DNA from: Limibacillus sp.
GTDB lineage: Bacteria; Pseudomonadota; Alphaproteobacteria; Kiloniellales; CECT-8803
Reading direction: 5' to 3'
Assembly: GCA_037379885.1 (NCBI GenBank)
Contig: JARRJC010000002.1
Coordinates: forward strand, 113,762-177,761
Length of the DNA stretch: 64,000 nucleotides
In this document: in pieces, positions 1 through 64,000 of the stretch
How the letters are laid out: each line of letters begins with the position of its first letter
Position numbering within the stretch: position 1 is the stretch's first letter
The notes under the pieces: generated by a model
What the model saw: only the letters and a program-made list of their open reading frames with translations
Database searches by the model: none
Told to the model about the DNA's origin: nothing
Translations under genes and position numbers: made by a program

Positions 1-45
1 CGCCCCCATTCCATTGGATCCCAAAGGTCCGGGATCCCGGTCTTC

Positions 46-1158
<1,113 letters not shown>

Positions 1159-1399
1159 CTATTCCGAGGGGATAGCCCTTTCCGCAGGCGCGTAGAATCT
1201 CGCCCTAGACGCCGAATATCTTGGCAATTTTCGCGTTTTCTTATATCTATTCTTTTAATTAATAACCGCTTAACGGGCTTTCTGGGGGATTTCATCGTGC
1301 TGGAGTACTGCAACAGACCGCTTCGCGGCCAGCTACGAAGCGCAGTCGCTGGACCGGCTTTGCGCCCAGGAGCTGGAGGAGGGCTCTCCCCGCCTGGCC

Positions 1400-2215
1400 T
1401 TGATCCTCTGCGAGCGCCGGGCGCACATGGCCGACGCCGACGCCCTGGTGTTCCGCCGCCTGGGCGAAGCCTACGCCGCCAACGGCCTTCTGATGGAGGC
1501 CAAGGCGGCCTTCCGGCGCGCGATCCAGTTGGGCGGCGATCCCGAAGACCTGCGGCGCATGATCGCCACCACCGCTGAGATGGCGCGCGCCACAGCCGAG
1601 CCGCATCCGGCCTGGGCCAGTCCGCCGGTCGAAGCCGACGCCACCCCGCCGCCGCCCCTCGTGATCAGCGGGGCGGACGGCCTCCCGCAGGATGAGACGG
1701 AACCGGCGAGCGCGCCCGCCCCGATCCGAGCCGCGCCTGCGCCCCCTTCCGGCAGCGGGTCCGCTGAGGGGTCGGCGCTGCCCGCGGACGGCCCAGCCGA
1801 AGGCGAGGAGCGGATCGCCGTCGCGGCCCTGCCCGAACCGCAGGCGCCCGCCTACTTGCCCGAAGCCCCGGTTGTGCCCGAAGCCCCGGTTGTGATGGAG
1901 GAAGAAGCCCCGGCAAGCGCGCCGCAACCCGCAGAGGCGGCGGCTGAACCCGCCAGTTCCGGCGCCTACAAGGTTCAGCTCGCCTCGGTCGGCGACCCGG
2001 CGGTGGCCCGGCGGGAGGCGGAGTCCCTGAAGCGGCGCTTTCCCGGCCTGCTCAATGGCTTGCGCTTCACCAGCGAGACCATCGCCCTGGAGGGGCGGGG
2101 GCTGTTCCACCGTGTGCAGTTCGAAGGCCTCGGCAGCCTGGCGGGCGCCCGGGCCCTCTGCTCGCGCTTCAGGTCGCTGGGCCAGGACTGCTTCGTGCCG
2201 CTATCCCAAGGCTGA
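1400..2215 (+). CDS. SPOR-domain protein with TPR-like N-terminus and Pro/Ala/Glu-rich linker
   Basis: The last about 80 residues (from YKVQLASVGD to the end) form a SPOR domain, which in known proteins binds denuded septal peptidoglycan. The start is followed by a TPR-like helix pair (LGEAYAANGLLMEAKAAFRRA) and then about 120 residues of acidic, Pro/Ala-rich linker. No signal peptide or membrane anchor is visible in the open frame. The start is doubtful. The first usable in-frame codon is TTG at 1400, but sequence that reads as good protein (FAASYEAQSLDRLCAQELEE) continues upstream to about 1322 in the same frame without a start codon. A GTG at 1297 with a GGGGG ribosome site lies in another frame, so a one-base shift near 1315-1330 is likely. 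Confidence 0.7.
   Translation: MILCERRAHMADADALVFRRLGEAYAANGLLMEAKAAFRRAIQLGGDPEDLRRMIATTAEMARATAEPHPAWASPPVEADATPPPPLVISGADGLPQDETEPASAPAPIRAAPAPPSGSGSAEGSALPADGPAEGEERIAVAALPEPQAPAYLPEAPVVPEAPVVMEEEAPASAPQPAEAAAEPASSGAYKVQLASVGDPAVARREAESLKRRFPGLLNGLRFTSETIALEGRGLFHRVQFEGLGSLAGARALCSRFRSLGQDCFVPLSQG
1859..1894 (+). repeat. Tandem 18-bp repeat, two copies, inside the SPOR-protein linker
   Basis: Two exact head-to-tail copies of an 18-base unit beginning CCCGAAGCCCCGG encode PEAPVV twice in the disordered linker. It looks like a slippage-type duplication that changes linker length only. Confidence 0.9.
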
Positions 2216-2319
2216 TCACTCCGGCTTATCCTTGGGCTATTCCTCCCTGCCCTCTTGACCCCGGCCCGGCGGGGCGGAAGATAGTCGCGGCATTTCGCGT
2301 GACGCTGGAGGAGGACACC

Positions 2320-3165
2320 ATGAAGCTGCTGCGCTGGGGACCACAGGGCGACGAGCGGCCCGGCCTTTTGGACAGCCAGGGACAGATCCGTGATCTGACG
2401 CACCTGCTGGGCGACCTGGAGCCGGCGGACATGGTCGATGAGGTTCTCGACTCCCTGCGCGCGCTCGATGCGGACCGTCTGCCGCTGGTCCAGGGTGAGC
2501 AGCGGCGCGGCGCCTGTCTGGCCCAGGTCACCAACTTCTTCTGCGTGGGCCTCAACTACGCCAAGCACGCCGCCGAGGCGGGCATCGAAGCGCCCAAGGA
2601 GCCGGTGCTCTTCTCCAAGGCGACCTCGGCGCTCTCCGGCCCGGACGATTCCATCCTGCTGCCGCGCGGCTCGGTCAAGTCGGACTGGGAGGCGGAACTG
2701 GGCGTGGTGATCGGGCGTGAAGCCTCCTATGTCTCCGAGGCCGAGGCGCTCGACTGCGTCGCGGGCTATTGCGTCATCAACGACGTCTCGGAGCGTGCCT
2801 TCCAACTTGAGTCCACCGGCCAGTGGATCAAGGGCAAGTCCGCGCCCACCTTCGGTCCGGCCGGCCCCTTGCTGGTCACGGCGGACGAGGTGCCCGACCC
2901 TCAGAACCTCAAGATCTGGCTGGAGTTGAACGGGGAGCGGGTGCAGGACGGCAACACCTCCGACATGATCTTCTCGGTCGCGGAGATCATCTCCTACATG
3001 AGCCGCTACATGACCCTGCAACCCGGCGACCTGATCGCCACCGGCACGCCCGAGGGCGTCGGCATGGGCATGAAGCCGCAGCGTTTCCTGAAGGCGGGCG
3101 ACGAAATGCGCCTCGGCGTCGAGGGTCTGGGAGAGCAGCGCCAGAGCGTGGTCGCCAGCGCCTAG
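2320..3165 (+). CDS. Fumarylacetoacetate hydrolase family protein
   Basis: A 281-residue enzyme of the FAH superfamily, which hydrolyses or isomerises 2-oxo or 2,4-dioxo acids (for example ureidoglycolate lyase or 2-hydroxyhepta-2,4-dienedioate isomerase). The core motifs are present: FFCVGLNYAKHAAE, the metal-binding DWEAELGVVIG, and GYCVINDVSERAFQ, then ATGTPEGVGMG near the C-terminus. The ATG chosen is preceded by GGAGGAGG; a start seven codons earlier would put the ribosome site inside the gene. Its stop codon interlocks with the stop of the convergent EamA gene. The exact substrate is not determinable. Confidence 0.88.
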   Translation: MKLLRWGPQGDERPGLLDSQGQIRDLTHLLGDLEPADMVDEVLDSLRALDADRLPLVQGEQRRGACLAQVTNFFCVGLNYAKHAAEAGIEAPKEPVLFSKATSALSGPDDSILLPRGSVKSDWEAELGVVIGREASYVSEAEALDCVAGYCVINDVSERAFQLESTGQWIKGKSAPTFGPAGPLLVTADEVPDPQNLKIWLELNGERVQDGNTSDMIFSVAEIISYMSRYMTLQPGDLIATGTPEGVGMGMKPQRFLKAGDEMRLGVEGLGEQRQSVVASA

Positions 3166-4061
3166 AGGATGCCCCGCGCGGCGAGCTGGCGCTCGCGGTA
3201 CCAGACGTAGAGGCCGCTCGCCACCACGATCCCGGCGCCGACGAAGACCCAGATGTCCGGGCGGTCGTGGAAGATCAGATAGCCCGCCAGCGTCATGGGG
3301 ATCAGCTCTAGATAGAAATAGGGCGCCAGCAGCGAGGCATCCGCGTAGCGGTGCGCGATGGTGATCACCTGATGCCCCAGCCAGCCCCAGAAACCGATCA
3401 TCACGAAGGCGAACCAGTCGAGCGATGTCGCCGGCCAGTGCCAGTCCAGCAGGGCCAGCGGCGCGATCACCAGAGCGGCGATCCCGGCGGCGTAGAGCTG
3501 CTGCGTGGCGGTGGCGTCGACCCCGGCGAGCTGGCGCGTGGAGATCATGTAGAGGGCGGCGCAGAGCGCGGTGCCGAGGGCCAGCAGCGTCGCCCAGTGA
3601 AAGCCGGCCAGGCCCGGCTGCACCACAACCAGCACCCCCAGGAAGCCGACCCCGACGGCGGCCCAGCGGCGCAGGCCGACCTTCTCGCCGAGCAAGGGAC
3701 CGGAAAGGGCGGCGATCCAGAGCGGCGCGGTAAAGGCGATGGTGGCCGTGGTGGCGAGCGGCAGATACTTGACGGCTGTGAAATTGAAGAGCGTTGCGCC
3801 CAGGAGCGTCAGGCCCCGCCAGATCTCCTGCCTGGGCGCGTTGGTGCGGAACAGCGACAAACCGTGGACCGGCAGGGTGATCAGCAAAACGATCGCCAGG
3901 TGCCCCAGGTAGCGCACGAAGACCACCTCCATGGGCGGCATGGACTGCACCAGCCACTTGGCGGCGCTGTCGACCAGGGTGAGGCAGACCACGCCCGCCA
4001 GGATCAGCAGGATGCCGAGCAGCTTGCGCTCCTCGCGGGGGGCTGCGGTCAGAACTCTCAA
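3162..4061 (-). CDS. EamA/DMT family transporter
   Basis: A 299-residue integral membrane protein with about ten hydrophobic segments in two EamA repeats, typical of drug/metabolite transporters that export amino acids, amines or other small metabolites. The start overlaps the end of hyi by four bases (ATGA), so the two genes are translationally coupled. As last gene of the hyi-proximal operon it could export a product of the upstream enzymes, but that is inference. Confidence 0.88.
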   Translation of the reverse strand: MRVLTAAPREERKLLGILLILAGVVCLTLVDSAAKWLVQSMPPMEVVFVRYLGHLAIVLLITLPVHGLSLFRTNAPRQEIWRGLTLLGATLFNFTAVKYLPLATTATIAFTAPLWIAALSGPLLGEKVGLRRWAAVGVGFLGVLVVVQPGLAGFHWATLLALGTALCAALYMISTRQLAGVDATATQQLYAAGIAALVIAPLALLDWHWPATSLDWFAFVMIGFWGWLGHQVITIAHRYADASLLAPYFYLELIPMTLAGYLIFHDRPDIWVFVGAGIVVASGLYVWYRERQLAARGIL

Positions 4062-4843
4062 GTCAGCGTCTCGCGCCAGACGAGCCCGGCCTCGGTGCCC
4101 GCGCGCGGCCGGTACTCGCAGCCGACCCAGCCGCCGTATCCCGCCCGGTCCAGGGCCTCGAAGACGGCCCGGTAGGCGACCTCGCCCTCGTCCGGCTCGT
4201 GGCGCTCGGGCACGCCCGCGATCTGGACGTGGGCGACCCGGTCCGCCAGCGCCTCGAAGCGGCGGATCAAATCACCCTCCATGATCTGCACGTGATAGAA
4301 GTCGAACTGAAGCCCGAGGTTCTCCGCGCCCGCGGCCGCCATGGCCTTCAGCGCCTCCCCGGTCGTCGGGATCAGATAGCCCGGAACGTCCCGGCTGTTG
4401 AGCGGCTCCACCACCAGCGTGATGCCGAGCGGCGCGGCGGCGGCAGCCGCCTTCGCCAGGTTCTCGACGTAGCAATCGAAGTACTTCTGGCGCTCCTCCC
4501 CCTCCGGCGCCAGCCCGGACATGAGGTGCAGGGTCTTGCAGTTCAACGCCTCGGCGTAGCTGAGCGCGGTCTCGATGGAGCGCTCGAACGCCTCTCGGCG
4601 CGCCGGCAGGGCGGCGAGGCCGCGCTCGCCCGCGGCCCAGTCGCCGGGCGGGAAGTTGAAGAGAGCCTGGGTCAGCCCCGCCTCGCCCAGCGCCGCTGCG
4701 ACCTCGGTGGCCGGATGATCATAGGGGAACAGGAACTCCACCGCGTCGAACCCGCTGGCGCGGGCGCGCGCGAAGCGCTCCAGAAAGGGCGCCTCGGTGA
4801 AAAGCATCGAGAGGTTGGCGGCGAACCGTGGCATGGCGGCCAT
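4058..4843 (-). CDS. hyi: Hydroxypyruvate isomerase family protein
   Basis: A 261-residue TIM-barrel protein of the xylose-isomerase-like AP-endonuclease-2 fold. It has the landmarks of Hyi: FANLSMLF at the N-terminus, the metal-ligand Glu in VVEPLNSRDVPGYL, FDFYHVQIMEGD, HVQIAGVPERHEPD and the terminal Glu in VGCEYRP. Hyi interconverts hydroxypyruvate and tartronate semialdehyde in glyoxylate metabolism; related 2-oxo-tetronate isomerases share the fold. It overlaps the EamA gene by four bases. A second ATG three codons in is an alternative start. Confidence 0.87.
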   Translation of the reverse strand: MAAMPRFAANLSMLFTEAPFLERFARARASGFDAVEFLFPYDHPATEVAAALGEAGLTQALFNFPPGDWAAGERGLAALPARREAFERSIETALSYAEALNCKTLHLMSGLAPEGEERQKYFDCYVENLAKAAAAAAPLGITLVVEPLNSRDVPGYLIPTTGEALKAMAAAGAENLGLQFDFYHVQIMEGDLIRRFEALADRVAHVQIAGVPERHEPDEGEVAYRAVFEALDRAGYGGWVGCEYRPRAGTEAGLVWRETLT

Positions 4844-4937
4844 TGTTCCGCCCGCGGGCCACGAGGTCCAGAGTCTTGCTCGTCAAAGCTGCTGCGCGTC
4901 AGCCGAATGCCTCGGCGGCCCCCTTGCGCCCCTAGTC

Positions 4938-5924
4938 TCAGCTGGCGGAGGAGAGGGGTTGGAAGATCACCGGGTGCTGCTGCTCGCGGAACTTGTTGAT
5001 GCCGCAGACCAGCTTGCCGTCCGGCCAGATGTATTCCGCCGTCTCGCGTCTTGGAAAATACGCCGCCGTATAGATTGTCCCGAAGCCGTGTTCGTAGGCC
5101 CGTGTGTAGAGCGGCGGCTGAAGGAAGGCGGCGGCCAGACGTTCAGCCGTCATCTCTGAATCGGAGAGTCGGAAGGAGAGGAAGTTCTCCCGCTCCAGCG
5201 TCGCGGTGGCGCGGGCGTGGTTGTGCCACTCGATGTTGCCCTGGTGGTTGGTGGCGATGGGCACCTGGCGGATCACCGCGCGGCGGTCGGGCGACATGAA
5301 GGCGGTCAGGAAGTTGCCCTTGCGGTCGACCAGCGTCACGTTGTGCGCCATGAAGGACGGCGTGCGGCGCAGGACTTCGCCTGCTTCGCGCGCAGTCTCG
5401 CAGAACTCCAGCAGGTAGCGCACGATGATCGGCATGCCGAAGCCCTCGCCCACCACCCGGCGGCCGCCGAAGGTGAGGCTGACGGCCAGCCCCGCCTCGT
5501 TGATGCCGTCCAGGGCGCCCGACATGGAGTCGATCATCGCGACCACCTTCATGCCGTTCCAGGCCGACCGCAGGATCACCCCGTCGGTCGCGCCGGGCGC
5601 GTAGTCGTAGTTGCGGATCAGCACCGGCTCCTCGCCCGGCCAGACGACCTGGGAGCATCCGGCGATATAGGCCGGCGGCTTCCAGAGGGAGAGGAAGCGG
5701 GCGGCGAGATCGCTGCCGCCGCCCAACTCCACAAGCTCGTCGTAAGTGCGCAGGAAACGCGGCAGGTACTGCTGGATCGCCTCGCGGCATTCCAGATAGG
5801 TCGCGCGGTCCTCCAGCCCCTGGGACAGGAACCAGCTCTTGTAGGCCGGCCAGGAACGCTCGAAGAGCGCCTGCCACTTCGGGCCCGGAGTGGCCTCGTC
5901 GATGGTCTGGAAGTCGAAGCGCAT
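4938..5924 (-). CDS. C45-family autoproteolytic acyltransferase/hydrolase (penicillin acyltransferase type Ntn-hydrolase)
   Basis: A 328-residue protein of the peptidase C45 family (isopenicillin N acyltransferase-like). Family members cleave themselves before a Cys, which becomes the N-terminal nucleophile, and then exchange or remove an acyl group from an amide. The likely nucleophile is Cys90 in YIAGCSQVV; it is followed by the RNYDY motif (residues 104-108) that matches the family RN(F/Y)D signature. Further landmarks are GINEAGLAVSLTFGG and ATNHQ, and the C-terminal part contains YTRAYEHGFGTIYTA. It starts 16 bases after the ATP-grasp gene behind GAAGGGG, so it is surely in the same operon. 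The substrate is unknown; hydrolysis of an acyl-amine made by the neighbour is one possibility. Confidence 0.82.
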   Translation of the reverse strand: MRFDFQTIDEATPGPKWQALFERSWPAYKSWFLSQGLEDRATYLECREAIQQYLPRFLRTYDELVELGGGSDLAARFLSLWKPPAYIAGCSQVVWPGEEPVLIRNYDYAPGATDGVILRSAWNGMKVVAMIDSMSGALDGINEAGLAVSLTFGGRRVVGEGFGMPIIVRYLLEFCETAREAGEVLRRTPSFMAHNVTLVDRKGNFLTAFMSPDRRAVIRQVPIATNHQGNIEWHNHARATATLERENFLSFRLSDSEMTAERLAAAFLQPPLYTRAYEHGFGTIYTAAYFPRRETAEYIWPDGKLVCGINKFREQQHPVIFQPLSSAS

Positions 5925-5940
5925 GAGACCCCTTCGGGTG

Positions 5941-7470
5941 TTAGAGAATCTTGAAGGAGCTTGATCCCACGTGCGGCGAGAGCGACCGGCCGATGAACTT
6001 GCTGCGGAAGCCGTCGATCCACTTCTTGGCGCGCGCGTTCAGCTGGAAGTTCTTGGTCATGAGCCGCCCGCGCGTGATCAGAATGCCCAGGTCCGCGCCC
6101 TCGTAGCGGTAGTCGCCCTTGTCTGAGATGCGCAGGAAGAAGGCCTCGTTCTCGCTCGCCACCGCCCGGCGGTGATAGTCGAAGCGGGAGTACTCCAGGG
6201 AGCCGTCCTCGTTCATGTGATAGATGCCCGATTCCGGCGCATCGACCAGGATGTCCACCGAGTCGTCGGTGTGCTTGATCACCGCCTGGCTCCAGCTGTC
6301 GATGTTCTCGCTATCGGCCCAGCGGTTGTTGATCTCCGAGACGTCCAGGTCGAAGTCGACGCCCGAGAATTCCAGCAGGTGGAACAGGAAGAGCGGCGCG
6401 TCCGCGTGGGCGAAGGCGGCGTGGTTGGTCATGGAACTGGCGCCGGTGACGCGCGGATTGCACTCGCCCAGCCAGATGTCGCCGGACTGGGTGTCGATCA
6501 GGAAGTCGAGCTCGAAGTAGCCGCGGTAGCCGGTCTTGCGCAGCTCCTCACCGAACTTGAAGGTCAGGTCGCGAGCCTTCTCGCGGATCTCCGGGGTGAA
6601 GGAGTCGTCGAAGATCTCGTTGCCGCACCAGCCGCCCTTGTAGGGGGTCAGCTCCTTGAAGCCGACCAGCTCGGTCATCAGCGGGCCGACGATGGTGCCC
6701 TGCTTGGTGGTGCAGGCCTCGATCGCCGAACCGCGGCAGTTGATCCGCTTCATGATCTTGACCTCGCCGCCCTCGATGATCTCGTCGGCGTGCTGCTTCC
6801 AGTCCTTCTCGTTCGAGATGAAGAAGGTGGTGTGGCCGGAATCGCCAAAGGCGGTCTGGATCACCAGGTCCTGGCCCAGCGCCTTGGTCTTGGCGCGCAT
6901 ATCCTCGTAGGAGGAGACCTTGGTCAGGACGTTGGGGACAGACGGCACGCCCGCGCGGTCGCCGATGCGCACGGTTTCGATCTTGTGGTCGATCCTCTCG
7001 CGCAGCTTGGCCTTGGGGAACCAGACGTCCATGCCGGCCTTCTTGGCCAGCGCTTCGGTCTTCTCGTCGAACATCAGGAAACAGGCCTTGGGCTTGCCGC
7101 CGTGGGACTTGATGTAGTCCAGCACTTCCTTGTGCTGAAGCAGGTAGTTGTTGATGTCCTCGATCGACTCGAACTCGGGGTGCGGAATCTCGGTCGGCAC
7201 GAAGGTGTTGGGGTGGCGCCCGTCGTAGCAGTCCAGATAGTTGATGAACTTGAAGCCTCGGCACCACTCGTCCATGCCCAGAAGGTTGAAGTTGGTGGCG
7301 CTGATGAAAAAGATCGGCTGTTCGTTGCGGTGGAAGTAACGGCGGATATCCGAGATGCCGTTCAGCTTCTTGCCCTTGCCGCGGGCCGACGTCTTCTTGG
7401 CCGTCTTGGCCGGGGCTTTTTTCGCCGGGGCCTTTTTCGCCGTTTTCTTGCTCACCTTCTTCTGCGCCAC
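5941..7470 (-). CDS. ATP-grasp ligase (biotin-carboxylase-like) with Lys/Ala-rich N-terminal tail
   Basis: A 509-residue protein. Residues 1-35 are a basic tail with 14 lysines in KKAPAK-like repeats resembling a histone H1 tail. Residues about 40-150 form a preATP-grasp domain, and residues about 155-365 carry an ATP-grasp fold with the acidic metal-ligand signature E320/D322 and GECNPR (E336, N338). ATP-grasp enzymes make an acyl-phosphate and join it to an amine, thiol or similar group. The large C-terminal part (about 370-509) has no domain I recognise. The start is a GTG preceded by GGAGG at five bases. It lies 47 bases after the decarboxylase and 16 before the C45 gene, which suggests it uses the amine product of the former. 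There is no biotin-carrier domain nearby, so true carboxylase function is unlikely. Confidence 0.78.
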   Translation of the reverse strand: MAQKKVSKKTAKKAPAKKAPAKTAKKTSARGKGKKLNGISDIRRYFHRNEQPIFFISATNFNLLGMDEWCRGFKFINYLDCYDGRHPNTFVPTEIPHPEFESIEDINNYLLQHKEVLDYIKSHGGKPKACFLMFDEKTEALAKKAGMDVWFPKAKLRERIDHKIETVRIGDRAGVPSVPNVLTKVSSYEDMRAKTKALGQDLVIQTAFGDSGHTTFFISNEKDWKQHADEIIEGGEVKIMKRINCRGSAIEACTTKQGTIVGPLMTELVGFKELTPYKGGWCGNEIFDDSFTPEIREKARDLTFKFGEELRKTGYRGYFELDFLIDTQSGDIWLGECNPRVTGASSMTNHAAFAHADAPLFLFHLLEFSGVDFDLDVSEINNRWADSENIDSWSQAVIKHTDDSVDILVDAPESGIYHMNEDGSLEYSRFDYHRRAVASENEAFFLRISDKGDYRYEGADLGILITRGRLMTKNFQLNARAKKWIDGFRSKFIGRSLSPHVGSSSFKIL

Positions 7471-7517
7471 TTTTGCCTCCTTGTTCGCTTATCTGAACCG
7501 TTCTACGGGTTGTTGGG

Positions 7518-10310
7518 TCACTCGGCGGCCTGAGCGTCCTCTTCCAAGGCGCCCAGGGACTCCTTGGTGAAGACGCGCAAGCCCAATTCGGGCCTGTAGC
7601 CATGGATTTCCTTGACGTCGAGCTTGCGCATGAAGCTCAGGATCTCCTGGCTCACCACCTGCCCGGGCACCAGAATGGGAAAGCCCGGCGGATAGGGGAT
7701 CACGAACATGGCCGAGACCACGTCCTCCCCCGCCTCGATCAGCTTGTCGATGGCATCGTCCTCGATCGGCAGGTAATCGCACTTGGTGTCGTCGTAGGCC
7801 ATGAAGTAGGCCGTGCGTATGTCGCCCTCGGCGGTCCCGGCGTCCCGACCTGACCTGAAGGCGTCATGGAAACGGCTGAAGTCCGGCAGCGGCGGCAGGT
7901 CCTCGGTCAGGGAGTGGACCTTGCGCTCCTGCACCCGCCGCTCGGCGGTATTGGCATCCCCCAGCTGCTCTTCGATATCATGGGCGATGGAGACCAGCAC
8001 CTCGATCAGATAGGCGACCGAGGAACGCGTGGTTCCGATGTTGGTCATGAACAGGACCGTGTTGCGCGAGGTCTTGTTGATCTGGATGCCGTACTTTTCC
8101 ATTAAGTAGCGGTTCTTGAAGGTGTCGCCATCCACGCCCACGTCGCCGACGAACAGCGTCAGACGGGTCGCGTCCAGCACGAACTCATCCCCGGACCAGG
8201 CTTCCCAGACCCGCGTCCAGCCGTCCTCCGGATCGTAGTACTTCTGGATGCCGGACTCGCGGTACTCCTCCGGGATCATGTCCTTGACGGTCAGAAAGCG
8301 GAAATACTTGCGCAGCAGCGGATGGCTGGCGACCTGCTGGCGCAGGACCATGGCCATCTCGACCTGCTTTTGCACCAGTTCGAAGCCCTCCAGCTCGACC
8401 TGCCGCCGCCCCACGTCCAGGGACGCCAGGATCTGGTAGTTCGGCGAAGTCGAGGTGTGGGTCATGTAGGCCTCGTGGAAGGCGTCTTCCACCTTGGCCC
8501 TGAAGAGCTGGTCGTAGACATGGATCATGGAGCCCTGACGCAGCGAGGTCAGGGTCTTGTGGGTCGATTGGCAGGCGTAGGCCCGCAAGACCGCCTGATC
8601 CGGGTCGGGCATGAGCCGCCGGTCGAGCCAGGTCGCCTCGTCGTCCGGGTCCAGCTTGTCGAACTCGGCCTTCCACTCGGCATAAGCGGCCCGGTAACGC
8701 TCGCTGGCGAAGCGCTCACGCAGCTGCGCTGCGGTGTACATGGCGGTGCGCTGGCGGTAGGTCGGCCCGAAGCGCGCGAAGGCGAACCAGGCCTCGTCCC
8801 ACAGGAAAACGAGGTCCGGCTTGATCGCCAGGCACTCCTGCATCACCCGCTCGACGTTGTAGACGATGCCGTCGAAGGTGCAGTTGGTGAGCAGCAGCAT
8901 CTTCACGCGATCCAGCTTGCCAGCCTTTTTCAGCTTCAAGAGCTGATGCTTGATCTCGCGCAGGGGAACCGCGCCGTACATGGAGAACTTATCCAGCGGA
9001 TAGGAGTCCAGATAGACCACCTGCGCGCCCGACAGCACCATGCCGTAGTGGTGCGACTTGTGGCAGTCGCGGTCGACCAGCACGATGTCGCCCGGCTGAA
9101 TCAGCGACTGCACCACGATCTTGTTGGCTGTCGAGGTGCCGTTGGTGACGAAGTAGGTGTGCTTGGAGCCGAAGGCCCGCGCCGCTAGCTCCTGGGCCGC
9201 CTTGATCGGCCCGTGCGGGTCCAGCAGGGAGTCCAGGCCGCCCGAGGTGGCGGAGGTCTCGGCCAGGAAGATGTTGAGGCCGTAGAAGTCGCCCATGTCG
9301 CGGATCCAGTGCGACTTGGTGATCGACTTTCCGCGTGAGATCGGCATGGCGTGGAACACGCCGGTCGGCTGGCGGCTGTATTCGCGAAGCGCCGAGAAGA
9401 AGGGCGACTGATAGCGCTTGTTGACGCCGCGCAGGATGTTCAGGTGCAGCTCGAAATAGTCTTCCTGATTGTAGAAGACCCGGCGGCAGTTCTCCGGCAC
9501 GCGGCCCGCCACGTCCTCGACCGACTGGTCGGTCACCAGATAGTAGTCCAGCTCCGGACGGACCTTGCCGATGCAGGACGCGAGAGCGACGCCGTAGTCC
9601 TCCTGACGCAGATCGTCCAGGTCCAGATCTTCGACGCGGGTCAGGTAGCGGTGGAGCAGCGCCATCTGCTGGTTGGAGCGGAAGCGGAAACCATAGCGGG
9701 CCACCACCGCCTGGATGTTGTGATTGTGCAGCACGGCGATGATGGCGTCCTCGAAAGACGGCACGATCACCGCTTCGTAGATGAACTTATCCTCCTCGCG
9801 GCGCATGCGGCGCAGGCTGCTGCGCAGCGCGGTCTCCTGGCTGGGGGAGATGTCATCGACGACAAGCACTTCGAAATAGGGGCGCTGGTGGGCCACCTCC
9901 TCGGCGTGCTCAATTGCGTCCTCCGCCTCTTCCCGGTCCTCGTTGTCGGCGTTCAGCCCGAGCGGGATCACTTTGTGGCGGTAGGCGTTGCTCATCAGGC
10001 CGCGCACGATCCGCGCCGAGGAGCGCGACAGCGTCACGTAGTCGCCGTCTTCGAAGTGTTTGCGCAGGCGTTGGAAGTTGTGCCGCCCGGGAAAGGCCCA
10101 AAAGCCTTCGATGGGCTCCAGCAAGGCCAGCGCCTCGGCGACGGAGCGTTGCAGCTTCGCGGCGTCGGGGCGGTCTGGTCTTTCGGCAAGGCGTGCGGCG
10201 TCCGACTTCAGGCGGCTCCAGGAATCCGCGCGCAGTTGGGAGGCATTGTAGTAGTCACTGAGGGCGGGTCCTTTCGGCCCCTCGACGGGCGTCTCGCTAT
10301 CACCGCTCAT
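7518..10310 (-). CDS. Orn/Lys/Arg decarboxylase, enlarged class I (AdiA/LdcI-type) PLP enzyme
   Basis: A 930-residue PLP-dependent decarboxylase, about 180 longer than AdiA or LdcI. Residues about 145-290 are the flavodoxin-like wing domain (starting YFEVLVVDDIS). The PLP fold follows: VTNGTSTANKIV, DRDCHKSHHYG, FLWDEAWF, and the Schiff-base Lys585 in QSTHKTLTSLRQGSMIH. The extra length comes from about 140 residues before the wing domain and an insert of about 50 residues (about 525-575) just before the PLP lysine. The C-terminal domain ends with MFVIPYPPGFPILVPGQ. It should turn arginine, lysine or ornithine into agmatine, cadaverine or putrescine; the substrate cannot be told from sequence alone. 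A GGGGAGG site precedes the ATG. It appears to lead the operon with the ATP-grasp and C45 genes. Confidence 0.9.
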   Translation of the reverse strand: MSGDSETPVEGPKGPALSDYYNASQLRADSWSRLKSDAARLAERPDRPDAAKLQRSVAEALALLEPIEGFWAFPGRHNFQRLRKHFEDGDYVTLSRSSARIVRGLMSNAYRHKVIPLGLNADNEDREEAEDAIEHAEEVAHQRPYFEVLVVDDISPSQETALRSSLRRMRREEDKFIYEAVIVPSFEDAIIAVLHNHNIQAVVARYGFRFRSNQQMALLHRYLTRVEDLDLDDLRQEDYGVALASCIGKVRPELDYYLVTDQSVEDVAGRVPENCRRVFYNQEDYFELHLNILRGVNKRYQSPFFSALREYSRQPTGVFHAMPISRGKSITKSHWIRDMGDFYGLNIFLAETSATSGGLDSLLDPHGPIKAAQELAARAFGSKHTYFVTNGTSTANKIVVQSLIQPGDIVLVDRDCHKSHHYGMVLSGAQVVYLDSYPLDKFSMYGAVPLREIKHQLLKLKKAGKLDRVKMLLLTNCTFDGIVYNVERVMQECLAIKPDLVFLWDEAWFAFARFGPTYRQRTAMYTAAQLRERFASERYRAAYAEWKAEFDKLDPDDEATWLDRRLMPDPDQAVLRAYACQSTHKTLTSLRQGSMIHVYDQLFRAKVEDAFHEAYMTHTSTSPNYQILASLDVGRRQVELEGFELVQKQVEMAMVLRQQVASHPLLRKYFRFLTVKDMIPEEYRESGIQKYYDPEDGWTRVWEAWSGDEFVLDATRLTLFVGDVGVDGDTFKNRYLMEKYGIQINKTSRNTVLFMTNIGTTRSSVAYLIEVLVSIAHDIEEQLGDANTAERRVQERKVHSLTEDLPPLPDFSRFHDAFRSGRDAGTAEGDIRTAYFMAYDDTKCDYLPIEDDAIDKLIEAGEDVVSAMFVIPYPPGFPILVPGQVVSQEILSFMRKLDVKEIHGYRPELGLRVFTKESLGALEEDAQAAE

Positions 10311-10358
10311 GTGAGGCCTCCCCTTGCCGGGAAGCCCCTCAATCGGCCTCTTTCGTGA

Positions 10359-11333
10359 TTACGGCTCGTAGTACCCCTTTGCTCCGCCAACAACCGCAAA
10401 CGCGGACCCTGCGGGCGCTTCCGAAGAAGACGCTTGGTCTTGCGCACCGTGATTCTCTCCCTGCCTGTTCAATCCAGCGCGTGAACCGCGCTTTGGAACT
10501 TCTAAGGGGCCAAGCGTATCAAGATAGCCATAGCCCGTCGAATCCCTCCTGTAGACGTCGAAATCCACAACCCGGTCCCGGAAGGATTTCATCGGCTGGC
10601 CCAGGCCCTTGAGGCCGAATTCGCGCTGACGGCGCACCTGATCCAGATCGATCTCGAGCGGTATGTACTCTTCCTGCCCGGCCGCCTGATAGAGCATCTG
10701 GCCGGAGGGGTCGAAAACGGCGGAACGCCCGACGCCACCGGCGCCCACGCCGTTGATGTCGAAGACGTAGCACTGGAACATCGCCGAGGTCGCGCGGGCG
10801 ATGGAGACTTCCACGTCGCGGTCCAGCGTGCCGGTCAGGACCGGGTGCAACAGCACCTCCACGCCCTGAGATACCAGCGTGCGCGTGGTCTCCGGGAACC
10901 AGATGTCGTAACAGATGGTCACCCCGAAACGCCCGATCTCAGGCACATCGAAGACCAGGAAGTCGGCCCCCGACTTCACATCGTGCTCGTAGGGGGCAAA
11001 GGGGAAGAGCTTGCGGTGGCGCCCCACCAGTTCGCCATTGGGATTGAACACGCTGGCGGTGTTGTAGACGCCCTCGTCACGCCCCTCAAACATCGAGCCG
11101 GAAACCAGCCAGATGCCGTGATGGCGCGCCCAGCCCGCCATCACCTCCTCGGTGCGTTCGAAAGAGCCGGCGTTCTCCTGAACCGGACCGAAAGCAGCCA
11201 GCTCGCTGAAGACCACCATCTGCACCCAGGGAAAGCGCCCCATCAGGAGGTCGAGCTGGTGCTTCATGTGGCTGACGTTTTCATGCGCAGCGGCCACGTG
11301 CAGCTGCATGCCGGCGATAGCGAAGGGAGTCAC
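10359..11333 (-). CDS. Carbon-nitrogen hydrolase (nitrilase superfamily)
   Basis: A 324-residue amidase. The Glu-Lys-Cys triad is visible as E44 (FSEL), K107 (HRKLFPF) and C140 (TICYDIWFPE), numbered from the chosen start. The superfamily cleaves non-peptide C-N bonds; N-carbamoylputrescine amidase (AguB) is one relevant member, since the next gene is an arginine/lysine/ornithine decarboxylase 48 bases downstream. The last about 45 residues are Gly/Ser/Ala-rich and look like an unstructured tail. The GTG used has GGAG nine bases upstream; a GTG five codons earlier is possible. No agmatine deiminase (AguA) is in the window, so an AguB role is only a guess. Confidence 0.82.
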   Translation of the reverse strand: MTPFAIAGMQLHVAAAHENVSHMKHQLDLLMGRFPWVQMVVFSELAAFGPVQENAGSFERTEEVMAGWARHHGIWLVSGSMFEGRDEGVYNTASVFNPNGELVGRHRKLFPFAPYEHDVKSGADFLVFDVPEIGRFGVTICYDIWFPETTRTLVSQGVEVLLHPVLTGTLDRDVEVSIARATSAMFQCYVFDINGVGAGGVGRSAVFDPSGQMLYQAAGQEEYIPLEIDLDQVRRQREFGLKGLGQPMKSFRDRVVDFDVYRRDSTGYGYLDTLGPLEVPKRGSRAGLNRQGENHGAQDQASSSEAPAGSAFAVVGGAKGYYEP

Positions 11334-11446
11334 GGGAGTATTCTCCACAAGTTGTGTCTGACCGTCATCCTAGGCCCTATATCGGGGCGAGCCAAGGCGA
11401 TTCGGCAGTGCAGCATAGGTGATCTGTCATGCTTGGATTACAAGGG

Positions 11447-11914
11447 TCAAAAAACCCCGGCGTCCAGACCGGCGGCCAGCAGCATGCCGCGCTCGCGCAC
11501 CTGACCGAGAAAGGCGTCGGCCCATTCTCCACGGCAGATCAGGGGTTCCTCCACCGCGCGCCAACGCAGGCCTGTGGTGATGCCCTCGACGGCCCGCGTG
11601 GTGCCGGTGCCGTCATGGCCCGCCCGGATATAGAGGGCAAAAGGCAACCCTTGGGTCTCCTCCAGGCAGGGATAGTAGATCCGGTCGAAGAAGTCCTTCA
11701 GCGCGCCGGACATGTAGCCGAGGTTCTCGGTCGTGCCGAGCAGGATCGCCGAGGCCGCCTTGACCTCCTCCGGCCCAGCCTCGAAGGGCGTGAGCGCGCG
11801 CACCTCCACCCCGTCGCCGCCGCCTTCGCGCGCGCCTTCAAGGGCGGCATCGCGCAAACGCTGCGTGTTCGGCGACGGCACATGGCCGACGATCAGGAGC
11901 TGCTTTCTAGCCAT
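11447..11914 (-). CDS. Flavodoxin-like / NADPH-dependent FMN reductase family protein
   Basis: A 155-residue protein with the flavodoxin-like layout: IVGHVPSPNTQRL as phosphate-binding loop, a central AILLGTTENLGYMSGALKDFFDRIYYP segment typical of FMN reductase and flavodoxin families, and FALYIRAGHDGTG. It presumably binds FMN and acts in the cytoplasm as an electron carrier or quinone/flavin reductase. It sits between glnT (183 bases away, nothing recognisable in the gap) and the amidase gene, all on the same strand. The partner is unknown. Confidence 0.72.
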   Translation of the reverse strand: MARKQLLIVGHVPSPNTQRLRDAALEGAREGGGDGVEVRALTPFEAGPEEVKAASAILLGTTENLGYMSGALKDFFDRIYYPCLEETQGLPFALYIRAGHDGTGTTRAVEGITTGLRWRAVEEPLICRGEWADAFLGQVRERGMLLAAGLDAGVF

Positions 11915-12097
11915 CTCAACGGGCGTTCTAGCAGATCGTTGCGCCCGCTTCAGCCCCTGGATGGCTCCACCCGCCTTTCAGTTGCCGAATCCGCCGCCTT
12001 CGACGTCGCTGGTGATGGCGGCGATGGAGGTGGCGCCATGGACCTCGGCGGACGAAGGACGAAGCGCCGTATTGTATTGTTTTGTCGCTTAAAACCC

Positions 12098-13402
12098 TCA
12101 GCAATCCAGGGTGTGCTGGCGCTCCCACTGGGTCAGGTGGCGCGAGTAGTCGTTCCATTCCTGGCCGCGAATCTTCAGGTAGGCGGCGTGGAACTCGGCG
12201 CCCAGGGCCTCCTTCAGGAACTTGCTCTTCTCGAAGGCGCGCAGCGCGTCGATCAGGTAGAGCGGCAGCTTCTTGGCCTTCACCTTGTGACCCTCGGCGT
12301 ACATGTCGATGTCGAGGCGCTTGCCCGGGGAGCGCTTCTCGGCCATGCCCTCCAGCCCCGCGGCGATGAACCCGGCCTGCGCCAGATAGGAGTTGGTGGC
12401 GCCGTCGGCCAGGCGGAACTCGAACCGGCCGCCTTCGGGCACGCGAACCAGATGCGTGCGGTTGTTGCCCGACCAGGTGATGGTGTTGGGCGACCAGGTG
12501 GCGCCCGAGGCCGTGACGGCCGCGTTCAGGCGCTTGTAGCTGTTGACCGTCGGGTTGGTCAGCGCGCAGAGCGCCTCGGCGTGGTGCAGAACGCCCCCCA
12601 GGAAGGCGTAGGCGGGCTTGGAGAGGCCCAGCTCGTCCTTGGCGTCATCGAAGAGGTTCTTCTTGCCCGTCTTGTCCCAGAGCGAGAGGTGCACGTGGCA
12701 GCCGTTACCCGTCAGGTGCGCAAAGGGCTTGGGCATGAAGGTCGCGCGGAAGCCGTGCTTCTCGGCGATGGAGCGGACCATGTACTTGAAGAAGACATGC
12801 CGGTCGGCCGTAGTCAGCGCCTCCGAATAGTGCCAGTTCATCTCGAACTGGCCGTTGGCGTCCTCGTGGTCGTTCTGGTAGGGGCCCCAGCCCAGCGCCT
12901 GCATGCCGTCGCAGATTTCAGAGATGACATCGTAGCGGCGCATCAGGATGGCCTGGTCGTAGCAGGGCTTGGGGTCGCTGTCCTTGGGGTCGGAAAGACC
13001 CTCGCCCTCGGGATCGATCAGGTGGAACTCGGGCTCGACGCCCGTCTTGACCACGTAGCCCTTCTTGGCGGCGGCCTCGATCTGGCGCTTCAGCACCCAG
13101 CGCGGCGCCTGCTCGACCGGCTTGCCGTCCATGTAGAGGTCGCTGGCGACCCAGGCGACGTCCGGGTTCCAGGGCAGCACGATGGCGCTTGACGGGTCGG
13201 GCAGGGCGAACATGTCCGGGTGCGCCGGGGTCATGTCCAGGTGGGTTGCGAAACCGGCGAAACCGGCGCCGTCCTTCTCCATATCCGCGATCGCCGCGGC
13301 CGGCACCAGCTTGGAGCGCTGCACGCCCTTGAGGTCGGTGAAGTTTATCAGGAAGTAGCGGATCTTCTTGGCCTTGGCCAAATCGTTCAGTTTGCTCGCC
13401 AT
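12098..13402 (-). CDS. glnT: Type III glutamine synthetase-like / gamma-glutamylmethylamide synthetase-like
   Basis: A 434-residue GS-fold ligase of the GlnT/GMAS group. Visible catalytic-core motifs are VEPEFHLID, GQFEMNWHYSEAL, NGCHVHLSLWD, NPTVNSYKRLN and RFEFRLADGATNSYLA. GS enzymes activate the glutamate gamma-carboxyl with ATP and join it to ammonia or, in GMAS and PuuA, to an amine. It lies 80 bases after glxD behind GGGGAG and completes a glxB-glxC-glxD-glnT cluster. In methylotrophs the equivalent set is mgsABC-gmaS of the N-methylglutamate pathway, but the mgdABCD dehydrogenase is absent here. Glutamine versus gamma-glutamyl-amide synthesis cannot be settled from sequence. Confidence 0.82.
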   Translation of the reverse strand: MASKLNDLAKAKKIRYFLINFTDLKGVQRSKLVPAAAIADMEKDGAGFAGFATHLDMTPAHPDMFALPDPSSAIVLPWNPDVAWVASDLYMDGKPVEQAPRWVLKRQIEAAAKKGYVVKTGVEPEFHLIDPEGEGLSDPKDSDPKPCYDQAILMRRYDVISEICDGMQALGWGPYQNDHEDANGQFEMNWHYSEALTTADRHVFFKYMVRSIAEKHGFRATFMPKPFAHLTGNGCHVHLSLWDKTGKKNLFDDAKDELGLSKPAYAFLGGVLHHAEALCALTNPTVNSYKRLNAAVTASGATWSPNTITWSGNNRTHLVRVPEGGRFEFRLADGATNSYLAQAGFIAAGLEGMAEKRSPGKRLDIDMYAEGHKVKAKKLPLYLIDALRAFEKSKFLKEALGAEFHAAYLKIRGQEWNDYSRHLTQWERQHTLDC

Positions 13403-13482
13403 GAGGCTCCCCTGTTCGTCGATGTTGTCTCGCGGTCTGGTTCTTTTCCCGGTTTTCCGCCCTTCGCATGGCGTTCGCTCAC

Positions 13483-14820
13483 CTAACGCAATCCTGGAAT
13501 CCAGTCGGTTCCGGCCAAGGGCACCTTGGCCATGGCCGCCGCCTCCAGGGTCAGCGCCTGCAGGTCCTCGGGCTCCAGGTTATGGAGGTGACTCTTACCA
13601 CAAGCCCGCGCCAGGGTCTGCGCCTCGAGCGTCAGGACCCGAAGGTAGTTGGCCAGGCGGTGCCCCGCCTTCACGGGGTCCAGACGCCGGGCCAGCTCCG
13701 GGTTCTGGGTGGTGATCCCGGCGGGATCGTTGCCCGCCTGCCAGTCCTCGTAGAAGCCCGGTGCGGTCCCCAGCTTGGCGTATTCCTCGGCAAGATCGGG
13801 CCGGTTGTCGCCCAGCGCGATCAGCGCCGCCGTGCCGATCGAAACCGCGTCGGCGCCGAGCGCAATGGCCTTGGCCACGTCCGCGCCGGATCGAATCCCG
13901 CCGGAGACGATGAGCTGCACGCCCTTCCTGTGCAGTCCCAGTTCCTGGAGCGCCTCGGTCGCCAGACGCACGGCGGCCAGGGTCGGGATGCCGACATGCT
14001 CGATGAAGCACTCCTGCGTGGCGCCGGTGCCGCCCTGCATGCCGTCCACCACGATCACGTCCGCCCCGGCCTTCACGGCCAGCATGGTGTCGTAGTAGGT
14101 GCGGGTCGCGCCGACCTTCACGTAGATCGGCTTCTCCCAATCGGTGATCTCGCGCAGCTCGCGGATCTTGATCTCCAGGTCGTCGGGCCCGGTCCAGTCG
14201 GGATGGCGGCAGGCGCTGCGCTGGTCGATGTTCTTGGGCAAGGTGCGCATTTCGGCCACGCGGTCCGATATCTTCTGGCCCAGCAGCATGCCGCCGCCGC
14301 CGGGCTTGGCGCCCTGACCGATCACCACCTCGATGGCGTCGGCGCGGCGCAGGTCGTCCGGGTTCATGCCGTAGCGAGAGGGCAGGTATTGGTAGACCAG
14401 CGTCTTGGAATGCCCGCGCTCCTCGTCGGTCATGCCGCCGTCGCCGGTGGTGGTGGAGCTGCCCACTTCGCTGGCGCCGCGCCCCAGCGCCTCCTTGGCG
14501 TTGGCCGAGAGCGAACCGAAACTCATGCCCGCGATGGTCACCGGGATGTCCAGCTTGAGCGGCTTGGAGGCATGGCGCGTGCCCAGCAGCACGTCGGTGC
14601 CGCAGCGCTCGCGGTAACCCTCCAGCGGATAGCGCGAGACCGAAGCGCCCAGGAAGATCAGGTCGTCGAAGTGCGGCAGTGCGCGCTTGGCCCCGAAGCC
14701 GCGAATCTTGTAGATGCCCTCAGAGGCGGCGCGCTGGATCTCGTGGATTGTGGCGCGGTCGAAGAGGCTGGATTCGCGCAAGGTCGGATGGTCGTGGCTC
14801 ATCGAGGGGTCCTCGCTCAA
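13483..14820 (-). CDS. glxD: Glutamate synthase-like FMN-binding subunit GlxD
   Basis: A 445-residue (beta/alpha)8 barrel matching the FMN domain of glutamate synthase large subunit. It has MSFGSLSANAKEALGRGAS, GDGGMTDEERG, the PGGGGMLLGQK loop, VDGMQGGTGAT, and SGGIRSGADVAKAIALGAD for FMN phosphate binding. The cysteine-rich loop that binds the 3Fe-4S cluster in GltB (CHLNTCPVG type) is here DWQAGNDPAG, without cysteines. With GlxB and GlxC it forms a split glutamate-synthase-like or N-methylglutamate-synthase-like enzyme. Its start overlaps the glxC stop by four bases. Confidence 0.86.
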   Translation of the reverse strand: MSEDPSMSHDHPTLRESSLFDRATIHEIQRAASEGIYKIRGFGAKRALPHFDDLIFLGASVSRYPLEGYRERCGTDVLLGTRHASKPLKLDIPVTIAGMSFGSLSANAKEALGRGASEVGSSTTTGDGGMTDEERGHSKTLVYQYLPSRYGMNPDDLRRADAIEVVIGQGAKPGGGGMLLGQKISDRVAEMRTLPKNIDQRSACRHPDWTGPDDLEIKIRELREITDWEKPIYVKVGATRTYYDTMLAVKAGADVIVVDGMQGGTGATQECFIEHVGIPTLAAVRLATEALQELGLHRKGVQLIVSGGIRSGADVAKAIALGADAVSIGTAALIALGDNRPDLAEEYAKLGTAPGFYEDWQAGNDPAGITTQNPELARRLDPVKAGHRLANYLRVLTLEAQTLARACGKSHLHNLEPEDLQALTLEAAAMAKVPLAGTDWIPGLR

Positions 14821-15497
14821 TAGGCGTCGACGTTGTCGACCTTGAAGTTGTAGAGCTGGCGGGCGGAGCCGTAGCGGCGGAAGTCCTTCGGGTCGGCGTC
14901 GCTGCCCGCCGCCGCCAGCAGCCCGGCCAGTTCCTCCAGGTGCTCAGCCCGCATTTCCTTTTCCACGCAGTCCGCGCCCAGGCCGCGCGCCTCACCCTTC
15001 AGATAGATGCGCGCCTCGTAGATGGAATCGCCGAGGCCGTCGTCGGCGTCGCCGCAGATCACCAGCCGCCCGGCTTGCGCCATGAAGGCCGAGTTATGGC
15101 CGACCGAGCCCTTCACCACGATGTCCACGCCCTTCATGGAGATGCCGCAGCGCGCCGAGGCGTTGCCGTCGATCACCAAGAGGCCGCCGTGGGCGGTGGC
15201 GCCCGCGGATTGGCTGGCGTCGCCCTTCACCCGGACCGTTCCGGACATCATGTTCTCCGCAAGACCGACGCCGGCGTTGCCCTCGATGACGATCTCGGCC
15301 TGCTTGTTCATGCCGGCGCAGTAGTAGCCGACATGCCCCTTCAGCGTGACGGAGATCGGCGACATCAGGCCGGCGGCGACGGCGTGCTCACCCTTGAGGC
15401 CCGTGACCTCGAAGGCGGTTTCCTCCGCGCCCTCGCGGCCCTGAAGGCGGCGGTTCACGGCGCGCAAGCCCAATTCGGCAAGGTCAAGCTTCTCCAT
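14817..15497 (-). CDS. glxC: Glutamate synthase-like C-terminal beta-helix subunit GlxC
   Basis: A 226-residue protein equal to the C-terminal right-handed beta-helix domain of glutamate synthase (GXGXG repeats). The repeats are visible as ISVTLKGHVGYYCAGMN, IVIEGNAGVGLAENMMSG, VRVKGDASQSAGATAHGG and IVVKGSVGHNSAFMAQAG. It is structural and joins the amidotransferase and FMN subunits. The ATG chosen starts five bases after glxB ends; a longer in-frame reading into glxB is not needed. It overlaps glxD by four bases. Confidence 0.86.
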   Translation of the reverse strand: MEKLDLAELGLRAVNRRLQGREGAEETAFEVTGLKGEHAVAAGLMSPISVTLKGHVGYYCAGMNKQAEIVIEGNAGVGLAENMMSGTVRVKGDASQSAGATAHGGLLVIDGNASARCGISMKGVDIVVKGSVGHNSAFMAQAGRLVICGDADDGLGDSIYEARIYLKGEARGLGADCVEKEMRAEHLEELAGLLAAAGSDADPKDFRRYGSARQLYNFKVDNVDAY

Positions 15498-15502
15498 GAC
15501 CC

Positions 15503-16402
15503 TCACGCGGCCCCCCAGCTGTAGACCGTGGCCGGCTTGGGTTCCCAGACCTTGGCCTTCTCCACGCCCGGCAGACCGGCGAGAGAGCGGTATTCGGAGG
15601 CCATGGCCACCCAATCGTCGGTTTCGGCCAGGACCGCGGGCTTGCAGGCGATGGGGTCGCGCAGCACGGCGAAGCCGTCCTTGGTTCCGACCGCGAAGGT
15701 GTAGAAGCCGTCCAGGTCGCTGAGCGCGGCCTCCAGCGCCTCGGCGATCGACGCGCCTTCCCGCAGCCGCCAGGTGAGATAGCCGGCCGCCACTTCCGAA
15801 TCGTTCTCCGTCTGGAAGACGATCCCGGCCTGACGGGTCAGCCAGTCGCCAACCTTGTGATGGTTGGAGAGCGAGCCGTTGTGAACGAGGCAGAGGTCGT
15901 CGCCCGTGTTGAAGGGGTGCGCGCCCTGGGTCGTCACCGCGCTTTCCGTCGCCATGCGCGTGTGGCCGATGGCGTGGCTGCCGCTCATCTGGGCCGCGCC
16001 GAAACGTTCCAGCACGTCGCGCGGCAGCCCGATTTCCTTGAAGATTTCCAGCGAACGGCCCGCCGACATGATGCGCAAGGGTGGATCGCGCCGCTCCAGC
16101 CAGGCGCGCATCTCCGCCGGATCGGCCTTGGCGTGCAGCACGGCGTGCGTGGACAGCCGCTCGACGGAGACGGGCACGCCCATATCGGCGCTCATGGCCT
16201 CGGCCAGCGCCTGCCAGTCGAAAGCCGGATCGGGATCGTATAGCGTGATCTTGGCCGCGGCCTCTTCAGCGCCCCGGTAGACGGCGAAACCGGCGGAATC
16301 CGGCCCCCGGTCCGACATTTCCTCCAGCATGGGGCAGAAGAGACGCCCCAGCTCTCCATAACGCTCGGGATTCTTGAGATAGAGACCGGCGATGCCGCAC
16401 AC
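15503..16402 (-). CDS. glxB: Class II glutamine amidotransferase subunit GlxB
   Basis: A 299-residue Ntn-type glutaminase. Cys2 of MCGIAGLYLKN is the N-terminal nucleophile after Met removal. Other class II signatures are GHTRMATES, HPFNTGDDLCLVHNGSLSNH and NDSEVAAGYL. It releases ammonia (or transfers the gamma-glutamyl moiety) for the GlxC/GlxD partners and is the first gene of glxBCD-glnT. An imperfect inverted repeat lies in the promoter region, between it and the XRE-cupin gene, which is itself transcribed toward glxB. Confidence 0.88.
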   Translation of the reverse strand: MCGIAGLYLKNPERYGELGRLFCPMLEEMSDRGPDSAGFAVYRGAEEAAAKITLYDPDPAFDWQALAEAMSADMGVPVSVERLSTHAVLHAKADPAEMRAWLERRDPPLRIMSAGRSLEIFKEIGLPRDVLERFGAAQMSGSHAIGHTRMATESAVTTQGAHPFNTGDDLCLVHNGSLSNHHKVGDWLTRQAGIVFQTENDSEVAAGYLTWRLREGASIAEALEAALSDLDGFYTFAVGTKDGFAVLRDPIACKPAVLAETDDWVAMASEYRSLAGLPGVEKAKVWEPKPATVYSWGAA

Positions 16403-16453
16403 TTGGCACTCTCCCCACGGCTGAGAACTCGGTTGAGGAGAGATTACATATAA

Positions 16454-16470
16454 GAAACGATGTTTATTTC
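16454..16470. promoter_or_regulatory. Imperfect palindrome upstream of glxB, candidate XRE-cupin operator
   Basis: GAAACGATGTTTATTTC contains the perfect inverted repeat AAAC-GAT-GTTT in an AT-rich patch 52-68 bases before the glxB start and directly after the XRE-cupin gene. Its position fits autoregulation or control of glxBCD. The assignment to this regulator is inference only. Confidence 0.3.
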
Positions 16471-16481
16471 AAGGAATATGT

Positions 16482-17126
16482 TCAGGCGTTCTCGCCGCGC
16501 GGGTAGGAGATGACGGACAGGTAGATCGCGGGCAGCGAAACCAGCTCCATGGGCCCATGCATCACAATGGCGTCGAAGAACAGAGAATCGCCGGGTTTCA
16601 GGTGAAAGGACCTGTCGCCGTGCCGGTAGATCACCTCGCCGGAGAGCATGTAGATGAACTCCACGCCCTCGTGCCGGAACTGATCGTAAGGCTCGGACTC
16701 CTCCGTCAGCGTGATGAGGTAGGGCTCGACCCCCACTTCGCCCCGGACGCCGTGGCCCAGAAGTTTGTAGAGGTGCCCGGCGCGCGTGCCGCGCCGGTCG
16801 ATGTCGAGCCCCTGGTCCTTCGGTACGTAGGTCACGTCCCGGCTCTGCTCGAAGGGCGCGAAGAAAGCGGAAATCGGCACGTTCATGGCCTCGGCCAGCG
16901 CGGCGAGGGTCGAAAGCGAAGGGGCCACCTGCCCATTTTCGATCTTGGAGAGCATGCCCTGGGAGACCCCGGCCTGCTGAGCCATCTCGGCCACCGTCAG
17001 CCCGTGGCGCTTACGGTGGCGGCGGATCTCAATGCCGATGTAGTGCTCCAGGCGCCGCCCTTCGGACGCCCCAGGCTCTTCCTGCACCGCCGGCGAAACC
17101 GTCACGCGTTGCTTGTCTTCGGCCAT
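16482..17126 (-). CDS. XRE-family regulator with C-terminal cupin domain
   Basis: A 214-residue DNA-binding protein. Residues about 28-85 form the helix-turn-helix (IRRHRKRHGLTVAEMAQQAGVS, QGMLSKIENGQ), and residues about 125-210 form a cupin_2 barrel (HEGVEFIYMLSGEVIYRHG, FHLKPGDSLFFDA). Regulators of this layout (PuuR, for example) sense small metabolites, often amines or amino acids, in the cupin. It is the first gene of the minus-strand run leading to glxBCD-glnT and the decarboxylase operon, so it may control either. An AAGGAAG ribosome site precedes the ATG. Confidence 0.88.
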   Translation of the reverse strand: MAEDKQRVTVSPAVQEEPGASEGRRLEHYIGIEIRRHRKRHGLTVAEMAQQAGVSQGMLSKIENGQVAPSLSTLAALAEAMNVPISAFFAPFEQSRDVTYVPKDQGLDIDRRGTRAGHLYKLLGHGVRGEVGVEPYLITLTEESEPYDQFRHEGVEFIYMLSGEVIYRHGDRSFHLKPGDSLFFDAIVMHGPMELVSLPAIYLSVISYPRGENA

Positions 17127-17323
17127 GGAGCTTCCTTCTAGACGGTCCCGGCTATCGGCCCTTTGTCTTTGGGCCCAAAAAAGCGGGCGATATTTACCTC
17201 GAATTTATACTTCTGCGGCCACACTCCAGGGAAAGGCGCCGCCACCAAACCCGATAGAAGCAGAAATCGGGGCGAGAGCAAGAGCGCCTGGGGCAAGAGG
17301 TGAGACGGAAGCGGGCAGACCAG

Positions 17324-18079
17324 ATGATTAGAATCGCCAGAGAGTTCAACCTGAACGCCATCTTCATGGCGGCCGCTTGCATCGGCATGTTTCTTCTGGG
17401 TATCGAGACAAGCGAAGGCATGCCGCAAGGCAGCCTTTTCCTGCTGCCTCTCTGCCTCGCCTGGATGGGCCGCGATCCGCGCGCCATGAAGCTCGCCATC
17501 GTCGGCGCGCTGTTGCTGCTTTTCCTTGTCTGGGCCCAAGCGGGCTTCAGCCTCGACCATGCCTCCCTTCTGCAATGGTGCAGTTCCGCCTTCCTGATCG
17601 TCTTCCTTGGTGGCTATCTTCTAGAAGCTCAACTCGCTGTGCGAAGCGCCGAAAAGGTCTCGGCGAACAGCGCCGCCGCCGCCAACGGCGGCGCACCCGC
17701 TGGCCCAAAGAAGGACCGCCCGAAGCGCAGGCTTCCGAAGGACCGCTCACTTTCCGCCGCCACGCTCCAAGGTATTCTCGACTCGATCCAGGGGGCTGCC
17801 TTCTTGTTCGACAGGGATATGCGTCTCATTCTCGCCAATGACCGGGCCGAGGAAATCATCGCCTTCGCGCGTCCGGGAGCGGAGGTGGCGCACGCCGCCG
17901 AGTTCCTGCCGGAGAGCGCGCTCGACCTGCTCTACAGGGACATCGACAAACCCGGAAAAGCCCGCGAAGAGACCGTCCGCATCGTCGGCAAGGCCTACCG
18001 CCTGCGCCTTCAGCGCGCCGGAAAGCACCCCTTGTTGATCGTGAGGGAGCCTGAGGCGGAAGCAGACGCGGCGTCCTAG
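17324..18079 (+). CDS. Membrane protein with C-terminal PAS-like domain
   Basis: A 251-residue protein. The first about 110 residues hold three hydrophobic segments (FMAAACIGMFLLGI, QGSLFLLPLCLAWM, LAIVGALLLLFLVW and a fourth around SSAFLIVFLGGYLL). A charged Ala/Lys linker follows, then a PAS-like domain from about residue 150 (ILDSIQGAAFLFDRDMRLILANDRAEEII). No histidine kinase, GGDEF or HTH domain follows, so this is a sensor-only protein or a partner of another signalling protein; a response regulator lies 450 bases away. A GTG eight codons upstream is an alternative start. The stop interlocks with the stop of the convergent NTF2-like gene. Confidence 0.6.
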   Translation: MIRIAREFNLNAIFMAAACIGMFLLGIETSEGMPQGSLFLLPLCLAWMGRDPRAMKLAIVGALLLLFLVWAQAGFSLDHASLLQWCSSAFLIVFLGGYLLEAQLAVRSAEKVSANSAAAANGGAPAGPKKDRPKRRLPKDRSLSAATLQGILDSIQGAAFLFDRDMRLILANDRAEEIIAFARPGAEVAHAAEFLPESALDLLYRDIDKPGKAREETVRIVGKAYRLRLQRAGKHPLLIVREPEAEADAAS

Positions 18080-18447
18080 AACGCCGCCTTCCACTGCTCG
18101 GTGTCGACGAACCAACGCTCTTCCACGACCTTGTCCCCCTCGAAGCGGAACAAGACGGCGCATTGACTGCCGCCCGGCAGCTTGTCGCTCTTCCAGCGGA
18201 GAATGTTGACCACCTCACCGTCACCTTCGCAGTAGCGGATTTCCGCAATGTCGAAGCCCGGCGGCAGCGCCTGCCCGATGCCGTCCAGGGCATCGCGGAA
18301 GGCCGCGCGTCCCTCGAGTACATCTTCCTGACCCGGCAGCACGAAGATCATGTTCTCGGCGTACATAGCCGCCAAGCGGTCAAACTCTCCGGCGGCCAGG
18401 GCTTCCCAGCCCTGGCGCACCAGATCGGATAAATGTCCCGTTGCCAT
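18076..18447 (-). CDS. NTF2-like / SnoaL-family protein
   Basis: A 123-residue protein with the compact NTF2-like pattern: helix (LVRQGWEALAAGEFDRLAAMYAENMIFVLPG), then a beta-sheet ending FEGDKVVEERWFVDTEQW. The family includes small ligand-binding proteins and isomerases; no catalytic role can be assigned. The ATG chosen has GAGGGAGA upstream; an ATG 13 codons earlier is possible. Confidence 0.7.
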   Translation of the reverse strand: MATGHLSDLVRQGWEALAAGEFDRLAAMYAENMIFVLPGQEDVLEGRAAFRDALDGIGQALPPGFDIAEIRYCEGDGEVVNILRWKSDKLPGGSQCAVLFRFEGDKVVEERWFVDTEQWKAAF

Positions 18448-18525
18448 CTCTTGAAAGTCTCCCTCTCGCTTAGAAGTTCCCTCCATTAAGAGGGACCTTA
18501 TCAGAAAAGAGGGACGGAAGGGATA

Positions 18526-19020
18526 TCAGGTCTGCAGTTCGCCTTCGACCGCGGACAGGAAGCTCGCGAGCCGGAAGGGCTTTTGCAGGAAGGTCGCCCC
18601 GAGATTGGCAACCTTTGCTTCTTCGATGCCGTCGGGGAAGCCCGACATGACGACCATGCCGATGGATCGCCGGGCCGCGCGCAGCCCGCCCAGCAGGTCG
18701 AGACCGCTGATGCCCGGCAGCATGATATCGGTCACGACCAGTTCGACCTCGCGGTGGCGGTGCAAGAACTGACTCGCTTCCTGCGCCTCCGCGAAACCGC
18801 GGGCCTCGTAACCGTTCTTGGTCAGAAACTGCACGAGACGCTCCACGAAATCCCGATCGTCATCGACCACCACGACCCGTATGGCTTCTCCACCATCCCC
18901 CGCCTGAGCACAGCTCAAGGGCGCCACCTCTTCTCCGGCGCTCCGGTCGAGACGGCGCAGGATTTGCCCAGCGCGCGACGCATCCTCGCGGTAGCCTTGC
19001 TTCTTGTCGCGAAAGATCAT
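18526..19020 (-). CDS. Single-domain response regulator with N-terminal extension
   Basis: A 164-residue protein whose last about 118 residues are a receiver domain: acidic pocket VVVDDDRD, phosphorylatable Asp in VVTDIMLPG, the Ser in VVMSGFP, and Lys in QKPFRL. There is no output domain. The first about 45 residues are charged and unrecognised. It probably acts in a phosphorelay or on a protein partner, perhaps with an unlinked kinase. Confidence 0.85.
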   Translation of the reverse strand: MIFRDKKQGYREDASRAGQILRRLDRSAGEEVAPLSCAQAGDGGEAIRVVVVDDDRDFVERLVQFLTKNGYEARGFAEAQEASQFLHRHREVELVVTDIMLPGISGLDLLGGLRAARRSIGMVVMSGFPDGIEEAKVANLGATFLQKPFRLASFLSAVEGELQT

Positions 19021-19238
19021 CTTTTCGCTTCCCTTCCCCTTGGTCGTCCCCTTGGTCGTGGTCGCTTGTTCTCTCTGGCGATTGCGGAACTCGATAAAAA
19101 ATTACCACTTAAATGCTTAAAATTTAGCAAACCTGATCCTCGAAACCGGGGCGTCGCTCATCCCGACGGCTTGCCGCAAGGCAGCGGAACGGCAAAGATA
19201 CCGGCCCGCTCCACCCCCCAACGGAAAGCAGGCCGTCC

Positions 19239-19976
19239 ATGAGCCCCGACAAGAACAACGACGCCCGACAGGAGCTGGCGCCTTCGGGCGTTCTTCGCGC
19301 CGGCATCAATCTCGGTAACGCCCTGCTGGTGACCGGCCGCACACAAGCGGGCGACCCCGCGGGCGTCGCGCCGGACATGGCAAGGGCCATCGCCGATGCC
19401 CTGGGCGTGGAGCTGGCCTTCGCGCCCTTCCCCTCGCCCGGCGAGGTGGCCGATGCCCTGGCGCAAGACGCCTGGGACATAGCCCTGATCGCCGACGAGC
19501 CACAGCGCGCGGAGACCATCGCCTTCACCCCCGCCTACGTGGAGATAGAGGCCACCTATCTGGTTCGCGAAGGATCGGACTTTCAGAAGGTGGAGGAACT
19601 GGACCGCGAGGGCGTTCAGATCGCCACCTCGGCGCGCAGCGCCTACGAGCTCTATCTGACCCGCACGCTGGAGCGGGCGACCCTGCACAGGGGCCACCGC
19701 ATGACCGGCGCCTATGAGATCTTCGAGGACCAGAAGATGGATGCGCTGGCGGGCCTGCGCTCGGCCCTGACCGAAATCGCGGAGAAGCAAGAGGGCCTGA
19801 GGGTCCTGCCCGGCCGCTACTCGACCGTCCAGCAGGCGATCGGCACCAAACCGGCCAGCAAGGCCGGGCTCGCCTTTTTGAAGGACTTCGTGGCCGAGGC
19901 GAAGGCCTCCGGACTGGTCGCGAGCCTCATTGATAAGCACGGGGTGGGCGGCAAGCTGCAGGTCGCCGACGACTAA
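19239..19976 (+). CDS. Substrate-binding protein family 3 domain without signal peptide
   Basis: A 245-residue protein with the amino-acid-binding-protein fold (SBP_bac_3): [12 protein letters not shown], a Cα segment [50 protein letters not shown] and [16 protein letters not shown]. Typical members are periplasmic receptors, but here the N-terminus ([18 protein letters not shown]) is polar and lacks any signal sequence, and no permease or ATPase is adjacent. It could be a cytoplasmic ligand sensor or an enzyme of the dehydratase-like branch of this fold. Its stop overlaps the eda stop tail to tail. Confidence 0.72.
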
Positions 19977-20596
19977 CCCCGAAGGTCGCGGCAGGCCGCC
20001 GCCAAGCTTTCGATCCGCGCCCAGTCCCCCGAGGCCAGGGCCTCCTTGGGCAGCACCCAGGAACCGCCGACGCAGGGAACCGAAGGCAGCGCCAGGTAAT
20101 CGCGCGCCTTTTCCGGCGTGATCCCGCCGGTCGGGCAGAAGCGCGCCTGCGGCAAAGGCCCGGCGAGCGCCTTCAGATAGGCCGCGCCGCCGGCCTGTTC
20201 GGCGGGAAAGAACTTCATGGTCTCAAAGCCCGCTTCCAGGAGCCGCATCACCTCCGAGGGCGTGGCCGCGCCGGGCAGAAGCGGCATGGCTTCGTCGCGC
20301 GCCGCGTCCAACAGCGCGGGCGTGGCGCCCGGCGAAACGCAGAAGGTGGCGCCCGCCGCCTTTGCTTTCTTCAAAAGCTCCGGCGTGTTGACGCTGCCCG
20401 CCCCGACCTGCGCGCCCTCGACCTCGGCGGCGAGGGCGCGGATGCAGTCCAGGGCAACCGGCGTGCGCAGAGTCACCTCCAGCACCGGCAGACCGCCCGC
20501 AACCAGGGCGCGGCCCGCGGGCACGGCCTGGGCCAGCGCATCCAGCACGATCACCGGGATGACCGGGGCCAGTTCGCAGAGCGCGCGGGTCTCCAT
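19973..20596 (-). CDS. eda: KDPG aldolase (2-dehydro-3-deoxy-phosphogluconate aldolase)
   Basis: A 207-residue class I aldolase that splits KDPG into pyruvate and glyceraldehyde-3-phosphate, ending the Entner-Doudoroff pathway. Motifs are [16 protein letters not shown] with the catalytic Glu, [17 protein letters not shown], the Schiff-base Lys in MKFFPAE, and CPTGGITP. Its ATG shares a base with the pgi stop (TGATG), so the genes are coupled. Third gene of edd-pgi-eda. Confidence 0.93.
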
Positions 20597-22224
20597 CAAG
20601 CCCCCTCCTCTCTGAGCGCGTGATAGCGCGACAGGAGCCCTTCGGTGGAGCCGTCCTGGGCCTCGCCCTCGGCTCCCTCGACTCGCGGCGTGAGGCTCGA
20701 CGCCTGAGCCTTGCCCAGCTCGACGCCCCATTGGTCGAAAGGATTGATGTTCCAGAGCGCCGCTTCGACAAAGGTCTTCTGTTCGTAGAGCGCGATCAGC
20801 AGACCGAGCTGTTTCGGGTCGAGCTTGGGATAGAGCAGGGTCGTGGAGGGGCGGTCGCCCGGAAAGGTCCGGTGCGGGGCCAGCCGGTCGATCTCGCGCG
20901 GCTCGGCGCCCTGTTCCGTCATCTGGGCGCGCACCTCCTGCTCGTTGAGACCGAAGGCGAGCGCCTTGGCCTGGGCGAAACAGTTCGCGGCCAGGATCGC
21001 GTGGTGGGACTCCGCCGCCGCGGTCGGGTTCGCGGCGAGCAAGAAATCGACCGGGATCACGTCGCTGCCCTGGTGCAGCAACTGGAAGAAGGAATGCTGG
21101 GCGTTGGTGCCCGGCTCGCCCCAGACCAAGGGGCCGCTGGCGCGCGGCAGTTCTTCGCCGGAAAGCCCGACGCGCTTGCCGTTCGATTCCATGACGAGCT
21201 GCTGGAGATAGGCGGGAAAGCGGCCCAACCGCTCGTCATAGGGGATCACCGCAACCGAGCGGCAGTCCATCACGTTGCGCCGCCAGACCCCGATCAGCCC
21301 CAGGATCATGGGGATGTTCTCCTGTAGCGGGGCCTCCCGGAAATGCCGGTCCAATGCGCGCGCGCCCGCCAGAAGCTCCCGGAAGTTGGCGGCGCCGATA
21401 GCGATGGCGAGCGGCAGGCCGATGGCGCTCCAAAGCGAATAGCGCCCGCCGACCCAGTCCCAGAACCCGAAGACCCGCTCCTCCGACACGCCGAAGGCGG
21501 CGGTCGCCTCCAGGTTGGTGGAGACGGCGGCCAGATGGCGCTTCGCCGCCGCCTCGCCCAGCGCCTCGGACAGCCAGGCGACGGCGGAGCGGGCGTTGGT
21601 CATGGTCTCGATCGTGGTGAAGGTCTTCGACTGCACGATGACCAGCGTGCGCGCGGGCTCCAGGCCCGCCAGCGTGTCGGCCAGATGCGCCCCGTCCACG
21701 TTGGAGACATAGTGGACGCGCGGCCCGTCGTGATAGGGCGAGAGCGCCCTGGTCGCCATGACCGGCCCCAGGTCGGAACCACCGATGCCGATGGATATGA
21801 CGTCGCTGAAGGCGCCGCCGTCCGAGGCCGCCGCTTCGCCGGAACGCAGCGCCTCGGCGAAGGCCAGGAACCGCTCCAGCGTCTCGCGCACCTCAGCACT
21901 GACCGGCTCGCCCTTGGCGCGCCAGTCGCCCTCGGGATCGCGCAGCGCCATGTGCAGGGCGGCCCGCCCCTCGGTTTCGTTCACAGGCTCTCCGGCGAAG
22001 AGCGCATCGCGGCGCGCCTCCAGACCCCGCGCCCGCGCCAGGTCGAAGAGCAGCGCCAGGCCCTTCAGGGAAAGCTTTTCCTTGGAGAAGTCCACCAGCA
22101 GGCCGTCCAGGGAGCGCGAGAAGCTCTCGAAACGTCCCGGGTCCTGATCGAAGAGGTCGCGCAGGTGCGTGCCGCCGAGCGCCCGCCACTCTTCGCTCAA
22201 CTGCCGCCAGATGCTGTCGCTCAA
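20596..22224 (-). CDS. pgi: Glucose-6-phosphate isomerase
   Basis: A 542-residue enzyme interconverting glucose-6-phosphate and fructose-6-phosphate. Family signatures are [60 protein letters not shown] with the catalytic His, and the C-terminal Lys region QWGVELGK. The TTG start used has GGGAGAG five bases upstream; a GTG six codons earlier overlaps the edd stop as GTGA and is the other plausible start. Placement inside edd-pgi-eda links it to the Entner-Doudoroff route. Confidence 0.93.
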
Positions 22225-22238
22225 GGGCTCTCTCCCGG

Positions 22239-24073
<1,835 letters not shown>

Positions 24074-24115
24074 GAAGAGGTCTCCTTTTTCGTCTCGTAT
24101 AGAACTTGCGCGGCG

Positions 24116-24868
24116 TCAGACGCAGCGCGCGCCGTCGACCTCCAGCACCACGCCCGAGACCAGGGAGGCCTCGTCGGAGGCGAGGTAGAGCGCCGCGTTC
24201 GCGATGTCCTCGGGCTCGCTCATGCGGCCCAGCGGGATCGTGCTTATGAACCTAGCGCGGTTTTCCGGCGTGTCAGGGACCCCCATGAAGGTCTCCAGCA
24301 AGGCGGTGTTGCCAATGACCGGCGCGATGGCGCAGACCCGCACCTTGTCGGGCGCCAGCTCCACCGCCATGGACTTGCTCAACAGGTTCACCGCCGCCTT
24401 GGAGGCGTTGTACCAGGTGAGCCCCGGCCTCGGTCGGATGCCGGCGGTGGAGCCGATGTTGATGATGACGCCGCCTCGGCCCTGCTCGCGCAGCAGCGGC
24501 AGGGTCGCCTGGGTCATGTGATAGATCGACTTGACGTTGACGTCGTAGACCTTGTCGAAGGTCGCCTCATCGACCTCCAGCAGAGGCTGGTTCCTGTGGC
24601 TGTAGCCCGCGTTGTTGACGATCACGTCGATACCGCCGAAGGCCTCCTTCGTGGCCGCCACCGCAGCGTCGATCTCCGCGCGAGAGGTGACGTCGCAGCG
24701 GCAAGCGATGGCCGCATCGCCTATCTCTGCCGCCAGGGCCTTGGCCCCGTCCTCGTTGATGTCCAGAAGCGCGACCTTCGCGCCCTCGCGCGCGAAGCTC
24801 CGCCCGATCTCCCGCCCGAAGCCGGAAGCCGCCCCGGTCACGATCGCCACCTTGTCCTTAAGCCGCAT
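24116..24868 (-). CDS. SDR-family oxidoreductase
   Basis: A 250-residue classical short-chain dehydrogenase/reductase. The cofactor motif is TGAASGFG, followed by the structural NNAG, the catalytic Ser in INIGSTAG and YNASK (Tyr-x3-Lys). Asp at the end of beta-2 (ALLDINEDG) favours NAD(H). It uses an alcohol/ketone substrate that cannot be inferred. It lies 42 bases upstream of edd on the same strand, so it may be co-transcribed with the sugar-acid genes. Confidence 0.88.
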   Translation of the reverse strand: MRLKDKVAIVTGAASGFGREIGRSFAREGAKVALLDINEDGAKALAAEIGDAAIACRCDVTSRAEIDAAVAATKEAFGGIDVIVNNAGYSHRNQPLLEVDEATFDKVYDVNVKSIYHMTQATLPLLREQGRGGVIINIGSTAGIRPRPGLTWYNASKAAVNLLSKSMAVELAPDKVRVCAIAPVIGNTALLETFMGVPDTPENRARFISTIPLGRMSEPEDIANAALYLASDEASLVSGVVLEVDGARCV

Positions 24869-24935
24869 TTTCTAAAGCGCCCCGTTCTCTTGAATCCGCC
24901 GCCCGCCCCTTTAGGCTGGCGCCCTACAGGAGCGC

Positions 24936-26111
24936 ATGATAACCGATGCGGAACAACCGGCCAGCCGTTTGGAGATTAAAGTGAAGGACCTGGAAGGCCT
25001 TTTCGTGGTCGCCCTGGAGCAGGCCGTGGCCGCGCCCTACGCTTCGGGCCGCTTGGCCGACGCCGGGGCCCGCGTGGTGAAGATCGAGCGCGCCGAGGGC
25101 GATTTCGCGCGCGGCTACGACCGGCTGGTGAACGGCAACAGCGCCTATTTCGTCTGGCTCAACCGGGGCAAGGAGTCGCTCCGCCTCGACCTGAAGCAGC
25201 CGGAGGACAAGGCGCTGTTCGAGCGCATGCTGGCCAAGGCCGACGTCTTCATCCAGAACCTGGCGCCGGGCGCGCTCGCCCGCCTCGGCTTCCCCGTGGA
25301 GGACTTGAGGAAGCAGCACCCGCGTCTGATCGTCTGCTCGATCTCGGGCTACGGGGAGGAGGGTCCCTACCGCGACCAGAAGGCCTACGACCTGCTGGTT
25401 CAGGCGGAATCGGGCCTCGCCAGCGTCAACGGCACGCCCGAGGGACCGGCGCGGGTCGGCGTCTCCGTCTGCGACATCGCCGCCGGCATGTCCGCCCATC
25501 AGGCGATCCTGCAAGCCCTCTACGCCCGCGAGCGGACCGGCGAAGGCCGCGCCATCATGGTCTCCCTCTATCACGCCATGGCCGACTGGATGAACGTGCC
25601 CTACCTCCAGTACGCCTATGGCGGGCACAAACCCAAGCGGGTCGGCCTGAAGCATCCGACCATCGCGCCCTACGGCGCCTATCCCTGCAACGACGGCAAG
25701 GAGATCTTGATCTCGATCCAGAACGAGCGGGAGTTCGTGAAGCTCTGCGAACAGGTGCTGGAGCGCCCGGACCTGCCCAAGGACCCGCGCTTTTGCGACA
25801 ACTCGGCGCGCGTAGCGAACCGCGAGGAGACCGATGCCCTCGTCGCCGCCTGCTTCCAGGAGCGCGACCGGGAAGCCAACATCGAACGGCTGGAGGCGGC
25901 GGGCATCGCCTATGGCCGCCTCTCCACGCTGGACGATCTGGTGGCGCACCCGCAGAACCGCTATGTGGAGGTGGAGACGCCCGAAGGACCCGTGCGCCTG
26001 CTGGCGCCCGCCGCAAAGGTCGTGGGAGAAAAAGAGGCTTTCGGGCCCGTGCCTGCGCTCGGCCAACAGGACGCGGCCCTGCGCAAGGAATTTGGAGACG
26101 AAGACGCATGA
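24936..26111 (+). CDS. CaiB/BaiF family (class III) CoA-transferase
   Basis: A 391-residue enzyme that moves CoA between carboxylic acids. The N-terminal half has VVALEQAVAAPYASGRLADAGARVVKIE and NRGKESLRLDLK; the catalytic Asp is in QKAYDLLVQAESGL. It starts behind AGGAG and overlaps the following thioesterase gene by four bases (ATGA), so both likely act on the same CoA thioester pathway. It is divergent from the SDR gene, 67 bases apart. Substrate unknown. Confidence 0.88.
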   Translation: MITDAEQPASRLEIKVKDLEGLFVVALEQAVAAPYASGRLADAGARVVKIERAEGDFARGYDRLVNGNSAYFVWLNRGKESLRLDLKQPEDKALFERMLAKADVFIQNLAPGALARLGFPVEDLRKQHPRLIVCSISGYGEEGPYRDQKAYDLLVQAESGLASVNGTPEGPARVGVSVCDIAAGMSAHQAILQALYARERTGEGRAIMVSLYHAMADWMNVPYLQYAYGGHKPKRVGLKHPTIAPYGAYPCNDGKEILISIQNEREFVKLCEQVLERPDLPKDPRFCDNSARVANREETDALVAACFQERDREANIERLEAAGIAYGRLSTLDDLVAHPQNRYVEVETPEGPVRLLAPAAKVVGEKEAFGPVPALGQQDAALRKEFGDEDA

Positions 26112-26527
26112 GCGAACGCCCCTCTCCCGACGCCTTCCCGTCCCGGACCCACGACAAGCTGCGCTACAACGACACGGACCGGCAGGGTCACGTCAACAAC
26201 GCGGTCTTCTCGACCTTCCTGGAGACGGGCCGTGTCGAGATCTTCTACCGCGACCCCGATGTCATTCGGGAGGGCTGCGAGTTCGTCATCGCCCGCTGCA
26301 CGCTGGACTTCCTGAGTGAGATACGCTGGCCGGGCGAGGTCGAAATCTGCTCAGGCGTGAAGCGCCTCGGCACCAGCTCGGTCAACCTGGAACAGGCGAT
26401 CTTCCAGGACGGCGAAGTCGTCGCTCACGCCGAGACAATCATCGTCCAGATCGACCAGCAAACCCGCAAGTCCGCCCCCTTGAGCGACAAGGCCCGGACG
26501 AAGCTGGAAACGCTGATGATGGCTTAA
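26108..26527 (+). CDS. Acyl-CoA thioesterase, 4-hydroxybenzoyl-CoA thioesterase type
   Basis: A 139-residue single hot-dog domain. The N-terminal motif YNDTDRQGHVNNAVF carries the catalytic Asp, followed by FLETGRVEIFY. It hydrolyses acyl-CoA to the acid and CoA and is translationally coupled to the CaiB-type gene. Its stop interlocks with the bioY stop on the opposite strand (TTAA). Confidence 0.87.
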   Translation: MSERPSPDAFPSRTHDKLRYNDTDRQGHVNNAVFSTFLETGRVEIFYRDPDVIREGCEFVIARCTLDFLSEIRWPGEVEICSGVKRLGTSSVNLEQAIFQDGEVVAHAETIIVQIDQQTRKSAPLSDKARTKLETLMMA

Positions 26528-27093
26528 GCCCCCCGCCTTCTCTCGAAGCTTGGGACGCTCGCGGGGCGGGCGCGCCAGAGGGTTTGGGCGATGAGGCCGG
26601 CGATGACCGACTTGGCGATGTCGCCCGGGATGAAAACCCAGGCGCTGGCGAAGGCGGTCCCAAGCGGGATGTCGGCGACGATCGCCACGCCCGGAATGCC
26701 GATGGCGTAGAGCAGCAGCACGTTGCCGACCAGACAGCCGAGCAGCGCCGACCAGAAGACCGCCGTCTTGGTGAAGCGCTCCATGATCAGGCCGGTGACA
26801 GCGGCGGCGGGGATCCAGCCCAGCAGGAAGCCGACCGTGGGCCCGGCGAAGACGCCGAGGCCGCCCTTGCCGCCGGAAAGCAGCGGCAGGCCGATGGCCA
26901 CCAGGAACAGGAAGAGCATCACGGCCAGCGCGCCGCGCTTCCAGCCCAGCAGAACGCCGGCCAGCATGATGCCCAGGTTCTGAAGGATGATGGGCGTGCC
27001 CCCCAGCCCCGGCACGGCGACGCCGGGGACCAGCCCCAAGGCGGCGATCAGGGCGGCGAAGAGGGCGATCTGGACGAGAGCGCGGTCGGTCAT
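26524..27093 (-). CDS. bioY: Biotin ECF transporter substrate-binding subunit BioY
   Basis: A 189-residue membrane protein with about six hydrophobic segments. The BioY pattern is clear: GVAVPGLGGTPIILQNLGIMLAG, the GGKGGLGVFAGPTVGFLLGW loop and WVFIPGDIAKSVIAG. It captures biotin in the membrane for BioMN-driven uptake. The ATG overlaps the bioN stop by four bases. Longer in-frame readings into bioN are not supported. Confidence 0.92.
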   Translation of the reverse strand: MTDRALVQIALFAALIAALGLVPGVAVPGLGGTPIILQNLGIMLAGVLLGWKRGALAVMLFLFLVAIGLPLLSGGKGGLGVFAGPTVGFLLGWIPAAAVTGLIMERFTKTAVFWSALLGCLVGNVLLLYAIGIPGVAIVADIPLGTAFASAWVFIPGDIAKSVIAGLIAQTLWRARPASVPSFERRRGA

Positions 27094-27725
27094 GCCTCGG
27101 TTCCTTTTGTATCTCGGGCTTGGGCGAAGCCCTCGGAGCCGCCGCGCGCGGCAAGCGCTTCGGCGACGCGGTCTGCGGTGCCCAGGGTGCGCGCGGCGAA
27201 GGGCGCCATGATGCGCCAGAGCGGGCGCTTGGGTGAGCGGGCGCGCCAAGCCTCGGTCAACTCGGCGAGCTGCTCGAATAGCAAGGGCACGAAGCGGATG
27301 GCAAGCGCGATCACCAGCGCCATGCGCCGGGGCGAGACGCCGAAGACCGCCAGCGGGCGGAAAAGCGGGATCAGGGTCCGGGTCATGGCGTCGACCGGCG
27401 TGGTGAGCGTCACCAGGTTGGCCAGCATCACCACGCAGAGGATGTGGAGCATGACGGCCGCGCCCTCCTCCGCCTGTCCGCTCCAGAGATAGATGCCGAA
27501 GATGATCGCCAGCATGAGGCCAAGCGAGCGCAGCAGCCGCCAGGCGGAAAGCCAGGCGGCGGGCAGGCTGGCGTAGGTCAGCCCCACCAGGGCCGCCGCC
27601 AGCGCGAGAGCCGCCAGATCCTCCAGCGCGGTCACCAGCAGCGTGACCGCGACCAGCAGCAGCAGCTTGGCGCCCGCCGGGATGCGGTGCAGCCAGGTCC
27701 GCTCGGAGATGTAGAGGCTGATCAC
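27090..27725 (-). CDS. bioN: ECF transporter transmembrane subunit BioN
   Basis: A 211-residue T-component of the CbiQ/BioN family with about five hydrophobic segments. The coupling-helix motif of the family is visible as ARSPKRPLW after LTEAWRARS, and ERAxAARG-like residues occur as VAEALAARGGSEG. It links BioY to the ATPase. Overlaps both neighbours by four bases. Confidence 0.9.
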   Translation of the reverse strand: MISLYISERTWLHRIPAGAKLLLLVAVTLLVTALEDLAALALAAALVGLTYASLPAAWLSAWRLLRSLGLMLAIIFGIYLWSGQAEEGAAVMLHILCVVMLANLVTLTTPVDAMTRTLIPLFRPLAVFGVSPRRMALVIALAIRFVPLLFEQLAELTEAWRARSPKRPLWRIMAPFAARTLGTADRVAEALAARGGSEGFAQARDTKGTEA

Positions 27726-28450
27726 AGCGCCACCTTCCGCTCCGCCATGGCCGCGCGGTAGGCGGGCAGCAGCTCGCCTGGCGGCCCGTCGCCGGCGACC
27801 CGCCCCTCTTCCAGCCAGAGGATCCGCTCGAAGCCCTCGAAGCCTTCGAGGTCGTGGCTGATCATGATCTGCATTTCCGGACGGCCCTCCAGGAACTCCA
27901 TGATGCGCCGGCGCGTCGGCAGATCGAGGCTGGTGAAGGGCTCGTCCAGGACCAGCAGGGCCGGCTCCATGATCAGCACCGCCAGGATGCAGACCAGCTG
28001 CTTCTGGCCTTCGGAGAGTTCGTGGACGGCGCGGCCCGCCAGGGGCTCCAACCCCTGCCCGGCGAGCAGGGCCAGCGCGCGCTCCGACGCCTCCTTCTTG
28101 GGGACGCCCAGTTGATCGAGCCCGAAGGCCAGTTCCTCCTCCACCGTGGGGAAGAGAAGCTGGTGATCGGGGTTCTGGAAGATGAAGCCGACGTGGCGCG
28201 CCGGGCGGAAGCCCCGCTCGCCGATGGCGCGTCCGAAGAGTTCGAGGCTGCCTTGCCTGGGCTCCAGCAGGCCGTTCAGAAGACGCACCAGGCTCGACTT
28301 GCCCGACCCGTTGACGCCGATCAGGCCGATGCGGCGTTCCTTAAGGTGAAGGGAGATATCCCGCAGCACCGCGCGCCCGCCGCGCTCGGCTGTGACGCCG
28401 GAAAAACGGATCCCGGCGGACCAGTCGATGTCGCTCTTGTTGTCAGCCAC
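27722..28450 (-). CDS. bioM: ECF transporter ATPase BioM
   Basis: A 242-residue ABC ATPase of the energy-coupling-factor class. Walker A is GVNGSGKSS, the Q-loop is in FIFQNPDHQLLFPTVEEE (typical of CbiO/BioM), the signature is LSEGQKQLV, Walker B is LLVLDEPF and the switch His is in MISHDLEG. First gene of bioMNY. I see no clear BioR box or biotin-specific element upstream. Confidence 0.92.
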   Translation of the reverse strand: MADNKSDIDWSAGIRFSGVTAERGGRAVLRDISLHLKERRIGLIGVNGSGKSSLVRLLNGLLEPRQGSLELFGRAIGERGFRPARHVGFIFQNPDHQLLFPTVEEELAFGLDQLGVPKKEASERALALLAGQGLEPLAGRAVHELSEGQKQLVCILAVLIMEPALLVLDEPFTSLDLPTRRRIMEFLEGRPEMQIMISHDLEGFEGFERILWLEEGRVAGDGPPGELLPAYRAAMAERKVAL

Positions 28451-28581
28451 TTGTCTCAGCCACTGCGCCCTCGCCCTCGCCCCTGAAGCCCGGTCTTCAC
28501 CGGGCGCGCCGGGGCGCTAGAGAGGTACCCGATCCGTCTTGCGGCTCCAAGGGTTTTCAAGAGAACGCTGAAAAGGCCGGA

Positions 28582-29190
28582 TCAGTACAGAGAGAAGAGC
28601 ACAGGCAGCAATCCATCGCCCTGCAGCCACTCGACCAGTTCGAACAGCGGCCAGGCGAGCAGCAGCAGGGAAGCCTCCAGCACCGTGCGCACGACGAGCG
28701 CGGGGCGCACCTCCAGTTTCGCCTCGTCCTGCCATTCGGAGAAGCGCGGCAGGAAACGGGGCACCTCCTCCAGGTAGCGCCGGTAACTCGCGCCGTAACT
28801 CTCCAGAAGGAAGCGCTCCTCCTGCTGGACGACGAGCCAGAAAACCAGCCAGGAAAGGACGAGTCCGAAGACGGCCAGGGTCATACCGCCGAACTCCAGG
28901 CCCGCACCGAAGACCCCGATGAAGGTGAAGGAGTAAAGCGGGTTGCGCATGATCGAATAGGGGCCGCTGCGCACCAGGGTGGTCTTCTTCCGTCCGCCGA
29001 TGTAAAGCGCGCTCCAGCCCCGGCCCAGCACGGCCACGGCCATGCAGAAGAGGCCGAAGCCCTCAAGCACCTCATGCAAATCGGCGGGCAGCAGCGCCGA
29101 GGAATGGGAGACGGCGGCGAGACCGAAATAGATCAGCAGACCGCCCGCGAGGACGCGCTTCCTGATTCGCTGAACGCTTTGAAGCTCCAT
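28582..29190 (-). CDS. Isoprenylcysteine carboxyl methyltransferase (ICMT/PEMT) family membrane protein
   Basis: A 202-residue membrane protein with about five hydrophobic stretches. The SAM-binding signature of the ICMT/PEMT family is present: LVRSGPYSIMRNPLYSFTFI, then EERFLLESYGASYRRYLEEVPRFLP. Bacterial members methylate lipids, small molecules or unknown carboxylates. It stands alone between bioM and two small lipoprotein genes. Confidence 0.85.
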   Translation of the reverse strand: MELQSVQRIRKRVLAGGLLIYFGLAAVSHSSALLPADLHEVLEGFGLFCMAVAVLGRGWSALYIGGRKKTTLVRSGPYSIMRNPLYSFTFIGVFGAGLEFGGMTLAVFGLVLSWLVFWLVVQQEERFLLESYGASYRRYLEEVPRFLPRFSEWQDEAKLEVRPALVVRTVLEASLLLLAWPLFELVEWLQGDGLLPVLFSLY

Positions 29191-29294
29191 GGGCGGGCTG
29201 CTCTGTCTTGGAGATTTCTACGAATCAGGTATGTAGTAAACGCCCTGCGCCGGTTTCAAGCGAAAGCTGGCGGCGGGCGCGGGGGGCCCGGATC

Positions 29295-29330
29295 CAAAAG
29301 AAAACGGCGTCCCACTCTTGCGGGACGCCG
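29295..29330 (-). terminator. Rho-independent terminator after the small lipoprotein gene
   Basis: A perfect 9-bp stem (CGGCGTCCC / GGGACGCCG) with an 8-base loop is followed, on the minus strand, by TTTTCTTTT. It ends the transcript of the lipoprotein gene 57 bases upstream. Confidence 0.85.
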
Positions 29331-29387
29331 CTTCTCGAAGGATCGTGCTGGCAGCGCTCGCGGGGGGTTCCTCCGCGCGTACGAGGG

Positions 29388-29588
29388 TCAGTTGGTGTTC
29401 TCGTCCACCTTCTCCTCGATCTTGTCGGCGGCCTCTTCCATGTCGTCGGCGGCCTTCTCCATGGCCTCGTCCGCGGACTCGCCCATCTGCTCGAAGGTGC
29501 CCTTCTCCTCCTCGCAGCCCGCCATCATCGGGGCGAGCGCAAGCACGAGGGCCAGCGGAAGGGCTGAGGTTAGAATGGATTTTCGCAT
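29388..29588 (-). CDS. Small acidic lipoprotein
   Basis: A 66-residue protein with a lipoprotein signal peptide (MRKSILTSALPLALVLALAPMMAGC) and Cys25 as the likely lipidated residue. The mature part is an acidic amphipathic helix with an ADDMEEAADKIEEKVDE pattern, possibly a short coiled coil. Function unknown. A terminator follows; a second small lipoprotein gene lies 64 bases upstream. Confidence 0.75.
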   Translation of the reverse strand: MRKSILTSALPLALVLALAPMMAGCEEEKGTFEQMGESADEAMEKAADDMEEAADKIEEKVDENTN

Positions 29589-29652
29589 GATTCTTCTCCT
29601 TGCGCGGTCAGGATGGGTCCTCGGGATCAAGAGACCTTGGTTCAAGGGCCGG

Positions 29653-29886
29653 TCAGTTGTCCAGGTCGATATCGTCCTCGTCGGTCAGGCCGCCGATAGC
29701 CGCACCGGCTGCGCCGCCCAGGACCGCGCCGCCCAGGACGCTGCCGCCGGTCGCAGCCGCGCCGATGGCTCCAGCGCCCGCGCCGATGCCGCCGCCGCTC
29801 AGCGCGCGATCCTCCCAGGAGGAGCCGCAGGCGGCGAGGGGAATACAGAAAATCAGGGCGAGAAGGGGTTTCTTCAGGGTCGTCAT
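29653..29886 (-). CDS. Small glycine-zipper lipoprotein
   Basis: A 77-residue protein with a lipobox (MTTLKKPLLALIFCIPLAAC). The mature part is a Gly/Ala-rich segment (GGGIGAGAGAIGAAATGG, then VLGGAVLGGAAGAAIGG) of glycine-zipper type and a DEDDIDLDN acidic end. Such proteins are usually outer-membrane-associated; function unknown. The internal ATG, not one eight codons earlier, starts the signal peptide. Confidence 0.72.
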   Translation of the reverse strand: MTTLKKPLLALIFCIPLAACGSSWEDRALSGGGIGAGAGAIGAAATGGSVLGGAVLGGAAGAAIGGLTDEDDIDLDN

Positions 29887-30161
29887 GATCCAGTTCCTCC
29901 TGCTCTTCAATCGCTTGGACGCTCGAAGGTGCAGGCCTCTTGGCGCTGCGCCCGCCGTCCGCGTTCAAGGAGGTATGGATCGCCGGGCGGCGGTTAAAGC
30001 CCCGCCGCCGGGTCACAGGAATATCCCGCCCTGTTTCAACGGTTTACGAAATTCTTGTCATAGCGATATCACAATAAGTTCAGGATGGGGCATCATCTCC
30101 CTGGCCGGCGGCTGCGTATCTATCGGACGACATCAGCCGGATTACTGAAAGGCGGACCGCC

Positions 30162-31304
30162 ATGAGCGCCGAGGGCGCTTCCTTCAAATATTCCGACCTG
30201 CCCCGCATCGGCGACTTCTCCGCCGTGTTGACGCCGGAGAGCTTCACCGACCTGCCCGACGACTGGGTGCTGGGGCTGAGCGACGTGGTGGCCTCGCGCG
30301 ACGCCATCGCAGAGGGCCGCTACAAGGCCGTCAACATGGCCGGCGCCGCCGTGATCTCCGCCGTCATGAACGCGCTGGAGGGCTCGGACTATCCCTTCGT
30401 GTTCGGCGGCGACGGGGCGGCGGTGGCGCTGCCCGGTGAGCTTCGGGAAACCTTGGAGCGCGCGCTGATCGAGACGGCCTGCTGGGTCCGCGACGACCTG
30501 GGCCTCGGCCTGCGCGTGGCGGTGGTCACGGTGGCCGAGGCGCGGGCGGCCGGGCGCAACGTCCAGGTGGCGCGCTTCGCGGAGTCCGACGCCGTCGACT
30601 ACGCCATGTTCGCGGGCGGCGGCCTCGACTGGGCGGAAAAGCGCATGAAGGCGGGGGAGTTCCTGCTGCCGGTCCCGACCGAGAAACTGCGACCCGACCT
30701 GACCGGACTGTCCTGCCGTTGGGAGCCCTCGGAAAGCCGGGCGGGCGTGATCCTGTCGCTGATCGTGGCGCCCAGCGAGGGCGCCGACATGGCCGCCTTC
30801 CGCGAGGAACTGAAAGCCGTCCTGTCCCTGGCGCAGGAGGCGCCGGAGGAGGGGCACCCGGTGCCGCGCGAGGGGGCCCGCTTCCACTGGCCGCCCAGCG
30901 GTCTGGGCTATGAGGCGGCGGCGGCCGCGGGCGGCTGGCTGGCGTCCAGGCTCAGCATTCTGGCGGAAAGCGCGCTCGGCTGGATTCTCTTCAAGACCGG
31001 CTGGCGCTTTGGCGGGTTCGACCCCAACACCTACCGCCGCTACGTGATGCTGAACTCGGATTACCGGAAGTTCGACGACGGCCTGAAGATGACCGTGGAC
31101 TGCAGCCGGGAGACCAGCCGCGCGCTGAGCGAACGCTTGGAAAAGGCGCGGGCCGCCGGGCTGCTGCGCTATGGACTCTTCGAGCAGGACTCAGCCCTCA
31201 TGACCTGCATCGTGCCCTCGGTCTCCTCCAACCGGCATTTCCACTTCATGGACGGCAGCGCGGGCGGCTATGCGGCGGCGGCCGACCGGATGGACCGGCT
31301 CTAG
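30162..31304 (+). CDS. DUF3095 family protein
   Basis: A 380-residue protein recognisable as DUF3095 from KYSDLPRIGDF near the start, YPFVFGGDGAAVALP in the middle and a C-terminal half with GGFDPNTYRRYVMLNSDYRKFDDGLKM. FGGDGA resembles the active-site loop of class III nucleotide cyclases and GGDEF enzymes, so a cyclase-like fold is plausible, but no activity is established for the family as far as I know. Its stop interlocks with the M24 gene (CTAG). Confidence 0.85.
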   Translation: MSAEGASFKYSDLPRIGDFSAVLTPESFTDLPDDWVLGLSDVVASRDAIAEGRYKAVNMAGAAVISAVMNALEGSDYPFVFGGDGAAVALPGELRETLERALIETACWVRDDLGLGLRVAVVTVAEARAAGRNVQVARFAESDAVDYAMFAGGGLDWAEKRMKAGEFLLPVPTEKLRPDLTGLSCRWEPSESRAGVILSLIVAPSEGADMAAFREELKAVLSLAQEAPEEGHPVPREGARFHWPPSGLGYEAAAAAGGWLASRLSILAESALGWILFKTGWRFGGFDPNTYRRYVMLNSDYRKFDDGLKMTVDCSRETSRALSERLEKARAAGLLRYGLFEQDSALMTCIVPSVSSNRHFHFMDGSAGGYAAAADRMDRL

Positions 31305-32557
31305 GCCAGCAAGGCCTCTTCGAAAGGAAAGCGCGAAAGCAGTTCCTGGCCGGTCTCGGTGATCAGGATCTGCTGTTCCAGCTTCACGCCTTCCCCGCCC
31401 TGCTCCTCGCCGATGAAGGCCTCCACGCAGAGCGTCATGCCCGGCTCCACCACGCCGTCATAACCGGCGTCGGCGTAGTCCGCGCGGTGGTAGAGATAGG
31501 GGTATTCACCGGTCATGCCGCAGCCGTGCGCCGAGAGGTAGTAGCGGTGCGCCAGATACTTCTCGGGCAGGTCCCAGGCCCTCTCGGAATACTCCTTGAA
31601 GGTCACGCCGGGCTGCAACAGGCCCATGTTGTGGTGCACCTGTTCGTAGGCGGCCCTGTAGAGCGCGCGCTGCCGCTCGCCCGGCTTGTCCGGTCCGCTG
31701 TGGAAGGTGCGCGAGAAGTCGGAGTAGTAGCCGTAGCAGCCCACCACGTCGGTATCGAGGCAGATCAGCTCGTTCGCCCCGATCACCCGCGGCCCGCATT
31801 CCTGGAACCAGGGATTGGTGCGCGGGCCGGAATTCAAAAGCCGGGTCTCGCAGTAGTCGCCGCCCTCGGCGATGACATGGCCGAAGAGGGTCGACCAGAG
31901 CTCGTTCTCCGTAATGCCGGGGCGGATCGCGGCGCGCAGCTTGGCGACGCCCCGCTCGGTCGCGCGCAGGGAGGCGACGACGCACTTCACCTCCTCGGGC
32001 GACTTGATGGCGCGGGCGCGCTCCAGCGGCGCGTGGGCGTCGACCAGCGTGAAGCCCTCTGCCGCCAACCCGGCGGTTGCGCCGGCGTTGAGGCGCTCGA
32101 CGCCCACCACTCTCTCCTTGCCGATCAACTCACGCAGTTCGGAAGCGGTCTTCGCCGCCCAGCGCCTCTCGCGCTCGGCGATCTCCTCGCCCGCCGCCAC
32201 GAAGGAGGCGGTCATGGAGGGGCGCACCTCGCTCACCGTCTCGTAGCCTTCGGCCAGATGCTCGCAGCCGGTGAACTCGTAGAGCACCGTGTCGCCGGCG
32301 GTGACGATCAGGTAACGGGCCGGCTGGTTGCGGCTGGAGAAGATCTGCATGTTCCGCGTATCGGTGGCGTAGCGGATGCTGACCGGATCGGAAAGGATGC
32401 AGGCGGCGATGCCGCGCTCGGCCATCTGGGTGCGCAGGCGCTGAAGTCGATAGGCGCGCACCGCCTTGATGTCGATCTCACCGGGAGCGGGATCGCGGTC
32501 GAAACTGCCGGGGGCGCTCGCGCCCTCGCGGTCGGCGTGCCAGTCGATCAGAGTCAT
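31301..32557 (-). CDS. M24-family metallopeptidase-fold protein, DddP-like
   Basis: A 418-residue protein of the creatinase/Xaa-Pro peptidase fold. Predicted metal ligands are D268 and D270 (CLDTD), D280 (YSDFSR), H344 (SAHGCG), E379 (VEAF) and E394 (KLEQQ), numbered from the ATG used. The spacing 2-10-64-35-15 equals what I remember for the DMSP lyase DddP of Ruegeria, and a Tyr five residues before the His is also kept. A DMSP lyase would release dimethyl sulfide and acrylate. The position of the proposed catalytic Asp six residues after the His is Gly/Glu here, so an ordinary peptidase or another lyase is possible. The ATG chosen has GAGG nine bases upstream. Confidence 0.8.
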   Translation of the reverse strand: MTLIDWHADREGASAPGSFDRDPAPGEIDIKAVRAYRLQRLRTQMAERGIAACILSDPVSIRYATDTRNMQIFSSRNQPARYLIVTAGDTVLYEFTGCEHLAEGYETVSEVRPSMTASFVAAGEEIAERERRWAAKTASELRELIGKERVVGVERLNAGATAGLAAEGFTLVDAHAPLERARAIKSPEEVKCVVASLRATERGVAKLRAAIRPGITENELWSTLFGHVIAEGGDYCETRLLNSGPRTNPWFQECGPRVIGANELICLDTDVVGCYGYYSDFSRTFHSGPDKPGERQRALYRAAYEQVHHNMGLLQPGVTFKEYSERAWDLPEKYLAHRYYLSAHGCGMTGEYPYLYHRADYADAGYDGVVEPGMTLCVEAFIGEEQGGEGVKLEQQILITETGQELLSRFPFEEALLA

Positions 32558-32762
32558 GAGAGTGGGCCTCACAGATCAGCGCAGGAGGCCGAACGCTATC
32601 TTATAAAGCAGCGCAGGCCGCGCGCCGGAGCGACGCCGGAAGTCGCTGGCGCGAAACTCTGCGCCAGGGACCAGGAAACGATCCGGCCACGACCCGACCT
32701 AGGTCTGTCCAGGCGCGGATAGCGAAATCCGCGCGGCTATCGTAAGGCCAAACGGTCGCTGG

Positions 32763-33029
32763 TCAGTCGTTGGCGACCATGGAGTCGAAGGCGGCATTCC
32801 GCCAGGTCACGTTGCGCGCGACGTCGTAGAGCGTGAAGCCCGTCCGGCGTCCACTCGGCAGCGTGACCAGTTCGGAGGAAGCCTCCTTGGTCCAGCCCGT
32901 GTCCTCGGAAAGCTCGCCCTGAACGGCGGGCTCGACCGGGATTGCCTGAAGCTCGACCGGCGCTTGGCCAGCATCGCAGGCGCCAGCCTGCAAAAGCCCA
33001 GCCGTCAGTAGAAGCTCGCAATAGGTCAT
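32763..33029 (-). CDS. Small hypothetical, possibly secreted protein
   Basis: An 88-residue reading frame beginning MTYCELLLTAGLLQAGACDAG, which could be a weak signal or lipoprotein leader, then an acidic domain ending FTLYDVARNVTWRNAAFDSMV. There is no strong ribosome site and no known domain. Codon use fits coding, but the gene remains uncertain. Confidence 0.4.
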   Translation of the reverse strand: MTYCELLLTAGLLQAGACDAGQAPVELQAIPVEPAVQGELSEDTGWTKEASSELVTLPSGRRTGFTLYDVARNVTWRNAAFDSMVAND

Positions 33030-33250
33030 GTTTGGTTTCCCTGCGCATTTTTATGCCGAAGACCCTCGACCAGATAGTTCTTTAAAGTCTTCAGACAATC
33101 TGAGGATGGCATAAAAATACCCTGCAAACCACTGAAAAGGCGTGATAAGGCCGTGACAGGGGTTTGTGCTGCAACGCAACAAAGCGCCCACGCGCCGCGA
33201 AACCCAAGAAAAACTCCCGGATTCCTGCAAGAAACTGAATGTGGGAAAAT

Positions 33251-33325
33251 TGGAGCGGGCGATGAGATTTGAACTCACGACCCCAACCTTGGCAAGGTTG
33301 TGCTCTACCCCTGAGCTACGCCCGC
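33251..33325 (-). tRNA. tRNA-Gly (anticodon GCC)
   Basis: A 75-base tRNA with encoded CCA. The acceptor stem GCGGGCG/CGCCCGC is perfect, the D-loop reads TAGCTCAGGGGTAGAGCA, the anticodon arm is CAACC-TTGCCAA-GGTTG with GCC, and the T-arm contains GTTCAAATC. It decodes GGC, the main glycine codon in this GC-rich genome. Confidence 0.97.
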
Positions 33326-33510
33326 GCTCCTGATTGCGGAGACGGGAGATAGACGCTTTGGGAAGAGATTGCAAGGGGGATTTTGTGGAGATTCGCCTCG
33401 CGCTGGGCCTCTGCGCTCGACCCTTGCGGCGATCTTTGCCATAAAGCGGCTGCCCTGAAAGAATCAGGGTCCCGGTCCGGGACCCGAGACGCGACGCGAG
33501 GCGGCGGATC

Positions 33511-34059
33511 ATGAGCGGAAAAGTCTTTGACGGAGAGAGCCTGGCCGACGGCAGCCAGCCCTGCGAGCCCGACGAGCTGCTGGCCAAGTTGGCCGGGATG
33601 GGGATCGAGGCGAAGACGGTTGAGCATGCCCCGGTCTTCACGGTGGAGGAGGCCAAGGCGCTGCGCGGCGAGCTGGCGGGCGCGCACATCAAGAACCTCT
33701 TCCTGCGCAACAAGAAGGGCGCCATGTGGCTGGTCACCTGCCTGGAGGACCGGGAGGTCGACCTGAAGCAGCTGGGCGAGGCCCTGGGCGCCGGGCGCTT
33801 TTCCTTCGGCAGCGCGGAGCGCCTGATGAGCTATCTGGGCGTGCGGCCCGGCGCGGTGACGCCCTTGGCCGTGGTCAACGACAAGGGCGGCAAGGTCACG
33901 ATGGTGCTGGACAAGGGCGTGCTGGACCACCCCGTGGTGAACGCGCATCCTCTGGTAAACCACCAGACCACCGCGCTTTCGCCCGGCGACCTGCTGCGCT
34001 TTCTGGAGGCCCAGGACCACGCGCCGCAGCTTCTCGAGATGGAGAGCGCGGAAGGTTAG
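33511..34059 (+). CDS. YbaK/aminoacyl-tRNA deacylase domain protein (ProXp-ala/PrdX type)
   Basis: A 182-residue protein of the YbaK/ProRS-editing superfamily. Landmarks are VFTVEEAKALRGELAGAHIKNLFLRNKKGAMWL, then FGSAERLMSYLGVRPGAVTPLAVVND and the VDHPVVNAHPLVN-like segment. Members of this length (PrdX/ProXp-ala) hydrolyse Ala mischarged on tRNA-Pro. It follows the tRNA-Gly gene divergently by 185 bases. Confidence 0.85.
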   Translation: MSGKVFDGESLADGSQPCEPDELLAKLAGMGIEAKTVEHAPVFTVEEAKALRGELAGAHIKNLFLRNKKGAMWLVTCLEDREVDLKQLGEALGAGRFSFGSAERLMSYLGVRPGAVTPLAVVNDKGGKVTMVLDKGVLDHPVVNAHPLVNHQTTALSPGDLLRFLEAQDHAPQLLEMESAEG

Positions 34060-34225
34060 CGCGCGAAGCGAGGCGGGAAGCGGTCTTCCGGGCGCGGTGC
34101 CCAAGCCTTGCTTCACGCGCCCGCAACCGCCATGTAAGGGCGTGAAGACAAGACAATAGGGCCGCCGACGGAAATCACAGGAGACCGGCAAGGCGGCCGG
34201 ACCCAAGGAACGAGGAACGAGAGCC

Positions 34226-35161
34226 ATGGAAGAGATCATCGGCGCCCCGCAGGGGGCAGCGAACGGCGCGGCCGCGGGCGATGTCATCAAGGACATCTCA
34301 GAGGCGGATTTCATGGCCGAGGTCGTGCAGGCCTCCATGGAACGCCCGGTCATCGTGGATTTCTGGGCGCCCTGGTGCGGGCCCTGCAAGCAGCTGACCC
34401 CGGCGCTGGAGAAGGTCGTGACCGAGGCGGGCGGCAAGGTCGTGCTGGCGAAGGTCAACGTGGACGAGAACCAGGGCATCGCCCAGCAGTTGCGCGTCCA
34501 GTCGGTCCCGACGGTCTATGCCTTCTATCAGGGCCGCCCCCTGGACGGCTTCCAGGGCGCGCTGCCCGAAGGCCAACTGCGCGACTTCATCAAGAAGCTG
34601 CTGGAGGCCTCGGGCGGCGGTGAGCAAGGCGAGAGCAGCGACCAGCTTCTGGCCCAGGCCGACGAGGCGCTGAGCCAGGGCAAGCCCGAAGAGGCCGCCG
34701 AGCTCTACGCGCGCATCCTCGACAGCGAGCAGGAGAACACCAAGGCGTTGTCCGGCGTGATTCGTTCCTACATCGGCATGGGCGAGCTGGCCGCGGCCAA
34801 GGAGATCTTCAACTCCCTGCCCGAGGCCGTGCAGCTCCACGCCGACCTGCAGGGCGCCAAGGCGGCGCTCGATCTGGCCGAGCAGCCCGAACAGGACGAA
34901 GGCGAGCTGGCCGAACTGCTTGAGCAGGTCGCCCACAACCCCGACAACATGCAGGCCCGCATGGACCTGGCCCTGGCGCTGAACGCGCAGGGCAAGCGCG
35001 AGGCCGCCGCCGAAGAGCTTCTGGAGATCGTGCGCCGCAAGCGCGACTGGAACGAAGATGCCGGGCGCAAGCAGCTGGTGCAGTTCTTCGAGGCCTGGGG
35101 CCCCACCGACCCGGCGACCGTGCAGGCCCGAAAGCGCCTTTCCTCGCTGCTGTTCTCCTGA
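34226..35161 (+). CDS. ybbN: Thioredoxin-TPR co-chaperone YbbN/CnoX
   Basis: A 311-residue protein. Residues about 20-130 are a thioredoxin domain with an intact WCGPC redox motif and the cis-Pro in SVPTVYAF. Residues about 140-310 are TPR-like repeats (LLAQADEALSQGKPEEAAELYARIL and later MDLALALNAQGKREAAAEELLEI). Homologues act as holdases that protect and hand clients to DnaK/GroEL under oxidative stress. It is followed by the Lon-domain gene. Confidence 0.92.
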   Translation: MEEIIGAPQGAANGAAAGDVIKDISEADFMAEVVQASMERPVIVDFWAPWCGPCKQLTPALEKVVTEAGGKVVLAKVNVDENQGIAQQLRVQSVPTVYAFYQGRPLDGFQGALPEGQLRDFIKKLLEASGGGEQGESSDQLLAQADEALSQGKPEEAAELYARILDSEQENTKALSGVIRSYIGMGELAAAKEIFNSLPEAVQLHADLQGAKAALDLAEQPEQDEGELAELLEQVAHNPDNMQARMDLALALNAQGKREAAAEELLEIVRRKRDWNEDAGRKQLVQFFEAWGPTDPATVQARKRLSSLLFS

Positions 35162-35213
35162 CCGCGAACAGCTGGCGTACCGGGAGTCCGCGATGCACCA
35201 AGGCCCCTCAGAC

Positions 35214-35252
35214 ATGAGCGCCCCAGCATGAGCACGCCAGCATGAGCACGCC
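35214..35252 (+). repeat. Tandem 14-bp repeat creating two mini-ORFs ahead of the Lon-domain gene
   Basis: AGCATGAGCACGCC occurs twice head to tail, and a degenerate third copy lies just before. The three ATGs are spaced exactly 14 bases apart, at 35214, 35228 and 35242, in three different frames. The first two open five-codon frames (MSAPA and MSTPA), each ending in a TGA that overlaps the next ATG as ATGA. The third ATG starts the true gene. Confidence 0.85.
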
Positions 35253-35925
35253 TGACCGGCATCCCATGAACCCGCGGTTCGAAGACCTGCCCGCGGCGCT
35301 GCCGATCTTCCCGCTGAGCGGCGTGTTGCTGCTGCCCAAGGCGCAGCTTCCGCTCAACATCTTCGAACCGCGCTATCTGGCCATGATCGACCACGCGCTG
35401 AAGCACGAGCGTTTGATCGGCATGATCATGCCGCGCGAGGACGCGGCCGGAATCCGCATGGGCGACAGCCCGGTCTATCCGCTGGGCTGCGCGGGCCGCA
35501 TCGTCTCCTTCACCGAGACCGAGGACGGGCGCTACCTGATCACGCTTCAAGGGCTGATCCGCTTCGATCTCAAGGAAGAACTGCCGATCGAGGCCGGCTT
35601 CCGCCGCGTCGTCCCCGACTATTCGAACTACCGCGCCGATCTGGAGCAGCCGGAGGTGGAGGAGGACTTCTTCGACCGCAAGCGGCTGCTCAGCAACCTG
35701 CAGCGCTACTTCGACGCCAAGAGCATCTCCGCCGATTGGGAAGCCATCGAGGAGGCGCCGGGCGAGCGGCTCATCACCTCGCTTGCCATGGCCTGTCCCT
35801 TCGATAGTCTTGAAAAGCAGGCGCTCTTGCAGGCGCCGGACAACGTGGCGCGGGCCGAAACCCTGATCCGCATCCTGGAGATGGCCGGGGGCGAGGACGG
35901 GGGCTACTCCACCCGCACGCATTGA
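35242..35925 (+). CDS. Lon N-terminal-domain (LON substrate-binding) protein
   Basis: A 227-residue stand-alone Lon substrate-binding domain. It has the typical LPIFPLSGVLLLPKAQLPLNIFEPRYLAM start, followed by GCAGRIVSFTETEDGRYLITLQGLIRF. It lacks the AAA+ and protease domains of Lon. It lies 80 bases after ybbN and just before Trm112, a protein-quality neighbourhood common in alphaproteobacteria. Function is not established. Confidence 0.88.
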   Translation: MSTPDRHPMNPRFEDLPAALPIFPLSGVLLLPKAQLPLNIFEPRYLAMIDHALKHERLIGMIMPREDAAGIRMGDSPVYPLGCAGRIVSFTETEDGRYLITLQGLIRFDLKEELPIEAGFRRVVPDYSNYRADLEQPEVEEDFFDRKRLLSNLQRYFDAKSISADWEAIEEAPGERLITSLAMACPFDSLEKQALLQAPDNVARAETLIRILEMAGGEDGGYSTRTH

Positions 35926-35973
35926 TGGGCGCGGGCAGCGATGGGCACGCGCGCTGATTGAGAGGGCACGACG

Positions 35974-36165
35974 ATGACGAAGGTCGATCCAAAGCTTCTG
36001 GAGATTCTGGTCTGCCCGGTCACCAAGGGCCCGCTGGAGTACGATTCCGCGCGCCAGGAACTGATCAGCCGTCAGGCCGGTCTCGCCTTTCCGATCCGCC
36101 ACGGCATCCCGATCATGCTGCCCGACGAGGCCCGCGAGCTGAAGGCGGAGGACAGCGCGCCGTGA
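35974..36165 (+). CDS. Trm112/YcaR-family small zinc-ribbon-like protein
   Basis: A 63-residue protein: [19 protein letters not shown], then [20 protein letters not shown]. This is the UPF0434/Trm112-like family, whose eukaryotic member activates methyltransferases. Only one of the usual zinc Cys residues is present, so metal binding is doubtful. It overlaps the DUF971 gene by four bases (GTGA). Confidence 0.9.
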
Positions 36166-36542
36166 CCGCGGAAAGCTGGGAAAGCGCGCACTGGCCGACC
36201 GAGCTGCGCTACAACAAGGCGGAGAAGACCCTCCATGTCACCTTCGACAACGGCGCGGCTTTCGCCTTGCCCGCCGAACTGCTTCGGGTCGAAAGCCCCT
36301 CGGCGGAGGTCCAGGGGCACGGCCCCGGCCAAAAGCAGATCATCGCCGGGCGCCGCCACGTCGGGATCATGGAGATCGAGCCGGTCGGCAACTACGCCGT
36401 CAAGATCAAGTTCGACGACCTGCACGACAGCGGCATCTTTTCCTGGAAGTACCTCTATGAACTGGGGGAGCGCCGCGAAGAGCTTTGGAACAGCTACCTC
36501 TCGGAGCTCGAGAAGCGCGGGCTGAAGCGCGATCCGCGCTAG
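36162..36542 (+). CDS. DUF971 domain protein (gamma-butyrobetaine hydroxylase-like N-terminal domain)
   Basis: A 126-residue protein starting at a GTG coupled to the Trm112 stop. The pattern [37 protein letters not shown] and [24 protein letters not shown] fits DUF971, found N-terminal in gamma-butyrobetaine hydroxylases and, alone, often near iron-sulfur assembly genes. Exact role unknown. Confidence 0.88.
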
Positions 36543-36551
36543 CCGGGCGTT

Positions 36552-37805
36552 CTAGAGCGCCTCGCCCCTGATCAGGCGGGGCAGGTCGCCCGTCACGCCC
36601 ATGGCGTCCTGCATGAAGAGCCGCTTCAGGGGCGGCAGGCGATCGACCGCGGCCAGCCCCAGATCCCGGGCGAGCCGCAGCGGCGCGATGTCGTTGGAGA
36701 AGAGGCGGTTGAGCGCATCGGTCACCGCGACCAGCGCCAGCGCATCGAAACGCCGCCATTGGGGATAGCGGGACAGCAGGTTGGCGTCCCCCAGGTCGAG
36801 ACCCAGGCGCGCAGCGTCCACCAGGATCTCCGCCAGCGCCGCCACATCCCTCAGACCCAGGTTCAGACCCTGCCCCGCGATGGGGTGGATGCCGTGCGCC
36901 GCGTCGCCCACGATGACGAGGCGGTGGTCCAGGTAGCGCTCGGCCAAGAGTAGCGACAGCGGATAGGACCAGCGGGGCCCGACCGCCTTGAGCGCGCCGA
37001 GACTGTCGCCGAAACGCCGCTCGATCTCCGCCGAGAAGTCCGCCTCGTCCAGCTTCATCATGGCCCCGGCCAGCTCGCGCTTTTCGGTCCAGACGATGGA
37101 GGAGCGGTGGCGGCCCTTGGCGTCGTCGGTCAGCGGCAACATCGCGAAGGGACCGGCGGGCAGGAAGTTCTCGTGGGCCACGCCCTCGTGGTCCAGCTCA
37201 TGCTCCACGGTGGCCACGATCCCGGCCTGGGGATAGTCCCATCGGGTGGTCTTGATCCCCGCCTCCTCGCGCAGCCGCGAGCCGCGGCCGTCCGCGGCGA
37301 CGGCCAGCGAGGCCGAGAGCCGGCGCCCGTCGTCCAGCTCCGCCGTGACGCCGTACGCCCCGCGCTCCAAAGGACCGGCGAGGCTGTGCGGCGCCAGCAG
37401 CGTCAGCCCCTCGACCGGCAGCGCGGAGAAAAGGGCCTTCCTGAGCGTGCGGTTCTCGACGATGTAGCCCAGCGGCACGTCGCCCACCTCGCTATGGTCG
37501 TAGTGCAGGAAAAGCGGGGAGGCGGCCTCGCCGATGCGCGCGTCGGAGACCCGGATGTCCAGGATCGGGGCGGCGCCCGGCGCCATGGCCTTCCAAAGCC
37601 CCAGCGCGGAGAGCATCTGCTTGGTGCCGGCGGCGATCGCGCTGGCGCGCCCGTCGAAGGCCGCGCCCTGCGCCGTCGCCGGATCCTCGCGGTCCACCAG
37701 AAGACAGGTGACGCCTGCGCCCGCGAGCGCGTGGGCCAGGGTCAGGCCCACCAGCCCGCCACCCACGATCAGAACATCCGCCTTCAAGTCCCCGCGCTTC
37801 GCCAT
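36552..37805 (-). CDS. UbiH/UbiF/COQ6-family FAD-dependent hydroxylase
   Basis: A 417-residue flavin monooxygenase of ubiquinone biosynthesis. The Rossmann motif is VLIVGGGLVGLTLAHAL, the second signature is the DG motif AVAADGRGSRLREEAG, and the FAD-phosphate motif is GDAAHGIHPIAGQGLNLGLRD. It hydroxylates the aromatic ring of a ubiquinone precursor at the membrane; which position cannot be told. The ATG at MAKRGDLKA is chosen over a longer frame that would enter the glnK control region. It is convergent with the DUF971 gene. Confidence 0.9.
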   Translation of the reverse strand: MAKRGDLKADVLIVGGGLVGLTLAHALAGAGVTCLLVDREDPATAQGAAFDGRASAIAAGTKQMLSALGLWKAMAPGAAPILDIRVSDARIGEAASPLFLHYDHSEVGDVPLGYIVENRTLRKALFSALPVEGLTLLAPHSLAGPLERGAYGVTAELDDGRRLSASLAVAADGRGSRLREEAGIKTTRWDYPQAGIVATVEHELDHEGVAHENFLPAGPFAMLPLTDDAKGRHRSSIVWTEKRELAGAMMKLDEADFSAEIERRFGDSLGALKAVGPRWSYPLSLLLAERYLDHRLVIVGDAAHGIHPIAGQGLNLGLRDVAALAEILVDAARLGLDLGDANLLSRYPQWRRFDALALVAVTDALNRLFSNDIAPLRLARDLGLAAVDRLPPLKRLFMQDAMGVTGDLPRLIRGEAL

Positions 37806-37876
37806 GCCCCAAAGATCGTTCAGGGGCCCGTTCCTGTCCAGGGGCAAGGCGGCGCAGGCGGCGACTTTGAGTGCGG

Positions 37877-37893
37877 TGCACAAAAAATGTGCA
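37877..37893. promoter_or_regulatory. NtrC-type binding site upstream of glnK
   Basis: TGCACA-AAAAA-TGTGCA is a perfect palindrome matching the NtrC enhancer consensus TGCAC(C/T)-N5-(G/A)GTGCA in form. It lies about 145 bases upstream of the sigma-54 promoter, the expected enhancer distance. A weaker half-site (TATGCA) lies about 35 bases further on, which could be a second site. Confidence 0.7.
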
Positions 37894-38021
37894 TAAGAAA
37901 TAGGCAGTTTACGGTTTGGTCATTTTTTATGCAGGCCTCTGAAGCGGCCGCGCCGCGCCAATCCGCTAAGTGTCTGACTAGACTCCTGATTCGGATGGAT
38001 GAATCCTGGTGAAAGCGATTT

Positions 38022-38037
38022 TGGCACGACTCTTGCT
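38022..38037 (+). promoter_or_regulatory. Sigma-54 promoter of glnK-amtB
   Basis: TGGCAC-N5-TTGCT matches the -24/-12 consensus TGGCAC-N5-TTGC(A/T) exactly. It lies 67 bases before the glnK start and gives nitrogen-limitation control with the NtrC palindrome. Confidence 0.9.
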
Positions 38038-38082
38038 TCCTCACTCTCTCGGGGGCCGGTGTGAGACCGGCGCTTGGAATAA

Positions 38083-38442
<360 letters not shown>

Positions 38443-38456
38443 GGAGGAATAAAGTC

Positions 38457-39797
38457 ATGATTCGCGACTATCTTGGTAAATTTTTGACGGTGGGTGCGCT
38501 TGCGGGCGTGCTCGGCGTCGCTGCCGTCGCTCCGGCGTCGGCTCAGGACGCCGCCATGGGCGTCTCCGAGGAAACCACCTACGTCTTCAACACCCTTCTG
38601 TTCCTGATGGCCGGCTTCCTGGTCATGTGGATGGCCGCTGGCTTCTGCATGCTGGAGTCGGGTCTGGTGCGTTCCAAGAACGTCACCATGCAGAGCCTGA
38701 AGAACATGGCGCTCTACTCGATCGCCTGCCTTCTGTACCTGTTCATCGGGTATGGCTTCATGTATCCGGGCAGCTGGATCGCCGAGGGCTACCTGGGCAT
38801 GACCTCGATCACGTCCCTGCCGGGGCATGAGGCCGAGGACATCACCTACGCCTCGGTCGGGTCCGACTTCTTCTTCCAGCTGGTGTTCTGCGCCGCGACC
38901 GCCTCGATCGTCTCGGGCACCGTGGCCGAGCGCATCAAGCTGTGGCCCTTCCTGATCTTCACCGTCGTTCTGACCGGCCTGATCTACCCGATCCAGGGTT
39001 CCTGGACCTGGGGCGGCGGCTGGCTGAGCGAGATGGGCTTCTCCGACTTCGCGGGCTCCACCATCGTCCACTCCGTGGGCGGCTGGGCCGCGCTGACGGG
39101 CGCCGTCATCCTCGGTGCGCGTAAGGGCAAGTACGGCCCCGACGGCAAGGTTCACCCGATGCCGGGCTCCAACCTGACGCTCGCCACGCTGGGCACCTTC
39201 ATCCTGTGGCTCGGCTGGTTCGGCTTCAACGGCGGCTCGCAGCTGGCCATGGGCTCGCTGGGTGACGTTTCCGACGTGTCGCGCATCTTCGCGAACACCA
39301 ACACGGCGGCTGCCGCCGGCGCTCTCGCCGCGCTGATCCTGACCGCCATCCTCTACAAGAAGCCGGATCTGACCATGGTGCTGAACGGCGCCCTCGCCGG
39401 CCTGGTGGCCATCACGGCCGAGCCGCTGGCTCCCAGCCTGATGTGGTCTGTCGTGGTCGGTGGCATCGGCGGCGTGATCGTGGTCTTCACGGTTCCGCTT
39501 CTCGACAAGCTCAAGATCGACGACGTGGTCGGCGCCATTCCGGTCCACCTCTTCGCCGGCATCTGGGGCACCATCGCCGTGGTCTTCTCCAACGGCGACG
39601 CCAACATCGCCACTCAGATCATCGGCATTGTCGCCATCGGCGCCTTCGTCGTGGTCACCTCGGGTGTGTTCTGGCTGATCCTCAAGGCGGTCATGGGCCT
39701 GCGCCCCACCGAAGAGGAAGAGGAATTGGGTCTCGACCAGGCAGAGCTTGGCATGGAGGCCTATCCCGAGTTCGGTCGTGGTTCCCAGTCCCTCTAA
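38457..39797 (+). CDS. amtB: Ammonium transporter AmtB
   Basis: A 446-residue Amt protein with a cleavable signal peptide (ending APASAQDA) and 11 transmembrane segments. The twin-His pore is visible as HSVGGWAAL and HLFAGIWG; FWGWFGFN-like and NTNTAAAAG segments are also typical. It conducts ammonium and is regulated by GlnK. Its tail is an acidic EEEEELG stretch. GAGGAGG precedes the ATG. Confidence 0.95.
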   Translation: MIRDYLGKFLTVGALAGVLGVAAVAPASAQDAAMGVSEETTYVFNTLLFLMAGFLVMWMAAGFCMLESGLVRSKNVTMQSLKNMALYSIACLLYLFIGYGFMYPGSWIAEGYLGMTSITSLPGHEAEDITYASVGSDFFFQLVFCAATASIVSGTVAERIKLWPFLIFTVVLTGLIYPIQGSWTWGGGWLSEMGFSDFAGSTIVHSVGGWAALTGAVILGARKGKYGPDGKVHPMPGSNLTLATLGTFILWLGWFGFNGGSQLAMGSLGDVSDVSRIFANTNTAAAAGALAALILTAILYKKPDLTMVLNGALAGLVAITAEPLAPSLMWSVVVGGIGGVIVVFTVPLLDKLKIDDVVGAIPVHLFAGIWGTIAVVFSNGDANIATQIIGIVAIGAFVVVTSGVFWLILKAVMGLRPTEEEEELGLDQAELGMEAYPEFGRGSQSL

Positions 39798-39866
39798 GGA
39801 GAACAAGAAAGGGATATGAACCACTAACCAACGAGCTTTCCCGGCGGACGTTCCTCCGCTAACTCG

Positions 39867-39900
39867 AGCCCGGCAGCACCCGCTGCCGGGCTTTTTCTTT
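39867..39900 (+). terminator. Rho-independent terminator of glnK-amtB
   Basis: A perfect 10-bp stem AGCCCGGCAG / CTGCCGGGCT with a six-base loop, followed by TTTTTCTTTT. It ends the glnK-amtB transcript 70 bases after the amtB stop. Confidence 0.93.
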
Positions 39901-39949
39901 TGTCCTTTCGAAGGCTCTGCGTTCGTATTCCGTTCGCGAATCGGCGACT

Positions 39950-39979
39950 CGAGTCGCTTTCGAGTCGCGCCCGAGTCGC
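39950..39979 (+). repeat. Three direct repeats CGAGTCGC phased at exactly 11 bp
   Basis: CGAGTCGC occurs at 39950, 39961 and 39972, one helical turn apart. The first copy is also the right half of the 14-base palindrome GCGACTCGAGTCGC. It lies in the gap between the amtB terminator and the aminotransferase gene, a good place for a regulator that binds as a head-to-tail oligomer (PhoB-like layout, but not the PhoB sequence). The 519-base gap also holds the terminator and nothing else I recognise. Confidence 0.6.
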
Positions 39980-40316
39980 AGGCCGAAGCCATCCCTCCGC
40001 GACCTGGCCGCCGGGGAAATAGGGCTTGCGGCGCGCGCGACCCCTGACACAAGATATTGCGGCCCTAGTCGAGCAGGGCGAAGGACTTACCCGCCGAACT
40101 TGCTTGTTCTCTTGAAGGGGCGGCGGTAAGCTTGTTCTCGTTTTATGCCAAGCCCGAGTCCCGGGCTGGGTGAAAACGCTGAAGGGGAGCGTTTTGAGCA
40201 AGACGACGAAGCTTGGAGCAGGTGGGGCTTCCGGCTCCGCCGCCGACTCCGCTGTCAGGGTGCCGCGCGCAAGCGGCGGACCTGAGAGGGCGGCTGACGG
40301 CGGCGGCGATATCCCT

Positions 40317-41597
40317 ATGCAAGATCCCCTCATGCAAAAATCCAGCCCCGGCGTGACCCCCGGCGTTTCCCCTGGCGTATCGATGCCCCGGGTCGCCAAG
40401 CGCGACGTCATGGCGGCCTTCCATCCCTTCATCCGGCTGGAGCGGCTGCTGAAGGACCGCAAGCCCGGCGACCACGGCGTCCCCGGCGTCGAGGGCCCCT
40501 TGCTGCTTCAGGTCGGCGAACCGAAGAACCCGCCGCCCGCCTTCATGCTGGAGACCCTGAGCGCGAACGCCGACGGCTGGGCCAGCTACCCCGCCGCGCG
40601 CGGCACGCCGGAATTCCAGAAGGCGGCGGCGGCCTGGGCCACGCGCCGCTTCGGATTGCCCGGAGGCTTCCTGGATCCCGAGCGCTGCCTGCTGCCAGTG
40701 CCCGGGACCCGCGAAGGGCTTTTCTTCGCGATCTCGACGCTGATCCCCGGCCCCGGCGAGGGGGACAAGCGGAAGGTCTTGATCCCCAGCCCCTTCTTCC
40801 ACGTCTACGCCGGTGCGACCGCAGCGGGCGGCGGCGAGCCGGTCTTCGTGGCCGCGGGGCCTGAGACGGGCTTTCTTCCGGACTACGCGAGCCTGCCGCC
40901 CGAGATCCTGGAGCAGACGGCGGCGGCCATCCTCTGTTCGCCCTCCAACCCGCAAGGGGCGGTGGCGAGCCGCGAACAGGTGGCCGGCTCGATCGCGCTG
41001 GCGCGGCGTCACGGGTTCCTCGCCATTTTCGACGAGTGCTATTCCGAGCTCTACTTCGACGACCCGCCGCCCGGCGCCCTGACGCTGGCGGCTGAAAGCG
41101 GGTCGCTCGATAGCGTGATGGTCTTCCATTCGCTCTCCAAGCGGTCCAGCGCGCCGGGACTGCGCTGTGGCTTCATGGCGGGCGACCCGGAGTGGATCGA
41201 CCGCTTCGACGGCGCGCTCAGGTTCGGCGGCGCGGGCGTGCCGCGCCCGGTCCAGGCGGCGGGCGCCGCGCTCTGGGGCGACGAGAGCCATGTCGAGGCC
41301 AACCGCGCCTTCTACCGGCGCAACTTCGAGACCGCGGGCCGCGTTCTGGGCTCGCGCTTCGGCTACAGCCGCCCGGCCGGAGGGTTCTTCCTCTGGCTGG
41401 AGGTCGGCGACGGCGAAGCGGCGGCGGTGAAGCTTTGGGAGGAGGCGGGCATCCGCGTCCTGCCCGGCGCCTACATGTGCGCCCAAGACGATCACGGAAA
41501 CAATCCCGGCGCGCCCTATATCCGGGTGGCGCTGGTGCATGATCAGAGCTATGTCGAGGCGGCCTTGGAACGCCTCGCGGCCTGTCTCGAATCATGA
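40317..41597 (+). CDS. Class I/II PLP-dependent aminotransferase
   Basis: A 426-residue fold-type I aminotransferase. Family marks are LLLQVGEPK, WASYPAARGTPEFQKAAAAW, CSPSNPQGAV, the IFDECYSELYF cofactor Asp, the PLP Lys in FHSLSKRSSAPG and RCGFMAG. Paralogues with this pattern are annotated as N-succinyldiaminopimelate aminotransferase (DapC-like) for lysine synthesis, but the assignment is not firm. The start is unsure: the frame is open from 40170, with a TTG at 40194 behind GGGGAG and ATGs at 40317 and 40383; conserved sequence begins at about 40383. It lies 51 bases before ftsK. Confidence 0.85.
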   Translation: MQDPLMQKSSPGVTPGVSPGVSMPRVAKRDVMAAFHPFIRLERLLKDRKPGDHGVPGVEGPLLLQVGEPKNPPPAFMLETLSANADGWASYPAARGTPEFQKAAAAWATRRFGLPGGFLDPERCLLPVPGTREGLFFAISTLIPGPGEGDKRKVLIPSPFFHVYAGATAAGGGEPVFVAAGPETGFLPDYASLPPEILEQTAAAILCSPSNPQGAVASREQVAGSIALARRHGFLAIFDECYSELYFDDPPPGALTLAAESGSLDSVMVFHSLSKRSSAPGLRCGFMAGDPEWIDRFDGALRFGGAGVPRPVQAAGAALWGDESHVEANRAFYRRNFETAGRVLGSRFGYSRPAGGFFLWLEVGDGEAAAVKLWEEAGIRVLPGAYMCAQDDHGNNPGAPYIRVALVHDQSYVEAALERLAACLES

Positions 41598-41648
41598 GGC
41601 GGCCAAGGCTGAAACGAGAGTGACGGTGGGGACCGTAAGGAGACCGGT

Positions 41649-44204
41649 ATGTCGATGAGAGAGGGGACCATGGGCCGAGTAGGCGGCGGCGGAAAAAGCA
41701 GGGGACGCGGCAAACGCAGCAAGCGCGACAGCGGTCTGCTGCCCGAAAGCGCCGTTCTGTTCCTGAAGAAGCGCGCGCTGGAGCTCGTGGGGCTGGCGCT
41801 GCTGCTGGCCGGGCCCGCCTTGCTGGTCGCCTGCCTCAGCTACAATCCCGGCGATCCCTCGCTCAACAGCGCGAGCGCGGCGCCGGTGGCCAATCTCCTG
41901 GGCCTGCCGGGCGCCTATGCCGCCGACCTGCTGTTGCAGAGCCTGGGACTTGCCTCGGGCGGCCTGGCGCTGATCCTCTCGGCCTGGGGCTACCGCCTGC
42001 TGCGCGACAAGGCGATCGAGGCCCTGCTTCTGCGCCTCGCGCTCTCGCCGGTTTCCCTGCTGCTGCTGGCCATGGGCCTGGAAGCCCTGCCGACGCCTGA
42101 CGGCTGGCCCTTCCCCGCCGGTCTGGGCGGCTTCTCCGGCGCGCTGCTGGTCAGCACGCTCGGCGGCCAGTTCGGCCTGTCTCTTTGGATTCTCAGCGGC
42201 CTCGGCCTCGTCGCGGGCGTGGCCTTGCTCGTCTACGGCTTTGCGCTCACCAAGCGGGACTGGCGCGGCCTGGGGCAGGGCATGGCTTGGTTCTTCCCGC
42301 GCCGCTCCACGGACAAGGCGGAGCCGCGCCGCCGCGAGGATCCCAAGGCCCGCCGCGCCGCCAAGGACGAGGCCGAGGACGAGACCTCCGGCCTGCGCGT
42401 TCCGGCCTTCCTGACGGACATGAAGGCGCCGCGCGTCCCCAGCATTCCCTTCGGCGGCCTCGTCGCGCGCCTGAGGGAGTCCTTCGCCAAGTCGCCGGAC
42501 GAAGAGGACGAGGAACTGACCGGCCAGACCGGGGGCCCGCGGGTCGAGCCCACCCTGGGCGCCAGCCGGGTGGAGCGCAGGCAGAACGAGCCCGACCCCG
42601 ATCCGGTGGAGATCCCCGCGGCGCCCAAGCGCGATCGGGCGCAGCGCGGCGCGGCGCGCAAGACGCCGCCCAAGCAGACCAGTCTCGCGCTCGGCAATCC
42701 CGACGACTATGCCGCCCCGCCGCTCGACTATCTGCGCGCGCCGCCGCCCGAGGTGGTCAGCAGCGAGCTCAGCGAGGACGCCCTGGAGAAGAACGCGCGC
42801 CTGCTGGAAGGCGTGCTTCAGGACTTCGGCGTCAAGGGCGAGATCGTGAAGGTGCGCCCCGGCCCGGTCGTGACCCGCTACGAGCTGGAGCCCGCGCCGG
42901 GCACCAAGACCAGCCGCGTGATCGGGCTCGCCGACGACATCGCCCGCTCCATGTCCGCGCTCTCCGTACGCGTCGCCGTGGTTCCGGGCTCCAGCGTCAT
43001 CGGCATCGAACTGCCCAACAAGAAGCGGGACACCGTATGGCTGCGCGAGGTTCTGTCCTCCGACGTCTACCAGGACGGCCGCCAGAAACTGCCGCTGGTG
43101 CTGGGCAAGGACATCTCCGGCGCGCCCTCCGTCGCGGACCTGTCGCGCATGCCCCACCTGCTGGTGGCCGGCACCACGGGTTCGGGCAAGTCGGTTTCGA
43201 TCAACGCCATGATCCTCAGCCTGCTCTACCGCCTCTCGCCCGAGCAGTGCCGCTTCATCATGGTCGATCCCAAGATGCTGGAACTCTCGGTCTACGACGG
43301 CATCCCGCATCTGCTCTCGCCCGTGGTCACCGATCCGCGCAAGGCCGTGGTCGCGCTGAAGTGGGCGGTGCGCGAGATGGAGCAGCGCTATCAGGCCATG
43401 TCGCGGCTGGGCGTGCGCTCGATCGAGGGCTACAACCAGCGCGTCGAGGAGGCCCGCAAGAAGGGCGAGGTGCTGACCCGCAAGGTGCAGACCGGCTTCG
43501 ACCCCGACACCGGCCAGCCGATCTACGAGGAACAGCCCTTCGATCTGGCCTCGCTGCCCTTCATCGTGGTGATCGTCGACGAGATGGCGGACCTGATGCT
43601 GGTCGCCGGCAAGGACGTGGAAGGCGCGATCCAGCGTCTGGCGCAGATGGCCCGCGCGGCGGGCATCCACTTGATCATGGCGACCCAGCGCCCCTCGGTC
43701 GACGTCATCACCGGCACCATCAAGGCGAACTTCCCGACCCGCATCTCCTTCCACGTCACCTCCAAGATCGACAGCCGCACGATCCTGGGCGAGATGGGCG
43801 CCGAGCAGCTGCTCGGCATGGGCGACATGCTGCACATGGCCCACGGCGGGCGCATCAGCCGCGTCCACGGCCCCCTGGTCACCGACGAGGAGGTCGAGAA
43901 GGTGGTCAACCACCTGCGCAGCCTCGGCGAGCCGGAGTATCTGGAGGATGTGACCGAGGACGAGGAGTCCCTGGGCGACCCCTTGATCCCGGGCGGCGAC
44001 GGCGGCAGCGGAGACGACCTCTACGATCAGGCGGTCGCCCTGGTCCTGCGCGAGCGCAAGGCCTCCACCTCCTTCGTGCAGCGCCACCTTCAGATCGGCT
44101 ACAACCGGGCCGCCCGCCTGATCGAGCGCATGGAGCAAGAAGGGCTGGTGAGCCAGGCCAACCACGTCGGCAAGCGCGAGATCCTGGCAGGCGGCGGCGA
44201 GTAG
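41649..44204 (+). CDS. ftsK: DNA translocase FtsK
   Basis: An 851-residue septal DNA pump that moves chromosome ends apart and activates XerCD at dif. It has four hydrophobic segments in the first about 200 residues, a short charged and Pro-rich linker, the motor with Walker A GTTGSGKS (residues 508-515) and Walker [14 protein letters not shown], and a C-terminal winged-helix gamma domain that reads KOPS ([23 protein letters not shown]). The linker is short compared with E. coli. AAGGAGA precedes the ATG. Confidence 0.95.
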
Positions 44205-44405
44205 GCGCCAAAAGGAAATCACGCCGGGATCACCTTTCCGCCGCATTCGGCGGGCATATCCTATGAAGCCTTCCCTCCCGGACGGGTGCAGGACCCAAGC
44301 GAAAAGCTTTCCTTGCCTCGTCCGGGTCAAGGCCACATCTTCATGCGGGCGAGCGCCTGGGCGCCCTCACGGAACGACATCAAGGATCACGGGATCTCCA
44401 AGGAA

Positions 44406-45197
44406 ATGCCTTTGTCTTTTGCCCCGAAAGCCTCCGCCCTCTGCTGCGCGCTGCTGGCCGCGGTCCTGCTAGGTCCGGCGCCGCTCGCCGCGCAGAGCAG
44501 CGAGAGTGCCAGCGACGCCCCGCCGCCGATCCGGCTCAGCCCCGACTATCCCTCCGGCGATATAAACGGAAACGTCCAGCCCAGCCTCGGCGTCGACGAG
44601 GACTACGTGGTCGACGGCATCGAGGGGGCGGGCAAGGCCGTCCAGGCCGCCGACATCCTGGGCCGCATCGAAGGCTACATGAACTCCATCAAGACCCTGC
44701 ACGCGCACTTCGAGCAGATCGCCTCGGACGGCTCCTACGCGACCGGGCTGATGGTGCTGGACCGGCCCGGCCGCATGCGCTTCGAATACGATCCGCCGCA
44801 CCCGGTGCTGATGATCGCGACCAGCGGCACGCTGGTCTACTACGACCGCGAGCTGGAGGAGGCGACCTACATCCCGGTCAGCCAGACCCCGGTCTGGTTC
44901 CTGCTGCGCGACGACATCACCTTCGGCGACCCCTTGCAGGTCGTGGAGCTGAAGCGGCGCGGAAACAGTTATCTGCTGTCGCTGGTCGAAGAGGGCGAAC
45001 TGGACCAGGGCACCGTGACCCTGCAGTTCCAGGTTGATCCGCTGAAGCTGGAACGCTGGCAGATCATCGACGGGCAGGGCACCATCACGCAGATCACCCT
45101 GCTGGACCCCAAGTTCAACCGTGACGTGGGCGACCACCCCTTCGACATCTCGGTCTTCAAGGACCGCTTCCCGCAGGACGACGGCCCGGGCCAGTAA
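44406..45197 (+). CDS. lolA: Outer-membrane lipoprotein carrier protein LolA family
   Basis: A 263-residue periplasmic chaperone for lipoproteins. It has a signal peptide (MPLSFAPKASALCCALLAAVLLGPAPLAAQ), a long acidic spacer, then the LolA body: IKTLHAHFEQIASDGSYATGLMVLDRPGRMRFEYDPP, and LVYYDRELEEATYIP. It is 200 bases downstream of ftsK, the usual neighbourhood ftsK-lolA-xthA. The gap contains a CCGCCG-CATT-CGGCGG hairpin without a U-run. Confidence 0.88.
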   Translation: MPLSFAPKASALCCALLAAVLLGPAPLAAQSSESASDAPPPIRLSPDYPSGDINGNVQPSLGVDEDYVVDGIEGAGKAVQAADILGRIEGYMNSIKTLHAHFEQIASDGSYATGLMVLDRPGRMRFEYDPPHPVLMIATSGTLVYYDRELEEATYIPVSQTPVWFLLRDDITFGDPLQVVELKRRGNSYLLSLVEEGELDQGTVTLQFQVDPLKLERWQIIDGQGTITQITLLDPKFNRDVGDHPFDISVFKDRFPQDDGPGQ

Positions 45198-45210
45198 GCC
45201 GGGGCGACAG

Positions 45211-46017
45211 TTAACGCCGGAAGGGGCTGACGAGGAGGGCCAGGAAGCCTTTCTCGGGCCGGCGCTCCACGCCGATCGCCATATCAAGACCGCGAGCATG
45301 GCTGCTGCGCGAGCCGAACAGCGGATCCCAGAAGCTGAAGAAGGTACCGTAGTTGCTGTCGGTGTCCCGCCGCACCGCGTGGTGGTGAACCCAGTGGATC
45401 GACGGCGTGATGACGAGGCGCGAGAGCGCCCTCTCCAACCCCCGGGGCAGCTTGACGTTCGAGTGATGGAAGATCGAAGCCATCAGGACCAGCGTCTCGA
45501 ACACCACGATCGAGACGAAGGGGATGTCCAGAAGCACGATCACCACCGCGCGCGCCAGCGCGGAGAGCAGCACCTCGCCGAAGTGAAAGCGCACCGCCGT
45601 GGTGGTGTCGAGAAAGCCGTCCAGATGGTGCACCTCATGGAAGCGCCAGAGGAACGGCAGTTCGTGGTTCGCCCGGTGCCACCAGTAGATCAGGAAATCC
45701 AGCAGGATCAAATCGGCCAGCAGTTGCGGCCAGCCGCCCATCCAGGCGCCCCAGGCCTCGGGCCGCCAGCCCAGGCTGTGCTCCGCGGCGAAGAGCGACA
45801 GCGGGATCACGATCAGGGGGGAGAGGCCCACGTTCGCCAGCCAGAGACCGGCGTTGCGCGCGATCCGCTTCAGCGCGCCCGCCTCGCCCGGCCCCGCGCC
45901 GAGGGCGGCGGGCTGAGGGGCCGCGGGCCGCAAGCGCTCGGCCAGGAAGAAAAGCGCGAGCCACGCGAGGATCGCAGCGCCCTTGTAGGCGAGCAGGGTT
46001 TCGACGAGCGGGTTCAT
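45211..46017 (-). CDS. Sterol desaturase / fatty acid hydroxylase family membrane protein
   Basis: A 268-residue membrane enzyme with the eight-histidine diiron motif set: HRANH, HEVHH and HWVHHH. Bacterial members hydroxylate or desaturate lipids, carotenoids, sterols or similar. About four hydrophobic segments are visible. It is convergent with lolA with a 13-base gap. Substrate unknown. The internal ATG (MNPLVETLL) is taken as the start. Confidence 0.9.
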   Translation of the reverse strand: MNPLVETLLAYKGAAILAWLALFFLAERLRPAAPQPAALGAGPGEAGALKRIARNAGLWLANVGLSPLIVIPLSLFAAEHSLGWRPEAWGAWMGGWPQLLADLILLDFLIYWWHRANHELPFLWRFHEVHHLDGFLDTTTAVRFHFGEVLLSALARAVVIVLLDIPFVSIVVFETLVLMASIFHHSNVKLPRGLERALSRLVITPSIHWVHHHAVRRDTDSNYGTFFSFWDPLFGSRSSHARGLDMAIGVERRPEKGFLALLVSPFRR

Positions 46018-46150
46018 GACCCAGCGATATGCCCCGGCGGGGGCCGTCTGGCAAGTCACTCCGGCATCAAGAGAACGCGAGGGCGCGTGAGACGCGACTC
46101 CATCTAGCCCCTTGCGCTTTGCGCGGCGGAGGGCTAGCTCTTTTCACATC

Positions 46151-46936
46151 ATGAGCAAAGCAACTCTTCCCCTGATCGGCCTTCCCGCCTGTGTCATTCA
46201 GGCCGAGGGCATGCCCTTCCACAAGGTGGGCGACAAGTACGTGCGCGCGGTTGCCGTGGGCGCGGGCGGCCTGCCCATCATGATCCCCTCGCTGGGCGAC
46301 CTGATCGACCTGGAGGATCTGGTCGAACGGCTCGACGGCCTCTTGATGACCGGTTCGCCGTCGAACGTCTTCCCGACCCACTACCGGGAGGAGCCGCACC
46401 CCGACGCCGAGCCCCACGATCACTGGCGCGACGAAACGACGCTGCCGCTGATCAAGCTGGCGATCGAGCGCGGCGTTCCGCTGTTCGCGATCTGCCGGGG
46501 TTTCCAGGAGTTGAACGTGGCCATGGGCGGCACGCTCTATTCCAAGCTTCAGGAAGTGCCGGGCCGCTTCGACCACCGCCAACCCAAGAGCGACGACCCC
46601 GATGTGCGCTACGGCGAGGTCCATGACCTCGAGCTGGTGCCGGGCGGCGTCTTTGCGGGACTTCTGGGGGCGGAAAAGGTGCGCATCAACTCCCTTCATG
46701 GCCAGGGAATCAAGGACTTGGCCCCAAAACTGACGCTGGAGGGCACCGCCCCCGACGGCACGATCGAGGCCGTGCGCGTCACCGACGCCAAGGCCTTCGC
46801 CCTCGGCGTGCAGTGGCATCCGGAGTACAAGTGCTGGGAGAACGAAGTCTCCATGAAGCTGTTCCGGGCCTTTGGGGAGGCAGCGCGTGAACGCGCCGCC
46901 GCGCGCGCCGCCGGACGCCTTTCGCTCGCCAGCTGA
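46151..46936 (+). CDS. Gamma-glutamyl-GABA hydrolase family protein (PuuD-like class I amidotransferase fold)
   Basis: A 261-residue protein of the peptidase C26 family. The nucleophile is Cys in FAICRGFQELNVAMGG, and the His-x-Glu pair is in GVQWHPEYK. LLMTGSPSNVFP matches the oxyanion-strand motif. PuuD removes glutamate from gamma-glutamyl-GABA in putrescine breakdown. No other puu gene is adjacent, but glnT and the decarboxylase 30 kb away would suit the same chemistry. Confidence 0.85.
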   Translation: MSKATLPLIGLPACVIQAEGMPFHKVGDKYVRAVAVGAGGLPIMIPSLGDLIDLEDLVERLDGLLMTGSPSNVFPTHYREEPHPDAEPHDHWRDETTLPLIKLAIERGVPLFAICRGFQELNVAMGGTLYSKLQEVPGRFDHRQPKSDDPDVRYGEVHDLELVPGGVFAGLLGAEKVRINSLHGQGIKDLAPKLTLEGTAPDGTIEAVRVTDAKAFALGVQWHPEYKCWENEVSMKLFRAFGEAARERAAARAAGRLSLAS

Positions 46937-47043
46937 TCGGGCCTGCCGGGCCGCGCTGTCTGCAAACGGGCTATGTCCGATTCGCATGGCGATTTGGGAG
47001 TCACGGCGTTGCAACGAAGCCCTGTCATCCTAAATATGTGGGT

Positions 47044-47169
47044 ATAGGGAACGACGCCTCCCCGAGGCGTCACAATCCCACTGGTGAAGGATTGCTCTCC
47101 CCTGCCAATCCTTCATCACTCCTAGGAGTAATTGAACGCCCGGCCGCCCCCCGACCGGGCGTTCTTTTT
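47044..47169 (+). ncRNA. Candidate small RNA with three hairpins and C-rich loops
   Basis: The 321-base gap before xthA holds an RNA-like block. Hairpin 1 is GACGCCTC-CCC-GAGGCGTC (8 bp perfect). Hairpin 2 is TGAAGGATTG / CAATCCTTCA (10 bp perfect) with the loop CTCTCCCCTGC. The palindrome ACTCCTAGGAGT follows. The last is an intrinsic terminator, AACGCCCGG / CCGGGCGTT, with a C-rich loop and CTTTTT. A possible promoter is TTGCAA with AAATAT 17 bases on (47009-47037). C-rich, anti-Shine-Dalgarno-like loops are typical of several alphaproteobacterial trans-acting RNAs, but I do not recognise the family. Confidence 0.6.
47135..47169 (+). terminator. Intrinsic terminator ending the candidate small RNA
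   Basis: The perfect 9-bp stem AACGCCCGG / CCGGGCGTT has an 11-base loop CCGCCCCCCGA and a CTTTTT tail. It lies 89 bases before the xthA start and would separate xthA from any upstream transcript. Confidence 0.9.
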
Positions 47170-47257
47170 GTCCGGAACCCGCCTTGCGGCGCAGGGCCTC
47201 TGCGGCCAGACTGCGGCCTCTCGTCCAAAGACAAGAAGCCGAAGGGGGCTGCCCGTC

Positions 47258-48049
47258 ATGACCGTTATCGCTACCTGGAACGTCAACTCGCTGCGCCAGC
47301 GGCTGGAGGGGCTCGCCCGCTTCGCCGAGGAGAAGCAGCCGGACGTGGTCTGCCTACAGGAAACCAAGGTCACCGACGATCTCTTCCCCGCCGAGGAGAT
47401 CAAGGCGATGGGTTTCGAGCATCAGGTGGTGCGCGGCCAGAAGAGCTACAACGGCGTCGCCGTCCTATCGAAGAAGCCGCTGAAGGCCGTGCGGGACCGC
47501 CGTCCCTGGTGGGGCAAGGACGACTGTCGCCACATCGGCGTCGAGCTGGCCGACGGCACCGAGCTGCACTGCTTTTATGCCCCCTCCGGCGGGCCCAAGC
47601 CGGACCCGGAAGCCAACGAGAAATTCGCCCACAAGCTGGGCTTCTACGACGAGATGGCCGACTGGGCCGAGCGGGAACAGGACCGCAAGCGGCCCACCAT
47701 CCTGATGGGCGATCTCAACATCGCGCCGCTGGAACAGGACGTCTGGAACCACAAGAAGCTGCTGCGCTCGGTCGGACACACGCCCGGCGAGTCCGAGCGC
47801 TTCGCCACGCTGCTGGAGCGCGGCGGGCTGGTCGACGTGGGCCGCCGTTTCGTGCCGCCCGACCAGCCGCTCTACAGCTGGTGGGGCTACCGCTTCGCGG
47901 CCTCCTTCGAGAAGAACTACGGCTGGCGCTTGGACCACGTGCTGGCCAACGAGGCCGCGAACGCCGGGATCAAGGGCTTCGAGGTCTACAAGGACACCCG
48001 CACCTGGGAAAAGCCCAGCGACCACGTGCCCGTCATCATCGAGCTTTGA
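47258..48049 (+). CDS. xthA: Exodeoxyribonuclease III
   Basis: A 263-residue AP endonuclease and 3' exonuclease of base-excision repair. It has ATWNVNSLRQR, the Glu of LQETKV, YNGVAVLSKK, MGDLNIAP with the metal and catalytic Asp/Asn, SWWGYR and the terminal SDHVPVI His. The ATG used starts the fold and follows GAAGGGGG; a longer frame overlaps the upstream RNA terminator. Its TGA abuts the alkB stop (TGATCA). Confidence 0.95.
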   Translation: MTVIATWNVNSLRQRLEGLARFAEEKQPDVVCLQETKVTDDLFPAEEIKAMGFEHQVVRGQKSYNGVAVLSKKPLKAVRDRRPWWGKDDCRHIGVELADGTELHCFYAPSGGPKPDPEANEKFAHKLGFYDEMADWAEREQDRKRPTILMGDLNIAPLEQDVWNHKKLLRSVGHTPGESERFATLLERGGLVDVGRRFVPPDQPLYSWWGYRFAASFEKNYGWRLDHVLANEAANAGIKGFEVYKDTRTWEKPSDHVPVIIEL

Positions 48050-48691
48050 TCATCCGGGTTTCGTGACCCGCCGCAAGGTGAGGTTGATGCGCCCGCCCTC
48101 GGGGAAGAGCGGCGGGCCTAGAAGGCGTGAGGAGCCGCCCAGCACCCGGTCGATGCCGTGGAAGGAAAGCCGCGCGGCCCCGCCCATCACCAGAACGTCG
48201 CCCGAGGCGAGCTTCATGGAGCGCGAGGGCCCGCTGCGCTGCTCGGCGATCCGGAACACCGCCGTGTCGCCGAGGGAGACCGAGAGCACCGGCGCATCGA
48301 AGTCCTGCTCGTCCTTGTCCTGATGCAGGCCCATCTTCGCGCCGGGGCGGTAGTAGTTGATGAGGCAGGCCTCCGGCGGATGGGGATAGCCCGTCGTCTC
48401 AGCCCAGAGCTCCAGCAGGATCGGGGATATCTCCGGCCAGGGCCGCCCGGTCTCCGGGTGGCGCGGCTCGTAGCGGTAGCCGCCCTCCTTGTCCGCCATC
48501 CAGCCCAGCGGCCCGGCGTTGGTCATGGCGACCGAAAAGGGCTTGCCCGTCCGCGGCATGCGCGGCGTGAAGAAGGGCGCGGCCTCCAGCGTATCCGCCA
48601 CCCAGGCCAGCAGCGAGCGCTGCGCGGGCTCCTCAAGCGCCTGCGGCCGGTAGCCGAGCCCCTCCATGGAAAGCTTGGGCAGCTGGGTCAC
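48050..48691 (-). CDS. alkB: AlkB-type alpha-ketoglutarate-dependent DNA repair dioxygenase
   Basis: A 213-residue Fe(II)/2-oxoglutarate oxygenase. The iron ligands are visible as HQDKDE and FHGIDR, and the 2OG Arg in GGRINLTLRR. NYYRPGAKMGLHQDKDE and SVSLGDTAVFRI are AlkB signatures. It reverses alkyl damage on DNA or RNA bases. The start is a GTG overlapping the preceding small membrane gene by four bases. It is tail to tail with xthA, another repair gene. Confidence 0.93.
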   Translation of the reverse strand: MTQLPKLSMEGLGYRPQALEEPAQRSLLAWVADTLEAAPFFTPRMPRTGKPFSVAMTNAGPLGWMADKEGGYRYEPRHPETGRPWPEISPILLELWAETTGYPHPPEACLINYYRPGAKMGLHQDKDEQDFDAPVLSVSLGDTAVFRIAEQRSGPSRSMKLASGDVLVMGGAARLSFHGIDRVLGGSSRLLGPPLFPEGGRINLTLRRVTKPG

Positions 48692-48891
48692 CCGCCGGGC
48701 CCCTTGCGCCGCCGCTCCCAGATGCGAAAGGCGAAGTAGACCGCAGCGGCGGCCACCGCGAGGTAGGACCCGGCTTCCTCCAGCCAGAGAAATGATCCGC
48801 CCAGTTGCCCGGCAGCCAGCATCGCAAGAACGCCCAGGACCATCAGTCCGGCGGCGCTCCATTTCACGAGAGTGACTGTTCGATCGCCCAT
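48688..48891 (-). CDS. Small two-helix membrane protein
   Basis: A 67-residue protein with two hydrophobic helices (SAAGLMVLGVLAMLAAG and YLAVAAAAVYFAFRIW) and a basic RRRKGPGG tail. It is coupled to alkB by a GTGA overlap, which suggests co-expression. No known family; role unknown. Confidence 0.65.
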   Translation of the reverse strand: MGDRTVTLVKWSAAGLMVLGVLAMLAAGQLGGSFLWLEEAGSYLAVAAAAVYFAFRIWERRRKGPGG

Positions 48892-48987
48892 GTTCTGAAT
48901 CCTGGCGCGCGGGCCGCGCTGCCGCAAGGGCCGATGGTTCGGCGCGAAGGCAGCGAAACTTCTTGAAAAAACACCGTCACATAACGG

Positions 48988-49018
48988 CTTGTAGCCGTCT
49001 TGATCCTCCCTATATAGC
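48988..49018 (+). promoter_or_regulatory. RpoH (sigma-32) type heat-shock promoter before dnaK
   Basis: CTTG at 48988 is followed 17 bases later by CCTATATAGC, close to the alphaproteobacterial heat-shock consensus CTTG-N17/18-CYTATNTNNG (one mismatch at the final G). The distance of about 120 bases to the dnaK start is reasonable. Confidence 0.6.
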
Positions 49019-49139
49019 CCCATTGGAAGACGGGGCTTTCGCCCCCATCTGTTTGGAAGAGCAACGAAGCCTTATTGGGGACCGACCGAGCGGTGCTTGT
49101 TTCGCCAAGGCCGCCCCTCCGGTCTGCTGAGAAAAGAGG

Positions 49140-51080
<1,941 letters not shown>

Positions 51081-51112
51081 GTCCCGTCAGCCGGGGCTCC
51101 CGGAACCAAAAG

Positions 51113-51143
51113 GGGCCGGAAAGGACACGCGCCTTTCCGGCCC
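51113..51143 (+). promoter_or_regulatory. Strong stem-loop between dnaK and dnaJ
   Basis: GGGCCGGAAAGG and CCTTTCCGGCCC form a perfect 12-bp stem with a seven-base loop, followed only by TTATTCC. It could be an attenuator, a processing or stability element that lowers dnaJ relative to dnaK, or a weak terminator. Confidence 0.6.
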
Positions 51144-51216
51144 TTATTCCGGTTCAGGGGGCGGGGAAACCCGGACCAGACCCAAACCGCGATGAAGGGG
51201 GCGACGAAAAAAGAAA

Positions 51217-52380
51217 ATGGCCAAGGGCGACTACTACGACATCCTCGGCGTCTCCAAAGATGCCTCCGCCGACGAGCTTAAGAAGGCCTACCGCAAGCTC
51301 GCGATGAAGTACCATCCGGACCGCAACCCGGATGACAAGGAGGCCGAGACCAAGTTCAAGGAAGCAGGCGAAGCCTATGACGTCCTGAAGGACGAGCAGA
51401 AGCGCGCCGCCTACGACCGCTTCGGCCACGCCGCCTTCGAGGGCGGCATGGGCGGCGGCGGCGGCGCGGGCGGCCAGGGCTTCGGCGGCGGCGGTTTCGC
51501 CGACATCTTCGACGAGATGTTCGGCGATTTCATGGGCGGCGGCGGACGCCGGCCCGGTGGCGGCGCTGCTGGCCCCGGCGGCGGCGCTGCGCGCGGCGCG
51601 GACCTGCGGCTCAACCTGGAAATCACCCTGGAAGAGGCCTTCGAGGGTAAGAAGGCGCAGATCCACGTGCCGACGGCCGTGGGCTGCGAGACCTGCAACG
51701 GCTCCGGCGCGGAGCCCGGATCCAGCCCGACCAGCTGTCCTTCCTGTAACGGACGGGGCCGCGTGCGCTCCCAGTCCGGTTTCTTCACCATTGAGCGGAC
51801 CTGCCCGCGCTGCGGCGGCCGGGGTCAGGTGATCGAGAATCCCTGCCACGACTGCAACGGCCAGGGCCGCGTGCAGCGCGACCAGACGCTGGCCGTCCAG
51901 ATTCCCGCGGGCGTCGAGGACGGCACGCCGATCCGCCTGTCCGGCAAGGGCGAGGCGGGCATGCGCGGCGGGCCGACCGGCGATCTCTACGTCTTCATCT
52001 CGGTGAAGCCGCACGCCTTCTTCAAGCGCGACGGCGCGCACCTTTTCTGCGAGGCGCCGATCCCCATGACCACGGCGACCCTCGGCGGGTCCATCGAGGT
52101 CCCGGTGATCGACGGCAAGCGCGCGCGGGTCACGATCCCCGCCGGCACCCAGAACGAGCATTCCTTCCGCCTGCGCGGCAAGGGCATGTCGGTCCTGCGC
52201 TCCCAGGCGCGCGGCGACCTCTACGTGCAGGTGCGCGTGGAAACCCCGGTCAACCTCTCCAAGCGCCAGAAGGAACTGCTGGAGGAGTTCGCCAAGGAAG
52301 CCGAAGGCAAGTCCAACTCCCCGGAATCCGAGGGCTTCTTCACCAAGGTGAAGGAACTCTGGAAAGGCCTGGCGGACTAG
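51217..52380 (+). CDS. dnaJ: Co-chaperone DnaJ (Hsp40)
   Basis: A 387-residue type A J-protein. The J-domain has HPDRNPDD with the His-Pro-Asp triad, then a Gly/Phe-rich segment with [15 protein letters not shown]. The four zinc CxxCxGxG motifs are [24 protein letters not shown] and CHDCNGQG. It stimulates DnaK ATPase and presents clients. It follows dnaK by 136 bases. Confidence 0.97.
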
Positions 52381-52474
52381 CGCCTGAAGGGACGCCGGCC
52401 AAGCATCAAGACTTCATAAGGGAGCGGTCCGTCATGCTATACCTGACGGCCCGTTCACTTAGCGTGTTTTGATC

Positions 52475-53602
52475 ATGCGTTTCGCGATCATAGAAGACGG
52501 AAAACTGAGAAGACTTGGGGCCATTCCGCTTCTGGTCCTGGCCTTGCTGTTCCCGGGAGTCGCCCCCGCCGCCGCGCAGGAGAAGAGCCTGCTCTTGCCC
52601 ATGCAGGGGCATGTGGAGCTGGAGCCCGTCGATCTGCCGATCTATCTGAAGCTGCCCTTCGAAGCCTACGGAGAGGAGGGCGTGGCGCTGGACGACTTCC
52701 TGGAGCGTCCCGCCGCCTCCGACCCCGCGCTGGCCGCCTTCCAGCGGCTGATGCGCGGGCTGAAGGAAGAGGACATGGCGCTGGCCGGGCCTTTCATCTC
52801 GACGGAGGAAGGCGAGGCCGCCGAGGCCTTTAGGCGCGACCGGATCACGCTCTGGCACAGGGGCTTCGGCGGGTTCGAGAGGGTCCGGGTGCTGGGGCGC
52901 AGCGACCTGGGCGACGAGGACCTCTTCTATTGGGACATGCCCTACCGCGGCGCGCGTTTCATCCGGAGCTTCACGCTGCGCCGGGCCGGGGCTGCCGGCG
53001 GCTACACTGCGACCCTGACCTCCAGCAACTGGCCGCTCACGGCCTGGATCGTGAAATCCCTCTCGGCACGGAACCGCGCCCCGGAAAGGCTGCCTGACGG
53101 GCTTCAGGTCTCCCTGCCCATGACCTTCCGGCTGGGTGGCGACCGCGTGCCGCTGTTGTTCGAGGGCTACGCGCCCCAGTTCGATGTCTTCCAGGCACGG
53201 CTGCCGGAGGGGTACCCGCCGCTGAGGTTCTACGCCGAGACCTGGCGGCTGCTGCCGAAGGGCCAGCTCGAGGCCTTCGCCAACCGCTGGACGGCCAAGA
53301 GCGCCGCGAAGGTGCGCAAGCAACTATCCAACCAGCCGCAAGCCTTTCTGGACATCGCAACGCAGCCCCGCTGGGTCTGGCTGGTGATGCACGCAGAGCC
53401 GCTCTACTTCGTTTTCTACACGAGCGGGCCCAACCCGCTGCACCCGAAGACGCCGGTTCGCGTCGACACCCTGCTGCGCGAGCCGGACGGCGGCTTCAAG
53501 ATGACGAACCTCTACTTCGAAAGCGATATCGATCAGGCCTTGAAGGACGCGACCGGCGTTCCCCTGGAGGCGTTCACCGCGTCGATCCGGTCGCTGCGCT
53601 AA
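52475..53602 (+). CDS. Hypothetical secreted protein
   Basis: A 375-residue protein with a signal peptide (LLVLALLFPGVAPAAAQ, after a charged N-terminus). The mature part has no domain I recognise; it is rich in Arg/Leu/Trp/Tyr and contains WVWLVMHAEPLYFVFYTSGPN near the end. It lies 94 bases after dnaJ and may share its transcript. Function unknown. Confidence 0.7.
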   Translation: MRFAIIEDGKLRRLGAIPLLVLALLFPGVAPAAAQEKSLLLPMQGHVELEPVDLPIYLKLPFEAYGEEGVALDDFLERPAASDPALAAFQRLMRGLKEEDMALAGPFISTEEGEAAEAFRRDRITLWHRGFGGFERVRVLGRSDLGDEDLFYWDMPYRGARFIRSFTLRRAGAAGGYTATLTSSNWPLTAWIVKSLSARNRAPERLPDGLQVSLPMTFRLGGDRVPLLFEGYAPQFDVFQARLPEGYPPLRFYAETWRLLPKGQLEAFANRWTAKSAAKVRKQLSNQPQAFLDIATQPRWVWLVMHAEPLYFVFYTSGPNPLHPKTPVRVDTLLREPDGGFKMTNLYFESDIDQALKDATGVPLEAFTASIRSLR

Positions 53603-53667
53603 TGGCCCCTACAGCGTCAAACAGCGCTTCGTGACGGACTCTCGGATTTCGGCTTTATCGTCTGGAT

Positions 53668-53686
53668 CCCGGCCATGAGGGCCGGG
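53668..53686. other. Stem-loop between convergent genes
   Basis: CCCGGCC / GGCCGGG (7 bp perfect) with a five-base loop lies between two convergent genes. There is no T-run on either strand, so it is not a classical terminator; it could still act as a barrier or a Rho-linked stop. Confidence 0.35.
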
Positions 53687-53721
53687 GCGCAGCGATGGGC
53701 GGCCGCCTTTCGTTGAGGCCG

Positions 53722-53922
53722 TCAACCGCCACGCTTGCTGGCGCCATGGCGCCCGCGGTGGTCGGTCTTGCCGCGCTCCAGGATGCTGTCGCCGCTCTCA
53801 AGACCGGAGGCCTGTGAGGCGATGGGCGTTTCGCCCAACTGTGCCGCCGCCTGGACTCCCTTCGCGGAGGCGAGCGAGAAGACAAGGAGGCTCATGGCGA
53901 ATAGCCCTAGAAGGAACTTCAT
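53722..53922 (-). CDS. Small secreted protein
   Basis: A 66-residue protein with a signal peptide (MKFLLGLFAMSLLVFSLASAKGVQA) and a short polar, charged mature part (LGETPIASQASGLESGDSI and a basic HRGRHGASKRGG end). A GGAG site precedes the ATG. No known family. Confidence 0.55.
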   Translation of the reverse strand: MKFLLGLFAMSLLVFSLASAKGVQAAAQLGETPIASQASGLESGDSILERGKTDHRGRHGASKRGG

Positions 53923-54201
53923 GATTGGTCACTCCGCTTCCGGTTTACATAAGTGCGCCGTGCGCTTGCCGCCCAGCCTCATTGATCAAGGGGAACAAGA
54001 TGAATCAAACCATGTCGCCGTTGCGTAAGATTTAGTTCAAATTTGTTACATTGTTTGGTCGTTCGCAGCAGAACGCCTTGCCGCCCTCACAAGATCGGTG
54101 CAGATCGTCCAGCGCCCTTGCAGGCGCCCTTGCCAGCGGCTCCCTGCGGGGCTAAGCCTGTGCGCGAAGGGGATCGAGGACCTGCGGAAAGGACCGGAGC
54201 G

Positions 54202-55017
54202 ATGTCGGAGTTGGGCATAGGAATCGTCGGCGCCGGCGGACGCATGGGGCGGATGCTGGCCAAGGCGGTCAGCGAGGCCGAGGGCGCGCGCCTTGTCGGC
54301 GGCGTGGAGCGCGCGGGCAGCGAGCTGCTGGGGCAGGACTTCGGCCAGCTCTCCGGTCTCGGCGACCTGGGCCTGCCGCTGGGCGACGACCCGCGGGCCT
54401 TGATCGAAAAGGCCGACGTCCTGATCGACTTCACCGCGCCCGAGGCGACGCTCGCCACCCTGAAGCTGGCGGCCGAGGCCGGGCGCGGCTATGTCGTCGG
54501 CACCACGGGCTTCACCGCCGAACAGGAAGCCGAACTGGCGGAGACCGCCCGCGCCTGCACCGTGGTGAAGGCCGGCAACATGAGCCTGGGGGTCAATCTG
54601 CTGGTGACGCTGGTCGAACAGGTGGCCCGCGCCCTGGACCCGGCCTATGACATCGAAGTCGTGGAGATGCACCACCGCCACAAGGTGGATGCCCCATCCG
54701 GCACGGCGCTGATGCTGGGCGAGGCTGCGGCCAAGGGCCGGGGCATTGATCTGGCCGAGAACAGCGAGCGGGGCCGCGACGGCATCACCGGCGCCAGGGA
54801 GCCCGGCGCGATCGGCTTCGCTTCGCTGCGCGGCGGCGATGTGATCGGCGAGCACTCGGTGATCTTCGCCGGGCCCGGCGAACGGGTGGAGATCACCCAC
54901 AAGGCCAGCGACCGCATGCTCTTCGCCAACGGCGCGGTCAAGGCCGCCCTTTGGACCAAGGGCAAGGACCCCGGCCTCTACTCCATGCTGGATGTTCTGG
55001 GGCTCGCCCCGCGCTAA
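54202..55017 (+). CDS. dapB: 4-hydroxy-tetrahydrodipicolinate reductase
   Basis: A 271-residue NAD(P)H enzyme of lysine and diaminopimelate synthesis. Motifs are [13 protein letters not shown] for cofactor, [17 protein letters not shown], and [16 protein letters not shown] with the catalytic His and Lys. The chosen ATG starts the Rossmann fold; a longer frame upstream is spurious. A 12-base tandem duplication covers its stop codon. Confidence 0.95.
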
Positions 55018-55035
55018 CCCAGGCGCTAACCCAGG
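55012..55035. repeat. Tandem 12-bp repeat across the dapB and pdxY stop codons
   Basis: CGCTAACCCAGG is present twice head to tail. The first copy contains the dapB stop TAA; the second lies at the pdxY stop, which reads TAG on the other strand. It looks like a local slip duplication in the convergent gap. Confidence 0.85.
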
Positions 55036-55880
55036 CGTTCAGCCTCGAAGATCTGCGGCGGGTCGACGATGGCGTCCTGACGGGCGACCAGCGGGATCTC
55101 CCGGCTGCCCGGCGCGACAGCCGCCAGCAAGGCATGGATCGAAGAGGCGGCGCGCGAGAGCGCCTGTCCCATGTCGTTGCCCTTCAGCAGATGCGCGAGG
55201 AAGAGCGCCGCCGTCATGTCGCCGGCGCCGCCAACGGGTGGGTCCAGGGTCAAAAGCGGGGTCCGTACGCGCCAGAAACTGCGCTCGTCCGCGCCCAACA
55301 TTTCCATTTCGCCCTCCGGCGTGTCCGGCAGGATAACCGAGGTGACCAGCAGCCGCTTGGCTCCGCGCAGCAGAAGACGGTCGGCGGCCTGGAACAGGTC
55401 GAGGCGGCGCGCGACCTCCCGCCCGGTCAGGACGCCCAGCTCGAAAAGGTTCGGCGTCACGATATCGGCCAGACCCAGAAGCCGCGCGCGAAAGAAGGCC
55501 GGTATCTCCTCGCTGACGTAGAATCCCCTGCCCACATCGCCCATGACCGGATCGCAGAGATAGAGCGCTTCCGGGTTCGCGGCCTTCACCGCGGCAACGG
55601 CCTCGGCCACGACCTCGCCCAGGGCGGCCGATCCCAGATAGCCCGAAAGGACGGCGCGGCAGGTCTTGAGCTCGCCCAACTCCTTCAAGCCCGCCAGCAC
55701 CGCCGTCAGGTTTTCCAGGGGCAGGGGGCCGCCGTGCAAGGCGCCGTGTCCGGTGTGATGCGCCAACTGCACGGTGTTCACCGGCCAGACCTCCAGCCCC
55801 AGGCGCTGCAAGGGGAAGACGGCGGCGGCGTTGCCGGCATGGCCATAGGCCACATGGGACTGGATCGAAAGCACGGACAT
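55026..55880 (-). CDS. pdxY: Pyridoxal kinase
   Basis: A 284-residue ribokinase-family enzyme that phosphorylates pyridoxal in the vitamin B6 salvage route. It has VLSIQSHVAYGHAGNAAAVFPLQRLG, YLCDPVMGDVGRGFYV, DIVTPNLFELGVLTG and the anion-hole Asp in PPVGGAGDMTAALFLAHL. The internal ATG (MSVLSIQSH) is the start used. Confidence 0.93.
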   Translation of the reverse strand: MSVLSIQSHVAYGHAGNAAAVFPLQRLGLEVWPVNTVQLAHHTGHGALHGGPLPLENLTAVLAGLKELGELKTCRAVLSGYLGSAALGEVVAEAVAAVKAANPEALYLCDPVMGDVGRGFYVSEEIPAFFRARLLGLADIVTPNLFELGVLTGREVARRLDLFQAADRLLLRGAKRLLVTSVILPDTPEGEMEMLGADERSFWRVRTPLLTLDPPVGGAGDMTAALFLAHLLKGNDMGQALSRAASSIHALLAAVAPGSREIPLVARQDAIVDPPQIFEAERLG

Positions 55881-56021
55881 GGGCTTTGCCGGTGGTCTTT
55901 CCTGTGAGAAATCGGCGGGCGGCGGGCGCGTGCCAGAGCTTGCCACAGACGCCCGCATCTATATAGTCCGCCGCATATATGCTGCGCCGCAATAAGAAAT
56001 ATCAGGGGAGGCTTAAATAAA

Positions 56022-56915
56022 GTGAGCTCCTTAGCCGACCACACCGCCCGCCCGCGCCGGAGCGTGCTCTACATGCCCGGCTCCAATCCCCGTGCGCTGG
56101 AGAAGGGCCGCACGCTGCCCGCCGACGCCCTGATCCTCGATCTGGAGGACGCGGTCGCCCCGGACGCCAAGGAGGCGGCGCGCGAGAACATCCTCTCCGC
56201 CCTGGCCCAAGGCGGCTACGGCAAGCGGGAGATCGTGGTGCGCGTGAACGGGCTGGAGACGCCCTGGGGCGCTGGCGACATCTCGGCCATGGCCAAAAGC
56301 GGCGCCGACGCCATCCTGCTGCCGAAGGTCGACGGACCCGGCCAGGTGAAAGATCTGGCGCAGCGCATGGCGGACGCCGGCGCGCCGGACGGCATGACCA
56401 TCCAGGTCATGGTGGAAACCCCGCTCGGCGTGCTGAACGCAGGCGCGATCGCCGCCGCCTCGCCGCGCCTTTCCTGTCTGGTGCTGGGCACCTCCGACCT
56501 GGTCAAGGACCTGCGGGCCGCGCACACGCCCGAGCGTCTACCGGTCCTGACCGCGCTCTCGCTCTCCGTTCTCGCCGCGCGCGCCCATGGCAAGGCCGTG
56601 GTCGACGGCGTGCACCTGGACCTTTCGGACGAAGAGGGTTTCGAGGCTGCCTGCCGCCAGGGCCGCGAGCTCGGTTTCGACGGCAAGACCCTGATCCACC
56701 CCAAGACCATCGAAGCCGCCAACCGCCTGTTCGCGCCGGACGAGGAAGAGATCGCCTGGTCGCAGAAGATCATCGCCGCCCATGCCGAAGCCTCGGACGC
56801 GGGACAGGGCGTCGTCGTGGTGGAGGGCAAGCTGATCGAGAACCTGCATGTCGAGAACGCCCAGAGGCTGATCGCGCTGAAGGCCGCGATCGACGCCCTG
56901 GCCGAAGACAACTAA
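56022..56915 (+). CDS. HpcH/HpaI-fold CoA ester lyase (CitE-like, Mcl2-type)
   Basis: A 297-residue Mg-dependent TIM barrel. RRSVLYMPGSNPRALEKGRTLPADALILDLEDAVAP is the CitE/malyl-CoA lyase hallmark, with the CoA-binding Arg and metal Glu region (DLED) and VMVETPLGVLNAGAIAAASPRL. Related enzymes cleave beta-methylmalyl-CoA or hydrolyse (3S)-malyl-CoA in the ethylmalonyl-CoA pathway. The GTG start follows AGGGGAGG. It is 12 bases before a mesaconyl-CoA hydratase gene, which supports this pathway. It is more like Mcl2 than Mcl1 by length and by the N-terminal motif. Confidence 0.82.
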   Translation: MSSLADHTARPRRSVLYMPGSNPRALEKGRTLPADALILDLEDAVAPDAKEAARENILSALAQGGYGKREIVVRVNGLETPWGAGDISAMAKSGADAILLPKVDGPGQVKDLAQRMADAGAPDGMTIQVMVETPLGVLNAGAIAAASPRLSCLVLGTSDLVKDLRAAHTPERLPVLTALSLSVLAARAHGKAVVDGVHLDLSDEEGFEAACRQGRELGFDGKTLIHPKTIEAANRLFAPDEEEIAWSQKIIAAHAEASDAGQGVVVVEGKLIENLHVENAQRLIALKAAIDALAEDN

Positions 56916-56927
56916 GGGGCCGCCGTC

Positions 56928-57980
56928 ATGAGCAAGAGCAGCCGCGGGCGCTACTTCGAGGACTTCACCATCGGCGAGACCCTGGTGCACGCCACCCCCC
57001 GCACGGTGAGCGAGGGCGATCAGGCGCTCTACACCGCCCTCTACGGCGCGCGCTTCGCACCGCAGGCCGCCGACAGCCTGGCCCAGGACATCGGCCTGCC
57101 CGCCGCCCCGCTGGACGATCTGCTGGTGTTTCACGTGATCTTCGGCAAATCGGTTCCGGACATCTCCTTGAACGCCGTCGCGAACCTCGGCTACGCGGGC
57201 GGACTTTTCCTGCAGCCGGTCTTTCCCGGCGACACGCTTTCCGCCGTGTCCGAGGTGATCGGCATGAAGGAGAACTCGAACGGCAAGACCGGCGTCCTCT
57301 ATGTCGAGACCGTGGGCCGCAATCAGGTCGGCGAGGTCGTCCTGCGCTTCTTCCGCTGGGTCATGGTGAACAAGCGAGAGGGCGCGGGCGCCCTGGCCGA
57401 GCCCAAGGTGCCCGAGTTGCCCAAGGCGGTGACGCCGGACCAGCTGGTGGCGCCCCTGGACCTGGACTTCTCAGGCCTCGACAGCGCGCTCAGCGGCGGC
57501 GCCCATTTCTGGGAGGACTACGCGGCGGGCGAGAAGATCGACCACGTGGACGGCATGACCATCGAGGAGGCTGAGCACCAGCTCGCCACGCGGCTTTACC
57601 ACAACACCGCGCGCGTCCACTTCAACCAGCATGCCGAGGCCGAAGGCCGCTTCGGCAAGCGCATCGTCTATGGCGGGCACATCATCTCCATCGCCCGCGC
57701 GCTCTCCTTCAATGGACTGGAGAACGCCTTCTTCCTGGCCGGGATCAACGGCGGGCGCCATACCGCGCCCAGCTTCGCGGGCGACACCATCTACGCCTGG
57801 ACGGAGGTGCTGGAGACCGCGGAACTGCCGGGACGCGCCGATCTGGGGGCGCTGCGCCTGCGCACGGTCGCGACCAAGAACCGTTCGGCGGCCGACTTCC
57901 CGCTGGAGATCGAGGAGGGCAAGCTCGACCCCGCCGTGGTGCTGGACCTGGACTACTGGGCCCTGATGCCGCGCCGCTGA
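56928..57980 (+). CDS. mch: Mesaconyl-CoA hydratase-like MaoC dehydratase
   Basis: A 350-residue protein with two MaoC (hot-dog) domains. The N-terminal half has RYFEDFTIGETLVHATPRTVSEGDQALY, and the C-terminal half repeats the pattern at HFWEDYAAGEKIDHVDGMTIEEAEHQLATRLYHNTARVHFN. Length and layout fit mesaconyl-C1-CoA hydratase of the ethylmalonyl-CoA pathway, which turns mesaconyl-CoA into beta-methylmalyl-CoA. It partners the upstream CoA lyase gene, 12 bases away. Confidence 0.85.
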   Translation: MSKSSRGRYFEDFTIGETLVHATPRTVSEGDQALYTALYGARFAPQAADSLAQDIGLPAAPLDDLLVFHVIFGKSVPDISLNAVANLGYAGGLFLQPVFPGDTLSAVSEVIGMKENSNGKTGVLYVETVGRNQVGEVVLRFFRWVMVNKREGAGALAEPKVPELPKAVTPDQLVAPLDLDFSGLDSALSGGAHFWEDYAAGEKIDHVDGMTIEEAEHQLATRLYHNTARVHFNQHAEAEGRFGKRIVYGGHIISIARALSFNGLENAFFLAGINGGRHTAPSFAGDTIYAWTEVLETAELPGRADLGALRLRTVATKNRSAADFPLEIEEGKLDPAVVLDLDYWALMPRR

Positions 57981-58031
57981 CCCGGCATTGAAGCTTCAAA
58001 AATCTGGAAGATGGACCCCCTAAACGCGGAA

Positions 58032-58063
58032 GCGCCGGGCGATGGTTTCCCATCGTCCGGCGC
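58032..58063. other. 14-bp hairpin downstream of the mesaconyl-CoA hydratase gene
   Basis: GCGCCGGGCGATGG pairs with CCATCGTCCGGCGC, with one G-T pair, around a four-base loop. No U-run follows on the plus strand; it may be a 3' stabiliser or part of a dispersed palindromic repeat. Confidence 0.55.
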
Positions 58064-58713
58064 CCGCGGGTACCACTTGCGAGAGCGGTTCCCTCGCTGA
58101 GCGCGGAGGGATTCTCGCTGCATCGCGCGCCGTCGATCGGACCTGGCGACCCCGTCAGCGGCTGCGGCGAGCAGGGCGACGATGCTCCGAAAAGCCGTCA
58201 TCGCATCCCTCACCGGAAGGCTCGGTACCTCCTTGCCCGCGTGATCCCCTTTCCACCAGGGCCCCGCACCACCCCCGTGAAGGGGGGCCGGACCCCGCGA
58301 CACGGCCCCGGGAAGGGCCGCCTCACCTAGCCGTCCCCGCGAGGGACGACCGGGTTGCCCGTTTAATGACCGCTCCGCGCAGGGGTGGAACGATCCGGGC
58401 CGGAAAGGGCCGCTTGGCAAGGCCTCCGCGGCGACCCGGTCTCAAACCCCAACCCTCCGAAGAGGACCGGGCTTCCGCCGGGCGGGCTCGGGTCTCTCCG
58501 CCTCCCGAGGGAGACGGGAAGGGTCCCTCGCCCCTTCCGAGGTTCCGAAGGTCCGCCGCCGTACCATGGGCTGGGAAACGTTGCCGCTTCCTGATCAGCT
58601 CTGGCCGGGCCGGCAGGTCCTTGTCCCGGAACCCAACGCTTTCGCGTACCCAAAGCCTCGCGCCGATCGGCCCCTGCGCGCAAGCTTCGTTAAGGTTACA
58701 AACTGTAAAAAAC

Positions 58714-58774
58714 TGTGCATAAAGCGCGGCTTTCCCCACAGAATCCGCAAGGTTTTTGCACCGGCTTATCCACA
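58714..58774. promoter_or_regulatory. Cluster of DnaA boxes
   Basis: TTATCCACA (perfect, plus strand, 58766) and TTATGCACA (minus strand, 58714-58722, matches TTWTNCACA) lie within 61 bases, with a weaker TTCCCCACA (58732) between. They sit in an AT-richer patch at the end of a long non-coding stretch. It could be an origin, a DnaA-titrating site or a DnaA-regulated promoter. Confidence 0.45.
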
Positions 58775-58923
58775 GCAACAGGCTAGTTGCTTGAATCTTT
58801 GGTCTTTTTTGAAGACCAATCTGGCGAGCGTCCGTTGGGGATTTCTTGAGGGGCGGCAAAAAAGCTGCTAGCCCGAACGCTGGCGGACCGGCGAGCGGCC
58901 CCGCGACTCCGAGGAGAGCGCTC

Positions 58924-60216
58924 TTGACCAGCAGCGACGATCGTCCCCAGGGCCTGAAAGCGCTTGTCTCCTGGTGTCTCTTCGACTGGGCGAACTCCGC
59001 CTTTCCCACCATCGTCGTGACCTTCATCACCGCCACCTACGTGACCAAGGTCGTGGCGCCGACGCCCGAGCTGGGCACCGCCGCCTGGGGCAACGCCATG
59101 GCGCTGTCCGGCTTGGCGGTGGCGGTTCTGGGCCCCGTGTTCGGCGCCATCGCCGACAACGGCGGGCCGCGCAAGCCCTGGCTCGCGGTCTTGAGCGGGC
59201 TCACCATCGTCAGCGGCCTGGCGCTCTGGTACGTGGAGCCGGAGCCTTCCTTCCTGCTGCTGGCGCTGGTGCTGGCCTTCCTGGGCTCGGCCTGCTTCGA
59301 GCTGGGGACGGTCTTTTATAACGCCATGCTGCCGGAGGTGGCCGGGCGCCGCATGATCGGCCGCGTGTCCGGTTGGGCCTGGGCGCTGGGCTATGCCGGG
59401 GGCCTCGCGGCGCTGGCGCTGGTGCTGGTGGTCTTCGTGCTGCCGGAGACGCCGCCCTTCGGGCTCGACAAGGAGCGCGCCGAGGAGGTGCGGATCGCAG
59501 CACCCCTCGTGTCGCTATGGTTCCTGGTCTTCGCGCTGCCGCTTTTCCTCTACGTCCCGGACCGCCCGAGCAGCGGCCTCGGCACGGCCAGCGCCATATC
59601 CGGCGGGCTGAAGATGCTCTGGTCCAGCCTGAAACGCCTGCGCCACCGTCCCGTGCTGCTGCGCTTTCTGGCCGCGCGCATGCTCTACACGGACGGCCTG
59701 AACACGCTCTTTGCTTTCGGGGGAATTTACGCAGCCGGGACTTTCGGCATGGATTTTCAGGAGATCCTGATCTTCGCGATCATTCTCAACGTGGCCTCCG
59801 GCCTCGGCGCGCTCTGCTTTTCCTGGGCGGACGACCGAATCGGCTCCAAGCCCACGATCCTGATCGCGCTGCTAGCCCTGATCGGCCTTGGCCTGCCGAT
59901 CCTGCTGATCGAATCGAAGCTCTGGTTCTACATCCTGGCGTCGGGGATCGGGCTCTTCATCGGCCCGGCGCAGTCCGCCAGCCGCAGCCTGATGGCCCGT
60001 CTCGCGGAGCCGGAGGAGCGCACGGAGATGTTCGGTCTCTACGCACTCTCCGGCAGGGCGACGGCCTTTCTGGGGCCGCTGCTGGTCGGCCAGCTCACGC
60101 TTGAGAGCGGCAGCCAGCGGGTCGGCATGGCGACGGTCGTCGTCTTCTTCCTGATCGGCTTCCTGCTGTTGCTGCCGCTAAGACTTCCCGCTCACGCGCA
60201 AGGGGCTGCCCGGTAG
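58924..60216 (+). CDS. UMF1-family MFS transporter (Atg22-like)
   Basis: A 430-residue membrane protein with about 12 hydrophobic segments. The UMF1/Atg22 pattern is LVSWCLFDWANSAFPTIVVTFI near the start and GPVFGAIADNGGPRKPWLA. The TTG start is chosen because GAGGAGAG precedes it; a longer frame begins about 78 bases earlier. Substrate unknown; yeast Atg22 exports vacuolar amino acids. The 3' end overlaps a small antisense gene by 25 bases. Confidence 0.87.
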   Translation: MTSSDDRPQGLKALVSWCLFDWANSAFPTIVVTFITATYVTKVVAPTPELGTAAWGNAMALSGLAVAVLGPVFGAIADNGGPRKPWLAVLSGLTIVSGLALWYVEPEPSFLLLALVLAFLGSACFELGTVFYNAMLPEVAGRRMIGRVSGWAWALGYAGGLAALALVLVVFVLPETPPFGLDKERAEEVRIAAPLVSLWFLVFALPLFLYVPDRPSSGLGTASAISGGLKMLWSSLKRLRHRPVLLRFLAARMLYTDGLNTLFAFGGIYAAGTFGMDFQEILIFAIILNVASGLGALCFSWADDRIGSKPTILIALLALIGLGLPILLIESKLWFYILASGIGLFIGPAQSASRSLMARLAEPEERTEMFGLYALSGRATAFLGPLLVGQLTLESGSQRVGMATVVVFFLIGFLLLLPLRLPAHAQGAAR

Positions 60217-60359
60217 CCGAGCGGAGCCTTGCGCCGCAGCGAGTGGCGGAACAGCCCGCCGAAGAAAGCGCGCATGGCCTCCGCACGCTCCACACGAGCG
60301 CGGTTCAGGGCCTCGCGAACCTCGGATTCCTGCAGGTTCTGATGCATCGCGTTCGACAT
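60192..60359 (-). CDS. Small basic protein, antisense overlap with the MFS gene end
   Basis: A 55-residue frame from an ATG with AGGAGAG just upstream (8-10 bases). The product starts MSNAMHQNLQESEVREAL, continues as an amphipathic helix (NRARVERAEAMRAFFGGLF) and ends in a basic tail. It has no known domain. Its 3' end overlaps the last 25 bases of the convergent MFS gene. Good ribosome site and clean frame support a real gene. Confidence 0.55.
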   Translation of the reverse strand: MSNAMHQNLQESEVREALNRARVERAEAMRAFFGGLFRHSLRRKAPLGYRAAPCA

Positions 60360-60507
60360 GATCTTCTCTCCTCTTTCACGTGGGGGCGGCCCGTCCTTCG
60401 CGGCGACGCCGCTCTTGTTGGTTAAAGATGATGACTTTCCATTTGAATGATAATAGTCGTTCTAGGAAGATCATTGTTTCCTGATTGGAACAGATAAAGA
60501 GTGTCCG

Positions 60508-61422
60508 ATGGATCGTTTCGATCAACTGCGTGTGCTCACCGCCATCGTCGAGGGCGGCTCGCTTTCCGCGGCGGCGCGCAAGCTTGAGATCACGCCCTCG
60601 GCGGTCTCCAAGCAGCTTTCGGCGCTGGAGGACCGGCTGGGCGTGCGGCTCTTCAACCGCACCACGCGCAAGCTCAGCCTGACCGATGAGGGCGGCGCCT
60701 TTTATGAGCGCGCCCGCGCCATCCTCTCCGACCTGGCCGAGGCGGAGGGGTCGCTCGCCGACCAGACCGGCGTGCCGCGCGGGCGGCTGGTGGTGGACGC
60801 CCCCATCGCCTTCGGGCGCTACTGCGTTGGACCGGTGCTGGGGGATTTCCTGCGCGCCTATCCGGAGGTGCATCTGGAACTGCGGCTTTCCGACCGGCTG
60901 ATCGACCCCATCGAGGAGGGGGTGGACCTCGTGATCCGCATCGGAGAGATGAAGGATTCGGCGCTGATCGGCCGGCGCCTCTCAAAGAACCGGCGGCTGG
61001 TGGTGGGCGCGCCCGGCTATCTGGACCGCCGGGGCCGCCCGGAAGTACCTGAAGACCTGAAGGACCACGCCTGCCTCGTACACAGCCTGCGCCGTCCGCG
61101 CGGCGAATGGCAGTTCATGGGGGAGGACGGCGGCAGCCAGGGGCTGCCGGTTTCCGGCCCCTTCGAGTCCATGGACATCGAGGTGCTGAGGCTTCAGGCG
61201 ATAGACGGCATGGGCCTGGCGCAGCTGCCGGTCTGGCTGGTCGCGCGCGACCTGGAGAGCGGCGCGCTGGAGGAGGTGCTGCACGACCACCTGAGCCCCG
61301 ACAGCGACATCTTCATCCTCTACCCCTCGGCCCGCCACCTCTCGCCCAAGGTGCGCCGCTTCCTCGACTTCCTGGTCGAACGCTTCGGCGGCGACCGCGC
61401 CTGGTGGGCCGCGAAGGTCTGA
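60508..61422 (+). CDS. LysR-family transcriptional regulator
   Basis: A 304-residue protein with the LysR N-terminal helix-turn-helix (QLRVLTAIVEGGSLSAAARKLEITPSAVSKQLSALEDRLG) and a C-terminal effector-binding fold starting at about residue 90 (RLVVDAPIAFGRYCVGPVLGDFLRAYPEVHLEL). The pattern FNRTTRKLSLTDEG fits the CrgA-like subgroup. It is divergent from the small basic gene, with 148 bases between. Targets unknown. Confidence 0.92.
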   Translation: MDRFDQLRVLTAIVEGGSLSAAARKLEITPSAVSKQLSALEDRLGVRLFNRTTRKLSLTDEGGAFYERARAILSDLAEAEGSLADQTGVPRGRLVVDAPIAFGRYCVGPVLGDFLRAYPEVHLELRLSDRLIDPIEEGVDLVIRIGEMKDSALIGRRLSKNRRLVVGAPGYLDRRGRPEVPEDLKDHACLVHSLRRPRGEWQFMGEDGGSQGLPVSGPFESMDIEVLRLQAIDGMGLAQLPVWLVARDLESGALEEVLHDHLSPDSDIFILYPSARHLSPKVRRFLDFLVERFGGDRAWWAAKV

Positions 61423-61434
61423 CAAGGCGGCGTC

Positions 61435-63027
61435 CTAGTGCCGGAAGTGGCGCATGCCGGTGAAGACCATGGCGAGGCCGGCCTCGTCGGCGGCGGCGAT
61501 CACCTCCTCGTCACGCATTGAGCCGCCGGGTTGGATGACGGCGGTTGCCCCCGCCTCGGCGGCGGTCAGTAGGCCGTCTGCGAAGGGGAAGAAGGCATCG
61601 GAGGCGACGACGCAGCCGGCCGTGCGCAGATCGCTCTCGCCCGCGGCCTCGCCCGCCTCCTTGGACTTGATGGCGGCAATGCGCGCGGCGTCCACGCGGC
61701 TCATCTGTCCCGCGCCGATCCCCACCGTCGCGCCGTCCTTGGCGTAGACGATGGTGTTCGACTTGACGTGCTTGCCGACCCGGAAGGCGAAGAGCAGGTC
61801 GGCGAGCTCCGCCTCGCTCGGCGCGCGCTTGGTGACGACCTTCAGGTCCTCCCGCTCGATGCGCCCGGCGTCCCGGCTTTGCAGCAGCAGCCCGCCGGCG
61901 ATGGACTTGAAGGTCATGCCCGCCTCCGCCGGGTCAGGCAGGGCGTCGGTCACCAGCAGGCGCAGGTTCTTCTTTTCCGCCAGCAGCGCCTCGGCCTCCT
62001 TCTCGACGCCCGGCGCGATGATGACCTCCAGGAAGAGCTTGCCGAGTTCCTCAGCCGTGGCGGCGTCCAGGGGCCGGTTCAGCGCCACGATTCCGCCGAA
62101 GGCGCTGACCGGGTCGCAGGATAGCGCCTTGCGGTAGGCCGCGACCTGACTGTCACCCAGCGCCACGCCGCAGGGGTTGGCGTGCTTGATGATGGCGACG
62201 GCGGGCCCGGCGGTGAACTCGCTGACCAGCTCGAAGGCCGCGTCGGTGTCGTTCAGGTTGTTGTAGGAAAGCTCCTTGCCCTGGAGCTGGCGGGCGCTGG
62301 CGACGCCGGGGCGGCGCGGGCGCGCGGCGCTGTCCAGGTAGAGCGCCGCCTCCTGATGCGGGTTCTCGCCATAGCGCAAAACCTGGGCGCGCGCGCCCGC
62401 GAAGGTCACGCTTTCGGGGAAGGTCTCGCCTTCCTGCTCGGCCATCCAGGTGGAAATCGCCGAATCATACGCTGCCGTATGGGAATAGGCCTTGCGCGCC
62501 AGGCGGCGGCGCAGGGCCAGGGTCGTGCCGCCCTCGGCCAGCTCTGCCAGCAGCGGCGCGTAGTCCGCCGGGTCGGTCACGATGGCGACATCGCCGTGGT
62601 TCTTGGCCGCCGCGCGCACCATGGCGGGGCCGCCGATATCGATGTTCTCGATGCAGGCGTCCCAATCGCCGCCGCCCGCGACCGTCTCGCGGAAGGGATA
62701 GAGGTTCACCACCACCAGATCGATGGGCGCGATGCCATGCTCCTCCATGGCCTGCCGGTGGCTGGCCAGATCGCGGCGCGCCAGGATGCCGCCGTGGATC
62801 GCGGGGTGCAGGGTCTTGACCCGCCCGTCCATGATCTCCGGAAAGCCGGTGTGGGCCGAGACCTCCTTGACCGTCACACCCGCGTCCGAGAGCGCCTTTG
62901 CCGAGCCGCCGGTTGACAGTATCTCCACCCCCGCCCGGTCCAGCGCCTTTCCAAGCTCGGCGAGCCCCGACTTGTCGGAGACGGAGATGAGGGCGCGGCG
63001 GATCGGGGTACGGCTGCTGTCGGACAT
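61435..63027 (-). CDS. purH: Bifunctional AICAR transformylase / IMP cyclohydrolase
   Basis: A 530-residue enzyme that carries out the last two steps of IMP synthesis. The N-terminal MGS-like cyclohydrolase domain shows [33 protein letters not shown] and [12 protein letters not shown]. The C-terminal transformylase has [23 protein letters not shown] and the Lys/His region. It is convergent with the LysR gene, 12 bases apart. Confidence 0.97.
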
Positions 63028-63114
63028 GGGGTCTCCGGAATTTCAGGGGCGGGTGGTGCTGGCCATTGACTGGCCTTTTGAATAGAGCCCGGCAAGCCCC
63101 CCGGTCAAGCGGTC

Positions 63115-64000
63115 CTAGGGCTTCGGCCGCGCGAGGTGGGAGAGATAGGCGAGAAAGCCGAGGGTGAGAAGGGCGCAGGCCAGCACCGGCGGCCAATCCC
63201 CGAAGCGCAGCGTGGAGAGCGCCAACAGGATCATCGCCAGATTGAAGAGACCGACCCGCGCCGTAACGCCGCCATGCCCGATGCGCGCGGCGGCGCGCTG
63301 GTACCAGTGGCTGCGGTGCGCCTGCCAGACCTTTTCGCGACGGGCGAGGCGGCGCAGCAGGGTGAAGGTGGCGTCGGCCCAGTAGTAGGCGGGCAGGATC
63401 AGGGCCGCCGCCCAGTAGCCCTGATAGGCCGCCAGGACCAACAGGTAGCCCAGCAGATAGCCGAGCGGCACGCTGCCCGCGTCGCCGAGAAACAGCCGCG
63501 CGGGCGCCCAGTTCCAGGGCAGGAAGCCCAGAACGGCGGCGGCCAGCAGCAAGGCATAGCCCTCGCCCAGCGCCAGATCGGCGATCCAAAGGACGGCCAG
63601 GCCGAGGGCGATCGAAAGCGCCTCGACCCCCGCGATGCCGTCGATGCCGTCCATGAAGTTGAAGAGATTCACGAACCAGAGCCAGGCGAGCCAGGCGAAG
63701 GCGAGGTCCAGGGGCGCGGGCAGCAACCCCTGGGTCACGCTGCCCTGCGGCTCCAGCAGATAGAGACCCAGCGCCACGGCCAGCCCCTGCGCGCCGAGCC
63801 TCACGCCCGCAGGCAGGCTCTTCAGGTCGTCGCGCCAGGAGAGGAGGCAGAGCGCCGCGGCGGCGGCCAGCAGCGGCCAGAGCCCAGGTTGTCCCTCCTG
63901 CAGCGCCCACCAGGACCAGGCCGCGATGACCAGCGGCATCAAGAAGAGGCCGCCGCCCTTGGGGGTCGGACGGCTGTGGCTGGAACGTTCGTTGGGGTGG
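63115..64000 (-). CDS. Undecaprenyl-phosphate sugar-1-phosphate transferase, GT4/WecA-like (partial)
   Basis: The frame runs off the right edge. The visible part has the typical SHSRPTPKGGG just inside the edge, SWRDDLKSLP, FVNLFNFMDGIDGIAG and FLGDAGSVPLGYLLG, which are polyprenyl-phosphate N-acetylhexosamine-1-phosphate transferase motifs (WecA/TagO/WbpL-like). It makes the lipid-linked first sugar for O-antigen or other glycan. Only the N-terminus is missing; no true start codon is in the window. Confidence 0.9.
   Translation of the reverse strand, partial: HPNERSSHSRPTPKGGGLFLMPLVIAAWSWWALQEGQPGLWPLLAAAAALCLLSWRDDLKSLPAGVRLGAQGLAVALGLYLLEPQGSVTQGLLPAPLDLAFAWLAWLWFVNLFNFMDGIDGIAGVEALSIALGLAVLWIADLALGEGYALLLAAAVLGFLPWNWAPARLFLGDAGSVPLGYLLGYLLVLAAYQGYWAAALILPAYYWADATFTLLRRLARREKVWQAHRSHWYQRAAARIGHGGVTARVGLFNLAMILLALSTLRFGDWPPVLACALLTLGFLAYLSHLARPKP

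Follow-up and report, generated by a model that had tools for sequence, protein, structure and literature searches.

In the gamma-glutamylputrescine (Puu) pathway a ligase and an amide hydrolase act as a masking cycle feeding GABA, and a known arginine route runs via 5-guanidino-2-oxopentanoate (AruI) and a guanidinobutyrase. DavA, a nitrilase-superfamily amidase like the NIT protein described here, acts in the DavB/DavA lysine 2-monooxygenase/5-aminovaleramidase pathway. That pathway (PMC12930585) leads from an amino acid through a carboxamide to an omega-amino acid, as would the route proposed below. Ectoine degradation is encoded by doeA-doeB-doeX-doeC-doeD (PMC5320631, PMC5924519). Among PLP enzymes, the ornithine decarboxylase (ODC) of Lactobacillus 30a carries out decarboxylation-dependent oxidative deamination with O2 and Cap15 is a carboxamide-forming monooxygenase-decarboxylase (PMC7497351); the activity of M. 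tuberculosis Rv2531c is uncharacterised (PMC12910592).

Here we compare these systems with a four-gene operon in a 64,000-nucleotide stretch of Limibacillus sp. DNA (the window). All four ORFs were confirmed on the minus strand in the order NIT-DC-ATPg-C45. No description of this gene set was found in the open literature searched (open-licence PMC), in agreement with the first-pass annotation, which could name no known pathway for it. The operon genes and the sites discussed below are as follows.

10359-11333, minus strand: NIT, first operon gene, nitrilase-superfamily amidase, proposed carboxamide hydrolase
7518-10310, minus strand: DC, 930-aa PLP-dependent Orn/Lys/Arg-type (long OKR-type) decarboxylase, proposed oxidative (O2) decarboxylase
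5941-7470, minus strand: ATPg, stand-alone ATP-grasp protein (NF005096, a family named 'biotin carboxylase'), proposed amide ligase
4938-5924, minus strand: C45, last operon gene, Ntn-type acyltransferase/amidohydrolase, proposed deacylase
8556..8558, minus strand: DC Lys585, PLP Schiff-base lysine (STHK), aligning with AdiA K386, CadA K367, SpeC K347 and SpeF K355
8076..8078, minus strand: DC Asn745, aligning with CadA E526, SpeC E524 and SpeF E532 (AdiA T571); Asn in 73 of 73 relatives and Rv2531c
7659..7661, minus strand: DC Gln884 (PYPPGFPILVPGQ), where the E. coli enzymes have the PGE Glu; also Gln in Rv2531c and in 71 of 73 relatives
5655..5657, minus strand: C45 Cys90, predicted nucleophile, exposed by predicted cleavage between Gly89 and Cys90
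11457..11472, minus strand: hairpin and T-run resembling a terminator, where the upstream FMN-reductase-like gene ends (consensus scan only)

Gene content and inheritance of the operon

The GTG start of NIT at 11333 is backed by homologues beginning MTPFAIAG, the open frame extending to 11348. The short intergenic gaps (48 bases for NIT-DC, 47 for DC-ATPg and 16 for ATPg-C45) and good ribosome sites reported in the first-pass annotation were borne out from the sequence, with GGGGAGG before DC, AAGGAGG before ATPg and AAGGGG before C45. The hairpin at 11457..11472 is a candidate boundary that would separate the operon from the upstream FMN-reductase-like gene, in a consensus scan that found 6 terminator-like sites against 4.6 expected in shuffles. 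Flanking genes in the window are hydroxypyruvate-isomerase-like, EamA, GS-III and glutamate-synthase-like; other clusters lack them, except that some Roseobacters have a distantly related FMN-GltS (31 %). The gene at 12098-13402 is a gamma-glutamylputrescine synthetase homologue scoring 272 against a cut-off of 650, and fits GS type III (657 vs 470). Neither a partner enzyme nor doe genes were seen beside the window operon, and in its genome the gabT-like proteins (39 % at best) and ureohydrolases (39 %) are all distant.

Loci gathered with ATPg alone as query returned the same neighbours in the same order, and the families and arrangement first read from one genome recur at approximately 90 loci across Alpha- and Gammaproteobacteria. 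Gene orders include NIT-DC-ATPg-C45 (46 loci), NIT-ATPg-C45-DC (20) and DC-ATPg-C45 (10), with a median ATPg-C45 gap of 6 bases. Within the Halomonadaceae (n = 101) DC and ATPg occur together in 26 genomes, ATPg only in 1, DC only in 0 and neither in 74 (Fisher p 3e-23), while among relatives both were found in 10, each gene by itself in 1 and neither in 46 (p 2e-9). Pairwise-distance correlations among the four proteins range from 0.89 to 0.96 (66 loci). That these genes form a co-inherited operon, far beyond chance, is well supported. The nitrilase, placed upstream of a three-gene operon in the first-pass annotation, is a fourth member and not a mere neighbour; the operon reading stands for a larger set than described.

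The module is present in about one fifth of the Rhodobacteraceae-type and one quarter of the Halomonadaceae genomes sampled, and its carriers are scattered among marine, salt-loving and soil bacteria, including some rhizobia that carry it on symbiotic plasmids beside nif genes. A C45 homologue in Sulfitobacter (L090, 41 %), which has no adjoining ATPg, DC or NIT, looks like a paralogue.

Enzyme families and active sites

Family profile searches confirmed the earlier family assignments, matching NIT to PF00795 (104 bits), DC to PF01276 (261 bits), C45 to PF03417 (106 bits) and NF040521 (177 vs a cut-off of 85), and ATPg to NF005096 (768 vs 684), the last without a match in the Pfam profile search. 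NIT, DC and C45 retain intact catalytic residues. Glu49, Lys113, Glu121 and Cys146 of NIT (329-aa ORF numbering) are invariant in 15 diverse relatives; its fold family and catalytic residues would allow a DavA-type activity, and mouse Nit2 is the best solved relative by profile. An N-carbamoylputrescine amidase (AguB, TIGR03381) identity is not supported, with a score of 60 bits against a cut-off of 410, and agmatine-deiminase/AguB chemistry was set aside on the same grounds.

DC retains Lys585, Asp505 and His417 of the fold-type I core in 73 of 73 relatives, matching AdiA, CadA, SpeC and SpeF, and thus belongs to the OKR decarboxylases. It falls outside the lysine and ornithine decarboxylases proper, as Asn745 and Gln884 replace the distal acids (CadA E526/E663, SpeC E524/E663), and none of the NCBIfam models of these enzymes passes its cut-off on DC. 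The closest solved protein is M. tuberculosis Rv2531c (9n0n, 867 bits; also 9n0o), which shares the DC subfamily over a full-length alignment. As Asn and Gln also occupy both pocket positions in Rv2531c, this signature is not specific to the module.

The autoprocessing Cys expected of a C45 enzyme is present and structurally placed, Cys90 being invariant in 20 diverse relatives. The predicted model (pLDDT 87.7) best matches the isopenicillin N acyltransferase (IAT) precursor 2x1c (Z 29.3, rmsd 3.2 over 303 residues), sharing fold and nucleophile position at approximately 13 % identity. Residue 90 also marks the start of the alignments with mature penicillin V acylases, bile salt hydrolases and acid ceramidase (the latter from residue 143). 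Taken with the NF040521 score, these features place C45 in the autoproteolytic family and the model indicates a complete Ntn enzyme of IAT type with predicted autoproteolysis. Single-sequence PDB searches gave nothing useful for C45 or ATPg.

ATPg has a Lys/Ala/Pro-rich N-terminal tail of about 35 residues and invariant GDSG and E-x-NPR motifs (E336, N338, R340). An AlphaFold model built with 17 close homologues was of low confidence (pLDDT 54); in Foldseek it matched 507 PDB chains at E<=0.001 with ATP-grasp proteins at the top, which together with the E-x-N-x-R metal motif assigns ATPg to the ATP-grasp superfamily. These matches back the fold only and no particular ligase type. The biotin carboxylase annotation of NF005096 was set aside, as no BCCP or carboxyltransferase gene was recognised among annotated or labelled neighbours and the similarity to PDB chains in the profile search, mostly biotin-carboxylase-like, is partial and weak.

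Partner genes and replacement of the decarboxylase

Clusters in the Rhodobacteraceae adjoin gabT (543 bits vs a cut-off of 507), SSADH (720 vs 646) and cupin-domain regulators, while Rhodospirillales loci (L032, L033, L047, L049/L084) have an agmatinase-type ureohydrolase (186 vs 174). At 19 of 20 Halomonadaceae loci retrieved the module interrupts the doe genes, lying between doeX and doeC-doeD; the described ectoine degradation pathway does not include the four genes. Where seen, the telling partner genes indicate that a basic amino acid is broken down towards an omega-amino acid such as GABA, and the catabolic setting of the module is well supported. The amide chemistry proposed in the first-pass annotation holds, but a main role in acyl-amine synthesis is not supported, the partners (gabT, SSADH, agmatinase/guanidinobutyrase-type ureohydrolases, the AruI set and doe genes) being catabolic. 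Conjugation by ATPg and its reversal by C45 is plausible as a masking cycle inside catabolism.

DC is the most dispensable member of the module. In L058, L063, L088 and the gammaproteobacterial L144 it is replaced beside NIT-ATPg-C45 by the whole AruI set, comprising the keto-acid decarboxylase AruI (737 vs 500), an aldehyde dehydrogenase, a D-amino-acid dehydrogenase and an ornithine-racemase-like enzyme; NIT is retained, and ATPg and C45 are foreign to the known arginine route. At L139 DC gives way to a protein related over its full length to the L-amino acid oxidase/monooxygenase 3we0 (957 bits) and encoded 22 bases from NIT-C45, a single case of lysine-2-monooxygenase-type replacement that recalls the flavin enzyme DavB, whereas DC of the window is a PLP enzyme and ATPg and C45 are absent from the Dav pathway. 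In formal terms each of these replacements is a four-electron oxidative decarboxylation, in keeping with the absence of an oxidase gene from most clusters. As DC can be lost or replaced by such enzymes, release of an amine may not be its role.

Deep-branching DC-ATPg-C45 clusters (L101, L102, L149) lack NIT and have TPR and barrel-like genes, L101 and L102 adjoining a urea-transporter/M23 fusion, and L140 has ATPg-C45-NIT with gabT and no visible amide source. Transporter types vary by lineage, with dipeptide-type ABC transporters at clusters of Rhizobium, C. necator, R. ponti, L131 and L139, TAXI-TRAP and universal-stress proteins in many Roseobacters, and none in Halomonadaceae clusters or the window. 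M19- and M20-type dipeptidases occur at L139 and L131. Some 3 kb away from the L099 cluster is a gene for a protein with a histone-deacetylase domain, which on visual inspection resembles acetylpolyamine amidohydrolases.

Explanations for the operon and their implications

The best explanation as a whole, which we hold tentatively, is a mobile, co-inherited catabolic module with an oxidative DC, the NIT amidase and an ATPg/C45 masking cycle. Arginine, ornithine or a closely related basic amino acid would be shortened by one carbon to an omega-amino or guanidino acid, which would enter GABA-type metabolism. DC, with PLP and O2, would decarboxylate it oxidatively to a carboxamide (or aldehyde) and not a simple amine, and NIT would hydrolyse the carboxamide. 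ATPg may cap the omega-nitrogen with an acyl or aminoacyl carrier group to keep intermediates from cyclising, and C45, after self-cleavage at Cys90, would remove this group. The last steps would fall to an aminotransferase with a semialdehyde dehydrogenase, or to a ureohydrolase, whose genes adjoin the operon in many genomes. The substrates of all four enzymes, the O2-dependent reaction of DC and the masking by ATPg and C45 are inferred. Co-inheritance, catabolic partners and replacement of DC by enzymes of oxidative decarboxylation count for this explanation. The ODC and Cap15 precedents would by analogy favour an oxidative DC, and the absence from DC of both the PGE Glu and the Glu found at CadA/SpeC E526/E524, the Nit2-type profile of NIT and the predicted IAT-type completeness of C45 may be added. 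Against it stand NIT in AruI-type clusters, where no carboxamide should form, the clusters without NIT or an amide source, the single flavin-monooxygenase case, the sharing of the Asn/Gln signature with Rv2531c, and the distant gabT-like and ureohydrolase proteins of the window genome with no partner beside the operon. Cap15, moreover, belongs to another PLP family, and the ODC precedent yields a carbonyl and not an amide. It is a more doubtful proposal that DC is the founding member of an OKR branch, shared with Rv2531c, turning amino acids to carboxamides via PLP and O2, and that it works alongside an ATP-grasp ligase and a C45 deacylase that cleaves itself, as part of a masked pathway of catabolism.

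A catabolic form of the earlier amine-conjugation idea, possible though on balance unlikely, has DC as a plain decarboxylase giving an amine such as agmatine or putrescine, which ATPg conjugates to an acid by Puu-like gamma-glutamylation logic for oxidation by enzymes encoded elsewhere, with C45 and NIT removing amides. Ligase and Ntn hydrolase do follow PuuA/PuuD logic, and the proposed ATPg/C45 cycle would likewise feed GABA. The Puu ligase is however of glutamine-synthetase type, the hydrolase here is a C45 Ntn enzyme, and PuuA, PuuB, PuuC and PuuD types are absent from the four operon genes. DC retains all core PLP residues of its family but not the acidic residues of lysine and ornithine decarboxylases; cupin-domain regulators with gabT, and the histone-deacetylase-domain protein, would suit this scheme, yet conversion of an amine to GABA requires a four-electron oxidation for which most clusters have no oxidase, and the enzymes replacing DC yield no amine.

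It is improbable that ATPg and C45 serve to assemble and cleave an amino acid conjugate that acts as an osmolyte, a signal or a store, with DC and NIT adjusting precursor supply. Halophile copies inside the ectoine-degradation operon, marine Roseobacter copies and the barrel-like and TPR genes of deep-branching clusters favour such a role, but partners elsewhere are catabolic (gabT, SSADH) and the main clade has no conserved export gene. Ranking below this, and likewise of low probability, is the opening of an imported peptide or amide by C45 and NIT (or an AS amidase), with ATPg re-ligating or activating a fragment and DC using the freed amino acid; the ABC and TAXI-TRAP transporters, universal-stress proteins and dipeptidases agree with it, whereas the lineage dependence of the transporter types and their lack in Halomonadaceae clusters and the window do not. 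An ordinary polyamine biosynthesis enzyme with unrelated neighbours is very improbable despite the Orn/Lys/Arg decarboxylases in the DC family, being contradicted by strict co-inheritance and order across two classes, by the lack of any conserved polyamine-synthesis gene near the module and by the neighbours and two pocket residues of DC.

If the preferred explanation of an oxidative, masked catabolic module is true, an unnamed route of basic amino acid breakdown would be present in those fractions of sampled Rhodobacteraceae-type and Halomonadaceae genomes, sitting within the ectoine-degradation operon of halophiles and on nif-bearing symbiotic plasmids of some rhizobia. It would offer testable functions for an ATP-grasp family labelled only 'biotin carboxylase' and for a C45 subfamily, and a homology lead for the uncharacterised M. 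tuberculosis Rv2531c.

The four-gene operon and its conservation

Reading of the ORFs and surrounding sequence confirmed the four closely spaced genes of the first-pass annotation, all with good ribosome sites, and Pfam and NCBIfam placed them as follows.

Genes of the operon
10359-11333, - strand: NIT, nitrilase superfamily
7518-10310, - strand: DC, Orn/Lys/Arg decarboxylases
5941-7470, - strand: ATPg, stand-alone ATP-grasp gene (NF005096 'biotin carboxylase')
4938-5924, - strand: C45, C45/AAT family, the one C45-family gene of the genome

Homologues support a GTG start for NIT at 11333, and since a consensus scan finds a terminator-like hairpin at the end of the gene upstream, NIT is probably the first gene of the transcription unit. 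Upstream of the operon (11447-17126, - strand) an FMN-reductase-like gene, a glutamine synthetase gene of type III (657 bits against a cut-off of 470), three genes with glutamate-synthase domains and one for an XRE-cupin regulator resemble an N-methylglutamate-synthase-like arrangement; FMN-GltS also adjoins the module in some Roseobacter clusters.

Searches seeded with ATPg alone recovered the same neighbours in 18 named genome contigs, in plasmid records and in further genomes sampled from the order, the class, the phylum and two families. Among 93 called loci, a few of which are one genome met twice, the gene order was NIT-DC-ATPg-C45 in 46, NIT-ATPg-C45-DC in 20 and DC-ATPg-C45 in 10. ATPg abuts C45 in 86 (median gap 6 bases), and the two are the most constant pair of the module. 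The constancy of these neighbours upholds the earlier proposal that the gene set is a real unit. Its distribution is patchy (Alphaproteobacteria, 8/289 genomes; the gammaproteobacterial class, 9/350; one Rhodobacteraceae-type family, 29/149; Halomonadaceae, 27/101), the class and family names being deduced from gene content and from those relatives that are named. DC tracks ATPg almost perfectly in two samples (both/ATPg only/DC only/neither, 26/1/0/74 and 10/1/1/46), and distance matrices of the four proteins correlate at 0.89-0.96 without species-tree control, indicating joint inheritance and no more. One alphaproteobacterial-looking cluster, with an ATPg 77% identical to that of the window, lies in a record titled Mesoflavibacter MAG (CP051228.1), an assembly possibly mislabelled or mixed.

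Catalytic residues

Aligned with the E. coli decarboxylases AdiA, CadA, SpeC and SpeF, all 73 DC homologues keep the lysine that binds PLP, and likewise the aspartate and the histidine. DC has Asn where CadA E526, SpeC E524 and SpeF E532 stand (Thr in AdiA) and Gln at the Glu of the PYPPG...GE motif, a Glu in all four; both substitutions are common to its closest solved relative, M. tuberculosis Rv2531c. The counterpart of SpeF E532 in the Lactobacillus 30a enzyme presumably touches the distal amine.

The Glu-Lys-Glu-Cys set is intact in NIT; of the solved proteins, Nit2 comes closest to the NIT profile. Cys90 of C45 is invariant among relatives, and the confident predicted structure of the protein (pLDDT 87.7) matches isopenicillin N acyltransferase precursor (Z 29.3, rmsd 3.2 over 303 residues), with alignments to mature Ntn enzymes starting at residue 90. 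ATPg, itself poorly modelled, keeps the glycine-rich and E-x-NPR ATP-grasp motifs. Its N-terminal Lys/Ala/Pro-rich tail of ~35 residues also occurs in loci L074, L082 and L032 and is absent from the Roseobacter copy L037.

Genomic neighbourhoods

Contexts of the module
Rhodobacteraceae: gabT (above the curated cut-off) and SSADH, regulators carrying a cupin domain, TAXI-TRAP transporter accompanied by universal-stress protein
Rhodospirillales: agmatinase-type ureohydrolase upstream
Halomonadaceae: doeA-doeB-doeX-[NIT-ATPg-C45-DC]-doeC-doeD in 19/20 fetched loci (L096, L097, L103-L120; all except L119)
Symbiotic plasmids of Rhizobium and S. meliloti: DC-ATPg-C45 with a dipeptide-type ABC transporter and an amidase-signature amidase; nif genes adjoin in some strains
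Deep-branching L101, L102, L149, L150: TPR and barrel-like proteins in all four
Shinella, Sinorhizobium RAC02, 'Roseateles' XES5, gammaproteobacterium L144: NIT, ATPg and C45; AruI, aldehyde dehydrogenase, D-amino-acid dehydrogenase, ornithine-racemase-like enzyme and ureohydrolase instead of DC
L139: without DC; full-length relative of the L-amino acid oxidase/monooxygenase 3we0, 22 bases from NIT-C45

Two Rhizobium symbiotic-plasmid copies are decaying, L089 (DC split, gene after ATPg shortened, insertion sequences alongside) and L093 (a second, shorter ATPg). Beside the R. leguminosarum WSM1689 cluster, L061:2617-6451 is annotated with a Nif11-like RiPP precursor, radical-SAM maturases and an acyl-homoserine-lactone synthase. 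In L101 and L102 a fusion of urea transporter (PF03253, 118 bits) and M23 peptidase precedes DC-ATPg-C45 and barrel-like genes follow; here the same enzymes appear to serve another purpose, tied to the envelope. A small protein (motif QGFRYWWTRNDLE), without a Pfam match in L119 and L147, recurs beside gammaproteobacterial clusters (L119:5778-6506, L147:4695-5171, L148:6457-6855). A VOC/glyoxalase-fold protein also adjoins the module repeatedly (L140:6219-6746, L147:4114-4677, L148:6979-7545).

A proposed catabolic route

The Rhodobacteraceae, Rhodospirillales, Halomonadaceae, AruI-type and L139 contexts converge on breakdown of basic amino acids to omega-amino acids. Conversion of an amino acid to the acid one carbon shorter removes four electrons and releases CO2. 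For this step AruI-type clusters hold two redox enzymes and L139 an O2-using oxygenase; no oxidase gene was seen in the neighbourhoods of most DC clusters. On the simplest reading DC itself would react with O2. Within DC's own family, the Lactobacillus 30a ornithine decarboxylase carries out decarboxylation-dependent oxidative deamination, and Cap15, from another family, is carboxamide-forming (PMC7497351). NIT would hydrolyse a carboxamide arising from DC, the role of DavA, which acts after DavB (PMC12930585). ATPg and C45 may run a masking cycle similar to PuuA/PuuD, which best accounts for the pair and is drawn only from family chemistry.

Against the carboxamide reading, NIT is kept in AruI-type clusters, where the amide should not arise. 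It is also missing from the deep-branching group and from the symbiotic-plasmid clusters, which carry another amidase. Replacement of DC by a flavin enzyme is a single case (L139), and the window's own genome has distant homologues only of gabT and the ureohydrolase. The substrates of all four enzymes are proposals, and the mechanism as a whole is a testable hypothesis, tentative and with the balance tilted against it.

No description of the operon was found in the open literature searched. It is real, widespread and built of known enzyme families. The acyl-amine synthesis originally suggested for it is not supported as its main role; partner genes, where seen, point to breakdown of basic amino acids, and the role of the operon is most likely catabolic.

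Follow-up and report, generated by a model that had tools for sequence, protein, structure and literature searches.

In the window (the whole 64,000-nucleotide stretch of Limibacillus sp. DNA analysed here), the intergenic gap between a Peptidase_C26/GATase gene and an xthA-like DNA-repair gene holds a compact series of hairpins on the strand of both neighbours, the last of which is an intrinsic terminator. The features of the locus are these:

44286-45197, plus strand: lolA (Pfam PF03548, 2.7e-24); open reading frame as listed, the true start of which may be further in
46151-46936, plus strand: upstream neighbour, Peptidase_C26/class-I glutamine amidotransferase (Pfam PF07722, 1.1e-72)
47009-47035, plus strand: promoter-like element, TTGCAA at 47009-47014 and CCTAAAT at 47029-47035
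47042-47170, plus strand: proposed small RNA of about 128 nt, its 5' end placed from the promoter-like element
47053-47071, plus strand: hairpin P1, 8 bp with loop CCC, its sequence differing much among genomes
47083-47117, plus strand: hairpin P2, with C-rich loop CTCTCCCCTGC at 47095-47105
47118-47129, plus strand: small hairpin P3, a 12-bp palindrome, ACTCCTAGGAGT, that folds as a tetraloop hairpin
47134-47169, plus strand: intrinsic terminator P4, with C-rich loop CCGCCCCCCGA at 47144-47154 and a T run
47258-48049, plus strand: downstream neighbour, xthA-like exonuclease III family protein (Pfam PF03372, 3.5e-33)

Read from the sequence, the arms of P1 are GACGCCTC (47053-47060) and GAGGCGTC (47064-47071), and the 10-bp stem of P2 joins TGAAGGATTG (47085-47094) to CAATCCTTCA (47106-47115) around CTCTCCCCTGC; the 10-bp stem of P4 joins GAACGCCCGG (47134-47143) to CCGGGCGTTC (47155-47164) and is followed by five T at 47165-47169. 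The loops in the window are CCC, CTCTCCCCTGC and CCGCCCCCCGA, and the C-rich runs left exposed are UCCCCUGCC in P2 and CCCCCCGA in P4.

At -71.5 kcal/mol, the fold of the 171-nt stretch is well below that of its 200 dinucleotide-preserving shuffles (-48.1 +/- 4.0), not one of which reached so low an energy (z -5.9); the two perfect stems, the palindrome and the clean terminator that the initial annotation had placed in the gap are thus borne out by coordinates and fold alike. The palindrome calls for some qualification, since the exact 12-bp repeat is present in the window but is incidental: relatives have in its place a short hairpin whose four-base loop varies (CGCG, TTCG, TACG or GCGA). The minus strand also folds strongly (z -4.3) because inverted repeats necessarily fold on both strands, but the plus strand alone fits the T run and the promoter-like element. 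A simple terminator scan finds one site, P4, against 1.5 in shuffles, so that the terminator by itself is unremarkable and it is the ensemble of hairpins that is remarkable. No E. coli-type promoter passes a promoter scan of the stretch. Upstream of the RNA lies the bipartite element ATTGCAA-N14-CCTAAAT, its spacing of 14 kept in 40 of 53 homologues; scored on a consensus derived from the same sequences, it reaches at least 11 of 14 in 68% of them (17 of the 53 fall below) and in 1.6% of shuffles. A start about 7 nt past the -10-like part would yield an RNA of about 128 nt, close to the 125 bases or so proposed earlier; that the RNA is transcribed is itself inferred.

A DNA search of 98 relatives returned matches in many genomes, several at E < 1e-8. 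Of the loci fetched from 29 relatives, 28 have the amidotransferase on the side expected (it is not in the fetched flank of L034) and 25 have xthA there (the fetched flanks of L015, L017, L018 and L029 are without it). The exact terminator pattern matched 30 stretches in the named genome collection, under the order and family labels Kiloniellales/Kiloniellaceae, Rhodospirillales/Rhodospirillaceae and Rhodovibrionaceae and in genera including Fodinicurvata, Tistlia, Rhodovibrio, Pelagibius, Ferruginivarius, Denitrobaculum and Aquibaculum; two of the stretches come from MAGs named to phylum or class only. All members of the homologue set (n = 53 including the window, 51 from the order and two, L069 and L071, from other families) fold better than their own shuffles (z < -2, median -5.2; 60 mononucleotide shuffles per sequence). 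P1 bears a loop resembling GCAAnG in many relatives and CCTCCTACCTC in one genus of family f3 (e.g. L039, L046). The long stem of P2 changes freely around a loop, TCCCCTGCC, that is invariant in all 16 rows of the alignment A3 described below, and the C-runs of both the P2 and P4 loops are kept more widely among homologues while the stems vary. Some copies depart from this architecture: L026 (G028, 1496-1576, minus strand) is a natural loop variant that has lost the C-rich P2 loop and kept P3 and P4, and L052 (G031, 193-300, minus strand) is an apparent decayed copy with an interrupted terminator, in which P2 and half of the terminator are recognisable.

Covariation in these stems does not come easily to automated folding. 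RNAalifold recovered the terminator only on the MAFFT alignment A1 (42 of the 53 sequences) and the terminator plus part of P1 on A2 (35 of 53; L081 was excluded from every alignment), and it missed P2 on both, presumably because P2 stems differ in register. This shortfall, which counts against easy covariation, led to the use of two further alignments: A3, a MAFFT alignment of 16 of the 53 sequences picked for one P2 register, with the counted structure read by eye from the sequences and their folds, and A6, 47 sequences fitted to the covariance model R1 and leaning toward its structure by construction. In A3, 98.4% of cells pair, against at most 57% when the partner is slid, and two-sided changes occur in 9 of 24 pairs versus 2.3 in shuffles. 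A6 has 94.2% pairing, two-sided changes in 19 of 23 pairs spread over all three helices, and a covariation score of 0.468 against 0.184 shuffled and no more than 0.151 slid. By helix, such changes affect 7 of 9 (A3) and 8 of 8 (A6) pairs of P2 and, in A6, 4 of 4 pairs of P3 and 7 of 11 of P4. Compensatory changes are present in every modelled helix, and the comparison with relatives that the initial annotation had proposed as a check on the stems comes out in favour of the structure, P2, P3 and P4 all changing on both sides.

The window copy is in the seed of both covariance models used to follow the RNA further; R1 matches 47085-47169, and R2 matches the same place in the genome, scoring the window 90.2 bits. 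With R1 the RNA turns up in 51 of the 98 relatives, and 49 of these belong to the 61 genomes of the order. In the class R1 matches 33 of 385 genomes, and 18 of the 25 loci outside the order have xthA and/or the amidotransferase in the short flank; by reading, L127 and L128 have ftsK-lolA upstream. R2 raises the class count to 48 of the 385 sampled genomes and also matches 9 of 299 genomes of the phylum, of which only one is not in the class; that weak match, in G479 (E 8.4e-4), is without the neighbourhood and was taken as chance. The covariance search is blind to neighbouring genes. Flanks of 4 kb were fetched for 40 matches outside the order (38 of 44 class R2 matches, G527 and G479), and counting lolA or the amidotransferase 5', or xthA 3', on the same strand, the neighbourhood ftsK-lolA-(amidotransferase)-RNA-xthA surrounds 31 of the 40, under 20 family labels. 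The other nine are G400, G261, G377, G064, G479, G351, G226, G101 and the second G349 match. Six class matches were not refetched; in the short flank the neighbourhood was seen in G096, G223, G320, G396 and G439 and was not seen in G274. G069 has an additional 33-bit match about 0.9 kb 5' of xthA. The window copy has the features that define the family, namely P2-P3-P4 with C-rich P2 and P4 loops in the setting lolA-(amidotransferase)-RNA-xthA. The RNA is also dispensable, given that some genomes of the order do without it: 12 of 61 give no R1 match, and in L044, L047, L055 and L058 the amidotransferase and xthA lie close or abut with no RNA between them. In G004 (contig C1, 26431-27461 and 4619766-4620796) the RNA and xthA occur twice, near both contig ends, the second xthA in two frames, which suggests that the overlap of a circular chromosome was left untrimmed, and not that the locus is truly duplicated.

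Covariation, the presence of the promoter-like element in most members, class-wide spread and the shared neighbourhood together lend strong support to what had been suggested from the window alone, a free-standing gene for a structured small RNA whose loops are C-rich. The existence of this old, uncatalogued small RNA family is close to certain. The fuller reading, to which we give a probability of roughly two in three, is that it is an independently transcribed small regulatory RNA with its own terminator, belonging to an uncatalogued family old within the Alphaproteobacteria and acting in trans through its C-rich loops.

The window's only Rfam match at gathering score, which is also its only ARAGORN match, is a tRNA-Gly (gcc) at 33251-33325 on the minus strand, and no family reaches that score in the gap; the initial annotation, which could not match the RNA to a known family, is upheld by this covariance search. 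The best sub-threshold match, in the window, is ar14 (RF02344) at 27.2 of 58.8 bits, rising to 35.4 bits in G001, a genome of the same family, and further homologues gave, at the RNA, only ar14 and other matches below cut-off. Across the class, the ar14 model matches 25 of 385 genomes sub-threshold and none above cut-off, and it matches none of 14 control genomes. These scores, a similar loop logic and the coincidence of ar14 and R2 matches at a shared locus in both G274 and G438 speak for a diverged member of the alpha-r14 (cuckoo) family, yet ar14-like and R2 matches are separate loci in G064, G198 and G324; of 30 ar14-like loci, R2 matches those of G274 and G438 well and three more weakly, and a single one has xthA or the amidotransferase in its fetched flank. 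Alpha-r14 RNAs, of which NfeR1 of Sinorhizobium is one, are alphaproteobacterial, repeat C-rich unpaired loops and end in a terminator hairpin with a loop motif, as here, but are described as three hairpins each with an identical CCUCCUCCC (PMC10746234), a motif absent from the window RNA, which has four hairpins, the loops UCCCCUGCC and CCCCCCGA and another neighbourhood. In light of the score, far below the threshold, and of the separate loci, the RNA is not filed under ar14, and membership seems improbable. Tandem ar14-like RNAs were seen in passing at L180/L205 (G082) and L181/L206 (G310), with several CTCCTCCC loops and scores just short of the cut-off (up to 56.9 of 58.8 bits); the Rfam threshold may miss some true ar14 RNAs.

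A second possibility is that the RNA is processed from the 3' UTR of the mRNA upstream, the origin reported for SorX, which comes from ompR-1 in R. sphaeroides (PMC8625941). It gains some interest from L085 (G082, 204-438, minus strand), where two SorX copies (69.8 and 64.8 bits, cut-off 46.6) lie between a response-regulator gene and xthA, on the strand of xthA, so that the slot 5' of xthA is occupied there by a different, known small RNA. Between SorX and the RNA described here, this likeness of position and strand is set against an upstream gene in G082 that is a response regulator, the published 3'-UTR origin of SorX, and the failure of R2, run without filters, to match that locus up to E 5. 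The SorX model (RF02784), for its part, matches nothing in the window at gathering score and, up to E 10, nothing in 46900-47280. More generally, a promoter-like element at fixed distance upstream of the RNA and an immediate upstream gene that is lolA or the amidotransferase, depending on the genome, both speak against derivation from a 3' UTR, which we consider unlikely.

Quite improbable, too, is a cis-acting leader or attenuator in which the terminator governs read-through into xthA. The RNA does immediately precede xthA, on its strand, in the window (about 88 nt away) and in most relatives, but the interval is not visibly conserved, an unsystematic look brought no alternative antiterminator pairing to notice, and outside the order the RNA is kept where xthA is 0.8 to 3.1 kb off or absent from the fetched stretch. 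Since the RNA is retained where one or the other neighbour is missing or far off, an independent small RNA gene is the better fit. That the locus merely ends the upstream gene, as its terminator with some inverted repeats, and has no regulatory function accords with the clean terminator formed by the last hairpin. This is very improbable, however, in view of the other three hairpins, of which two show compensatory changes, and of conserved unpaired C-rich loops, none of which termination needs.

Other alphaproteobacterial small RNAs offer parallels rather than identities. GsrN of Caulobacter, whose C-rich loop pairs with G-rich mRNA sites, has homologues that are typically near general stress response regulator genes, and not lolA/xthA, and that by BLAST are reported as confined to Caulobacteraceae (PMC5869019). 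It was set aside by that published locus: linkage to ecfG/nepR/phyR would mark a GsrN, and the neighbours here are lolA, the amidotransferase and xthA. The SisA-D/alpha-R8 small RNAs likewise occur throughout the Alphaproteobacteria beside a conserved gene, but theirs is an N-formylglutamate amidohydrolase gene and the core UUUCCUCCCU is single-stranded and not two hairpin loops (PMC12559287). A search of the literature by titles and abstract openings found no RNA described at this locus, though an unnamed transcript may already stand in a list elsewhere, such as a supplementary table; the main text of an Azospirillum small RNA survey, in the portion available, is without xthA or exodeoxyribonuclease III (PMC7685610).

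As for how an independent trans-acting RNA would work, it would be transcribed from its own gene, as some 125 nt ending at its own intrinsic terminator, and its two exposed C-rich loops (UCCCCUGCC in P2, CCCCCCGA in P4) would pair in trans with the G-rich translation starts of several mRNAs, with Hfq as the most likely partner, thereby lowering or raising translation of those targets. Precedents are NfeR1, an alpha-r14 RNA reported to silence ntrB through anti-Shine-Dalgarno loops (PMC10746234), and GsrN, whose C-rich loop reportedly acts on the katG leader (PMC5869019). The conserved C-runs match the working mode known for alpha-r14 RNAs and GsrN; a function in trans through the C-rich loops is likely, and action on Shine-Dalgarno sequences plausible. 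A search of 60 genomes of the order for the loop complement before a start codon (GGCAGGGGA-N3-9-ATG) gave 352 sites, against 9735 with AGGGGA alone and, for permuted controls, 265 (GCG) and 162 (CGG). The excess over the controls is modest; the spread between permutations makes this an unclean test, tetranucleotide frequencies differing, and base composition could explain the excess. Among the 99 of the 352 sites that were read, a part set by the listing and by the reader's choice (49 with a frame open for 90 aa or more), no target was convincingly conserved across families. Cross-genus matches among the 99 are a short LivH-like similarity (L287/L360) and short-chain-dehydrogenase-like frames (L328 versus L333, L347 and L349, 33% identity), both named by reading; a further one, L293/L338, looks on reading like frames antisense to a coding gene. 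In a single case, in G001, a site precedes a potA-like gene (TIGR01187), and because SorX is reported to act on a spermidine transporter mRNA (PMC8625941), this site merits a test, and no more than that.

The RNA is a new family of a known kind of regulator. Its broader history is more speculative. Two genomes of family f20 have hairpins with C-rich loops and a terminator in the sequence preceding xthA, at L190 (about 1501-1620) and L084 (about 1039-1142), and R2 scores these low (18.8 bits in L190, 15.8 in L084); the gene upstream in L084 we take, from reading the frame, to be lolA, and the label sphingomonad-like for these loci is our guess. A regulatory RNA gene might have occupied the lolA-xthA slot from an early point in the history of the class, with the present family, the sphingomonad-like hairpins and perhaps SorX (in Rhodobacter relatives) as vertical descendants of one ancestral C-rich-loop small RNA, a notion that we regard as tentative and rather doubtful; if true, it would place this RNA among the oldest core small RNAs of the Alphaproteobacteria. 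The alphaproteobacterial families met in the papers cited here come from work on Rhizobiales, Rhodobacter or Caulobacter. A family that spans 20 family labels outside the order and keeps a fixed neighbourhood provides a defined locus for experiments, and genera with named isolates carry it, including Fodinicurvata, Pelagibius, Tistlia, Rhodovibrio and Denitrobaculum. It thereby offers a way to ask how the regulon of a C-rich-loop RNA shifts while the RNA itself stays.
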